Part shown: positions 1-40,476 of the stretch, piece by piece | How the letters are laid out: each line of letters opens with the position of its first letter | Position numbering within the stretch: the first letter of the stretch is position 1 | From: a virus | Strand: one strand, 5' to 3' | IMG/VR virus record: IMGVR_UViG_3300032116_000500 | Coordinates: 1 to 40,476 of that record | DNA: 40,476 nucleotides | The notes under the pieces: model-generated | What the model saw: only the letters and a program-made list of their open reading frames with translations | The model's database searches: none | Told to the model about the DNA's origin: nothing | Translations under genes and position numbers: made by a program

Positions 1-816
1 CCCATGTCTCGGACCTTCATCCCCTCGCGAGTGCGAGACAACCCCTTCCTCACCGGGACCGGCTACATGAGCACGCTACAGGCGCTGCCAGAACCCCTTC
101 GCAGCCAGATGCTGAATGGCGACTTCAAGGCGGGCATGGAGGACGACATCTGGCAGGTCATCCCGACCCGCTGGGTGGAGCTGGCCCAGGCCCGCTGGAA
201 GCCCCTCTCGCCCAAGCCCGAGATGCTGTCGCTCGGCGTCGACGTGGCGCGAGGCGGCAAGGACAAGACCGTGATCTACCGCAGGCACGAGGGCTGGTGG
301 TTCGACGAGCCCCTCGAGTACCCGGGAGCAGAGACGCCCAACGGCCCGATGGTGGCGGGCCTGGCCATCGCCGCCAACCGCGACCACAGCCCCATCCACA
401 TCGACATCATCGGCGTGGGCTCGAGCCCCTACGATTTCCTCAAGGAGGCCAGGCAGCAGGTGCTCGGTGTCAACGTGTCGGAGAAGTCGGGTGCCCGCGA
501 CAAGTCGGGGCGTCTGGGCTTCTTCAACCAGCGGTCGGAGCACATCTGGCGGCTGCGCGAGCTGCTCGACCCAGAGGCCAACAACAACATCGCCCTGCCC
601 CCGTCGAAGAAGCTCCTGGCCGACCTCTGCGCCCCGAAGTGGAAGCTCCGCGGCTCGCAGGTCTACGTCGAGAGCAGAGAGGACATCGTCGACAGGATCA
701 AGCGCAGCCCCGACCACCTATCCGCTCTGGCCCTCGCCTGCATCAACACCCCGAAGATGCGCAACATGCCCGGTATGTCTTCGAGGAAGCCCCGCGACTA
801 CGATCCGCTCGCTTAA
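1..816 (+). CDS. Terminase large subunit, C-terminal nuclease part (5' end outside window)
   Basis: The frame is open from the first base, so this is the 3' part of a longer gene. The ATPase (Walker A/B) half must lie upstream, and the ATG at 4 is probably not the start. What remains looks like the RNase H-like nuclease of phage terminases: a first acidic strand with GVDVARGGKDKT, a second acidic strand IDIIGVGSS, and a late acidic SPDHLSALALA near the C-terminus. Known role of the family: it cuts concatemeric DNA and, with its ATPase half, pumps DNA through the portal into the prohead. The portal gene follows after two small ORFs, the usual order. Family sure; exact start not visible. Confidence 0.9.
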   Translation, partial: PMSRTFIPSRVRDNPFLTGTGYMSTLQALPEPLRSQMLNGDFKAGMEDDIWQVIPTRWVELAQARWKPLSPKPEMLSLGVDVARGGKDKTVIYRRHEGWWFDEPLEYPGAETPNGPMVAGLAIAANRDHSPIHIDIIGVGSSPYDFLKEARQQVLGVNVSEKSGARDKSGRLGFFNQRSEHIWRLRELLDPEANNNIALPPSKKLLADLCAPKWKLRGSQVYVESREDIVDRIKRSPDHLSALALACINTPKMRNMPGMSSRKPRDYDPLA

Positions 817-832
817 GCTCGAGGCCTAAACC

Positions 833-1132
833 ATGTGCGGTAACCCGCTTCGCCTTCTGTCCCCCGTTGCCGCTGTGTTCGGCGCTGCAAGCGATCAGCG
901 CAAGGCTCTGCGCGCTCAAGAGGCTGCGCAGCGTGAGGCAGCTGCTGCCGCCGCCAAGACGCAGGCCGACGCGCAGCAGGCAGAGGCCAAGGCACAACGC
1001 CAGGCCCCCAACCTGGCCTCGCTGTTCAGGGCCAACAAGGTGGGGTCGGCTGCCGCCACCCTGCTCACAGGGCCAGGCGGTGCTCCGCTGCAGAATATGG
1101 CCCTCGGCCGCAACACGCTCCTGGGTGGATGA
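833..1132 (+). CDS. Small alanine-rich protein of unknown function
   Basis: A 99-residue protein preceded by GAGG eight bases upstream of its ATG. Residues about 25-62 are rich in Ala, Gln, Lys and Glu and look like a helix or coiled coil. The start MCGNP resembles the MC-x-P start of the gp14-like core protein later in this genome, but I see no wider similarity. It lies between terminase and portal, where podoviruses often carry a small head or packaging-associated protein. No function can be assigned. Its stop overlaps the ATG of the next small ORF. Confidence 0.65.
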   Translation: MCGNPLRLLSPVAAVFGAASDQRKALRAQEAAQREAAAAAAKTQADAQQAEAKAQRQAPNLASLFRANKVGSAAATLLTGPGGAPLQNMALGRNTLLGG

Positions 1133-1266
1133 ACATGACCCTGACCACCGAACAGATCACCCGCCTGGCCGAAGCCTGCGGCGTCCAGCGCCGCGGCCGT
1201 AGCGATGCGGTGCTGTTCGAGGCGTGCCTCCGCATGATCCGACTGAACCTGGGGTCACCAGCGTGA
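1129..1266 (+). CDS. 45-residue ORF between terminase and portal genes
   Basis: ATG at 1129 overlaps the stop of the upstream gene (ATGA); a second in-frame ATG at 1135 could also serve. The product has 45 residues and the character of a short helical protein (TLTTEQITRLAEACGVQ, then a basic RRGR, then a hydrophobic helix). Its TGA at 1264-1266 overlaps the GTG start of the portal gene, so translation is probably coupled on both sides. Codon use matches its neighbours. I do not recognise the family. Confidence 0.5.
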   Translation: MNMTLTTEQITRLAEACGVQRRGRSDAVLFEACLRMIRLNLGSPA

Positions 1267-2957
1267 CCGAGACCCCCAAGAAGCAGCACTACCAGAAGCG
1301 ATGGTCCATGCTCGAGACCGAGCGGTCGTCGTGGGTATCGCACTGGGAAGAGCTGTCGACGCAGCTCTTTCCTCGTGCTGGCCGCTTCTCCGTGACCGAC
1401 CGCAACGACGGCAAGAAGCGCCACAACAACATCTACGACCGCACCGGCACGGGCGCTCTGCGCATCCTGTCGGCGGGCATGATGTCGGGCGTCACCAGCC
1501 CCGCGCGCCCCTGGTTCCGCCTGCGCATCCCCGACGACGCGCTGATGGAGTACCAGCCCGTCAAGGTCTGGCTGGCCCAGGTCACCCGCAAGATGCAGGC
1601 CGTCTTCGGCCAGTCCAACACCTACCGCGCCCTGCACCAGCTCTACGAAGAGCTTGGTGCCTTCGGCACGGGCAACAGTCTCATCATGGATGACTTCGAG
1701 AGGGGCATCCACCTCTACCCCAACACCGTGGGCCGCTACGCCCTGGCCACCGACTTCAAGGGCAACGTCGACACGTCGTACCGCGAGCTGCAGAAGACCG
1801 CGCGCCAGCTGGTGCAGGAGTTCGGCGCTGAGAACTGCTCGTCGGCCGTCAAGAACATGGTCTCCAACGGCAACGGCGACAGCTGGGTCACCATCGTCCA
1901 CGCCATCGAGCCCCGCAAGGAGCGCGACATCCGCTCCAAGGCCAGCCGCGACATGCCCTGGGCGTCGTGCTACTTCGAGAAGGGCGGCGACGGCGACAAG
2001 CTCCTGCGCGAGAGCGGCTTCGAGCGGTTCCGCGTCCTGGCCCCTCGCTGGTACACCTCGAGCGAGGACGTCTACGGCCAGAGCCCCGGCATGGAAGTGC
2101 TCGGCGACATCAAGCAGCTCCAGCACGAGCAACTGCGCAAGAGCCAGGGCATCGACTACCAGACCCGCCCGCCGCTGCAGGGCCCCTCGAGCCTCAAGGG
2201 CGAGGAGGTCGACATCCTGCCCGGCGGCTACACCGTCGCCGACACGGCCTCGGCCGGTGGCGGCGTCAAGCCCCTCTTCCAAGTGGGCCTCGACCTCAAC
2301 CACCTGCTGATGGACATTCAGGACGTCCGCCAACGCATCCGCGAGGGCATGTACTCCGACCTGTTCCTGATGATCTCGCAGGCCGTCTCGACCAACATGA
2401 CGGCCACCGAGGTGGCAGAGCGCCACGAGGAGAAGCTCCTGATGCTGGGCCCCGTGCTCGAGCGTCTGCACAACGAGCTGCTCGACCCGCTCATCGAAAT
2501 CACCTTCGAGCGCCTGCTGCAGGCGGGTGCGCTGCCGCCGCCCCCCGAAGAGCTGATCGGCGTGAACCTCGACGTCGAGTTCGTCTCGATCCTGGCCCAA
2601 GCCCAACGCGCCATCGGCGCAAACAGCACCGACCGCTTCGTCGGCAACCTCGGCGCTATGGCCCAGATCAAGCCCGAAGTGCTCGACAAGTTCGACGCCG
2701 ACCGCTGGGTGGACAACTACGCCGACCAGATCGGCGTCGACCCCGAGCTGATCGTCGGCAAGGAGGAGGTCGCCCTCGTCCGCAAGGCCCGTGCCGACCA
2801 GCAGGCGGCGCAACAGGCAGCAGTCCAGGCGCAGCAGGCCGCCGAGAGCATGGGCAAGCTGGGGGGCGTCGCCACGCAGAACGGTGCCTCGAACGCAGGG
2901 GCCGACATCATGAACCAGCTGACCGGCTACGGCTCGCCAGCGCCGTACAGCTACTAG
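1263..2957 (+). CDS. Portal (head-tail connector) protein, T7 gp8-like
   Basis: Forms the dodecameric ring at one head vertex through which DNA enters and leaves; it binds terminase and later the tail. The 564-residue length and the sequence fit the podovirus head-tail connector family. The N-terminus matches the usual W-x5-R-x3-W-x6-LFPR-x-GRF pattern (RWSMLETERSSW, then LFPRAGRF). Next come GMMSGVTSPARPWF, the stretch EELGAFGTGNSLIMDD, and a Gln/Ala-rich helical C-terminus (about residues 515-545). The ORF could extend to GTG 1224, but GTG 1263 is preferred. It overlaps the upstream stop by four bases, and family members begin just before this W...R helix. Confidence 0.93.
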   Translation: MTETPKKQHYQKRWSMLETERSSWVSHWEELSTQLFPRAGRFSVTDRNDGKKRHNNIYDRTGTGALRILSAGMMSGVTSPARPWFRLRIPDDALMEYQPVKVWLAQVTRKMQAVFGQSNTYRALHQLYEELGAFGTGNSLIMDDFERGIHLYPNTVGRYALATDFKGNVDTSYRELQKTARQLVQEFGAENCSSAVKNMVSNGNGDSWVTIVHAIEPRKERDIRSKASRDMPWASCYFEKGGDGDKLLRESGFERFRVLAPRWYTSSEDVYGQSPGMEVLGDIKQLQHEQLRKSQGIDYQTRPPLQGPSSLKGEEVDILPGGYTVADTASAGGGVKPLFQVGLDLNHLLMDIQDVRQRIREGMYSDLFLMISQAVSTNMTATEVAERHEEKLLMLGPVLERLHNELLDPLIEITFERLLQAGALPPPPEELIGVNLDVEFVSILAQAQRAIGANSTDRFVGNLGAMAQIKPEVLDKFDADRWVDNYADQIGVDPELIVGKEEVALVRKARADQQAAQQAAVQAQQAAESMGKLGGVATQNGASNAGADIMNQLTGYGSPAPYSY

Positions 2958-2966
2958 GAGAACGAC

Positions 2967-3218
2967 ATGTCCGACGGTCCCGCACGCAGCTTCGCTGCAG
3001 TCACCCCCCACGACAGTACCGACTTCGCAGGCGGCGCTGCCGCGGCCCTCTTCGTGGGCGTCGGCGGCAACGTGGTCGTGGTCGGCGTCGAAGACAGCGA
3101 TGGCGCTGTGGTCGAGACGTTCAAGAACGTCGCGAGCGGCACGATCCTGCCTGTCCGTTGCCGCCGGGTGAACGCCACCAACACCACGGCCACCGACATC
3201 AAGGCCCTCTACCTGTGA
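2967..3218 (+). CDS. Spike base protein, RCAP_Rcc01079-like
   Basis: An 83-residue protein with AGGAGA five bases before its ATG. It shows the pattern of a small family named after a Rhodobacter capsulatus gene: FAAVTPHDSTDF, then AALFVGVGGNVVVV, then VVETFKNVASGTILPVR-x-RRVNATNTTATDI. Family members are annotated as the base on which a head or tail spike sits, and are common in alphaproteobacterial phages and gene transfer agents. The next gene, overlapping by four bases (GTGA), encodes a plausible spike, which supports the role. Compact beta structure is expected. The family name is from memory; the pattern match is good. Confidence 0.75.
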   Translation: MSDGPARSFAAVTPHDSTDFAGGAAAALFVGVGGNVVVVGVEDSDGAVVETFKNVASGTILPVRCRRVNATNTTATDIKALYL

Positions 3219-4096
3219 GCCAGGCCCTCGCCCTTGGTTTCGGCCAGACGACCATTTCGTCTTTCAAGGGGAGTGGCGTCACCCATGACTTCACGTCGGC
3301 CATGCCCGCTGGCTCGGCCTACACCCGCACGGGCGCGGCGACGGGCCTGACGGCGGCGGGTACGCTGACGGCGTTCGCGGAGAACGCCCCGCAGCGGACT
3401 GATCGCGGGCTGGCGCTGGAACCGGCGGCGACGAACATTCTCATCAACAGCGTGTTTGCAAACAGCGGCGGCAACAGGCCGACGAGTTGGGACGAGGGCA
3501 TCATTACGGGTGTCTCAGCCCCCGTATCCTCGACCATTCTCAACACCGCTTTTTCGCAATCGGGCACCGCTCAAAGGGCTTGGTTCTCGCAGACAATCGC
3601 CCTCGCGGCGAACTCGTCATATATTTACAGCGTCTATGTCGAAGCGACGGCGGGGACGCCGGGTTCGGTGGCCTATGGCACCACGCTCCCGGCGGGCGCG
3701 TCCAGCAATGTTCTGGTAAACCCGGCGGTTGGTCGGCGGACGTTTACGCTGACGACATCAGTGTTGGCAGGGAACGGTACGATCCGCACCGGATTTGGCG
3801 CGGCAGCAAACGCCACAGGCAGCATCATTCTGTCAAACCCGCAGTTTGAGTTGGGCACGGTCGCCACATCCCCGATCTTGACGACGAGCGGGACGGCCAC
3901 ACGCGGCCTGCCGGTGTTCACCGAGCCGGTTCCTGCGGGCTTCACAAAGGCGCTGCTGACCTACTACGACGGCACGACATCGGAAGCCACCGGCCTGACG
4001 CCGGGCGACACGTTTGAGTACGCGGAACATGCCATCGCAGCCGGGAAGGGCCGCTTCGGCGTGTCCGAACTCGTGTCGCGCCGCTGGGCTGCGTGA
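3215..4096 (+). CDS. Putative spike / carbohydrate-binding virion protein
   Basis: GTG at 3215 overlaps the stop of the spike-base gene and gives 293 residues; the frame is open much further upstream, but that part is the shadow of the portal gene. The protein is rich in Thr, Ala, Gly and Ser with alternating hydrophobics, as in beta-sandwich fibre proteins. Residues about 55-75 carry RTDRGLALEPAATNIL, which resembles the start of phage head-spike and LamG-like carbohydrate-binding modules. The C-terminal 50 residues differ and end in a basic tail. Codons are more AT-rich than in the portal gene, suggesting a module exchanged for host range. Likely displayed on the particle; exact fold not proven. 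Confidence 0.6.
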   Translation: MSQALALGFGQTTISSFKGSGVTHDFTSAMPAGSAYTRTGAATGLTAAGTLTAFAENAPQRTDRGLALEPAATNILINSVFANSGGNRPTSWDEGIITGVSAPVSSTILNTAFSQSGTAQRAWFSQTIALAANSSYIYSVYVEATAGTPGSVAYGTTLPAGASSNVLVNPAVGRRTFTLTTSVLAGNGTIRTGFGAAANATGSIILSNPQFELGTVATSPILTTSGTATRGLPVFTEPVPAGFTKALLTYYDGTTSEATGLTPGDTFEYAEHAIAAGKGRFGVSELVSRRWAA

Positions 4097-4141
4097 TCCA
4101 CGCCGAACAGGCCGCCCCCTCCCACAGCTCGGAAACGCCTC

Positions 4142-5344
4142 ATGGCTTTGACCTTCGTTCCCCCCGACGGCCACAAGCCCGACTGGGCTACAGACACCCA
4201 GTGGCGGGCCGCAGAGGCGGTCAGAGAGCACGGCAGCGTCCGCAAAGCCGCGGAGGCACTGGGCTTGGGGAAGTCATCCGTGCAGGAAGCAGCGGATCGC
4301 TACAACAAAGAGGCCGCCCGCCACGGCCACGCGCCCGGCCACTTCAACGACGGCGTCGCCCCCGGCTACCGCATGGGCAAGGTCACCGTACAGCGCGGCC
4401 CCAACGGCGTCGAGCGGGTGTGGGAGCGCCAGTCGCCAGACGCCGAGGCGCAGGCCGAGCGGCTGCTGGCTATCAAGGCGGCGCTGCTTGAGAAACTGGA
4501 GCCCCTCGAGCCCCTCGCCCCACCCGCACACACCGACGACGATTTGCTGACGGTCTACCCGCAAGGCGATCCGCACGCAGGCCTCTACTCGTGGAAGGAA
4601 GAGACAGGACAGTCCTTCGACCTGGCCGAGTTCGAGCGCATCACCAAGGCGGCCATCGACAGGCTGGTCGCCTCTACGCCCTCCTCGACCTACGCCCTCT
4701 ACATCGATCTGGGCGACAGCCTCCACGCCGACAACAACGCGAGCCGCACCAAGAGCGGCCACCATCTCGACACGCACGGCCGCCACGCCGAGGTCGTCCG
4801 CGCCAGCATCCGCTGCAAGCGCCACCACATCGCCCGCATGCTCGAGAAGCACCTCTACCTCACCGTGCGGATCAACCCCGGCAACCACGACGGCATCACG
4901 GCGATCATGCTGGCCGAGATGCTGGCGCTGCTCTACGAGAACGAGCCCAGGGTCACGGTCGTCACCAGCCCCAACCCCTACTGGTTCATGGGCTTCGGCA
5001 CCAACCTGATCGGCACCACCCACGGCGACGGGGCGAAGGGCAAAGACCTCCCTCTGCTGATGGCCGTCGACGTGCCCGACCTGTGGCAAGCCTCACAGCA
5101 CGGCTCTCGCGTCTGGTACGTCGGCCACGTCCACCACGGCGACGAGAAGGACTACCCGGGCGTGACGGTGAAATACAAACGGACCCTCGCCGCCCCCGAC
5201 ATCTGGAGCCACGCAAGCGGCTATCGGTCGGTGCGCTCGATGGATGCGGAGACCTACCACCGCCTGGACGGGGAGGTCGAAAAGCACACCTGCTCGCTGG
5301 CCCGGCTCGAGCGCGGTATGTCTTCCGTTCCGCGCGCGACGTAG
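4142..5344 (+). CDS. Metallophosphoesterase with N-terminal helix-turn-helix
   Basis: 400 residues. Residues about 22-52 read as a helix-turn-helix (EAVREHGSVRKAAEALGLGK, then SSVQEAADRY). Residues about 135-335 carry every calcineurin-like metallophosphoesterase motif: D-x-H in GDPHAG (D143, H145), GD at 191-192, GNHD (247-250), a lone His in THGDG (H294) and GHVH (329-331). The enzyme should use two metals to cleave phosphomonoesters or phosphodiesters; the substrate is unknown. Similar HTH-phosphoesterase proteins recur in phages, but here it lies inside the head gene cluster, which hints at a job in packaging or DNA processing (inference). Ribosome binding site is weak. Confidence 0.85.
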   Translation: MALTFVPPDGHKPDWATDTQWRAAEAVREHGSVRKAAEALGLGKSSVQEAADRYNKEAARHGHAPGHFNDGVAPGYRMGKVTVQRGPNGVERVWERQSPDAEAQAERLLAIKAALLEKLEPLEPLAPPAHTDDDLLTVYPQGDPHAGLYSWKEETGQSFDLAEFERITKAAIDRLVASTPSSTYALYIDLGDSLHADNNASRTKSGHHLDTHGRHAEVVRASIRCKRHHIARMLEKHLYLTVRINPGNHDGITAIMLAEMLALLYENEPRVTVVTSPNPYWFMGFGTNLIGTTHGDGAKGKDLPLLMAVDVPDLWQASQHGSRVWYVGHVHHGDEKDYPGVTVKYKRTLAAPDIWSHASGYRSVRSMDAETYHRLDGEVEKHTCSLARLERGMSSVPRAT

Positions 5345-5353
5345 GTTCCCGCT

Positions 5354-5665
5354 ATGAGCCAGGAAGACCCGACCGACTTGGAGACCCAGCACAAGAGCGC
5401 CGAGGCGAGAGCCCAGGACGCTCGGAACCGCAGGGACACTGACAAGGCCGATCTGGAATGGCTCATGGCCACGCCTCGGGGCCGCCGGATTGTCTGGCGT
5501 CTGCTCGAGGCCACGGGTCTCTACGTCTCAAGTTTCACTGGCAACAGTGAGACGTTCTTTAGGGAAGGCAAGCGCGCCATCGGTCTCGAGTTCCAGGGCA
5601 AGGTCGCCAAGGCCGCGCCGCTGGGCTTCCAGACCATGATGCAGGAGCATTTCGGACATGACTGA
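5354..5665 (+). CDS. Bbp19-like conserved phage protein
   Basis: A 103-residue protein matching the small family named after Bordetella phage BPP-1 Bbp19. Diagnostic stretches are LEWLMATPRGRRIVWRLL, then SSFTGNSETFFREGKRAIGL, then a C-terminal FQTMMQEHF. The N-terminal 35 residues are charged and probably helical. Family function is not known; genes of this family usually sit just upstream of scaffold and capsid, as here, so a role in head assembly is likely. Its last eight bases overlap the start of the scaffold gene. Confidence 0.8.
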   Translation: MSQEDPTDLETQHKSAEARAQDARNRRDTDKADLEWLMATPRGRRIVWRLLEATGLYVSSFTGNSETFFREGKRAIGLEFQGKVAKAAPLGFQTMMQEHFGHD

Positions 5666-6308
5666 CACGACGCTGATGACGGCCGACACACCCACCGATG
5701 AAGCCGCATCGCAGACCGCGGGCGACGTCGCCAACAACGACGCCACCGCACAGCAGCCGGTAGCCGAAGCCGCCCCGACCGATCCGGTCGGAGGCGAACA
5801 GGCGCAGCAGGCCGAAGGCGACAAGGCCGACGACGCACCCCAGGGCGCGCCAGAGGCCTACGAGGATTTCTCCGTGCCGGAAGGCGTCGAACTCGACGCT
5901 GAACTGCTCGGTGAGTTCAAGAACGTCGCCAAGGAACTCAACCTGCCGCAGGACGCCGCGCAAAAGGTCACGGACCTTGGCGTGAAGCTGGCCCAGAAGT
6001 GGGTCGCTGAAAGCCAACAGGCGACGAGCGAGATGTTCGCCGACTGGAAGGCCCGTGCCGAAACCGACAAGGAGTTCGGGGGCGATGCTCTCCCGGCCAA
6101 CTTGGCGGTCGCGAAGAAGGCAGTCGACCAGTTCGGCACGCCGGAACTCCGCGAACTGCTGGACGTACACCGCCTCGGCGACAACCCGGAAGTCATCCGG
6201 TTCATGTTCCGTGTCGGCAAGGCCATCAGCGAAGACACGTTCGTGGCGGGGGGCAAGTCCTCCCCTGCCCAGGACGCAGCCAAGACCCTTTTCCCCAACA
6301 TGAACTGA
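5658..6308 (+). CDS. Capsid scaffolding protein
   Basis: 216 residues, lying directly before the major capsid gene, the normal place for scaffold. The first 75 residues are acidic, low in complexity and rich in Ala, Gln, Asp and Glu. The rest is helical, with the phage scaffold pattern YEDFSVPEGVELD, a coiled stretch with KWVAESQQATSEMFADW, then DKEFGGDALPANLAVAKKA and NPEVIRFMFRVGKAISED. Scaffold guides coat assembly and leaves before or during packaging. Homologues are sometimes called protease, but I see no catalytic signature. The ATG at 5658 overlaps the upstream gene by eight bases. Confidence 0.85.
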   Translation: MTDTTLMTADTPTDEAASQTAGDVANNDATAQQPVAEAAPTDPVGGEQAQQAEGDKADDAPQGAPEAYEDFSVPEGVELDAELLGEFKNVAKELNLPQDAAQKVTDLGVKLAQKWVAESQQATSEMFADWKARAETDKEFGGDALPANLAVAKKAVDQFGTPELRELLDVHRLGDNPEVIRFMFRVGKAISEDTFVAGGKSSPAQDAAKTLFPNMN

Positions 6309-6321
6309 CTGGAGAACTACC

Positions 6322-7326
6322 GTGGCCACCCTTGCGGATACCCACCCCACTCTGCTGGACGTTTCCAAGCGTCTGGACCCGAACGGCAAGGTCGACAAGA
6401 TCGTCGAAATCCTCGCCCAGACCAACGAAATCCTGGCCGACGCCGTGTACATCGAAGGCAACCTGCCGACGGGTCACCGCTCGACCATCCGCACCGGCCT
6501 GCCTGCCCCGACCTGGCGCAAGCTGTACGGCGGCGTTCAGCCGACCAAGTCGCGCACCGCCCAGGTGACCGACAACGCCGGTATGATGGAAGCCTACGCC
6601 GAGGTCGACAAGGCCCTGGCTGACCTGAACGGCAACACCGCCGCCTTCCGCCTGTCGGAAGACACCGCCCACATCGAGGGCATGTCGCAAGACCTCGCCT
6701 CCTCGATCTTCTACGCCGACGAAGACGTCACCCCCGAGAAGTTCACGGGCTTCGCCGCTCGCTACTCCTCGCTGTCCGCCGAAAACGGCCAGAACATCAA
6801 CGCCTCGGCCGCCGACGGCTCGAACTCCACCAACACCTCGATCTGGTTCATTGGCTGGGGCCCGAACTCCTGCTTCATGACCTACCCCAAGGGCTCCGTT
6901 GCCGGTCTCAAGACCGACGACAAGGGCCAGATCACCATCGAGAACGTCGATGGTGCCGGTGGCCGGATGGAAGCCTACCGCACGCACTACCGCATGGACG
7001 CTGGCCTGGTCCTCAAGGACTGGCGCTACGTCTACCGCATCCAGGTTGACTTCGCCGAGCTGACGAAGGATGCCGCGACCGGCGCTGACCTCATCGACCT
7101 GATGACCGACGTCGCCTCGTTCATCCCGAACCTGACCGGCATCCGTGGTGCCTTCTACTGCAGCCGCCGCGTTCACAGCTTCCTGCGCCGCCAGATGGTC
7201 AACAAGGTCAAGAACTCGACCCTGATGATGTCGGACGTCGCTGGCCAGTCCGTGATGACCTTCGACGGCTTCCCGGTTCGCCGGGTCGACAGCCTGCTGC
7301 ACACTGAAGCAAAGGTCGCCGCGTAA
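6322..7326 (+). CDS. Major capsid protein
   Basis: 334 residues from a GTG start with GGAG upstream, directly after the scaffold. It belongs to the group of podovirus coat proteins that begin MATLADTHPTLLDVSKRLDP and contain TGHRSTIRTGLPAPTWRKLYGG, GMSQDLASSIFYAD and a C-terminal SLMTFDG-type ending (here SVMTFDGFPVRRVDSLL). These are expected to adopt the HK97 coat fold (family knowledge, not seen directly). Codons are strongly biased to C-ending forms, as expected for a highly expressed gene. It forms the icosahedral shell with the cement protein encoded next. Confidence 0.93.
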   Translation: MATLADTHPTLLDVSKRLDPNGKVDKIVEILAQTNEILADAVYIEGNLPTGHRSTIRTGLPAPTWRKLYGGVQPTKSRTAQVTDNAGMMEAYAEVDKALADLNGNTAAFRLSEDTAHIEGMSQDLASSIFYADEDVTPEKFTGFAARYSSLSAENGQNINASAADGSNSTNTSIWFIGWGPNSCFMTYPKGSVAGLKTDDKGQITIENVDGAGGRMEAYRTHYRMDAGLVLKDWRYVYRIQVDFAELTKDAATGADLIDLMTDVASFIPNLTGIRGAFYCSRRVHSFLRRQMVNKVKNSTLMMSDVAGQSVMTFDGFPVRRVDSLLHTEAKVAA

Positions 7327-7350
7327 GCGGGGCCCCTGGAGAACAAGACC

Positions 7351-7824
7351 ATGATCCTCGACGAACGCAACGAGTTCGCAGATGCCGTTTCGGTGGCAGC
7401 TGCGGCAGGCACCGCCCTCATCGGCGATGTCATCGACCTGGGTTCTGCCTCGCGCGACATTGGCGCGGGCCAGCCCCTGTACCTCATCATCCAGACGGAT
7501 ACGGAAATCATCACCGGCGGTTCCGCCGGTACGATCAAGTTCCAGCTGGCCTCGGACAGCACGGCCGACCTGGCCACGTCCGCGACGATCCACTACGACA
7601 CGGGCACGCTCGTGACGGATGACGCCGCCGCGAACGACGCCCGCCTCAACGCGGGTGGCCTGATCTGCTCCATCGCCCTGCCGCAAGGCGCGGTGTACGA
7701 GCGGTATCTCGGCATCCTGTGCGTGATCGCCACCACGACCGTGACGGCTGGCAAGATCAACGCCTTCCTGTCGATGGACCCGTACCCGGCCCAGCGCGCC
7801 TACCCTGACGCGATGCCGGTCTAA
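7351..7824 (+). CDS. Bbp16-like capsid cement (decoration) protein
   Basis: 157 residues, GGAG before the ATG. It starts MILDERNEFADA and carries RDIGAGQPLYLIIQTDTEI, the hallmark of the family named after Bordetella phage BPP-1 Bbp16, which is annotated as a capsid cement protein. The protein is beta-rich and ends in YPAQRAYPDAMPV. Cement proteins bind the outside of the shell and stabilise it against internal DNA pressure. Position immediately after the major capsid gene agrees. Confidence 0.85.
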   Translation: MILDERNEFADAVSVAAAAGTALIGDVIDLGSASRDIGAGQPLYLIIQTDTEIITGGSAGTIKFQLASDSTADLATSATIHYDTGTLVTDDAAANDARLNAGGLICSIALPQGAVYERYLGILCVIATTTVTAGKINAFLSMDPYPAQRAYPDAMPV

Positions 7825-7835
7825 GGGGCTGAACC

Positions 7836-8165
7836 GTGAGCAAAGCCCGCATTGACGCACAAGGCCGACGCTTCGACGCTGAAGGCCGCCGCGTCTACGA
7901 CAAGGCTGGGAAAAACACCTGGGTGGAAGCTATCCACCCGGGTGTCTACCCCGCCAACCACTTCCGCCCGGTGGGCTCGAAGTTCCAGCTCGCCGAAGGC
8001 CACGGCATCGTCGACTGGATGGCTGTTGTCGAAGACGAAGCTCCCCGCAAGGCCGCCCGGGCAAAGCCCGTTCTGGTCGCTGCGGCTGCCCCCTTCCCCG
8101 CCGAAGTGGAACAGGCCCTGGCCGAAGCCGCTGAAGCTGGCGAAGAGCAGGCCGCCCTGGTCTAG
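7836..8165 (+). CDS. Small head-region protein of unknown function
   Basis: 109 residues from GTG 7836, with AGGGGCTG just upstream and 11 bases after the cement gene. The N-terminal half has a repeated RIDAQGRRFDAEGRRVYDK motif and WVEAIHPGVYPANHFRPVG. The C-terminal third is Ala/Glu-rich and probably helical. I do not recognise the family. It is the last gene before a strong terminator, so it closes the head gene cluster and is probably made in amounts similar to the cement protein. Confidence 0.75.
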   Translation: MSKARIDAQGRRFDAEGRRVYDKAGKNTWVEAIHPGVYPANHFRPVGSKFQLAEGHGIVDWMAVVEDEAPRKAARAKPVLVAAAAPFPAEVEQALAEAAEAGEEQAALV

Positions 8166-8197
8166 GCCAGAGATAGCCCCCTCCCCGTAGGGGTTCC

Positions 8198-8233
8198 GAG
8201 CCGGGGGCCCACAAGCCCCCGGCTCTTTTCTTT
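8198..8233 (+). terminator. Strong intrinsic terminator after the head genes
   Basis: An 11-base-pair perfect stem (8198-8208 with 8215-8225, GAGCCGGGGGC and its complement), a six-base loop and the T-rich tract TTTTCTTT at 8226-8233. It lies between head genes and tail genes, the same relative place as the T7 terminator after the capsid gene. It would lower transcription of tail genes relative to capsid (inference). Confidence 0.9.
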
Positions 8234-8246
8234 GAGGTGATCCCCG

Positions 8247-8699
8247 ATGGCCTGCAGGCCTGGTGTTAAGATGTTGGCCGACCCGAAACCCTGCGCGTGC
8301 TGCGGAGAGGTTCTGCCTCGGTCTGCTTTTCGCTCGCTAAACAGCACGAGAGCGCCAAGAGCCGTTAGGCCTTACTGCCAGCCGTGCATAAACGCCAAGG
8401 CACGGGCTAGAAACAACCAAACGCCCGCCGCGGCGGACCGCAACCGCCGCCGCTGTAAGCTCAAGAAGTTTGGGCTGACGCTGGAGGATTTCGACCGTCT
8501 GGCGCAAGCTGGCTGCGCTCTTTGCGAAGCCGCCGAAGCTGGTGGAAAAGGCCGTTTCCACGTAGACCACGACCACGCCACGGGCGCGTTCCGTGGGCTG
8601 CTCTGTCACTCGTGCAACACGGGGCTTGGCCACTTCAAAGACCAAAGCGCCGTGCTCGAAAAAGCGGCGCGGTATGTGCGCCAAGGAGGCCTCCGTTGA
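8247..8699 (+). CDS. HNH endonuclease, endonuclease VII type
   Basis: 150 residues; ATG 8247 is preceded at good distance by GAGGTGA (8234-8240). Four N-terminal cysteines form two CxxC pairs (CACC, then CQPC), suggesting a zinc site. The C-terminal half has the endonuclease VII pattern: LTLEDFDRL, CALC, FHVDHDHATGAFRGLLCHSCN, and LGHFKD. The DHDH...N core is the metal-binding HNH centre and a second CxxC pair binds zinc. Such enzymes resolve branched DNA or act as free-standing homing nucleases. Its location just after the terminator and its overlap with the tail gene (the stop shares bases with the next TTG) suggest insertion between head and tail modules. Confidence 0.88.
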   Translation: MACRPGVKMLADPKPCACCGEVLPRSAFRSLNSTRAPRAVRPYCQPCINAKARARNNQTPAAADRNRRRCKLKKFGLTLEDFDRLAQAGCALCEAAEAGGKGRFHVDHDHATGAFRGLLCHSCNTGLGHFKDQSAVLEKAARYVRQGGLR

Positions 8700-9349
8700 C
8701 AACTTCCGTAGCGATTGCAAACCTGGCCCTGTCGCACCTCGGCGACGACGCCACCGTCGTGAACCTCGAGCCCCCGGAGGGCAGCGCGCAGGCCGAGCAG
8801 GCCGCCCTGTTCTACCCCATCGCGCGCGACGCGCTGCTCGAGATGTACCCCTGGAACTTCGCGCTGCGCCGCACGACGCTGGCCCTGCTCGCCGAAAAGC
8901 CCAACACGCAGTGGGCCTACGCCTACGCCCTGCCCTCCAACGTGCTGAATGTGTTCGCCGTTCAGGGTGCGGAAGACGCCGACGACTTCGTCGGCACGGC
9001 CTACGGCCCGCTGGCCGCCATCAACGGGGTCAATGACTTCGAGATCGAGGGCCGCTCCGACAACACGCGCGTGCTCTACACCAACGTGGTCGACGCGCGC
9101 ATCCGCTACACCGTCGCTGTGACGATCCCCAGCTTCTTCCCGCCCCTCTTCACCCTGGCGCTCTCCTACTTCCTGGCCAGCTTCCTGGCTGGCCCGGTGC
9201 TGAAGGGCGAGACGGGCCGCACGGTCGCCGCCCAGATGCTCCAGACGATGGGCGTCTATCTGAACCAGGCCCAGGTCATGGACGCCAAGCAGCGCCGCGC
9301 CAGCCGCGTCCGCGACGCCCACGTCGCCCCCTGGGTGGGGGCACGCTGA
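8696..9349 (+). CDS. Tail tubular protein A (gatekeeper), T7 gp11-like
   Basis: TTG at 8696 is chosen because AAGGAGG lies six bases upstream and translation then begins MTTSVAIANLALSHLGDD, the standard start of this family; the longer frame upstream is the HNH gene's shadow. The product has 217 residues. Typical features: ALFYPIARDALLEMYPWNFALRR near residue 40 and an Arg-rich C-terminus. The family forms the ring under the portal that closes the filled head and joins the nozzle. The next gene, starting at the last base of this one, encodes the nozzle. Confidence 0.9.
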   Translation: MTTSVAIANLALSHLGDDATVVNLEPPEGSAQAEQAALFYPIARDALLEMYPWNFALRRTTLALLAEKPNTQWAYAYALPSNVLNVFAVQGAEDADDFVGTAYGPLAAINGVNDFEIEGRSDNTRVLYTNVVDARIRYTVAVTIPSFFPPLFTLALSYFLASFLAGPVLKGETGRTVAAQMLQTMGVYLNQAQVMDAKQRRASRVRDAHVAPWVGAR

Positions 9350-11403
9350 TGGGTGCCACCACGCGCACCAACTTCCGCTCGATGGCCGGGGGCGAGATCA
9401 CGCCCGAGATGTACGGCCGGATCGACGACGTCCGCTACCAGACGGGCCTCGCCCTGTGCCGCAACTTCATCACCCTGCCCCACGGGCCAGCGCAGAACCG
9501 CGCAGGCTTCCAGTTCGTGCGCGAGGTCAAGGACAGCACCAAGAAAACCCGCCTCCTGCCCTTCACTTTCAGCGTCTCCGACACGGTGGTCATCGAGTTC
9601 GGGGCGGGCTACTTCCGCTTCCACAGCCAGGGCGGCACGGTCCTCTCGTCGGGCAGCCCCTACGAGGTCGCCAACAGCTACGCAGAGGCCGACCTGTTCG
9701 ACGTCAAGTTCGTGCAGTCGGCGGATGTGCTGACGCTGGTCCACCCCGACTACGTCACGCAGGAGCTGCGCCGCTCAGGCGCTACGAGCTGGGCCCTGGC
9801 CAACGCCACCACCGGCCCTGGCATCGACGCCCCCGCGGGCCTGGCCGTCACGCCTACCACGGCGGGGGCGAGCTTCCTGCGCAACGACGCGTATGTCGTG
9901 ACGGCGACCACCGCCACGGCCGAGAGCGCGGCGTCGGCGGCCGTCACGGCGTCCAACAACCTGAGCGCCGCCAACACCTACAACACGGTCAGCTGGACGG
10001 CACGCACCGGGGCCACGGGCTACCGGGTCTACCGCCAAGCGGGCGGCCTCTTCTACCTGATCGCGGTGCTCGACGGCAACGGCTCGGTCAGCGTGATCGA
10101 CGACAACCTGCCCGCCAACGGCGGCATCACGCCGCCCCAAGCCTCCGACCCCTTCGCCTCCAGCAACTACCCGGGAGCGGTGACCTACTTCGAGCAGCGC
10201 AAGGTCTTCGGCGGCTCGACGACACAGCCCCAGAACATCTGGACCACGCGCACCGGGTCGGAGGTCGACTTCAACTTCTCGGTGCCGCCGCGCGACGACG
10301 ACAGCATCCAGTTCGAGATCGCCGCCCGCGACTATAACCAGATCATCCACCTGGTCCCTCTCCAAGACCTGATCGTCATGACCCAGGCGGGTGAGTGGCG
10401 CATCTCCTCCGGCGGCAACGCCCTGACGCCGGGCGGCTTCAGCGTGCGACCGCAGTCGTTCGTCGGCGCGGGCCCCGCCACGCCGATCACCACCGGCTCG
10501 AACCTGATCTTCGCCGACACGGCTGGCCACATCCGCGAGATGTCGTACCAGGACACCGCCGCCGGTTACCTGACCGGCGACCTGTCGCTGCGCGCACCGC
10601 ACCTGTTCGACACCTACGAGATCGTCGACACCGCCCAGACCAAGTCGCCCTACCCGGTCCTCTGGTTCGTCAGCTCGAGCGGCAAGCTGCTGGGCCTGAC
10701 CTACATCCCCGAGCAGCAGGTGTCGGGCTGGCACCAACACGACACCGACGGCGCGTTCGAGAGCATCGCGGCCGTGCGCGAGGGCACCGAGACGGCGCTC
10801 TACGCCATCATCCGGCGCACGATCAACGGTAGCTCGGTGCGCTACGTCGAGCGCATGCGCAGCAGGGCCTTCAGCGCAGCGGCCGACGCCTTCTTCGTGG
10901 ACGCCGGTGTCTACTACAGCGGCTCGGCCATCAGCACGGTGACCTCGGGCCTCTCCCACCTCAACGGCAAGACCGTGTCGATCCTGGCAGACGGCGCTGT
11001 CTGCCCGCAGCAGACGGTCGTGGCGGGCGGCCTGCCAGAGGCGCTGCCCGCTGCCGCCTCCAAGATCATCATCGGCCTGCCCATCACCGCCGACCTGCAG
11101 ACCCTGCCCTTCGCCGTCGAGATGCCGGGCGCGGGCCAGGGCCGACCGAAGAACGTCAACGAGGTGTGGCTGCGCGTCTACCGCAGCTCCGGCGTGTTTG
11201 CGGGCCCGAGCTTCACCAGCCTGACCGAGTACAAACAGCGCACCACCGAGGTGTACGGCGCGCCGCCCAACCTGACCACCGACGAGATCGCCATCAAGAT
11301 CGGGCCGCAGTGGTCGACCAACGGGCAAATCTGCATCCGCCAGTCCGACCCCCTTCCCCTGACCGTGCTGTCGATCTCCGCGGAGACTGTCCTTGCCGGT
11401 TGA
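9349..11403 (+). CDS. Tail tubular protein B (nozzle), T7 gp12-like
   Basis: 684 residues. The ATG overlaps the upstream stop (TGATG). The N-terminus has the family pattern MAGGEITPEMYGRIDD, then FITLPHGPAQNRAGF. An inserted domain at about residues 160-255 (YVVTATTATAESAAS through YRVYRQAGGLFYLIAV) looks like a fibronectin type III fold. The rest (PQNIWTTRTGSEVDFNF, then LIVMTQAGEWRISSGG) is the beta-propeller nozzle body. It forms the distal tail tube and carries spikes or fibres. Ends 11 bases inside the following gene. Confidence 0.9.
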   Translation: MGATTRTNFRSMAGGEITPEMYGRIDDVRYQTGLALCRNFITLPHGPAQNRAGFQFVREVKDSTKKTRLLPFTFSVSDTVVIEFGAGYFRFHSQGGTVLSSGSPYEVANSYAEADLFDVKFVQSADVLTLVHPDYVTQELRRSGATSWALANATTGPGIDAPAGLAVTPTTAGASFLRNDAYVVTATTATAESAASAAVTASNNLSAANTYNTVSWTARTGATGYRVYRQAGGLFYLIAVLDGNGSVSVIDDNLPANGGITPPQASDPFASSNYPGAVTYFEQRKVFGGSTTQPQNIWTTRTGSEVDFNFSVPPRDDDSIQFEIAARDYNQIIHLVPLQDLIVMTQAGEWRISSGGNALTPGGFSVRPQSFVGAGPATPITTGSNLIFADTAGHIREMSYQDTAAGYLTGDLSLRAPHLFDTYEIVDTAQTKSPYPVLWFVSSSGKLLGLTYIPEQQVSGWHQHDTDGAFESIAAVREGTETALYAIIRRTINGSSVRYVERMRSRAFSAAADAFFVDAGVYYSGSAISTVTSGLSHLNGKTVSILADGAVCPQQTVVAGGLPEALPAAASKIIIGLPITADLQTLPFAVEMPGAGQGRPKNVNEVWLRVYRSSGVFAGPSFTSLTEYKQRTTEVYGAPPNLTTDEIAIKIGPQWSTNGQICIRQSDPLPLTVLSISAETVLAG

Positions 11404-11875
11404 GGTGCGCTTCGCCCAGATCGCGGACGCCGACACCATCGAGCCGAACCTGCGAGGCTCCGACCGCGACGAGCTGGTCGCCGCCTCGGGGCCCGACGTG
11501 CTCGGCCAGCTGCGCGAGGCGGTCGAGCTGTCGCACGGTCGGCTGGGCCCGATGTCCTTTGTCGCGGAGCACCAAGGCGAGATCGTCGCGCTCTTCGGTT
11601 TCGTGCCAGCGGCGGCCCTGTCCAACACCGCCTACCCGTGGCTGGTCGGCACGCCCGGCCTGGGCCGTGTGCCCCGTATGTTAAACCGGCTTTCCCGCTC
11701 GTACTGTGCTGCCGTGCTGGCCGAATACCCCCTTCTGTTCAACCACGTCGACGCCCGCAACACGACGAGCATTTCCTGGCTGAAGAGGCTGGGGTTCAAG
11801 ATCAGCGAAGCCCAACCCTTCGGTGTCGAAGGCCTCCCCTTCCACCGCTTTGAGATGCGAGGCCCCCTTGTGTAA
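11393..11875 (+). CDS. GNAT-fold internal virion protein, T7 gp13-like
   Basis: 160 residues from TTG 11393 (GCGGAGA upstream), overlapping the nozzle gene by 11 bases. The sequence reads as an acetyltransferase-like fold. It has an N-terminal VEVRFAQIADADTIEPNLR, a central beta strand pair (MSFVAEHQGEIVALFGF), and a C-terminal LLFNHVDARNTTSISWLKRLGF motif typical of GNAT proteins. T7 gp13 lies at this position and has the same kind of ending (VGNTSHIRFLKTIG, from memory), so this is probably its homologue. The acetyl-CoA loop (Q/R-x-x-G-x-G/A) is not clear, so it may be catalytically dead. Role in T7: needed for core assembly or DNA ejection. Confidence 0.75.
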   Translation: MPVEVRFAQIADADTIEPNLRGSDRDELVAASGPDVLGQLREAVELSHGRLGPMSFVAEHQGEIVALFGFVPAAALSNTAYPWLVGTPGLGRVPRMLNRLSRSYCAAVLAEYPLLFNHVDARNTTSISWLKRLGFKISEAQPFGVEGLPFHRFEMRGPLV

Positions 11876-12470
11876 CCCCGCAGCCAGCATGGCCCTTCAG
11901 GGCGTAGGCGCGGCGACCTCGGCCATTGGTGCCTACGGCTCGGCCAAGTCCCAGAAGAGCGCGCTCGGGTTCCAGGCCCAGATGGCCGACATGAACGCGG
12001 AGCTGGCAGAGCGCCGCGCGCAGATCGCACTGGACCAGGGGGCCTATCAGGCACAAGAGATCGAGCGCAGCGGTGCCCGGCAGAAGGGCACGCAGCGCGC
12101 AGAGATGGGCGCGAGCGGCATCGCCCTCGGCAGCACCACCGCGCAGGCCATCGTGGTCGGCACTGACCTGGTCACCGCCGAGGACGCGCAGCAGGCGCGG
12201 ATCAACGCCGTGCGCGCGGCCTGGGGCCAGCGCACGGAGGCGACCAACATGCGCAACGAGGGCCGCGCCGCCCGGGCCAACGCCAAGGGCATCAACCCGA
12301 TGGGCGCAGCGGCGACCAGCCTTCTGGGCAGCGCCACGAGCATGGCGCAGAGCGCCTACAGCATGGGCATGTTCAAGGGCAACGGAGCCGTTATGAAGCC
12401 CTCGTCGGGCTCCGGTTTCCGTGGCGGCCGTGACCGGCCGATGTCCCGCTTCGGGGGCTACGGCGGCTGA
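11868..12470 (+). CDS. Internal virion core protein, T7 gp14-like
   Basis: Best start is TTG 11868, eight bases inside the upstream gene with GCGAGG before it. It gives the family's usual beginning MCNPAASMALQGVGAATSAIG; the longer GTG start at 11823 would add an unlikely tail. The product is 200 residues. Residues 30-150 form a long Ala/Gln/Glu helical stretch (QMADMNAELAERRAQIALDQG), with a Gly-rich C-terminus. In T7, gp14 is ejected into the outer membrane and forms a pore for DNA passage. The gene order gp13-14-15-16 is kept here. Its stop overlaps the next ATG (TGATG). Confidence 0.85.
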   Translation: MCNPAASMALQGVGAATSAIGAYGSAKSQKSALGFQAQMADMNAELAERRAQIALDQGAYQAQEIERSGARQKGTQRAEMGASGIALGSTTAQAIVVGTDLVTAEDAQQARINAVRAAWGQRTEATNMRNEGRAARANAKGINPMGAAATSLLGSATSMAQSAYSMGMFKGNGAVMKPSSGSGFRGGRDRPMSRFGGYGG

Positions 12471-14614
12471 TGGCCAACCTTCGCATCGACGACCAACGTC
12501 GCGTCGCCCCGGGCCAAGCCCCGGGCCAGTTCGACGCGCCCGACGCCTCGCGCGGAGCGGAGTTCGCCTCGCGCCAGATGCAGCAGACGGGCCAGGCCCT
12601 GTCCCAGGCCGGGCAGGCCGTGGGCGCGATCTACCGCGCCGAGGTCGAGAAGCTCAACGAGACCCGGGTAAACGACGCGCTGAACCGCGTTGCCGTCGCC
12701 GCCCAAGAACAGCAGGCTGAGTGGTCGGGGCTGCGGGGCGAAGCGGCTATCGCTGTCGGCGAGAACCGCGAACCCCTAGACCAAGTGTACGGCGCACGTT
12801 TTGAGAAATCCGTCGGCGACATCGCGAGAGAGATGGGCCTGACGGGCGAGCAGCTCGAGATGTTTGCGCCGCGCGCCAGCACTTACACGACGCAGTACCG
12901 TGGCAGCATGCTCCAACACGCTTCCCGCGAACGGGAGAGCTACGAGGCCGAGGTCGCGGTCACGAGGCAGGCCATCGGGCAGCAGGCCATCCTCGGTAAC
13001 CCCGGGGACGAGACCGTCACGGGCCCGGCCCGCCGCGACATCCGCGATGCGGTGATCTCGGATCGCCGCAGAAAAGGTCTGTCGACGGAGGGCGACGAAC
13101 TGGCCGTGCTGGACGTCACCGGCAAAGCCTACCTCGACGCGATCATCGCGACGGAGGACGAAGACTTCGAGGGGGCGCAACAGCTCTTTGATCGCTACCG
13201 AGGCTTCATGACGCCAGCGCAGCAGAACGCGGCGCAGAACACTCTTTCGGTCGGGATTGCCTACAACGAGGCCGAGGCGTATGTCGCCGCTGCCCGGCAG
13301 GGTGTGGCCCCGCCCCCCGGCCAGCCCGGCAGCGAGTTCCAACACCCAGCCCCGGGCGCGGATGTTTCCTCCCGGATGGGCATGCGCATACACCCCATCA
13401 CGGGTGCCCGCACGATGCACGGCGGTACCGATTTTGCCGCCCCCCTCGGGTCGCCTGCCCGCGGCATGATGGGCGGTCGCGTGCTCGAAGTGAGCTATGA
13501 CGAGCTGAACGGCAACATCGTGCGGATCGACCACGGCAACGGCCTCATCGGCAGCTATGCGCACTTGCAGGGCGCTGACGTGCGCGAAGGGCAAGACATC
13601 ACCGCGGGCCAGAACATCGGCCGCGTCGGCTCTACCGGCCGCAGCACGGGCCCCCACCTGCACGTCACTATGCGCAGGAACGGCGAGCTGGTCGACCCCG
13701 AGACGCTGATCGGCGAAAGCGCGCAGCAGGCCGAGGGGCAGGCTGCCGCGGGCCGCCCGACCCGCGCCCAGATGGAGGCCGATGCCCGGCAACGCTTCAG
13801 CAACAACCGCGTCCAGCGGGAGGCCGCTTTGTCCGCCATTTCGCGCGTCTACGGCGAAGAGGATAGAGCCAAACGCGAGGCCGAACAGGCGGCGCTCGAC
13901 GCTGCCTACCAACACATTGAGCAGACCAGCACCATGCCGACGCCCGCGATGCTGGCCGCGCTTCCGCCGGGCCGCCTCAACGGCGTGCAGGGCTACCTCG
14001 ACGCTCGCCTCGCGCGCCTTGCGGACCCCGTGATGCGCAGCGACCCGGCTGTGCGCCTGCGGCTCGCGGCGATGACTTCCGATCAACTAGCGCGGCTGGC
14101 CCGCCAGTCGCCGCAAGAGATCGAGGCCGAGTTCGGCCCCTACCTATCCACCTCCGATCTGGAGAGCCTCATAGGTCAGTCCACCCGGGCCAGCGAGGCC
14201 CAAAAGCAAGCAGCCCGCGCCGCGACCGTGGTCCCGCACGCGGAGTACACCCGCGCTTTCGCTTCCGTGACTGACATCATGGGGATCGACCGTACTCCTT
14301 CCGGCCCCGGCGCGCTTGAAGACCGCCAACAGCTGGAGGTGTTGGACCAAGGCGTGCGCGAGTGGGTCGTTTCGCGGCAGGTCGCCGCGGGCCGTCAGCT
14401 CGACGAGAACGAAATCAGGCAAGAAATCCAATCCCGCCTCGCCCGTCTGGCGGCGGGCAACCGCAGGACGTCGACGGGCTACGACAGCATGCGCCAGGCC
14501 GACCGCGAAGCGGCCCGCCAGCGGTTGATTATTCTCGGCATGCCGCGTGGCGACATCGACGAGACGGCCATCTACCGCGAACACGTTCGTGTCCGCGTGA
14601 CCCAGGGAAACTAG
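12470..14614 (+). CDS. Ejected core protein with M23 peptidase domain (gp15 position)
   Basis: 714 residues. The N-terminal 290 residues are helical and Gln-rich. Residues about 300-410 form an M23 (lysostaphin-type) endopeptidase: RMGMRIHPITGARTMHGGTDFA supplies the first zinc ligands (H317 and the nearby Asp), and GSTGRSTGPHLHVTMR gives the H-x-H pair. The C-terminal 300 residues are helical and charged. By position it matches T7 gp15, which is ejected and spans the periplasm. The M23 domain would cut peptidoglycan cross-links locally during DNA entry, a job done in T7 by the transglycosylase in gp16. All three zinc-site motifs are present, so it should be active. Confidence 0.85.
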   Translation: MANLRIDDQRRVAPGQAPGQFDAPDASRGAEFASRQMQQTGQALSQAGQAVGAIYRAEVEKLNETRVNDALNRVAVAAQEQQAEWSGLRGEAAIAVGENREPLDQVYGARFEKSVGDIAREMGLTGEQLEMFAPRASTYTTQYRGSMLQHASRERESYEAEVAVTRQAIGQQAILGNPGDETVTGPARRDIRDAVISDRRRKGLSTEGDELAVLDVTGKAYLDAIIATEDEDFEGAQQLFDRYRGFMTPAQQNAAQNTLSVGIAYNEAEAYVAAARQGVAPPPGQPGSEFQHPAPGADVSSRMGMRIHPITGARTMHGGTDFAAPLGSPARGMMGGRVLEVSYDELNGNIVRIDHGNGLIGSYAHLQGADVREGQDITAGQNIGRVGSTGRSTGPHLHVTMRRNGELVDPETLIGESAQQAEGQAAAGRPTRAQMEADARQRFSNNRVQREAALSAISRVYGEEDRAKREAEQAALDAAYQHIEQTSTMPTPAMLAALPPGRLNGVQGYLDARLARLADPVMRSDPAVRLRLAAMTSDQLARLARQSPQEIEAEFGPYLSTSDLESLIGQSTRASEAQKQAARAATVVPHAEYTRAFASVTDIMGIDRTPSGPGALEDRQQLEVLDQGVREWVVSRQVAAGRQLDENEIRQEIQSRLARLAAGNRRTSTGYDSMRQADREAARQRLIILGMPRGDIDETAIYREHVRVRVTQGN

Positions 14615-14620
14615 GACACA

Positions 14621-17600
14621 ATGTCTTTCCAAGAGCCAGAAGACAACATCTTCGACGAGTTGATCCCTGGGCGGCGCAGGCTCCAACGCTCCCTGGAAAC
14701 GGCGTCGACCCTGAACCCAGACACCGTCGCCTCCGACCGCCGGGAGGCGGCGCGCCGTGGCATGCCCGTCGACACCTACGCCACCGCGCGCCAACAGAAT
14801 GTGCCGCTGCCCCCGGCCAACTGGCAAGACCTGCCGGATCAGTTCCCTGAGATCACGGCGTTCCTGTCCCGCCCCGAGAACGCCGCCGTCGCGCATGATG
14901 ACCTCCCGGCGTTGACCGGCATCGAGCGCACTTTGACCTTCACCGGCGACCTGGGTCGGCGTCTGGCTGGCAGCGGCGGGATGCTGGGCAGTGCTATCGC
15001 CGGGATTAGCCGGGGCGGGCAGCGTCTCGCCGACCGGCTCGGCTACGCCGACGACAGCACGACGCAACGCCTGTTCGAGGGTGGCGTCGATCTCGGTGCC
15101 CGGATAGAAATCGGCGCGCGCAACATTGCGGGCACGCTGAACCCGAGAGAGCGCGCCCTGTACGGGGCCCAGAATAACCTCCTTCCCCAAGCCCGGGACA
15201 CCGGCTTCACTGGCGACGTGGTCGACGCGCTTGGCCAAATCGCCACGCAGATCGGCGTTAACATAGTCACCGGCGGCACGGGCTCGGCGATCACCATGAC
15301 GGGCCAAGGCGTCCGCGGCATGGACGTGCGCGTCGAAGAGGCTATGGCGCGGGACGGGCGCACCGACTACACCGTGGCGGACGACATCGCTCTCGGCGGT
15401 GGCGGCGCGCTGACCCTGATTACAGAAAAGCTCGGCCTTGACGCTGTGCTGGGCCGCCTGCCTCCTGCGTTGAGAGCGCAGGTCCAAGGCCGCCTCGCGA
15501 ACATTCTGGTTGGCGGCATCGGTGAAGGCACCACCGAAGTGGCAGACACGGTCGGCCAAAACCTGCTGGCGGCGGCCTTGCTCGGGGAAGACGTATCGCC
15601 GGGCCAAGGCGCTGCGGAGGCGGGCGCTGTCGGAGGCACCGCCGGTGCCATCGCTGCCCTGACCGTTGACCTGCTCACCCCGGGCAGGCGCAGAAGCCAA
15701 GCCCGCATGGAGGCAGACGCCGCCAGCGCAGAGCAAGCCGCCCAGACCTTCCAAGACCTGACCGACCTGTCCGCCGCGTCGCGTCTGCGCGAGCGCGACC
15801 CGCAGACCTTCCAGCAGTTCGTCGAGCAGATGACCGAGAACGGTCCCGCCGAGAACATCTACGTCGACGCCCAGACCTTCGCCCAAAGCCTGAACGACGC
15901 CGGTGTGTCCATCGAAGAGGTGACCGCCGCGATCCCGTCGTTGGCCGACCAGCTGCCCAACGCCATCGCCACCGGCGGCGACGTGCGCATCACCACCGGC
16001 GAGTTCGCAGCGCACCTCGCCACGACCGACGCCACGGCGGCTCTGCTGCCCCACATGCGGATCAGCCCTTCCGCCATGAGCCAGGCCCAGGCCAAGGAGT
16101 TCATGGCCACGCGCGGCGAGGCGCTGCAGGCCGAGGTCGAGGCCGCGGTCGCCCAGGCCACCGCCACCGAGGAGCTGCGCGCTGGCCGCGAGCGCCTGCA
16201 GACCCGCATCACCGAAGAGCTGAACGCCGCCGGTCGTTTCACCAAGGACGTGAACGCTGCCTACGCGACCCTGCCCGCCACCTTCTACGACGTCATGGCC
16301 GCGCGCACCGGCAAGACGGCCGAGCAGCTGGCTGAGAAGTACCAGCTGCGCTACGCCGCCGAGCTGCCCACCAGCACCGGCCGCCGGGTCATGGAGCAGG
16401 AAGACACGGTCGACCTGATCCACTACAGCAGCACCTCGGGGCTGATGATGTCCGACCCCTCGCGCTGGGGCGCGACGGGCGTGACGCAGGACGCCGAGCG
16501 CGAGCGCCGCGCCGCCGGTGCGCCGGGCCGCACCTATTTCGGCGTGCGTGGTGTATACAACGGCGAGCCCGGCACGGGCATCCGCAACCGCTCCTTCCGC
16601 TACCAGGCCCGCGTCCCCGCCTCAAAGCTCTACGACTTCGACGCTGACCCGCAGAACCTGAAGCCCACCGAGGGCACGCCCAACGAGATCGCCACCGCCT
16701 ACGAGAAGGCGATCCAGGCCGCAGGCTTCAGCGGCTACCGCAGCGACGCCGTGATCCCCGGCGCAGTCGCGCTGTTCGATGCCGTCGACATGGAACCGGA
16801 GGGGCCCGTTCGCACCGCGCAAGACGCACAGCGGCTGGCGGCGCGCATGCGCGAGCTGGCGCAACAGGATCGCCTGGCGCGGCTCGCAGCGCGCACCGAT
16901 CCCAACGAGAGCATCGCGACCCGCCCCGCGGAAGACTTCCGCGAGCAGGCGGCAGCGGAGCTGTTCGGCTCGAGCTTCGCCCAGAGCGCCTCTCTGCGCG
17001 ACGGTCGCGAGACGCTGCAGAAGTACGGGCTGAACCCGAACAAACGCTACAGCACCCGCCAGGTCGCCGCTGCGCTCGAGGCGCGGCAGCGGGCCAAGTA
17101 CGGGTCGATCTCGGCCAAGGACCGGAGCCCCGAAGCCGCGAAGAAGATCGCGAAGTGGATGGCCGAGGAGGTGCAGTTCGAGCTGCAGAACCCGGAGCAA
17201 TCCGGTGTGGGCTGGTACTCGACCAAGTTCCAGGCCGCGCTCGACATCTTCGCGCAAGAGTTCCCAGAGCTGGCCACGGACAAGGACGCCCGCGACACCT
17301 TCACCGCGCTGATCGCCATCACGTCCGACGGCCAGAAGGTCGTGCCGAACTTCCAGCAGGCCGCTGGCATCTACCGGGCCTTCAAGACCGACGGCCGTTT
17401 CGTCGCCGACCGAGGCACCCAGCGCCAGGCCAGCGTCGACCAGAACCTGGCCAAGGTGCAGGAGCTGCACGACACGCTCGGCCCGGCAGGCATGCGCGAG
17501 ACGCTGCTGCAAGAGCTGACGGTGTCGGACCTGAAGAAGAAGGCCGCGGCGCTCGGTGTTGAGTTCTCCACCAGCTACAAGGCCGACGTCAAGCTGCCGC

Positions 17601-20600
17601 TGGCCGCCGTCATCTTCGGCCCGAAGCTCGGGGCCTTCTACGCCAACCTGATGGGCGCGGACGGCTACCTGACGATGGACCGCTGGTGGTCGCGCACCTT
17701 CAACCGCTACCGAGGCACCCTGCTGCAGAAGCCGACCGCGCAGGGCATGGCCCGCTTCCGCGAGCTGCTGGGCCAACCGAACCTGTCGGACGACGAGACC
17801 CTGGCCGCGGCGGTCGGGCCTCGCAACGCCTACGCGGCGCGCGGCTACAAGAACCCCTCCGAGATCGAGGCCGCAGCGAACACGCTTTACAAGGCCGCCT
17901 TCGAGAACATCGAGGACAAGCCCTTCAACGCCTCCGACCGCAGTTTCATGCTGGACACGGTCGCCCAGGCGCGGGCTACGCTCAAGCGCCAAGGCGTTGA
18001 GATCAGTGTGGCGGACATTCAGGCCGTCCTGTGGTACTATGAGAAGCGCCTGTACGGAGAGCTGGGCGCTCGTCAAACAGCGGATGTGAGTTATGAAGAA
18101 GCAGCCCAACGTGTCGTCGCTGAAGGAACCGCGGATGTTGGAGCCCTCGGACCCGATCTGGGAGGCGACTGGGAAGCTGCCGCTGAACAGTCTGATCCCG
18201 GCGCTCTCGCCTACAACCAAGGCCCCGTCGCCCGCAGCGTAGACGCCTACTTCTCCCTGGAGAACATCGGCTCGCTGCTGGAGAAAGACGACTGGACGAT
18301 CCTCACGGCAGAGAACCCGATGGGCCAGCAGGCCACGCCGGAGGAGAACGCCAAGGCCCAGGCCAAGCTGGTCGCTGACCTCGACGCGCTGGGCGTCGAC
18401 TACCAGCCGTCGATTGGCCGCTACGGCCAGATCGAGAACTCGTTCGTGGTCGTCGGGATCACCGAGAAGCAAGCCCGCGATCTGGGCGCGAAGTACGATC
18501 AGGACAGCGTGCTGACCCGCAAGGGTCTGATCTACCAGGACGGGCGGGTCGACGCCGCCGTCGGCCTCACGGTCCACGACACCCGCCCCGAGGACTACTT
18601 CACCGAGGTGCCCGGCACCGGCGCGCTGTTCACGGTGGACCTGGACTTCGGCGAACAGACCGAAACCTTCAACCAGTCCGACCCCTTCTACTCGGCGCTC
18701 GAACGCGCTGTGGCTGGCAGCCCCCTGACCAAAGCGCCAGCGGCGCAGTGGATGGCGACGCTCTCCAAGACGCCCGGCGTCAAGAAGGAAGAGATCGAGA
18801 TCACGGGGCTGAACGACTGGCTTGATGCGCTGGCCGATCCAGACCCGCTCGCGCAGACTTTCGCGCTCGAAGCTGGCCAGGTCGATGCAAAGGGCAACGT
18901 CTCGAAGGAGACGGTGCTCGCCTTCGTGCAGTCCGGCGGGGTGCGGCTGGAGGAGACGGTTCTTGGTGAGCCTGATCCCGACGCGGACGCCGAGATCGAC
19001 CGGCTGGTCGAGAAAAGCCAGCAGCGCGTGCGCGAGGAGGCTATGGCCAACCCCGCTTATGGCGCAACCGAGAGCCGCGATGGAAGCGGCTGGACGATAT
19101 ACAACCGCGCCAACTACATAGAGTGGAGCGAGCGGTTCCAAACCGAGGCCGAGGCCGAGGCGTTTGCGGAGCGGGCGAACCGCCTCCAGCTCGAAGAACG
19201 TCTCGCCGAGAACGAGGGCTATGCCCGCCGGACCTACGTCGAGGACGCAAGGAACAGGAACCCGCTCGGCACCCGGTTTACCGACTACACCATCAAGGGC
19301 GCGGTCCCCGGATCGCAGCGCGAGTTTCTCGTGCGCCTGCCCGTCTTCAAGGGTAACACATTCGACAGCTCGGAACATCACTTCGAGGGCATAAACGACA
19401 TCATTGGACACTTCCGCGCGTCCGAACACGCCGCCGCGAACGGTAAGAAAACGATGGTGCTGGACGAGGTCCAGTCGACCCACCACGCGATGGGCGAGGC
19501 CGACGGCTACGCGATCTCTGCCGACCCGGCGACGCTGGCTGCGCTTCAGGAAGCCTACAACGCCGCGTTGGAGGCGCAGCGCGCCTCGTGGCCGCCGACG
19601 GTGGACGCCGCGCTCCGGGCGCTTGGGCAGCATCTGGAGCGGTATCGGGGGAACCCCGGCGTCGAGGAGGCGACCCAGCGCACCCTCGACGATCTCAATG
19701 ACCGCAACAACCGCAACCCGTCGTCGGCCGCGATCTACGCCTACAACGTCCTGAACGCCCACAGCTCGCTGCTCGACGACGAGGCGCGCGTGGCGATGAA
19801 CGCCTATAGCAATGCCCGCCTGCGCACCACCGAGGCGGCGGGCGCGTTGCTCGCGGCCCAAGGCCAAGGCGTTGCCGACGCCCCTTGGAAGAAGAGCTGG
19901 GACGCCCTGCTGATGAAGCGGGCTATCCGCTACGCTGTGGACAACGGCTTCGAGCAGATCGCCTGGATCAACGGCAACCAGCAGAACGGCGGGCTGACCG
20001 GCGGCGACGGCTCGTGGTTCTACGAGCGCAACCTGGTCAACGTGACCAACGACATCGTCAAGAAGTTCGGCACCAAGGTCGGCAAGGTGGATATGATCCG
20101 CAACGAGCCGGGCTCGCCTCGTCGCGACCTGATGGAGTTCGTCGCGGAAGTCGACGCCCGAGGAGAAAACTCGGGCTACGGCACCCTCGCGGAGTTCCAA
20201 CGCCCCGCCAACAAGCTCGGCATCCAGAACGGCTTCGAGATCACGCCGCAACTGGCCGAGGCTGCCCGCAAGGGCTTCGCCCTGTTCCAACCGAACCGTG
20301 GCCAGATCGCCTTCGGCCAGGACATCACCCAGACCCCGTCGGTCATCAGCCTGCTGCGCGCCGCCGACCTCTCGACCTTCATCCACGAAACCGGGCACTT
20401 CTTCCTCGAAGCCACGGCCGACATGGCCAACGCCACCGACGCCCCGGCCGACATCGTCGCCGACATGGCCACCGTCCTGAACTGGATGCGGCCGGGCATG
20501 ACGCTCGCCGACTGGAACGTCATGTCGCTCGAAGAGCGCAGGCCCTTCCACGAGAAGTGGGCGCGCGGCTTCGAGGCCTACCACTTCGGGGGGCGCAGCC

Positions 20601-23600
20601 CCAGCCTCGCCCTGCGCGACGTGTTCCGCCGCTTCTCGGCCTGGCTCAAGAACGTCTACAAATCCCTGACCGCCCTCGACGTCGAGCTGACCGACGAGGT
20701 CCGTCAGGTCATGGACCGGATGCTGGCCACCGAGGCCGAGATCACCGAGATGGAACAGGCCCGTGGCCTGACGCCAGCCTTCACCAACAAGCCCGAGTTC
20801 GCCAGCGACGACGAGTGGGAAGAGTACCAGCGGCTGGCAGGCGACGCCACGGCCGAAGCCATCGAGCAGCTCGAGCAGCGCAGCGCGCGTGACATGCGCT
20901 GGGCCTCCGGTGCCAAGGACCGCTACCTGCGGTCGCTGCAGCGCGAAGGCGAAGAGCAGCGCAAGGCTGTCCGCGCCGAGGTCACCGCCGAAGTCATGGC
21001 CGAGCCCGTCAACCGGGCCCGCGCTTTCCTGCGCCGCGGCCTGGGCGAGAACGGCGAGCCGGTCGAAGGTGCAGCGAAGCTGGACCTGGCCACCCTCAAG
21101 TCGCTCTACGGCGACGAGGGCACCTGGACCGGCCTGCGCCGTGGCGGCAAGTACGGGGAGGTCAGCACCGACGGCCTGCACCCCGACGCCGTCGCCAGCA
21201 TGTTCGGCTACACCAACGGCCAGGCCCTGATCGAAGACATGGTCAACGGCGAAGACAGCGCCGACAAGATCAAGGGCCTGACCGACCAGCGCATGCTCGA
21301 GCGTTACGGCGACCTGTCCGACGCGCAGTCCATCGAGCGCGCCGCCAACGAGGCCGTCGCCAACGAGGCCCGGGCCAAGTTCGTCGCCGCCGAGATGGCG
21401 ATGGCCGACAAGGCCATCGGCAAGAAGTCGATCCTGAACAGCGCCGCCAAGGAGTTCGCGGCCTCGGTCGTCAACCGGCTCGAGCTGAAGCGTCTGCGCC
21501 CGGCGCAGTACCTCGCCGCCCAAGGCCGCGCCGCCAAGGCCGCCGAGAAGGCGCTCAAGGGCGACGACCTGCCCGGCTTCGCCACGGCCAAACGCAACCA
21601 GCTCGTCAACCTGCACACCGGCCGCGCAGTCCAGCAGGCGCAGAAAGACGTCGAGAAGACGATGCGGTTGTTCACGCGGATCGTGAGCGCCAAGGACGAC
21701 AGCATCTCGAAGTCGCGCAACATGGACCTGGTCAACGCCGCACGCGCGGTGCTGTCCTCCTACGGCGTCGGCCGCGTCAAGAACGACCCGGCGGGCTACA
21801 TGCGCGCCCTGTCGCAGTACGACCCGACGCTCTACGCCGACATCGAGCCCTTCGTGAACGGTGCCAGGGGCGACGCCAAGCCCATCGTCGACCTGACCTA
21901 CGAACAGTTCACCGCGCTGCGCGACACCGTCAACCAGCTCTGGGCTCTGTCGCGCCGCACCAAACAGATCGAGATCGACGGCAAGCTCATGGACCGCGAA
22001 GTGGTCACCACCGAGCTGGGCCTGCGCCTCGACGAGATCGGCATCCCCGCCCAGGCTGGCGTCGACCGCGCGCCGACGGATCGCGACAACCGCGTCCGTG
22101 ACCTGCTCGGCGCTCGCGCCGCGCTGCGCCGCGTGGAGAGCTGGGCCCGGGGTACGGACGGTGCGAACTCGGGGCCGTTCCGCAAATATATCTGGAACCC
22201 GATCTCGGTCGCCGCCGACGCCTACCGCGCCGAGAGCGGCGTCTACATCCGCCGCTTCCGCGAGCTGCTCGACGGCATGCGCGACGAGCTGAAGCCGGTC
22301 GACATCAAGGCCCCCGAGATCGGCTACACCTTCGGCGGCAAGTCCGAACTGTTCCATGCCCTGCTGCACACCGGCAACGGCTCGAACAAGTCCAAGCTCC
22401 TGCTCGGCAGGAACTGGGGCAAGAAGAACGCTGACGGCTCGCTCGACGACACCCGCTGGCAGTCGTTCGTCGACCGCCTGCACACCGAGGGCGTGCTGAC
22501 CCAGAAGGACTGGACCTTTGTCCAAGCCGTGTGGGACTTGCTCGAAGAGACCAAGCCCGGCGCGCAGAAAGCTCACCGCGCAATCTACGGCCGGTACTTC
22601 GACGAGGTCAGCGCCGACCCGGTCGACACCCCTTTCGGCCAGCTGCGCGGCGGCTACGTCCCTGCGATGACGGACGGCTTCCTGGTTCAGGACGCCGCTC
22701 TGCGCGCCGAGCAGGAGGCCATCGAAGGCGGCGACAGCGCCATGTTCCCGGCGGCCTCGAACGGCTTCACCAAGTCGCGCGTCGAGGACTACACCCGCGA
22801 GCTGGCGTTGGACCTGCGCCTGCTGCCGATGCACATCGACAAGGTGCTGAAGTTCACGCACCTGGGCCCGCCCGTCCGCGACGTCGCCCGCATCCTGAAA
22901 GACCGGGGCTTCTCCCAGAAGCTGCAGGCCTACGACCCGACGGCCCAGACCGACCTGCTGCTGCCTTGGCTGCAGCGCGCCGCCAAGCAGCTGGTCGAGA
23001 CCCCGTCCAAGGGCCGCGCCGGTAAGGCAGCCGACCGCTTCTTCAGCGCCGTGCGCAGCCGCGTCGGCATGCAACTGATGTTCGCCAACGTCGTGAACAC
23101 GGCGCAGCAGGTCACCGGCTTCTCGAACGTGCTGCTGCGTGTCGACGCCCCGATCCTGGGCGACGCTCTGTGGCGCTACGTCCGCGACCCCAAGGGCGTC
23201 GCCGAAGCCGCCGCCAGCCAGTCGGTCTTCCTGGCCAACCGCATGTCCTCGGACATCTTCGAGGCGCGCCAGACCATCGCGCAACTCACCAAGCTGGACC
23301 CGTCGAAGACGGACGAGGCCGTGGCCTTCCTGCAGCGCAACGCCTACTTCATGCAGTCGGCGCTGCAGAACGTCATGGACGTCATCAGCTGGACCGCGGC
23401 CTTCAACCAGGCCTCGGGAAAGGGCGAGAGCGACCGCGACGCCGCGCGCTTCGCCGACAGCGTGATCCGCGAGACCCAGGGCACGATGGCCCCGGAGGAT
23501 GTCTCGCGCTTCGAGACGGGCCCGGCGTTCATCCGCGTCTTCACGCAGTTCGCTGGCTACTTCAACATGATGGCGAACCTGAACGCCACCGAGGTGCAGC

Positions 23601-24151
23601 TGGTCGCCCGTGACGCCGGTCTCAAGAAGGGCATGGGCCGCCTGTTCTACGTCTACCTGATGGGCTTCGCGGTCCCCGCCCTGCTCGGCGACGCCATCGC
23701 CAAGGCGCTGCGCGGCGGGTGGGAAGACGAAGAGGGCGACGGCTATCTCGACGACCTGTTCGCTTGGTTCTTCTCGTCGCAGGCCAAGTTCGCTCTGGCC
23801 GCCGTGCCGGTCGTGGGCCAGGCCGCCAACGCCGCGCTGGGCGCGTTCACGAAGCTGCCCTACGACGACCGCATCTCGATGTCGCCCGCGGTGTCGGTGA
23901 TCGAGAGCGGCCTGGGCACCCCGGCCGAGGTCTACCAGAGCTTGGTCGACGGCGAGAGCTTCAACCGCGCCGACACGCGCGACGCCCTGAACCTGCTCGG
24001 CGTCCTGACCGGCACGCCCATCGGCGCGCTGGCCAAGCCCCTGGGCTACGGCGTCGGCGTCGCGCAAGGCGACATCGAGCCGACCGGCCCGCTGGACGCA
24101 GCGCGCGGCGTCATCACCGGAGCGCCCTCGCCAGAGAGCAGGATGCAGTGA
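14621..24151 (+). CDS. Giant polyvalent virion protein (gp16 position), 3176 residues
   Basis: AGGACACA precedes the ATG. Order of recognisable parts: an N-terminal region with hydrophobic Gly-rich helices (about 100-350); a helical part; a domain opening with IHYSSTSGL (H601) and RTYFGVRGVYNGEPGTG; a helical module at about 800-1150; a DUF3293-like domain (DDWTILTAENPMGQ, about 1222-1340). Next is a module seen in many phage multidomain proteins (SSEHHFEGINDIIGHFR, then MVLDEVQSTHH, then KSWDALLMKRAIRYAVDNGF; about 1550-1900). Then a zincin-like HETGH (H1922, E1923, H1926) with a possible third ligand E1985 in RGFEAYHF; long coiled coils; and a C-terminal LPD38-like region with two hydrophobic segments (YVYLMGFAVPALLGDAIA and KFALAAVPVVGQAANAAL). 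Likely ejected into the host with the DNA. Domain names are from memory. Confidence 0.85.
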   Translation: MSFQEPEDNIFDELIPGRRRLQRSLETASTLNPDTVASDRREAARRGMPVDTYATARQQNVPLPPANWQDLPDQFPEITAFLSRPENAAVAHDDLPALTGIERTLTFTGDLGRRLAGSGGMLGSAIAGISRGGQRLADRLGYADDSTTQRLFEGGVDLGARIEIGARNIAGTLNPRERALYGAQNNLLPQARDTGFTGDVVDALGQIATQIGVNIVTGGTGSAITMTGQGVRGMDVRVEEAMARDGRTDYTVADDIALGGGGALTLITEKLGLDAVLGRLPPALRAQVQGRLANILVGGIGEGTTEVADTVGQNLLAAALLGEDVSPGQGAAEAGAVGGTAGAIAALTVDLLTPGRRRSQARMEADAASAEQAAQTFQDLTDLSAASRLRERDPQTFQQFVEQMTENGPAENIYVDAQTFAQSLNDAGVSIEEVTAAIPSLADQLPNAIATGGDVRITTGEFAAHLATTDATAALLPHMRISPSAMSQAQAKEFMATRGEALQAEVEAAVAQATATEELRAGRERLQTRITEELNAAGRFTKDVNAAYATLPATFYDVMAARTGKTAEQLAEKYQLRYAAELPTSTGRRVMEQEDTVDLIHYSSTSGLMMSDPSRWGATGVTQDAERERRAAGAPGRTYFGVRGVYNGEPGTGIRNRSFRYQARVPASKLYDFDADPQNLKPTEGTPNEIATAYEKAIQAAGFSGYRSDAVIPGAVALFDAVDMEPEGPVRTAQDAQRLAARMRELAQQDRLARLAARTDPNESIATRPAEDFREQAAAELFGSSFAQSASLRDGRETLQKYGLNPNKRYSTRQVAAALEARQRAKYGSISAKDRSPEAAKKIAKWMAEEVQFELQNPEQSGVGWYSTKFQAALDIFAQEFPELATDKDARDTFTALIAITSDGQKVVPNFQQAAGIYRAFKTDGRFVADRGTQRQASVDQNLAKVQELHDTLGPAGMRETLLQELTVSDLKKKAAALGVEFSTSYKADVKLPLAAVIFGPKLGAFYANLMGADGYLTMDRWWSRTFNRYRGTLLQKPTAQGMARFRELLGQPNLSDDETLAAAVGPRNAYAARGYKNPSEIEAAANTLYKAAFENIEDKPFNASDRSFMLDTVAQARATLKRQGVEISVADIQAVLWYYEKRLYGELGARQTADVSYEEAAQRVVAEGTADVGALGPDLGGDWEAAAEQSDPGALAYNQGPVARSVDAYFSLENIGSLLEKDDWTILTAENPMGQQATPEENAKAQAKLVADLDALGVDYQPSIGRYGQIENSFVVVGITEKQARDLGAKYDQDSVLTRKGLIYQDGRVDAAVGLTVHDTRPEDYFTEVPGTGALFTVDLDFGEQTETFNQSDPFYSALERAVAGSPLTKAPAAQWMATLSKTPGVKKEEIEITGLNDWLDALADPDPLAQTFALEAGQVDAKGNVSKETVLAFVQSGGVRLEETVLGEPDPDADAEIDRLVEKSQQRVREEAMANPAYGATESRDGSGWTIYNRANYIEWSERFQTEAEAEAFAERANRLQLEERLAENEGYARRTYVEDARNRNPLGTRFTDYTIKGAVPGSQREFLVRLPVFKGNTFDSSEHHFEGINDIIGHFRASEHAAANGKKTMVLDEVQSTHHAMGEADGYAISADPATLAALQEAYNAALEAQRASWPPTVDAALRALGQHLERYRGNPGVEEATQRTLDDLNDRNNRNPSSAAIYAYNVLNAHSSLLDDEARVAMNAYSNARLRTTEAAGALLAAQGQGVADAPWKKSWDALLMKRAIRYAVDNGFEQIAWINGNQQNGGLTGGDGSWFYERNLVNVTNDIVKKFGTKVGKVDMIRNEPGSPRRDLMEFVAEVDARGENSGYGTLAEFQRPANKLGIQNGFEITPQLAEAARKGFALFQPNRGQIAFGQDITQTPSVISLLRAADLSTFIHETGHFFLEATADMANATDAPADIVADMATVLNWMRPGMTLADWNVMSLEERRPFHEKWARGFEAYHFGGRSPSLALRDVFRRFSAWLKNVYKSLTALDVELTDEVRQVMDRMLATEAEITEMEQARGLTPAFTNKPEFASDDEWEEYQRLAGDATAEAIEQLEQRSARDMRWASGAKDRYLRSLQREGEEQRKAVRAEVTAEVMAEPVNRARAFLRRGLGENGEPVEGAAKLDLATLKSLYGDEGTWTGLRRGGKYGEVSTDGLHPDAVASMFGYTNGQALIEDMVNGEDSADKIKGLTDQRMLERYGDLSDAQSIERAANEAVANEARAKFVAAEMAMADKAIGKKSILNSAAKEFAASVVNRLELKRLRPAQYLAAQGRAAKAAEKALKGDDLPGFATAKRNQLVNLHTGRAVQQAQKDVEKTMRLFTRIVSAKDDSISKSRNMDLVNAARAVLSSYGVGRVKNDPAGYMRALSQYDPTLYADIEPFVNGARGDAKPIVDLTYEQFTALRDTVNQLWALSRRTKQIEIDGKLMDREVVTTELGLRLDEIGIPAQAGVDRAPTDRDNRVRDLLGARAALRRVESWARGTDGANSGPFRKYIWNPISVAADAYRAESGVYIRRFRELLDGMRDELKPVDIKAPEIGYTFGGKSELFHALLHTGNGSNKSKLLLGRNWGKKNADGSLDDTRWQSFVDRLHTEGVLTQKDWTFVQAVWDLLEETKPGAQKAHRAIYGRYFDEVSADPVDTPFGQLRGGYVPAMTDGFLVQDAALRAEQEAIEGGDSAMFPAASNGFTKSRVEDYTRELALDLRLLPMHIDKVLKFTHLGPPVRDVARILKDRGFSQKLQAYDPTAQTDLLLPWLQRAAKQLVETPSKGRAGKAADRFFSAVRSRVGMQLMFANVVNTAQQVTGFSNVLLRVDAPILGDALWRYVRDPKGVAEAAASQSVFLANRMSSDIFEARQTIAQLTKLDPSKTDEAVAFLQRNAYFMQSALQNVMDVISWTAAFNQASGKGESDRDAARFADSVIRETQGTMAPEDVSRFETGPAFIRVFTQFAGYFNMMANLNATEVQLVARDAGLKKGMGRLFYVYLMGFAVPALLGDAIAKALRGGWEDEEGDGYLDDLFAWFFSSQAKFALAAVPVVGQAANAALGAFTKLPYDDRISMSPAVSVIESGLGTPAEVYQSLVDGESFNRADTRDALNLLGVLTGTPIGALAKPLGYGVGVAQGDIEPTGPLDAARGVITGAPSPESRMQ
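18093..18242 (+). other. Possible overprinted 49-residue ORF inside the giant gene
   Basis: A different reading frame from the giant gene: ATG 18093 (two codons after an in-frame TGA) to TAG 18240-18242. Across this stretch the third codon positions of this frame are mostly G or C (AAG AAG CAG CCC AAC GTG), the usual bias of the genome. The giant gene's own frame here uses AGT TAT GAA GAA GCA. The product would start MKKQPNVSSLKEPRMLEP. No good ribosome binding site is seen. It may be a real overlapping gene or the trace of an ancient frame change in a linker. Confidence 0.25.
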
Positions 24152-24218
24152 CCTTTTCGGTATGTCTAAGGCCCGGCCTCGCCTCTAGGATCGCGCCCGT
24201 CCTTCGGAGCTTTTAATC

Positions 24219-27143
24219 TTGGCCATATCCTCGAGCACCCGCAAGGCCGGGCCGTTTCTCGGCAATGACGCGACGACGGTTTTCCCGTTCGCGTTCAAGG
24301 TCTTCACCGCCGCCGATCTGCGCGTCGTCCGCACCAACGCCCTCGGGATCGAGAGCGACCTGGTGCTCGACACCGACTACACGGTCGCGCTCAACTCGAA
24401 CCAAAACAACGATCCCGGCGGCACGGTGACGCGCACCACGGCTCTGCCGACCGGCGAGAGGCTGACAATCACCTCCGATGTTGAGGCGCTCCAACCCCTG
24501 GTGCTGACGAACAACGGCGGCTTCTACCCAAGCGTCATCAACGACGCCTTCGACAAGATCACCATCATCGCGCAGCAGCTGATCGAACAGGTCGGCCGCT
24601 CGTTGAAGCTGCCGATCAGCTCTTCCGCCAGCCCCACCCTCCCCGACCCTGTGGCCAATCAGCTCATCGCGTGGAACAGTGGCGCGACCGGGTTTACCAA
24701 CTTCGACCCCACGGACCTCGCCACCGTCGCCGCCTACGCCGACGCCTACATCGACTTGTTCACAGGCAACGGAACGCAGACCAACTTCACTTTGACCCAC
24801 GGCCCGGCCGTGCTGGCCAACTTGTCTGTGTCGATCAGCGGCGTGGTCCAGGTCGGCGGCGAAGACTTTACTTGGGTCGGCACCACGCTCACCTTCGCGG
24901 TCGCGCCCCCGACCGGCACGCGCATCCAGGTGCGCTACACCCGCGCCATTCCGATCATAGACGTGGCCGCCGTGGAGCTGGCCCGCGATCTGGCGCAAGG
25001 CTACGCCTCCGACGCCGCCGGTGTCTCCGGCGTCAACGTGCCCTCCTACGCCTCGCGCGCATCTCTCGCCGGGGCCACGGTCGCGGCGGCCATCAAGCAA
25101 ATCGCCACGCGGGGTTATGCCGCCGAGAGCGACGGTGGCGGCGCAACCTACGCCCGCACATCCTACGCGACGATTGTTTCCGCGGGCTACCCAGCGGCGT
25201 CCTACCAACGCTCGACCGACCGCATTATGCCAGACGGCTCCACGGACGCCACCAACGGCGGTTATTGGTTGATCGTAGAGCCGGTCACGCGCCCCGAAAT
25301 GTTCGGGCCAATGACCACGACGACCGAGACGACGGCCGCGATGAAGGCTGCGGTCCACTTCATGGCGTTGACCAAGCGGCCCTTGGTTCTGCGCGGCTCG
25401 TACGACGTTAACGGAGAAATCGCCCCGAACATTACGATGGCAAACGCGGCCTACAATCTCCGGTTTGAAGGTGATGTGACGATCACCTACGACGCGTCGG
25501 CGGCGGCGACCGAATACTTCCTCGGCGTGTTCAGCACGGCGGCGACCAAGAACTACATCGGCCAGACAGGCGGCTCCCTGACCATCGTGGCCAACAGTAA
25601 AATACAGCGCGCCCTCTCGCTCGGTTGTGCCTCCGGCTCGTCGGCGATTGCCGGTGAGTGCCATGTGCGGGGTGTGCGGGTCACGAACGTCTACGGGCCC
25701 GCTGGGTCCAACGGGGTCGCCTACGCCATCGACATCTCGGGCCCATTCGCCCGGTACTCCCTGGACGATCTGGCGACGGACGGGGCGACGCGCGACGCCA
25801 GCCTGGACGCAACGGGCGATTGCAAAGGTCTGCGGGTTTCGCAGGCGCGCGTGGCTGTCGAGGTCACAAACTCGTCCTTCCTCAACGTCCAGAACGCCCT
25901 CCAAGATGCAGACGGAGCCGCGATCTTCGGCCCGCTGGGCGGAGGCGGGGTGCCCGTCGGGCCGCTCGCTCGCTTTGTCAACTGCACCTTCACAGGCAAC
26001 AGGGGCCGCAGCTGCAAGACCCAGACGCGGCGTACGGAAGCCATCAACTGCGTGTTCGACCGGGGTGGCGTCGGAACAATCTCGGGCGGTCTGGAGATCG
26101 ACGCGCAGTGCGGCGAGCTTTACGTTGAAAACTGCCGCATCAACATCGACGTGGCGGTTGGGGCCAGCTACTCCGTATTCGCTTCGCAGCTGACCAACCC
26201 TGACACCGCGCGCTTCACCACCATCCGCGACGTCGAGGTCCGCACGACGGTCGATTTCCCGAGGTTCTTCCTCACAGTCCTGGGTGCCAACTCGCCCAGC
26301 TCGACAGTCCTCATCGACAACGTCCGCGTCCTCGGCGTAGACGGTTTGGTGACGACGGCTCTGTCCCGGTCTTTTGTCGAGTTCCAGGCCGACCAAGTCA
26401 AGCTGGCGAGCACCAAACTCTCGATCACCGTGGCAAACTGTACTGTCCAGACCAACCTGATGCTGATCGGGTACACAGGCCACGACGGCACGGACCTTTC
26501 AGCAAAGCTCGCCATCCACGCCTACAACAACAAAAACACGCTGACGGTTGTCAGCAACAACCGAGTGTTCAACCAGTTGTCGGGCACGACGATTGCCAAG
26601 CTGACCGACTATACGTTCCGCGAGAACGAAAACTTCTACACGCATTTCGTAAACTGGGACATCAGCTTCGCGACGATCAAGCCGGGCAACGATTTCGTGG
26701 TGGAGCTGGCGGGGGCGACGGTTACTAGCGGCCCGAGCGGTCTGCCGGTGACGGGCTACGCGCGCATCGTCACGGGCACGGGGGAGCAGACGTTATGGAA
26801 CGAGCTGCCGCGCGAAATCATCGTGGAAAACTACGGCCGCCACTTCTACACGCAAACCGGCACTTGGGTCGAGCTGGCCGACCGCGCCATGCTGGAAGGC
26901 ACCGCGACCTTCGACGCCGCCTCTCTCGCCCTCGGTGGGTCTGGCGCGATCCAAACGCTGACCGTGACGGGCGCGGCTTTGGGCGACCTGACCCAAGCCT
27001 CTTTGTCCGTCGACCTGGCCGGTGTCGTCATCCACTCGTGGGTGAGCGCCGCCAACACCGTGAAGTATTTCGCCCACAACCTCGGGGGAGCCGACCCGGT
27101 TGATCTTGCGTCGGCCACCGCAAAAATACGGGTAGTCAAGTAG
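24219..27143 (+). CDS. Tail spike with beta-helix (receptor-binding protein)
   Basis: TTG 24219 with GGAG upstream; 974 residues. Residues 1-130 form the common phage fibre adapter (TTVFPFAFKVFTAADLRVV, then LVLTNNGGFYPSVINDAFD). Residues about 185-250 repeat an adapter-like fold (FTGNGTQTNFTLTHGPAVL). Residues about 290-355 carry the GYAAESDGGGATYARTSY motif found before beta-helices. Residues about 360-800 look like a right-handed parallel beta-helix of the pectate-lyase type, probably binding or cutting surface polysaccharide. The last 150 residues form a separate beta-rich end. The helix part has more A/T-ending codons than the adapter, as expected for a swapped host-range module. No catalytic pair could be fixed by eye. 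Confidence 0.85.
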   Translation: MAISSSTRKAGPFLGNDATTVFPFAFKVFTAADLRVVRTNALGIESDLVLDTDYTVALNSNQNNDPGGTVTRTTALPTGERLTITSDVEALQPLVLTNNGGFYPSVINDAFDKITIIAQQLIEQVGRSLKLPISSSASPTLPDPVANQLIAWNSGATGFTNFDPTDLATVAAYADAYIDLFTGNGTQTNFTLTHGPAVLANLSVSISGVVQVGGEDFTWVGTTLTFAVAPPTGTRIQVRYTRAIPIIDVAAVELARDLAQGYASDAAGVSGVNVPSYASRASLAGATVAAAIKQIATRGYAAESDGGGATYARTSYATIVSAGYPAASYQRSTDRIMPDGSTDATNGGYWLIVEPVTRPEMFGPMTTTTETTAAMKAAVHFMALTKRPLVLRGSYDVNGEIAPNITMANAAYNLRFEGDVTITYDASAAATEYFLGVFSTAATKNYIGQTGGSLTIVANSKIQRALSLGCASGSSAIAGECHVRGVRVTNVYGPAGSNGVAYAIDISGPFARYSLDDLATDGATRDASLDATGDCKGLRVSQARVAVEVTNSSFLNVQNALQDADGAAIFGPLGGGGVPVGPLARFVNCTFTGNRGRSCKTQTRRTEAINCVFDRGGVGTISGGLEIDAQCGELYVENCRINIDVAVGASYSVFASQLTNPDTARFTTIRDVEVRTTVDFPRFFLTVLGANSPSSTVLIDNVRVLGVDGLVTTALSRSFVEFQADQVKLASTKLSITVANCTVQTNLMLIGYTGHDGTDLSAKLAIHAYNNKNTLTVVSNNRVFNQLSGTTIAKLTDYTFRENENFYTHFVNWDISFATIKPGNDFVVELAGATVTSGPSGLPVTGYARIVTGTGEQTLWNELPREIIVENYGRHFYTQTGTWVELADRAMLEGTATFDAASLALGGSGAIQTLTVTGAALGDLTQASLSVDLAGVVIHSWVSAANTVKYFAHNLGGADPVDLASATAKIRVVK

Positions 27144-27377
27144 ATGACCCTCCACTCTGACGCCCGCAAACTGAACTGGGCCATGATCGGCGTCATACTG
27201 ACGCTTGGCCTCCAGATCGCCGTGCTCATCTTTTGGGGCGGCGGCATCAACCAGCGCGTGGCCAGCCTCGAGCGCATCGTCGGCCCTCTCGCCGACGGGA
27301 CGCTGGCGCGCCTGGACGAGCGCACCCAGGCCATGAAGGAACAGCTAGACCGGATCGAGAAGAAGGAGGGAGAATGA
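27144..27377 (+). CDS. Small membrane protein with coiled-coil tail, lysis cassette
   Basis: 77 residues, ATG immediately after the spike's stop codon. A single hydrophobic helix at about residues 13-32 (WAMIGVILTLGLQIAVLIFW) is followed by a charged helical tail (LARLDERTQAMKEQLDRIEKK). One-helix proteins of this shape in lysis cassettes may be antiholins, holin partners or inner-membrane spanin-like proteins; the sequence alone does not decide. Its stop overlaps the next ATG (ATGA) after a strong AAGGAGGGAG site. Confidence 0.7.
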   Translation: MTLHSDARKLNWAMIGVILTLGLQIAVLIFWGGGINQRVASLERIVGPLADGTLARLDERTQAMKEQLDRIEKKEGE

Positions 27378-27619
27378 CCGACAACCAAGACCCCCTCCCC
27401 GAACCCTCGTTCCACTGGCGTCGCTGGGTCACCATCGGCTACGTCGTGTCGACCACGATCCTGCTGGTCGGCATCATCTGGAAGCTCAGCGAGGGTGGGC
27501 CGCTGCGCGACGTGGCCCTGGCCCTGATCGGTTCGCAGGCCTTCTTCGCCCTCCTCTACATGGGCGGCGCGTCGGCCGCCGACCTCGCCCGCATCGTCGC
27601 AAGCTGGAAAAAGCCATGA
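27374..27619 (+). CDS. Putative holin (two transmembrane helices)
   Basis: 81 residues from ATG 27374, which overlaps the upstream stop and has AAGGAGGGAG before it. Two hydrophobic helices: WVTIGYVVSTTILLVGIIW (about residues 18-36) and VALALIGSQAFFALLYMGGA (about 47-66). Short charged N- and C-termini (C-terminal WKKP) fit a class II-like holin. It is directly followed, with a four-base overlap, by the endolysin gene, the classic arrangement. Holins form inner-membrane holes that release or activate the endolysin at lysis time. No family signature is recognised; the call rests on topology and position. Confidence 0.7.
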   Translation: MTDNQDPLPEPSFHWRRWVTIGYVVSTTILLVGIIWKLSEGGPLRDVALALIGSQAFFALLYMGGASAADLARIVASWKKP

Positions 27620-27999
27620 GCAACGTCTTCGGTTCCCGGTCCCTCTCCCGCCTGAAAGGCGTTCACCCTGACCTGGTCAAGGTCGCCCACCTGGCCCTGT
27701 CCTACAGCCCCCTCGACTTCATGATCACCGAGGGTCTGCGGACCCGCGCCCGGCAGCAGGAGCTGTTCAACGAAGGTGCGTCCAAGACCCTGAACAGCCG
27801 CCACATCACGGGCCATGCGGTCGATGTCGCGGCCCTGGTCGGCGGCAAAGTGCGCTGGGACTGGCCCCTCTACCCGCGCATCGCGGAGGCTTTCAAGCGG
27901 GCGTCCAAGGAACTGAACGTGCCGATCATCTGGGGCGGCGACTGGAAGAGCCTGCGCGACGGTCCCCACTTCGAGCTGGACCGGAGGCGCTACCCATGA
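27616..27999 (+). CDS. Endolysin, M15 peptidase (L-Ala-D-Glu type)
   Basis: 127 residues, one compact domain. The M15/VanY-type zinc motifs are complete: S-x-H-x2-G-x-A-x-D as SRHITGHAVD (H63, D70) and GPHFEL (H118). FMITEGLRTRARQQELF near residue 35 is the usual substrate-side stretch and IIWGGDW precedes the last ligand. Such enzymes cut the L-Ala-D-Glu or similar peptide bond in peptidoglycan. There is no signal peptide, so export depends on the holin encoded upstream. Length fits single-domain phage endolysins of the T5 type. Confidence 0.92.
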   Translation: MSNVFGSRSLSRLKGVHPDLVKVAHLALSYSPLDFMITEGLRTRARQQELFNEGASKTLNSRHITGHAVDVAALVGGKVRWDWPLYPRIAEAFKRASKELNVPIIWGGDWKSLRDGPHFELDRRRYP

Positions 28000-28307
28000 A
28001 GAACCCCTTCCCCCTCCGCACCTGGCTGATCCTGGCGGCCGTTGTCGTCGCCGTGCTGTCCCTGCTCTCGTGGCGCGGGGCATGCACCTCTGCGGACCAG
28101 GCCAAGGACCAAGCCACCATCGCCGACGCGCGCACCGCGACGGCAAGCGAGACCTTTGAGATCACCGTCAACAACGCGGCGGCCGACGCCGCCACCCGGA
28201 CCCAGGTACAGGAGGCCCAAGATGCGGTACGCCAAGCTGATCCTGCTGACCGCGAGCGCGTTGCTCGCTACCAGCTGTGCAAGCTCCAGGGTATCAGCGC
28301 CTGCTGA
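27996..28307 (+). CDS. Putative inner-membrane spanin (Rz-like)
   Basis: 103 residues, starting four bases inside the endolysin gene. It has one N-terminal transmembrane helix (residues about 9-26, TWLILAAVVVAVLSLLSW) and then a polar, Ala/Asp/Gln-rich helix expected in the periplasm, ending in RYQLCKLQGISAC. The next gene, a lipoprotein, begins inside it in another frame, as Rz1 does within Rz. Together they would fuse inner and outer membranes in the last step of lysis. There is no recognisable sequence family, so the call rests on topology and arrangement. Confidence 0.6.
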   Translation: MKNPFPLRTWLILAAVVVAVLSLLSWRGACTSADQAKDQATIADARTATASETFEITVNNAAADAATRTQVQEAQDAVRQADPADRERVARYQLCKLQGISAC

Positions 28308-28545
28308 AGGCTGCTCGGTCTTCGGCGAGGCCATCTTGGGCAACGTCGTCGGCCACGCTACCCTCGCCGACAGCGGCGTGCCGCTGGACGACTGGCGCAA
28401 CTACGCCCTCGACGAGACCGGCCGCCTCACGCAGTCGGAGCGCGACAAGAAGGACGGCCTCGCCGTCATCAAGCTGTGCGAGGCGCGAGACCAGCGTGCC
28501 TACCGTGCCGTCAACGCCCCTTGGTATGCCTTCTGGGCCCGCTGA
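28222..28545 (+). CDS. Putative outer-membrane lipoprotein spanin (Rz1-like)
   Basis: 107 residues from ATG 28222, with AGGAGG about eight bases upstream, overlapping the spanin-like gene by 86 bases in a different frame. The N-terminus is a lipoprotein signal peptide (MRYAKLILLTASALLATSC) with the acylated Cys at residue 19. The mature part is soluble and longer than lambda Rz1 and lacks its Pro-rich character, so the spanin role is inferred from the nested arrangement after the endolysin. Alternative: an unrelated phage lipoprotein, for example for superinfection exclusion. Confidence 0.6.
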   Translation: MRYAKLILLTASALLATSCASSRVSAPAEGCSVFGEAILGNVVGHATLADSGVPLDDWRNYALDETGRLTQSERDKKDGLAVIKLCEARDQRAYRAVNAPWYAFWAR

Positions 28546-28557
28546 AAGAACGAGACC

Positions 28558-29178
28558 ATGACCACCTTCGTCCCTCAGTCCCTGCTCGCCGAGGACTACC
28601 CGACCGCCGCTGAAGTCCTGGCGCTGGCCAACATCATCTGCCCCATCGGAACGGTGATCGACTACGCAGGCACCGCCGAACCGGCTGTCGTGCAGGGCGT
28701 GACGTGGGTCTTCCCTTACGGGCAAGCGGTCAGCCGCTCGACCTACGCCACGCTGTTTGCCCGCCTCGGGACCACTTACGGTTCGGGGGACAGCACGACG
28801 ACCTTCAACCTGCCCGACTACCGGGGCCGACCAGGCGCTGGCCGGGACGACATGGGGGGCACCTCGGCCAACCGCCTGACCGCCGCGGTGTCGGGTATCG
28901 ACGGTGACGTGCTCGGCGCTTCGGGCGGTGACGAGCGGCTGCACGCACACACGCACACGGTCACCGACCCGGGCCACACCCACCTAATCTCGCCGCCCTC
29001 GTCGAGCGACGTCACCAGTTCGGGCTCGACCGCGACAGGTGCCGGCGGCGGTGAAACCGTCACGTCGTACAACAGCGGCTCGGCCACCACGGGTATCACC
29101 CTGGCCGACACGGGCGCAGGCGCGAGCCAGAACGTGCAGCCGACGATCATCGTGAACAAACTGATCCGGGTGCTCTAA
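28558..29178 (+). CDS. Phage tail collar domain protein
   Basis: 206 residues. Residues about 30-95 contain the tail collar fold: PIGTVIDYAG, then WVFPYGQAVSRSTYATLFA, then YGSGDSTTTFNLPDYRGRP. Residues 120-175 are Gly/Ser/Thr-rich with an HAHTHTVTDPGHTH motif often seen in fibre tips, where it binds metal. The end, NVQPTIIVNKLIRVL, is also typical of the family. It probably forms a short fibre or collar-like attachment, or a tip of the spike. It is the last gene of the rightward structural unit, before the shared terminator. Confidence 0.85.
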   Translation: MTTFVPQSLLAEDYPTAAEVLALANIICPIGTVIDYAGTAEPAVVQGVTWVFPYGQAVSRSTYATLFARLGTTYGSGDSTTTFNLPDYRGRPGAGRDDMGGTSANRLTAAVSGIDGDVLGASGGDERLHAHTHTVTDPGHTHLISPPSSSDVTSSGSTATGAGGGETVTSYNSGSATTGITLADTGAGASQNVQPTIIVNKLIRVL

Positions 29179-29183
29179 AGCAA

Positions 29184-29230
29184 AAAGCTCCGGCCGCTGG
29201 GAAGGACAAGTAACCAGCGGCCGGAGCTTT
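29184..29230. terminator. Bidirectional terminator between converging transcription units
   Basis: A perfect 17-base-pair inverted repeat (29184-29200 with 29214-29230) with a 13-base loop. Read leftwards it ends in CTTTTTGC, a fair U-tract, so it should stop the replication operon. Read rightwards it has only three Ts, so it may act more as a structural 3' end for the late transcript. It lies six bases after the tail-collar gene. Confidence 0.88.
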
Positions 29231-29324
29231 GGGCGTGACACGCGCTTGATCGCGCGCCACTCATCCCACGGCCCCGTCTCCCGGGAGGCTGTGAGGTCAG
29301 CGGCTAACCTAACACAGATCGGTG
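29231..29324. other. Short non-coding stretch between terminator and gapR-like gene
   Basis: About 95 bases with no ORF I can support. It holds a small hairpin possibility (CGCG-CTTGAT-CGCG near 29240) and GC-rich palindromic pieces. It would be the 3' untranslated part of the leftward operon. I looked for a tRNA here on both strands and saw none. Confidence 0.4.
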
Positions 29325-29600
29325 CTAGATCAAACCCAAAGCTGACAGATAGAGATCGAGGATCGCCTCTTCCTCTTGGCGCTTGGCCTTGTCCATCTTG
29401 CTGATGCGAAGCACCTTGCGCAGGGTCTTCACGTCATAGCCCTCGCCCTTGGCCTCGGCGAAGACCTCCTTCATGTCGGCCATCACGGCGGCCTTGTCCT
29501 CGTCGAGACGCTCGAGGCGCTCAATGATGCCGCGCAGGCGGCCCTGCGCGTTGTCGTTCAGCACGTCGGGGCTGGCGTCGAAGTATGCGTCGTCGGTCAT
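29325..29600 (-). CDS. GapR-like (DUF2312) nucleoid-associated protein
   Basis: 91 residues; GAGG precedes the ATG, which overlaps the helicase stop (ATGA). From residue 16 on it follows the DUF2312 pattern closely: QGRLRGIIERLERLDEDKAA, MADMKEVFAEAKGEGYDVK, LRKVLRISKMDKAKRQEEEA, ending ILDLYLSALG. In Caulobacter, GapR is an essential nucleoid protein that clamps overtwisted, AT-rich DNA ahead of replication forks and transcription and helps topoisomerases (family knowledge). A phage copy at the end of the replication operon could protect or relax phage DNA or interfere with the host protein (inference). The family is alphaproteobacterial, a strong host hint. Confidence 0.9.
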   Translation of the reverse strand: MTDDAYFDASPDVLNDNAQGRLRGIIERLERLDEDKAAVMADMKEVFAEAKGEGYDVKTLRKVLRISKMDKAKRQEEEAILDLYLSALGLI

Positions 29601-31012
29601 GTGTTCCTCTTCATGGCGTCGAGCATGATCTGCTGGACGCTCCTCTTGGTGTTGAGCCGCTCTAGTTTCAGTTCGTCCACAGTCCCCGCGGCGACAAGGT
29701 AGTGGACGAATACGCGCCGGTTCTTTCCGGCCTGCTGTTGGCGCATGGGGCCCACGCGCTCGATGATCTGGTCGTGCTCTTCGAGGTTCCAATCGAGCGA
29801 GAAGAACGCCAGCTCGTGGCTGTGCTCCTGCAGCCCGTCTACCCCGTGGCCCAGAGAGGCCGGGTGCGCAAACCAAACTCGGCCCTCGCCTGCCTTAGCG
29901 CGGCGCAAGCCAACTGGCGTCGACAGGTCGATGCCGTTGGGGAAGGTGCGCTGGAGCCGTTCGAGATCGTGCCGCCAGTTGTAGGCGACAAGCACGGGAG
30001 CACCGGCCGCTTCCTCGATGATGCTCCCCAGGGCCACCAGCTTGACGTCATGAACCTCATGCCACTTCCTTTCTTCCTCGTTGTCGTAAACCGCGCCCGA
30101 CGCCAGCTGCCCGCATTTGCCCGTGCGCGCCGCGGCGTTCGCCGCCTCGATGCCGACCGCCTTGATCTCGGTCCACATCTTGCGCTCCATCTCGCGGTAC
30201 TGCGCCCGGGCCTTAGCTGGCAGCTCGACGTAAATCACGTTCTTGACGTGATCCTCCACGTCGACCTCGGTGGTCAGGCAGATGTCGCGGATCGCCGTCT
30301 CGATCTGCTCCTGCGCGAAGGGCAGCGGGTCGATGCTGAAGCCGTCGAACGACTTCTGGAACCACCGCTCCTTGAAGCTCTCGAACGTGCGGCCCAGACG
30401 CTGGCCAGCGTCGAGAAACCAGCCCTGGCCCCAGAGGTCTTGCAGCCCGTTCGGCGACGGCGTGCCCGTCAGGTTGATCCAGCGCGGCGTGCGGTGGGCG
30501 ACGCGCCCTAGGGCCCTGGCCCTGGTCGAGCCGCCGCCCTGGTAATAGGTCTTGCCGGTGGTCGGGTGCGTGCGGAAGCCGCCACGGAAGCTCTTCAGCT
30601 TGGTGCTCTCGTCGGCGATCACCATGCCGAAGGGCCAGTCGCCGTCGAGCTTCTCGAGCAGCCACGGCAGGTTCTCGTAGTTGATCGTGGCCAGAGGCGA
30701 GCCGCCCCTTCGCACACGGCCGAGAGCTGCCAGCCGTTCGGCAGGCGTGCCGAGGATCGTGTCGACCTGCCACCCCGCGCAGAAGTCCCACTTCTTGACC
30801 TCGTCGGGCCAGGTGTGCTCGGCCACCCGCTTCGGCGCGATGACCAGCGCCGGTCGCGTGACCTCGCCGCAGAGGTGGAGCAGGTCGAGGGCGGCCAACG
30901 TGGCCGAGGTCTTGCCCGTGCCCATCCCCGCCCACTGACCGGCGCGCACGACCTCGCAGGCGTGGTCGATCATAGCCGGTTGCCAGGGCCTGGGGACGTA
31001 CTCACGGGACAA
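29597..31012 (-). CDS. SNF2/DEAD-like helicase
   Basis: 471 residues from TTG 31012, 11 bases inside the upstream gene; an early start is needed because family members begin with an R-P-x-Q motif such as VPRPWQPAMIDH. Walker A is GMGTGKT (29-35), the Walker B-like box is VIADEST (132-137), motif III is LTGTPSPNG (181-189), and motif VI is QIIERVGPMRQ near residue 425. It belongs to the SNF2-like phage helicases that often sit with polA, DUF2815 and VRR-NUC genes. Expected role: ATP-driven translocation on or unwinding of DNA during phage replication or recombination. Confidence 0.9.
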   Translation of the reverse strand: MSREYVPRPWQPAMIDHACEVVRAGQWAGMGTGKTSATLAALDLLHLCGEVTRPALVIAPKRVAEHTWPDEVKKWDFCAGWQVDTILGTPAERLAALGRVRRGGSPLATINYENLPWLLEKLDGDWPFGMVIADESTKLKSFRGGFRTHPTTGKTYYQGGGSTRARALGRVAHRTPRWINLTGTPSPNGLQDLWGQGWFLDAGQRLGRTFESFKERWFQKSFDGFSIDPLPFAQEQIETAIRDICLTTEVDVEDHVKNVIYVELPAKARAQYREMERKMWTEIKAVGIEAANAAARTGKCGQLASGAVYDNEEERKWHEVHDVKLVALGSIIEEAAGAPVLVAYNWRHDLERLQRTFPNGIDLSTPVGLRRAKAGEGRVWFAHPASLGHGVDGLQEHSHELAFFSLDWNLEEHDQIIERVGPMRQQQAGKNRRVFVHYLVAAGTVDELKLERLNTKRSVQQIMLDAMKRNT

Positions 31013-31256
31013 GGCGCAGGCCCCAAGGATCGGGGAACTGGTTATTCAGCACGCCTGGCTCACCTGCCCGGCGCAACGCGCCGATGACCGAGTTGCGGGT
31101 GCGGCCCAGTATCCCGGCGATGTACGCCGCGCTGCGACCGGCACGCCGGTGGCGTATGGCCCGGGCCAACTCTGCGGCGGTCCAGGTTTTGTGGGCGATG
31201 CTGCCGCCCGTCGGCTTCGGGGCGCGGCGCTCTCGGATTTGGTGGTAAGGGTTCAC
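31002..31256 (-). CDS. GcrA-like helix-turn-helix protein
   Basis: 84 residues from GTG 31256. Residues about 25-65 read WTAAELARAIRHRRAGRSAA, then YIAGILGRTRNSVIGALRRAG. This matches the N-terminal DNA-binding helices of GcrA, whose hallmark is a tryptophan start and TRNAVIGKVHRLG. GcrA is the alphaproteobacterial regulator that binds methylated GANTC sites and sigma-70 RNA polymerase to switch on cell-cycle genes (family knowledge). This protein has only the DNA-binding part; the C-terminal sigma-binding domain is not visible. It may compete with host GcrA or regulate phage genes. It overlaps VRR-NUC (GTGA) and the helicase. Confidence 0.78.
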   Translation of the reverse strand: MNPYHQIRERRAPKPTGGSIAHKTWTAAELARAIRHRRAGRSAAYIAGILGRTRNSVIGALRRAGEPGVLNNQFPDPWGLRLVP

Positions 31257-31564
31257 TGTGTCCTCTCCTCAATGTAATCGTCGACTGCCTCGATGCTGTC
31301 GAGGGTGAAGACCGCGCAGCCCAGGCTGCGCAGCTTGGCGTGCTCCCGCTCCTGATGCGGATCGGGCTTCTTGCCGGGGGCCTTCAGCTCGACGAAATGA
31401 ACCTTCGCGGCGATGAGCGGAACGCCGTACTGCTGGGGGCCTTGAGGCCAGATCACCAACCGATCCGGCGCGCCGCGGTGCCCCGGCCAGACCATCTTCC
31501 TGACCAGCGCCCCGGCGGCTGTCGCCTTCTTGCGCAGGTGCATCTCGACTGTGCTCTCACGCAT
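31253..31564 (-). CDS. VRR-NUC domain nuclease
   Basis: 103 residues from ATG 31564, which overlaps the HNH stop (TGATG); an ATG five codons upstream is less likely. The single domain shows the PD-(D/E)XK pattern of virus-type replication-repair nucleases: WPGHRGAPDRLV (D34), VHFVELKAPG (E59, K61), then DPHQEREHAKL (Q71) and a C-terminal VFTLDSIEAVDDYI. Such small stand-alone nucleases act on branched or flap DNA, usually beside a helicase of the SNF2 type, as here. Confidence 0.92.
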   Translation of the reverse strand: MRESTVEMHLRKKATAAGALVRKMVWPGHRGAPDRLVIWPQGPQQYGVPLIAAKVHFVELKAPGKKPDPHQEREHAKLRSLGCAVFTLDSIEAVDDYIEERTQ

Positions 31565-32094
31565 CAGATGTGCTTCCATGTTCGCCGGGTGCGGATGCCC
31601 CAGACGTGCGCAGGGTGGACGTTGTAAAGCGTGGCCACCGTGATGTGGTCGAGTTTTAGGGCGCGAATGTTACGCACGTCGTTCTCGGTCAGCTTCGCCA
31701 TGCCGTGGCGCGAACCTCTCGGTCTGACGTCGTTCACGATGCTATCTGCCGCATTGTCCTTGTGCGTTCCGTAGCAGAGATTGGCCAGTCGGTTATCGCC
31801 CTTCCGGTCGTTCAAGTGGCGCGCGACCTGCCCGTCAGGTTTTGGGCCGACGAAGGTAGCGAGCACCAGATCGTGGATCGTATGCTGCTGGCGTTTGCCT
31901 TCTCCCGCCAAGGTGACGACGTGGTAGCCGTTGCCCTTGACGGCTGGTTGGAGAATGCGCCCGCGCCGGATCGCCTCCCCGAGCCCGCCCTTCCCGGCAG
32001 CGACGTATCGGTCCTTCGAGCGCACTCGGCCACGGTCGCTGACCTCGTAATAGTCACCTTCCCAGCCTTCGATCTTGCGCCACTGTTCTCTCAT
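31564..32094 (-). CDS. HNH homing endonuclease with NUMOD4 start
   Basis: 176 residues; the ATG overlaps the DNA polymerase stop (ATGA). The N-terminus is a NUMOD4 motif (WRKIEGWEGDYYEVSDRGRVRS). Residues about 65-115 carry an HNH_3-type centre (HDLVLATFVG, then ARHLNDRKGDNRLANLCYGTH). The C-terminal 50 residues form a DNA-recognition helix-turn-helix (AKLTENDVRNIRALKL, then HVWGIRTRRTWKHI). This is a free-standing homing endonuclease, probably aimed at a site in or near polymerase genes of related phages. It is a selfish element embedded in the operon without breaking the coupling of its neighbours. Confidence 0.9.
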   Translation of the reverse strand: MREQWRKIEGWEGDYYEVSDRGRVRSKDRYVAAGKGGLGEAIRRGRILQPAVKGNGYHVVTLAGEGKRQQHTIHDLVLATFVGPKPDGQVARHLNDRKGDNRLANLCYGTHKDNAADSIVNDVRPRGSRHGMAKLTENDVRNIRALKLDHITVATLYNVHPAHVWGIRTRRTWKHI

Positions 32095-34067
32095 TTTTGG
32101 TATCTAGCGCCTTCCCAACCAGCCGCTGCCAGAGGCAGGCCTTGTGCCCACGGGGGGACCGTGGTCATTATTGAGGAGAGACGATCAACCGTAAACTGGT
32201 CACTGTCAATAGGCTCCGTGACCAGCTCGTCGTGACAAGTTAAAATAATAGGGAACCCGGCCGCCTCGGCCTCGGCCATGTTGTGCGCCAGCACGTCGCG
32301 AGCCCCGCCCTGCGTGGCGTTCTCGATCAGCTTGCCGCCGTAGGTGTGCAGCCGCTCCCATTTCCGGGTGTACTGGTTGACACCCATGTACGTCAGCTTG
32401 CCCTCCTCGACGGCGACGCCGGGGTAGCAGAGGCAACGGCCAGAGGGGAGGCGCATGCGCAGCCAGCTGCCGTCGCGTTGGAAGACGAGCTTGCCACCGG
32501 CCGCCTCGACCCGCAGGCCCGGTTGCTCTGCGGCGCGGATCGCGGCGCGCTCGGTCTCGTACCACAGCTCGACGATGTGCTTGTTCTTCTTGCGCCAGGC
32601 CTTCACGATCTCGAGCGCCCGGGCGTCGGACATCTCCAGCCCGTAGATGCGGGCCATCGCCTGGAACGCGCCGACGGCACCTTGGTAACCGCAGGCCAGC
32701 TCGGGCACCTTGCCCTGCGCCTGGCGTTGGTCGGCCGTGACCTGGTCGATAGGTATGTTCAGCACCTCGGACGCGCCGACGTAGTAGAGGTCGGGGCCGG
32801 TGCCTGCGTCGTAGTCCCTGAACGCGCGGAGCTTCCACTCTTCGCCTGCCAGCCAGGCCAGGAACCGGCCTTCGATGTTGGCCAGGTCGGAGGACACCAT
32901 CTTCTTGCCGGGCCCGACGGTCAGCGCGCCGCGCGTGCAGTTGGCGGCGGTGTTCATGACGTTGTCGTAGACCAGGTCCGCGCAGTCCGCGAGGAAGGCT
33001 TCGATGGCGTCGAGGATGGCCTGTTGCTTCAGCGTCGGGCGCATCAGGTTCTGGGGCTGGAAGAGGCGGCCAGCCCAGCGGCCGGTGCGCGCAGCGCCAC
33101 AGAACTGCAGCGTGCCGCGCAGCCGCCCGTCGCTCGACGTCCCCCGCAGGAGCGTCTTGTACTTGGCGGTCGACGACACCGTGGCCATGAGCCTGATGCG
33201 GAGCAGGTGTTTAACCGGCTCTGGCAGGTTCTCGTCGGCCAGTCGCCGCTCGAGCGTGCCCTTCTGCATGTCGGGCAGGTCGACGCCGAACTCGCCGAGC
33301 AGGTACTTCAGGAAGGCGTCGCGCTGGGTGGTGCTCTCGAGCCCCTGCCCCGTCTCCGGGTCGAAGCCGGTCAGCTCCTGGGTCTTCGCCTTCAGCCCCT
33401 TCTTGGCCAGGTCCGTGGCGCGCACGGCGGCCTCTGCCAGGGCCAGGTCGACGGCCACGCCCCTGTCGTTGATCTTCTGGTCGAGCACCCACAGGTCACG
33501 CTCGCGCTGGTTCCCGGGGTAGTTCCACTTGGGCAGGCGCTTGCGCACCTCGCGCATCGACAGGATGTCGGACCCCGCGTAGTCGAGGAACCGCTGCCAC
33601 TCAACGGGGTGGGTCTCGCGCGTCGCGCGCCTGACCTTGGAACTCTGGGGCCTGGGTTTGCAGAAGAGCTGGACCAGCTGCTTGCCCGCCTTGTCCTTGG
33701 CAAGGTCGGTCGGCACGCCCAACACCGAGCACAGCTTGTCGAGGGAGCCGGGAAGGCCGTGGGCGAGGGCCTGGACCATCGTGTCCACGACCTTCTCGAC
33801 CGGCATCTCGTAGCCCCATGCGTGGCGCAGGACGGTGCGGTCGAAGGCAGAGTTCTGCCAGACCTGCTCGTCGGCGGCGTCGGCGGCGGCCAGGGCCACC
33901 TTGACCTTGTCCTCCCAGCCGGGCCTGGTGCAGTCGATGACCTCGACTGGGCCTTCGTCAATAGCCCAGGCCAGGACCGTGATCTCGACCTTCTCTGCGT
34001 AGCGGTGCAGGCCGTGGGCGAGGGGCGTTTCGCAGTAGGTTTCCGTATCGCCAAAAAAGGTGGTCAA
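32091..34067 (-). CDS. DNA polymerase, family A, with 3'-5' exonuclease
   Basis: 658 residues from TTG 34067, overlapping the upstream stop (TTGA); the longer ORF to 34163 would add an unlikely basic tail. Exonuclease motifs: FFGDTET (D7, E9), QNSAFDRTVL and YAGSDILSMREV. Polymerase motif A is SSDLANIEGRFLAWLAG (D394), motif B is RQAQGKVPELACGYQG (K453) and motif C is CHDELVTE (H612, D613, E614). All catalytic acids are present. It is the phage's main replicative polymerase. Its operon partners (DUF2815, DUF2800, VRR-NUC, SNF2 helicase) recur with this type of polymerase in many phages; the T7-type primase-helicase is not in the window. Confidence 0.95.
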   Translation of the reverse strand: MTTFFGDTETYCETPLAHGLHRYAEKVEITVLAWAIDEGPVEVIDCTRPGWEDKVKVALAAADAADEQVWQNSAFDRTVLRHAWGYEMPVEKVVDTMVQALAHGLPGSLDKLCSVLGVPTDLAKDKAGKQLVQLFCKPRPQSSKVRRATRETHPVEWQRFLDYAGSDILSMREVRKRLPKWNYPGNQRERDLWVLDQKINDRGVAVDLALAEAAVRATDLAKKGLKAKTQELTGFDPETGQGLESTTQRDAFLKYLLGEFGVDLPDMQKGTLERRLADENLPEPVKHLLRIRLMATVSSTAKYKTLLRGTSSDGRLRGTLQFCGAARTGRWAGRLFQPQNLMRPTLKQQAILDAIEAFLADCADLVYDNVMNTAANCTRGALTVGPGKKMVSSDLANIEGRFLAWLAGEEWKLRAFRDYDAGTGPDLYYVGASEVLNIPIDQVTADQRQAQGKVPELACGYQGAVGAFQAMARIYGLEMSDARALEIVKAWRKKNKHIVELWYETERAAIRAAEQPGLRVEAAGGKLVFQRDGSWLRMRLPSGRCLCYPGVAVEEGKLTYMGVNQYTRKWERLHTYGGKLIENATQGGARDVLAHNMAEAEAAGFPIILTCHDELVTEPIDSDQFTVDRLSSIMTTVPPWAQGLPLAAAGWEGARYQK

Positions 34068-34660
34068 CGGTTCTTCCCTCTGCGGCTGCGCAGCCGCGTC
34101 CAGGTCCAGCCGAAGGCTCCCTTGACCGTGCCGTCGGCCGCGTTCTTCACGGCGTTGCGCCACACGTCACGGCTCTCGCCGGTCATGCAACGCGCCGCCT
34201 CGGAGATGGTCATGAAGTAGAGCACGTCCTCACCACGGCGGCCTTCGACGTAGGCGCTGGCGGCGGGGATGTCGATGTAATAGCTGCGGGGCACCACGAT
34301 GTCGGGGGTCTTGGACTGCGGGCCCCGGGGCTTCGGTTCGCTGTCGGGGCGATCCTCGGAGCCTTCGATCCGGTAGCGGTTGTCCTTCTGGGCCAGCGCC
34401 AGTCGCAGCGCCTCGGCGCGGGCCAGCCTGTCGGGGTGCGGATCGCCCGTGGCCTCGGGAGGGAGGGGCGTGCCGGGCTTGATGCCGGTGCGGGCCCGAA
34501 AGCCGTAGCTGTCCGAGTGTCGGGAGCGGGGGGCGGGGTTGTGCGACGCGCGGTCGAACACCGGCACCTCGCCCTGGAAGGAGGGCTCCGTGCCCTGGCT
34601 GATTTCGTTGATGTGACGCTCCTTGAAAAAGGAGCGCGGGGCAGAGGGTTTCTGTTGCAC
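34064..34660 (-). CDS. Protein of unknown function upstream of DNA polymerase
   Basis: 198 residues from GTG 34660; the ORF is open to 34705, but AGAAGGACAAGAGAC lies directly before the GTG and is identical to the leader before the first gene of the operon. Residues 1-110 are low in complexity, polar and Pro/Arg-rich, probably disordered. Residues about 115-190 look folded (YYIDIPAASAYVEG, then LYFMTISEAARCMTGESRDV, then AVKNAADGTVKGAFGWTWTRL). The last part resembles the short DNA-binding repeats (NUMOD type) that accompany homing enzymes, but no nuclease centre is present. Function unknown; DNA binding is plausible. Confidence 0.7.
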   Translation of the reverse strand: MQQKPSAPRSFFKERHINEISQGTEPSFQGEVPVFDRASHNPAPRSRHSDSYGFRARTGIKPGTPLPPEATGDPHPDRLARAEALRLALAQKDNRYRIEGSEDRPDSEPKPRGPQSKTPDIVVPRSYYIDIPAASAYVEGRRGEDVLYFMTISEAARCMTGESRDVWRNAVKNAADGTVKGAFGWTWTRLRSRRGKNR

Positions 34661-34684
34661 GTCTCTTGTCCTTCTAGCAGATCG

Positions 34685-34708
34685 GGGGTGGCCCGGGAGG
34701 ACCACCCC
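34685..34708 (-). other. Hairpin in the only sizeable gap of the replication operon
   Basis: A seven-base-pair GC stem (34685-34691 with 34702-34708) and a ten-base loop in the 56-base gap between the 67-residue and 198-residue genes. No T-tract follows, so it is not a standard terminator. It could be a processing site or attenuator setting the level of the polymerase part of the operon. Confidence 0.35.
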
Positions 34709-34716
34709 TTCTCCTG

Positions 34717-34920
34717 TTAGACCCCGGCCTGGGACGGGTTGTCAAGCCGCTTGGCGAGGGCTTCGGCGTAGTTGGCGGCCAGTCCCACGACTTGGTGGAA
34801 CGTGAGACGGCTGTTGATCGTGTCGTTGGCGAGGATGCCCGCCAGCGCGTGGCCCGCGAGGTAGCCGACGTTGTCTCTGTGCTGGCGCTCCAGGCACTCT
34901 TCGGAGTGTTCGCTTTCCAT
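34717..34920 (-). CDS. Small protein of unknown function
   Basis: 67 residues; the ATG at 34920 shares a base with the stop of the DUF2815-like gene. The sequence is acidic at the start (MESEHSEECLERQHRDN) and helical after (VGYLAGHALAGILANDTINS, then a C-terminal ANYAEALAKRL). No family is recognised. Tight coupling behind the single-strand binding protein gene and normal codon use argue that it is real. Confidence 0.65.
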   Translation of the reverse strand: MESEHSEECLERQHRDNVGYLAGHALAGILANDTINSRLTFHQVVGLAANYAEALAKRLDNPSQAGV

Positions 34921-35648
34921 CAGGCGAGGTCTCCCGCGTCAACACCGTCGGCGATGTCGTCGAAGTCGTCGGCCGAGGCCGGTGCGCCGCCCGAGAAGGC
35001 GTCGCCGTCGCTGTGGAACTGCAGGCCCTTGAGCTGGGCACGGATGCCGCGGCCCCACTTGTTGTCCTGCGCCCAGAACTCGACCTGGATGATCGCCTTG
35101 CAGCCCGAGTAGGGGCGGCCGTCGGACTGAACCAGGGGGGTCTTGTCCCGGTCGATCAGCAGCGGGCGGGTCGACGACTTGGCCGTGACGTAGAACATGT
35201 CCTCGAAGCCGTCGTAGGCACCGCCGTCCTTGTTCTTGTAGGGCTCCTTGACGAAGCCGACCTCCGGCTTCTTGCCGGTCTTGACCAGGTTGTCGAAGAC
35301 CTGTTGGGCCTTGGCCCCCCACTTCTCCTTGGCCACGGCCAGCATGGCCTCGTCGAGCTTCTTAACCGTGGCCTTGTCGGCCGGGTCGACGATGAACTTG
35401 CCGTTGAACGCCGGGTCGCCGCCGTCGATGGCCGTGGCCTCGAAGACGTTGATGAAGGCGCAGCGGGCGAGGAAGTTGACTTTCATATTCGTATCTCTCT
35501 TCAGCATTTCAGGATGGGATTTAGCGATGGTCTCGTAGGCACGATCTATAGCTATGCGCCGGATCAAAGACCCAGGCAAGCCGGTATTTGCCGCCTCTTT
35601 CAGAAGAGCCTCGGCCGCGGCGGGCAGCTTTCCAATCAGCCGAGACAT
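34920..35648 (-). CDS. DUF2815-type single-strand DNA-binding protein with N-terminal extension
   Basis: 242 residues. From residue 55 (internal ATG 35486) on, it follows the DUF2815 pattern, a phage OB-fold SSB: NFLARCAFINVFEATAIDGG, then FNGKFIVDPADK, then GFEDMFYVTAKSSTRPLLID, then YSGCKAIIQVEFWAQDNKWG. The acidic tail DDFDDIADGVDAGD is the usual SSB partner-binding end. The first 54 residues (starting MSRLIGKLPAAAEALLKEAA) are not part of the usual family and have more A/T-ending codons. The start at 35648 is favoured by its four-base distance from the upstream stop, but no Shine-Dalgarno site is seen there, so 35486 remains possible. Role: coats single strands for replication and recombination. 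Confidence 0.85.
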   Translation of the reverse strand: MSRLIGKLPAAAEALLKEAANTGLPGSLIRRIAIDRAYETIAKSHPEMLKRDTNMKVNFLARCAFINVFEATAIDGGDPAFNGKFIVDPADKATVKKLDEAMLAVAKEKWGAKAQQVFDNLVKTGKKPEVGFVKEPYKNKDGGAYDGFEDMFYVTAKSSTRPLLIDRDKTPLVQSDGRPYSGCKAIIQVEFWAQDNKWGRGIRAQLKGLQFHSDGDAFSGGAPASADDFDDIADGVDAGDLA

Positions 35649-35652
35649 GGGG

Positions 35653-35748
35653 TTAGCGCACCGGCCAGAGGGTGTCGACGATGTCGAGCATCAGCTTGTA
35701 GCAGCCGTAGAGGGCCAGTGCGGTGAGGACGAAGTCGAACCAGGTCAC
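35653..35748 (-). CDS. 31-residue single-transmembrane microprotein
   Basis: GTG 35748 overlaps the stop of the DUF2800 gene (GTGA) and the TAA at 35653-35655 lies four bases before the next ATG. The product is almost entirely one hydrophobic helix ([19 protein letters not shown]) with a short end [10 protein letters not shown]. Coupling on both sides suggests it is translated. Small membrane peptides in early phage operons can act in exclusion or host takeover, but no function can be read from the sequence. Confidence 0.5.
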
Positions 35749-36986
35749 GCCAGCGGCTCCTCGATGAGGGCAAAGTCGTCGGCCGTAGCCGCGACGGTGA
35801 GAGCGGGGCGTTTGTCGGAGGCCGGGGCCACCGAGGGTTTGCCCTGGCTCTGCGCGTATTGCTCCTGCAGCTTCTTCCACTGGCGAGGGCCAATGGTGCC
35901 TGCCTTGGCGAGCTTCTCGGCCGTGGTGGGGGAGATGAGTTTCAGCTCGAACATCTCCTCGACCTTGAGCCGCATGGAGCGCAGCTGCAGCTCTGCCTCT
36001 TCGGGGTTGATCCACTTCCTGTGGCCGCGTTTGCCTTCGACCAGCTTGAAGCCCGGCACCTCGACACCCGCGACGAGGCGGCGCTCGGTCTCGGCGCGGA
36101 CGGCGAGGCAGAACATCTCCATCAGGTCGACCTTGGCCAGCGCCTCCGCGAGCACGTCGCCCGGCACTTCGGCCAGGGCGGCGGGTAGGGTCTCGGTGGT
36201 CAGGTCGACGAAGTCGTCGGCGCTGGCGGCGGTGGTCACCACGGCGGTGGTCTCGGCGGCCAGCGCCGGGCAGACGGCCTTGGCCTTGCACCACTGGCAC
36301 TGGCTCGCGCCCGGGTTCAGCTCGGGCTTGCGGCCACCGTTGAGCTGGTAGACGGCATGTGCTGCTCCGATCCGCGCCTCGGAGGCGAACTCGAGCAGGT
36401 CTTCGACGTTGATCTCGTAGGTGCTCGGCTCCATCGAGACCTTGGGCTGGTAGATCGTCAGCACCACGCGCTTGATGTCGTAGGCCAGCGAGGCCAGGTC
36501 CAGAGCGCCCAGGCCGTAGAGCATGAGCTGTTTGTTGTCCTCGGCGGCGACGTAGTTGCGGCCGTATTTGAGGTCGATGACGTGGAGGGTGGTGCCGACG
36601 ATCACGATGGTGTCGGCTGTGCCGTAGGCGTCGGGCTGGGCGAGGATGGGGGACAGGTCGACGACCTGCTCCACCATCAGCTCGCCGCCCAGGCCACGGA
36701 CGTAGTCGCAGTAGCCCTGGACGCCGAGGACCATGTCCTCGTCGACCTCGAACTTGCGCCCGCTCTCCTCGATCTCGATCAGCCGACCGGCGTAGGCAGA
36801 GGCGTCCTGGCCAGAGGTCAGGCACCATTCCATCAGCTGGTGGGCGGCGGTGCCCTCATCGGCGTAGACCGAGGAGGTGTCGGGGAAGGGCTCTTCCATC
36901 TTGAGGGAGCCGGGGCAGGCCATCCAGCGGTGAGCGCCGGACGGCGACAGGCGGGCGTGGGCCTTGCTGGCGGTGGTGTCGTTCAT
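35745..36986 (-). CDS. DUF2800-type PD-(D/E)XK exonuclease with Fe-S cluster
   Basis: 413 residues. Nuclease core: [12 protein letters not shown] (E44), GTADTIVI (D125), [12 protein letters not shown] (D138, K140) and [12 protein letters not shown] (Q153), the order of the Cas4/RecB-like family. Four cysteines placed like the 4Fe-4S ligands of AddB/Cas4 enzymes are present: C24 in WMACPGS and C230, C233, C239 in [10 protein letters not shown]. The C-terminal 170 residues are helical and phage-specific. Expected role: 5' or 3' exonuclease producing single strands for DUF2815-assisted recombination. The ATG overlaps the upstream stop (ATGA). Confidence 0.9.
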
Positions 36987-37207
36987 GTTTCGATGTCTCC
37001 TCTTTGCGCTTTCATAACCAGCAATCTGCGCAGCACGCGCTTGCGCTCGCCCCGGGTGAGCAGAAGGTCCGCCTCCCCCACCCGCACCGCCTTGACGTTG
37101 CGGGGGAGGGAGGGGTCTCGTTTGGCGGGCTGGGGCACGCCCGGCACCACCAGGTCAGCGCCGAAGATCAGCGCGCCGCCCGAAGGGCTGGACATGCCCC
37201 TACGCAT
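36983..37207 (-). CDS. Small basic protein of unknown function
   Basis: 74 residues from ATG 37207, which overlaps the stop of the upstream gene (TGATG); a longer start at 37249 is rejected for that reason. It is rich in Arg, Val, Pro and Gly and has a C-terminal basic helix ([18 protein letters not shown]) that could bind nucleic acid. No family is recognised. It is embedded between two coupled genes of the replication operon. Confidence 0.6.
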
Positions 37208-37599
37208 CAGCCCAGCACCTCGGCGGCACGAGCCAGGAAGGGGCCCCACTGTTCCTCGGTCAGATCGCCACCGACCTTGGCGTCGAACTCACCGAGCAGC
37301 TCGACGGCGGCGGCGCGGCCCTTCTCCTGGGAGACCTTCAGCACTGCGGCCTTGACCTGGGTGTAGTCGACCGCGGGGGCCCCCAGCTCGCTCGGCACGG
37401 CCTCGTCGACCGGCGGCTTGCCTTTGAGGATGGCCTTCACCTGGGCCTCGACCGGGGTGGCCTCCACCAGAGCCTTCACGGCAGGCTTGACGATGTCGCG
37501 CTTCAGCTCTTGGTTGACCGAGCGGATCGACATGGCGGCGGCCAGGTTGTTGATGGCCTCGGCCAGCTCGGGGCATTTGATGTCGAGAGTGATGTTCAC
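37207..37599 (-). CDS. Conserved early phage protein of unknown function
   Basis: 130 residues from GTG 37599 (overlap GTGA). It begins MNITLDIKCPELAEAINNLA, a pattern I associate with small proteins found next to DUF2800/DUF2815 genes in many phages. It ends with a helical module (VKAAVLKVSQEKGRAAAVEL, then LTEEQWGPFLARAAEVLG) typical of the same group. The middle is Pro/Val-rich and probably flexible. Function unknown; association with the recombination genes suggests a supporting role there. Confidence 0.7.
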   Translation of the reverse strand: MNITLDIKCPELAEAINNLAAAMSIRSVNQELKRDIVKPAVKALVEATPVEAQVKAILKGKPPVDEAVPSELGAPAVDYTQVKAAVLKVSQEKGRAAAVELLGEFDAKVGGDLTEEQWGPFLARAAEVLG

Positions 37600-37793
37600 A
37601 GCATGGTTTCCTTTTCAAAGTCGTTGTAGACGTTCTGGGGTTGCTCGTCGGCGTCGAAGGGATAGACGTCGTCGAGGCGCTCGGCCAGTTCGAGGATGAG
37701 GTCGCCGTCAGGCTTCATCAAGTTGAGGTGGGCGAGACGGGCGAACTCGATCAGCCCGCGCGTCGTCATGCCCTTGAGCTGAACGCGGGTCAT
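37596..37793 (-). CDS. Small acidic protein of unknown function
   Basis: 65 residues from ATG 37793, which overlaps the stop of the membrane-protein gene (ATGA); the longer frame upstream is a shadow. Two helices are likely (MTTRGLIEFARLAHLNLMK, then DLILELAERLDDVYPFD), followed by an acidic tail. No family is recognised. Confidence 0.6.
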   Translation of the reverse strand: MTRVQLKGMTTRGLIEFARLAHLNLMKPDGDLILELAERLDDVYPFDADEQPQNVYNDFEKETML

Positions 37794-37978
37794 GCGAGCC
37801 ACCAGACGGCCAGGGCGACCTCGAGGCACACGCCCGCCACCAGGATGGCGAAGAGGACGCCCGAGAAGAGTTCGGTGCTCAAGTTCCTGTCGGAGGCGAA
37901 GCGATACCACTCGCCCATAGACAGGAGGTTGGCCAGGAAGACCACGAGCATGGCCAGCGTGAAGAGAGCGTCGCGCAT
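37790..37978 (-). CDS. Small membrane protein with two transmembrane helices
   Basis: 62 residues from ATG 37978 (overlap TGATG). Two hydrophobic helices, FTLAMLVVFLANLLSMG and FSGVLFAILVAGVCLEVALA, flank a short polar loop with WYRFASDRN. The size and topology recall holin-like or exclusion peptides, but it lies in the early operon, far from the lysis genes, so inner-membrane host takeover or exclusion is more likely than lysis (inference). Confidence 0.6.
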   Translation of the reverse strand: MRDALFTLAMLVVFLANLLSMGEWYRFASDRNLSTELFSGVLFAILVAGVCLEVALAVWWLA

Positions 37979-38322
37979 CAGAGCATGTCCCCTTCTGCGT
38001 TGATGAAGTGGACCACGCCACCGGCCAGCTGGATCATGACGCAGGCCTGGCGGGCCCGACGGCAGGCTTCGGCCGCGATCTGCACCAGCACCCGACCGTC
38101 GCCAGCGCCGGTGGTCATGGCGATCTCGTACTTCAGGCTGTCGTCGTTGACGATCTCGCCGTCCCCGTTGCGCCAAGCGCCGGTCACGAGGGTCTGGGTG
38201 TAGCCGCCGAAGTTGTCGAGGATATCCCCGCGCAGGGCGGCGTGGGTTTCGGTGAGGCGGTTGCCGTCGTTGTCCCGCAGCGGCAGGATCAGGAAGGCAA
38301 TGCGCTTGGAGAAGTCGGTCAT
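37978..38322 (-). CDS. Conserved phage protein of unknown function
   Basis: 114 residues; AAGGACAGAGACC precedes the ATG at 38322, a version of the leader before the first gene. The N-terminal half (RIAFLILPLRDNDGNRL, then LRGDILDNFGGYTQTLVTGA) looks like a small beta-alpha fold that I have seen in short hypothetical proteins of many phages. The C-terminal half (VQIAAEACRRARQACVMIQ, then VHFINAEGD) is compatible with that. Function is not known. Confidence 0.65.
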   Translation of the reverse strand: MTDFSKRIAFLILPLRDNDGNRLTETHAALRGDILDNFGGYTQTLVTGAWRNGDGEIVNDDSLKYEIAMTTGAGDGRVLVQIAAEACRRARQACVMIQLAGGVVHFINAEGDML

Positions 38323-38333
38323 GGTCTCTGTCC

Positions 38334-38501
38334 TTATTGGGTGCAGATGCCCGCGGAGATCAGGCTGGCTGCGGTTCGGCCGTAGTGGCCCTGGAGGGAC
38401 CAGGCGGCCCCTGTGTCGATCAGGTTCTGGAAGAAGTCAACCATCTGGTCCTCTTCCATCTCGCCTTGCTCGTAGGAGATGATGTCGTCGATGCTGGGCA
38501 T
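38334..38501 (-). CDS. DUF7417-like small phage protein
   Basis: 55 residues from ATG 38501, overlapping the upstream stop (TGATG). It is clearly conserved: MPSIDDIISYEQGEMEEDQM, VDFFQNLIDTGAAWSLQGHY, GRTAASLISAGIC. This is the widespread phage pattern in which YE-x-GE is followed by LIDTG-x-AW-x-LQG-x-YGR. The family number is from memory. Function unknown; usually found among early genes. Confidence 0.8.
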   Translation of the reverse strand: MPSIDDIISYEQGEMEEDQMVDFFQNLIDTGAAWSLQGHYGRTAASLISAGICTQ

Positions 38502-38710
38502 CAGCCGAACTCCACGGGGTTCAGCTCGGCACCTGCGGCGGCGCGCTGGTAGCCCAAGAGGACCAGCAGGCGGTCGAGGCCGCGGCCGCGAATATACCCG
38601 CCCTCCCAGCCCTTCGGGCCGTTGAAAGTGTAGCGGACTTCGTACAGCCCGTTGTCGAGGTTGCGGGCCGGGAACTCGCGCCCCTCAAACGTGACGGTGG
38701 TGGTAGCCAT
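38501..38710 (-). CDS. First gene of the leftward operon, unknown function
   Basis: 69 residues; AGAAGGACAAGAGAC lies directly before the ATG and a good promoter lies about 45 bases upstream. The sequence starts like a small beta protein (MATTTVTFEGREFPARNL, then LYEVRYTFNGPKGWEGGYI) and ends with a helix (LDRLLVLLGYQRAAAG). No family is recognised. Being first in the early operon it should be made soon after DNA entry, a position where host-takeover proteins are common (inference). Confidence 0.7.
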   Translation of the reverse strand: MATTTVTFEGREFPARNLDNGLYEVRYTFNGPKGWEGGYIRGRGLDRLLVLLGYQRAAAGAELNPVEFG

Positions 38711-38755
38711 GTCTCTTGTCCTTCTGCCGCAGCGGCTTGTCCCGGCTGCCCACCC

Positions 38756-38784
38756 TCTCTAGGCCTGTCCGAAATAGGTGTCAA
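38756..38784 (-). promoter_or_regulatory. Promoter of the leftward replication operon
   Basis: On the minus strand a perfect TTGACA (38784-38779) is followed after 17 bases by TAGAGA (38761-38756). The spacing is ideal for sigma-70 and the -10 box is partial. The first gene starts about 45 bases downstream. Host RNA polymerase should use it early after entry. Confidence 0.65.
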
Positions 38785-38820
38785 GCGTTTGGTTGTGAAA
38801 AATATGCATGTGAGAAAATG

Positions 38821-38848
38821 CTTGTACAACGCCTGGGCCGGGTATAGA
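38821..38848 (+). promoter_or_regulatory. Promoter of the rightward early genes
   Basis: CTTGTA (38821-38826) and TATAGA (38843-38848) separated by 16 bases, about 45 bases before the ATG at 38894. The -10 box is better than in the leftward promoter, the -35 box weaker. Sequence around both boxes resembles the leftward promoter read on the other strand. Confidence 0.55.
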
Positions 38849-38893
38849 GAGAGAGCCCGTCGGGACAAGCCGACACCGAAAAGGACTGAGACA

Positions 38894-39091
38894 ATGATCG
38901 ACATGCAAGACCCCCGTGACCACCGCCGCGTCGCGGCCATGATGACTGACCACGGTTCATCGCGCGGCTGGGACTTCCGCCCCTCCGACGAGCCTCCGAT
39001 GTGGCTCCGCGCCGTGGCCGAGGTTCTTCGTCCTCGCAGCCTCATCATTCTGGCCGTGCTGGCCGGGGTTATCAGCTTGTGGTGGTTGTGA
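38894..39091 (+). CDS. Small protein with C-terminal membrane helix
   Basis: 65 residues from ATG 38894 with AAAAGGACTGAGACA directly upstream. The N-terminal 40 residues are polar (MIDMQDPRDHRRVAAMM, then WDFRPSDEPPMWLR). The end is one transmembrane helix (SLIILAVLAGVISLWWL), so the protein should be tail-anchored in the inner membrane. It is the first gene of the rightward early unit. No family is recognised. The stop shares a base with the next ATG (TGATG). Confidence 0.7.
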   Translation: MIDMQDPRDHRRVAAMMTDHGSSRGWDFRPSDEPPMWLRAVAEVLRPRSLIILAVLAGVISLWWL

Positions 39092-39393
39092 TGGGGGCGA
39101 CGCATACGCCGGGGCCTTGGGAGTTTGGGCCGGGATACAAGCCGGGCGACACTAGGTTTGATTTGTTCGCCCCCGGCGGCAGGCAAGTCATCGCACAAGC
39201 CAGCTACGAGAATATGTGGTTGGCCACCTATGACGCCGCGACCGATGCCGCCAACGCCCGCCTTATTGCCTCCGCCCCTGATCTTTTGGAGGCCTGCCGA
39301 GCGGGCCTTTATGTCGCTGAGGCTGAGGGGGCAAACGCGACGGCGGCTCTCATCCGCGCCGCCATCGCCAAAGCCACAGGAGAAGCATCATGA
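39091..39393 (+). CDS. Conserved small phage protein (HTPGPW type)
   Basis: 100 residues from ATG 39091, which overlaps the upstream stop; the longer frame is a shadow. The protein begins THTPGPWEFGPGYKPG and has ARLIASAPDLLEACRAGLYV in its second half. The combination of HTPGPW and LIAxAPxLLEA is a very common pattern among small phage proteins of unknown function. Codons are more A/T-rich than in the structural genes. Confidence 0.75.
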   Translation: MGATHTPGPWEFGPGYKPGDTRFDLFAPGGRQVIAQASYENMWLATYDAATDAANARLIASAPDLLEACRAGLYVAEAEGANATAALIRAAIAKATGEAS

Positions 39394-39689
39394 CCGAACT
39401 CCCCGACGATATGGAGGCGGTTGTCAGCGCACGGCTTGTTGAAGTTGACGCTCACGGCGGCACTACGCCATTTCGCAATGCCTATTTTCGCGTTGATGTG
39501 ATCCGCGCCCTCCTGCTCGCATACCAAGAGCGGGGGCGGGCTTTGGAGGCATTGATGGACGCCGAGTTCGCGCGCGACTGGCGAACATGGTCTGACGAAC
39601 GGGCACGGCTGCTTCTTGGTGTCGGGCCGCGCTACGACGCCTTTATGACCGCCCGCACCACCCTCAGCCAGAAAGGTGATGAACGATGA
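39390..39689 (+). CDS. Small phage protein, paralogue of the next gene
   Basis: 99 residues, start overlapping the upstream stop (ATGA). Stretches ELPDDMEAVVSARL, IRALLLAYQERGRALEAL and FMTARTTLSQKGDER reappear in altered form in the C-terminal half of the next gene, so the two arose by duplication. The protein is mostly helical. No function is recognised. Confidence 0.65.
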   Translation: MTELPDDMEAVVSARLVEVDAHGGTTPFRNAYFRVDVIRALLLAYQERGRALEALMDAEFARDWRTWSDERARLLLGVGPRYDAFMTARTTLSQKGDER

Positions 39690-40339
39690 GCGAGAGAGAT
39701 CACCCGGTATCGGCGCTCCGAACACACGTCCCCGATTTGGAGCGATTGGCTTACAACCAAAAGCCAAAGACGCGCGACTGGACATACCTTCGCCTGCTTC
39801 AATACGATGAAACCGACCTGTTCCAGTGGTTTGGAAAACGAAACGGCTCCTGTTTTGAGGACCAAGCGTCCGAACCGTTTCGCATCCCCGCCCGCCGCAC
39901 CCCTGCACCAGAGGGGGAGGCTTGGCGGCACGTCTCGCAAGAGGAAATGGCGCAGGCTGCAAAGTTCGCATCCAACAACCTCGCATCCCCTGTCGTTCCT
40001 GTGATGAGAGCCGCTCTCCGGCAACGCTACGAACTCCCCACTGATATGGGGGCGGTTGTAGCGCGGCTTGAGGTGTCGGCAAGCGACCCTGCTCCGTGGC
40101 CGGACCTCCGCGCCCTCCTGAAAGCATACCAAGAGCAGCGCCGGGCTTTGCGAGAGGCGGCGGAGTATCTGTGCCGCCTTGAGGGCGCGCTCTTGGCTGA
40201 CGACCTCGATATGCGCCTGAACTTCCCCGACGAGCCGTCTCCGACCGCGATGGCTGAACGCATCCTGCCGGGCTTTGACAGCATTGAATACGACCTCGCC
40301 CGAGCCGCCCTCAACCAGAAAGGCAAGAGCCATGACTGA
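39686..40339 (+). CDS. Two-part phage protein; C-terminal half duplicates the upstream gene
   Basis: 217 residues, ATGA overlap with the upstream gene. Residues 1-110 are unique (YNQKPKTRDWTYLRLLQYD, then LFQWFGKRNGSCFEDQ, then WRHVSQEEMAQAAKFASNN). Residues about 112-217 are a paralogue of the upstream protein (ELPTDMGAVVARLEV, then LRALLKAYQEQRRALREA, then DLARAALNQKGK). Several DNA blocks are still nearly identical, so the duplication is fairly recent. Function unknown. Confidence 0.65.
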   Translation: MSERDHPVSALRTHVPDLERLAYNQKPKTRDWTYLRLLQYDETDLFQWFGKRNGSCFEDQASEPFRIPARRTPAPEGEAWRHVSQEEMAQAAKFASNNLASPVVPVMRAALRQRYELPTDMGAVVARLEVSASDPAPWPDLRALLKAYQEQRRALREAAEYLCRLEGALLADDLDMRLNFPDEPSPTAMAERILPGFDSIEYDLARAALNQKGKSHD

Positions 40340-40476
40340 GAAACTGAAGGCTTGTCCGTTCTGCGGGGGTGAGGCCCGCACCTTTGAATACGACGGGGCC
40401 AATCAGGCGACCTGCGGAGGAAAACACATTGACTGCGCGGGAACTGACGTTGTGGCCCCTGTCGCTATGTGGAACC
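40332..40476 (+). CDS. Lar-like zinc-ribbon protein (3' end outside window)
   Basis: 48 residues visible from ATG 40332, overlapping the upstream gene by eight bases. It begins MTEKLKACPFCGGEARTFEY and later has two more cysteines (QATCGGKHIDCAGTDV) and a typical AMWN. This is the zinc-ribbon pattern of the Lar family. Founding Lar from Rac prophage modulates a type I restriction-modification system, but most phage copies have unproven function. The gene continues beyond the window. Confidence 0.8.
   Translation, partial: MTEKLKACPFCGGEARTFEYDGANQATCGGKHIDCAGTDVVAPVAMWN

Follow-up and report, generated by a model that had tools for sequence, protein, structure and literature searches.

Genomic context of the 3176-residue protein

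What is a protein of 3176 residues doing in the position that T7 gives to gp16, and in what does its unusual size consist? The window, a 40,476-base virus contig of 66% GC, has the gene order of a podovirus, with terminase, portal, major head protein, tail tube proteins, two internal virion proteins and a 714-aa peptidase-bearing protein, followed by the 3176-aa protein and then the tail fibre. The genes that define the locus are as follows.

11393..11875, + strand: internal virion protein, phrog_308 (E 1.1e-32)
11823..12470, + strand: internal virion protein, phrog_418 (E 3.2e-25)
12470..14614, + strand: 714-aa protein bearing a peptidoglycan peptidase, directly upstream (endolysin and metallo-endopeptidase PHROGs)
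14621..24151, + strand: coding sequence of the 3176-aa polyvalent protein in the gp16 position (ATG at 14621, stop codon ending at 24151)
24219..27143, + strand: tail fibre or spike with a T7 gp17-like N-terminal anchor, directly downstream (phrog_1640, E 5.3e-25)

The preliminary description of this DNA had assigned the gene to the gp16 position, and the gp14-like and other internal virion proteins and M23-type peptidase gene upstream, together with the tail fibre downstream, bear this out; synteny with the T7 gp14/gp15-like genes and tail fibre is present. Given that hhalign against T7 gp16 returned no significant match (probability 1.7%, E 0.03), it is the position that has been demonstrated and not homology to gp16. 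As in T7, the series of ejection genes ends with its largest member, just before the tail fibre. In contrast to T7, the peptidoglycan-cutting domain is encoded by the upstream gene, and the protein is 2.4 times as long as T7 gp16 (1318 aa), in agreement with the earlier statement that it is more than twice that length. The record itself begins within a terminase large-subunit-like ORF (1-816), and therefore either the contig was opened in the packaging gene or it is incomplete.

The length of the ORF is by itself weak evidence for a gene, because the record is rich in GC and a shadow ORF of 2481 aa lies opposite (16622-24067, minus strand), a high-GC effect with no sign of coding. That the ORF is real, and was correctly delimited to the base in the preliminary description, follows from homology in the plus frame: PHROG 9880 matches the protein with 1266 bits, the identical 3176-aa ORF recurs in independent contigs, and 51 non-redundant full-length homologues were found among the best 80 of 575 matches, which were gathered by a C-terminal profile search of related contigs. 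Relatives found by tblastn were Limnohabitans phage DC33, ctQRb9, Bbp10 of Bordetella phage BPP-1, to which the protein is homologous, Acinetobacter Ab9 and Caulobacter Jess A. An NCBIfam search gave no match, and sequence searches of the PDB with the whole protein, the DUF3293 profile and the HhH profile gave nothing useful.

Two conserved ends flank a slot of variable length

The protein consists of two conserved ends, which we refer to as the chassis, flanking a cargo slot with interchangeable modules that are gained and lost. Its parts are listed here in order, with residue numbers.

14681..14950, + strand: LPD22, N-terminal chassis, aa 21-110 (Pfam PF18834, E 4.6e-13)
14966..15685, + strand: Gly/Ala-rich, weakly hydrophobic stretch, aa 116-355 (hydropathy peak of 1.51 at aa 343)
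15746..16420, + strand: chassis segment N2, aa 376-600 (present in 70 related ORFs)
16388..16825, + strand: ART-like cargo domain, aa 590-735 (H601, R637, Y671-D672, E695; 18-sequence alignment)
17036..18100, + strand: HhH DNA-glycosylase-like cargo domain, aa 806-1160 (G1000-x-K1002 and D1020 invariant; 17-sequence alignment)
18239..18616, + strand: DUF3293 / SAM-lyase-like cargo domain, aa 1207-1332 (candidate catalytic E1272)
18749..20245, + strand: module of a small helical part and a GNAT-like EVQS domain with a long helical insert, aa 1377-1875 (absent as a unit in L005)
20336..21085, + strand: zincin, aa 1906-2155 (H1922-E1923-x-x-H1926, E1978, E1985)
21086..24142, + strand: C-terminal chassis, aa 2156-3174 (1008 +/- 21 aa in 51 homologues)
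23642..23845, + strand: membrane-like stretches, aa 3008-3075 (hydropathy 1.71 and 1.47, around aa 3017 and 3066)

Across the 51 non-redundant full-length homologues, which range from 1888 to 3457 aa in total, the part from the N-terminus through N2 is 617 ± 40 aa long and the C-terminal chassis is 1008 ± 21 aa long; the slot, which separates N2 from the zincin, spans 771 ± 436 aa (range 36-1538). Because the variation in length is concentrated in the slot and the flanks are nearly constant, the unusual size of the protein is that of its cargo slot and not that of a longer gp16; the cargo amounts to 1326 aa here and to 183 aa in Bbp10. The slots of 47 relatives hold 20 Pfam families, with ART-PolyVal in 27 of the 47, and DUF3990, GNAT, DUF7178, PBECR nucleases, DUF3293, GGDEF, RES and ParB among the others.

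Exchange can be followed between close relatives. In the phage represented by L005 and L009 the C-terminal core is 94% identical, and aa 1377-1875 are cleanly absent in frame between DNA flanks that are 86-89% identical. On the chassis tree L007, which has no glycosylase-like module, and L006, which has no DUF3293, are both at most 0.14 changes per column away, and the chassis is 89% identical to that of L007 although the cargo differs. The glycosylase-like (HhH) module needs 11 changes on this tree, against 12.5 with shuffled labels, and thus is nearly without inheritance signal; inheritance is more stable for the EVQS module (4 changes against 9.3 shuffled) and for the ART-like module (8 against 11.6).

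Within the chassis, the zincin-like HETGH with a distant Glu that had been noted earlier was confirmed, with HETGH at aa 1922 and the Glu at 1978 or 1985; all are invariant in a 10-member alignment and kept in about 90% of 84 rows. In five relatives (L077, L089, L094, L038 and L087) inserts of 130-430 aa split the zincin between its profile halves, which in L077 lie at aa 1803-1860 and 2091-2261, and therefore cargo can also occupy the interior of the peptidase domain. At the C-terminus the earlier proposal of an LPD38-like membrane end held only as far as a membrane-like end: LPD38 was rejected because Pfam gave no match at E<=1 in the protein or in nine homologues, and the membrane-like stretch stands on hydropathy, with a C-terminal peak above 1.6 in 86% of the 51 homologues. 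The Gly/Ala-rich stretch near the N-terminus is a possible, weak candidate for a first membrane segment.

The separate domains of this protein find support in homology and in structure models, and the presence of two or more disparate domains in one polypeptide within a structural and ejection neighborhood upholds its earlier designation as a polyvalent protein, although the list of domains had overlooked LPD22 and the glycosylase-like domain. Statements on fold made below rest on rows of the structural comparison (VIA) together with conservation of motifs; Foldseek returned no match at E<=0.001 for either of the two models, aa 588-1336 and the EVQS module.

An ART-like domain at the start of the slot

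The motif at H601, which had been taken for an HYS-type domain, is present, but an alignment of 18 diverse sequences and the resemblance to the AcrIF11 fold change its identity to ART-like. That alignment keeps H601, R637, Y671 and E695 in every sequence and D672 in at least 90%. The model places H601 in strand 1 and D672 in strand 5, as in the Tox-ART-HYD2 clade. The ARTs of polyvalent proteins carry an H-Y-D pattern, according to the available text of PMC5512222, and the domain here is similar, but its strand-2 Tyr position varies, being Y639 in this protein and H, F or S in some relatives.

The model of aa 588-1336 has a mean pLDDT of 66.5, with the ART-like part mostly at 73-94. Its nearest solved fold is AcrIF11 (6kyf, Z 5.9), an anti-CRISPR ADP-ribosyltransferase that modifies N250 of Cas8f (PMC13131331), yet the identity to it is only 9%; the catalytic fragments of cholix toxin follow with Z 3.8. 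Pfam ART families gave no match for this copy, and scans of viral contigs for close ART and DUF3293 relatives added few new ones. We consider the domain likely to be active.

DUF3293 is related to the SAM lyase of phage T3

A DUF3293-like domain had been recognized in the preliminary description, and Pfam DUF3293 indeed matches aa 1228-1297 (E 4.6e-16) and, over the wider range of aa 1207-1332, with E 2.1e-17. It can be read further as SAM-lyase-like. The Pfam model S-AdoMet_lyase matches with E 2e-5 and 25.0 bits, below its cut-off of 28, but the nine DUF3293 domains compared all match it at the same positions of the profile, and the DUF3293 of Flavobacterium phage elemoA passes the cut-off with 29.4 bits. 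In the structural comparison, where the model is moderately confident, T3 SAM lyase (7ock) is the top solved structure (Z 6.2 over 102 aa, 17% identity), the next being a ferredoxin-like ribosomal protein at Z 5.1. E1272 is the only invariant Glu column in nine sequences, and L-INS-i aligns it with T3 E68, a residue whose replacement by Gln abolishes rescue, as does E69Q in Svi3-3 (PMC7877911). When hhalign compared DUF3293 with T3 SAM lyase alone, the match was weak and the Glu fell elsewhere; this result was set aside in favor of the better agreement among the superfamily match in Pfam, the fold and the L-INS-i alignment.

DUF3293 is thus related to T3 SAM lyase at the superfamily level, with the catalytic Glu kept as E1272. 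The two share the ferredoxin-like resemblance, the position of the catalytic Glu, and the Q-D-x-V-L and GL[IV]Y motifs, and they differ in that DUF3293 is here an internal domain of 120 aa with shorter loops that falls below the Pfam cut-off. The known SAM lyases are trimers with active sites at the subunit interfaces (PMC7877911), which calls for caution in carrying the assignment over to a domain inside a longer chain. The T3 gene (NC_003298, L194:901-1359) is annotated as a "SAM-dependent methyltransferase".

It is quite possible, if far from certain, that SAM or one of its derivatives is cleaved by DUF3293. A more doubtful but still substantial alternative is that it is a relative of SAM lyases with another substrate, such as SAM-AMP in opposition to type III CRISPR, or a ligand-binding PII-like domain. 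The support for kinship reaches to the superfamily link and stops there, a family of SAM-AMP lyases is described in the available part of PMC12255297, and a DUF3293 protein is encoded in a bacterial control genome, that of Deinobacterium chartae, a cell that could ill afford a strong SAM lyase; what speaks against the alternative is that the sole invariant Glu column matches the very residue on which rescue by T3 SAM lyase depends. A pattern scan of bacterial genomes for close DUF3293 relatives found none, and no mention of DUF3293 was found in the literature searched.

DUF3293 adjoins an ART in two other polyvalent ORFs (L122 and L125). In elemoA (NC_055852, L195:4083-15167) it occurs in a 3694-aa "structural protein" that combines DUF3293 with an ART-like domain and has none of the chassis.

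A glycosylase-like domain with conserved Lys and Asp

Structural matches to aa 806-1160 are moderate and mostly helical. The 8-oxoguanine glycosylase 3knt ranks first (Z 9.3 over 190 aa), chains of the queuine-salvage family DUF2419 occupy ranks 2-6 (Z 8.4-9.1 over 212-221 aa), tied with it in Z, and both stand far above the remaining rows for this region. Among the invariant columns of 17 sequences are G1000, K1002, G1004, D1020 and W1022, and the spacing of 18 between K1002 and D1020 falls within the 18-19 rule for the Lys and Asp of the HhH-GPD hairpin. The Pfam HhH-GPD model gave no match at E<=1, the search returning a weak match to DUF7178 (0.045), and for this reason we name the domain glycosylase-like and nothing more specific.

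That the domain is a base- or nucleoside-cleaving enzyme is our tentative reading. A reading of slightly lower standing takes it for a nucleoside or tRNA-base N-glycosylase, or for a DNA-binding HhH domain, and not for an enzyme of DNA base excision; the DUF2419 chains, which align over a greater length than 8-oxoguanine glycosylase at tied Z, speak for this, while the distance of 18 between Lys and Asp equals that in the bifunctional HhH-GPD glycosylases (Nth, archaeal OGG) and speaks against it.

The EVQS module resembles GNAT acetyltransferases

The EVQSTHH / KRAIRYAVDNG module reported earlier was found with EVQS at aa 1616 and KRAIRY at aa 1766, and the two belong to one GNAT-like domain that is split by a long helical insert. 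The domain is widespread, with at least 345 confirmed loci, and at E<=1 the module has no Pfam match, acetyltransferase families included. Its model has a mean pLDDT of 78, with cores above 90. GNATs, among them TacT, AtaT, KacT, NatD and GCN5, make up most of the top 28 structural rows (Z 8.0-9.4 over 116-135 aa, against a usual background of 7-8), the first two rows being titled isocitrate lyase 2 and Rv1916. Since Z lies just above background and no classical acyl-CoA motif stands out clearly, "GNAT-like" is the safe name; the domain may, with some reservation, be an acyltransferase.

Ejection and delivery of cargo

Taken together with the gp14-like neighbors and the podovirus gene order, the gp16 position points to ejection, and we consider it probable that the 3176-aa protein is ejected. 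It also seems fairly likely that the product of the gene is an ejection protein organized as a carrier, with its cargo slot between the conserved ends of the chassis. Packaging, ejection, topology and processing, as well as each activity and each target, are here what we infer from these comparisons.

In the model that we propose, the N-terminal chassis (LPD22 and N2) and the C-terminal chassis (zincin, helical part and membrane-like end) would lie on either side of a slot that phages fill with effector modules by recombination. The protein would be housed in the virion with the other internal proteins and exit with the DNA. T7 gp16 crosses the inner membrane and its middle part (gp16-C) is cytoplasmic (PMC8954989), and by analogy the slot would face the host cytoplasm, so that the cargo could act at the entry of the DNA, ahead of phage gene expression. 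There the ART-like and GNAT-like domains might modify host or defense proteins, the SAM-lyase-like domain might deplete SAM or a SAM-derived signal and so blunt SAM-dependent restriction or BREX, and the glycosylase-like domain might target bases or nucleosides that are damaged or modified. Cleavage of the chain by the zincin may free the modules. In its fullest form, in which a podovirus lineage uses the gp16-position protein as an exchangeable effector carrier and the member studied here injects a SAM lyase, a base-excising glycosylase, and ADP-ribosyl- and acetyltransferases, this proposal is unlikely to hold in every part.

The DarB-like antirestriction protein of podovirus JC1 is a giant. 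It has been found in virions by mass spectrometry (PMC9144972), and polyvalent proteins are predicted, in the accessible sections of Iyer et al. 2017 (PMC5512222), to be injected and perhaps processed by zincins. For Bbp10 and its family no virion proteomics was found in the literature; the BPP-1 virion paper identified capsid proteins only.

Two other accounts of the protein have to be weighed against the carrier. It could be a structural or ejection component of the virion whose variable domains are mostly inert, being leftovers of recombination, scaffold, spacer or DNA-binding parts. Consistent with this, chassis of 1888-2000 aa almost without cargo exist (L028 and L024), so that the slot is dispensable for phage viability, and several of the modules miss Pfam cut-offs. 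The candidate catalytic residues are, however, invariant in distant copies (K1002/D1020 in 17 sequences, E1272 in 9, H601 in 18), and Pfam enzyme families recur in the slots, and we regard inert domains as unlikely. Still less probable is that the protein acts late in the producing cell, in host takeover, assembly or maturation by the zincin, with little or no cargo reaching the next host. The gene does sit within the late structural cluster, and there is a precedent in P1 DdrB, which is cleaved before packaging, but position and neighbors favor ejection, and N4 vRNAP and the polyvalent proteins of plasmids are transferred whole (both precedents from the available text of PMC5512222).

Were the carrier reading correct, a protein injected with the DNA could weaken the defenses of the cell ahead of all phage gene expression. 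In the fullest form of the proposal, SAM-dependent restriction, modification or BREX would be out of action by the time the first phage gene is read, whereas T3 must first express its SAM lyase, which is the first protein made on infection (PMC8406200). On the carrier reading the locus would offer a compact and testable model for the loading of effectors ahead of expression, in which the contents of the slot are swapped between near-identical relatives, as well as likely folds for three phage modules, SAM-lyase-like for DUF3293, GNAT-like for EVQS and glycosylase-like for the third, and the slots of the relatives would amount to a list of candidate anti-defense enzymes.

Relation to known systems

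Polyvalent proteins, ARTs and the zincin are already known. What is new, as far as our tools show, is the quantified layout of fixed chassis and cargo slot, the link between DUF3293 and SAM lyase in a protein that is likely ejected, a glycosylase-like module in which Lys and Asp are conserved, and the interpretation of the EVQS module as GNAT-like. With the polyvalent proteins of Iyer et al. 2017, so far as the available text of PMC5512222 describes them, the protein shares disparate domains, LPD22, a zincin, an ART and a place in a phage structural cluster; it differs from them in the fixed chassis and defined slot quantified here. The main text of that paper does not mention DUF3293, gp16 or Bordetella, and no SAM-lyase-like or HhH-GPD-like domain was found in its available sections.

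BPP-1 Bbp10 and the other PHROG 9880 relatives (DC33, ctQRb9, Jess A and OANV1, whose gp16 has 2986 aa; PMC9239159) have the same gene position, both ends of the chassis and the zincin. Bbp10 differs in its short cargo and has none of the ART, DUF3293, EVQS and glycosylase-like modules. Residues 700-1000 of Bbp10 are one seed of the CLCA_X zincin family (PMC3650047), and the zincin here is homologous to that seed, with its HExxH; unlike the CLCA_X consensus HExxHxxxD, it reads HExxHxxxE (HETGHFFLE), and so does Bbp10 (HESGHFFLE).

Two minor observations concern the relatives themselves. L005 and L009 are one contig, IMGVR_UViG_3300046002_005763, opened inside the homologous gene, and its ends overlap in that protein, which suggests a circular assembly. 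Limnohabitans phage DC33 (L011, PQ492659; 39 kb) has podovirus-like relatives of its structural genes, and its placement under Inoviridae in the GenBank taxonomy looks like a misclassification.
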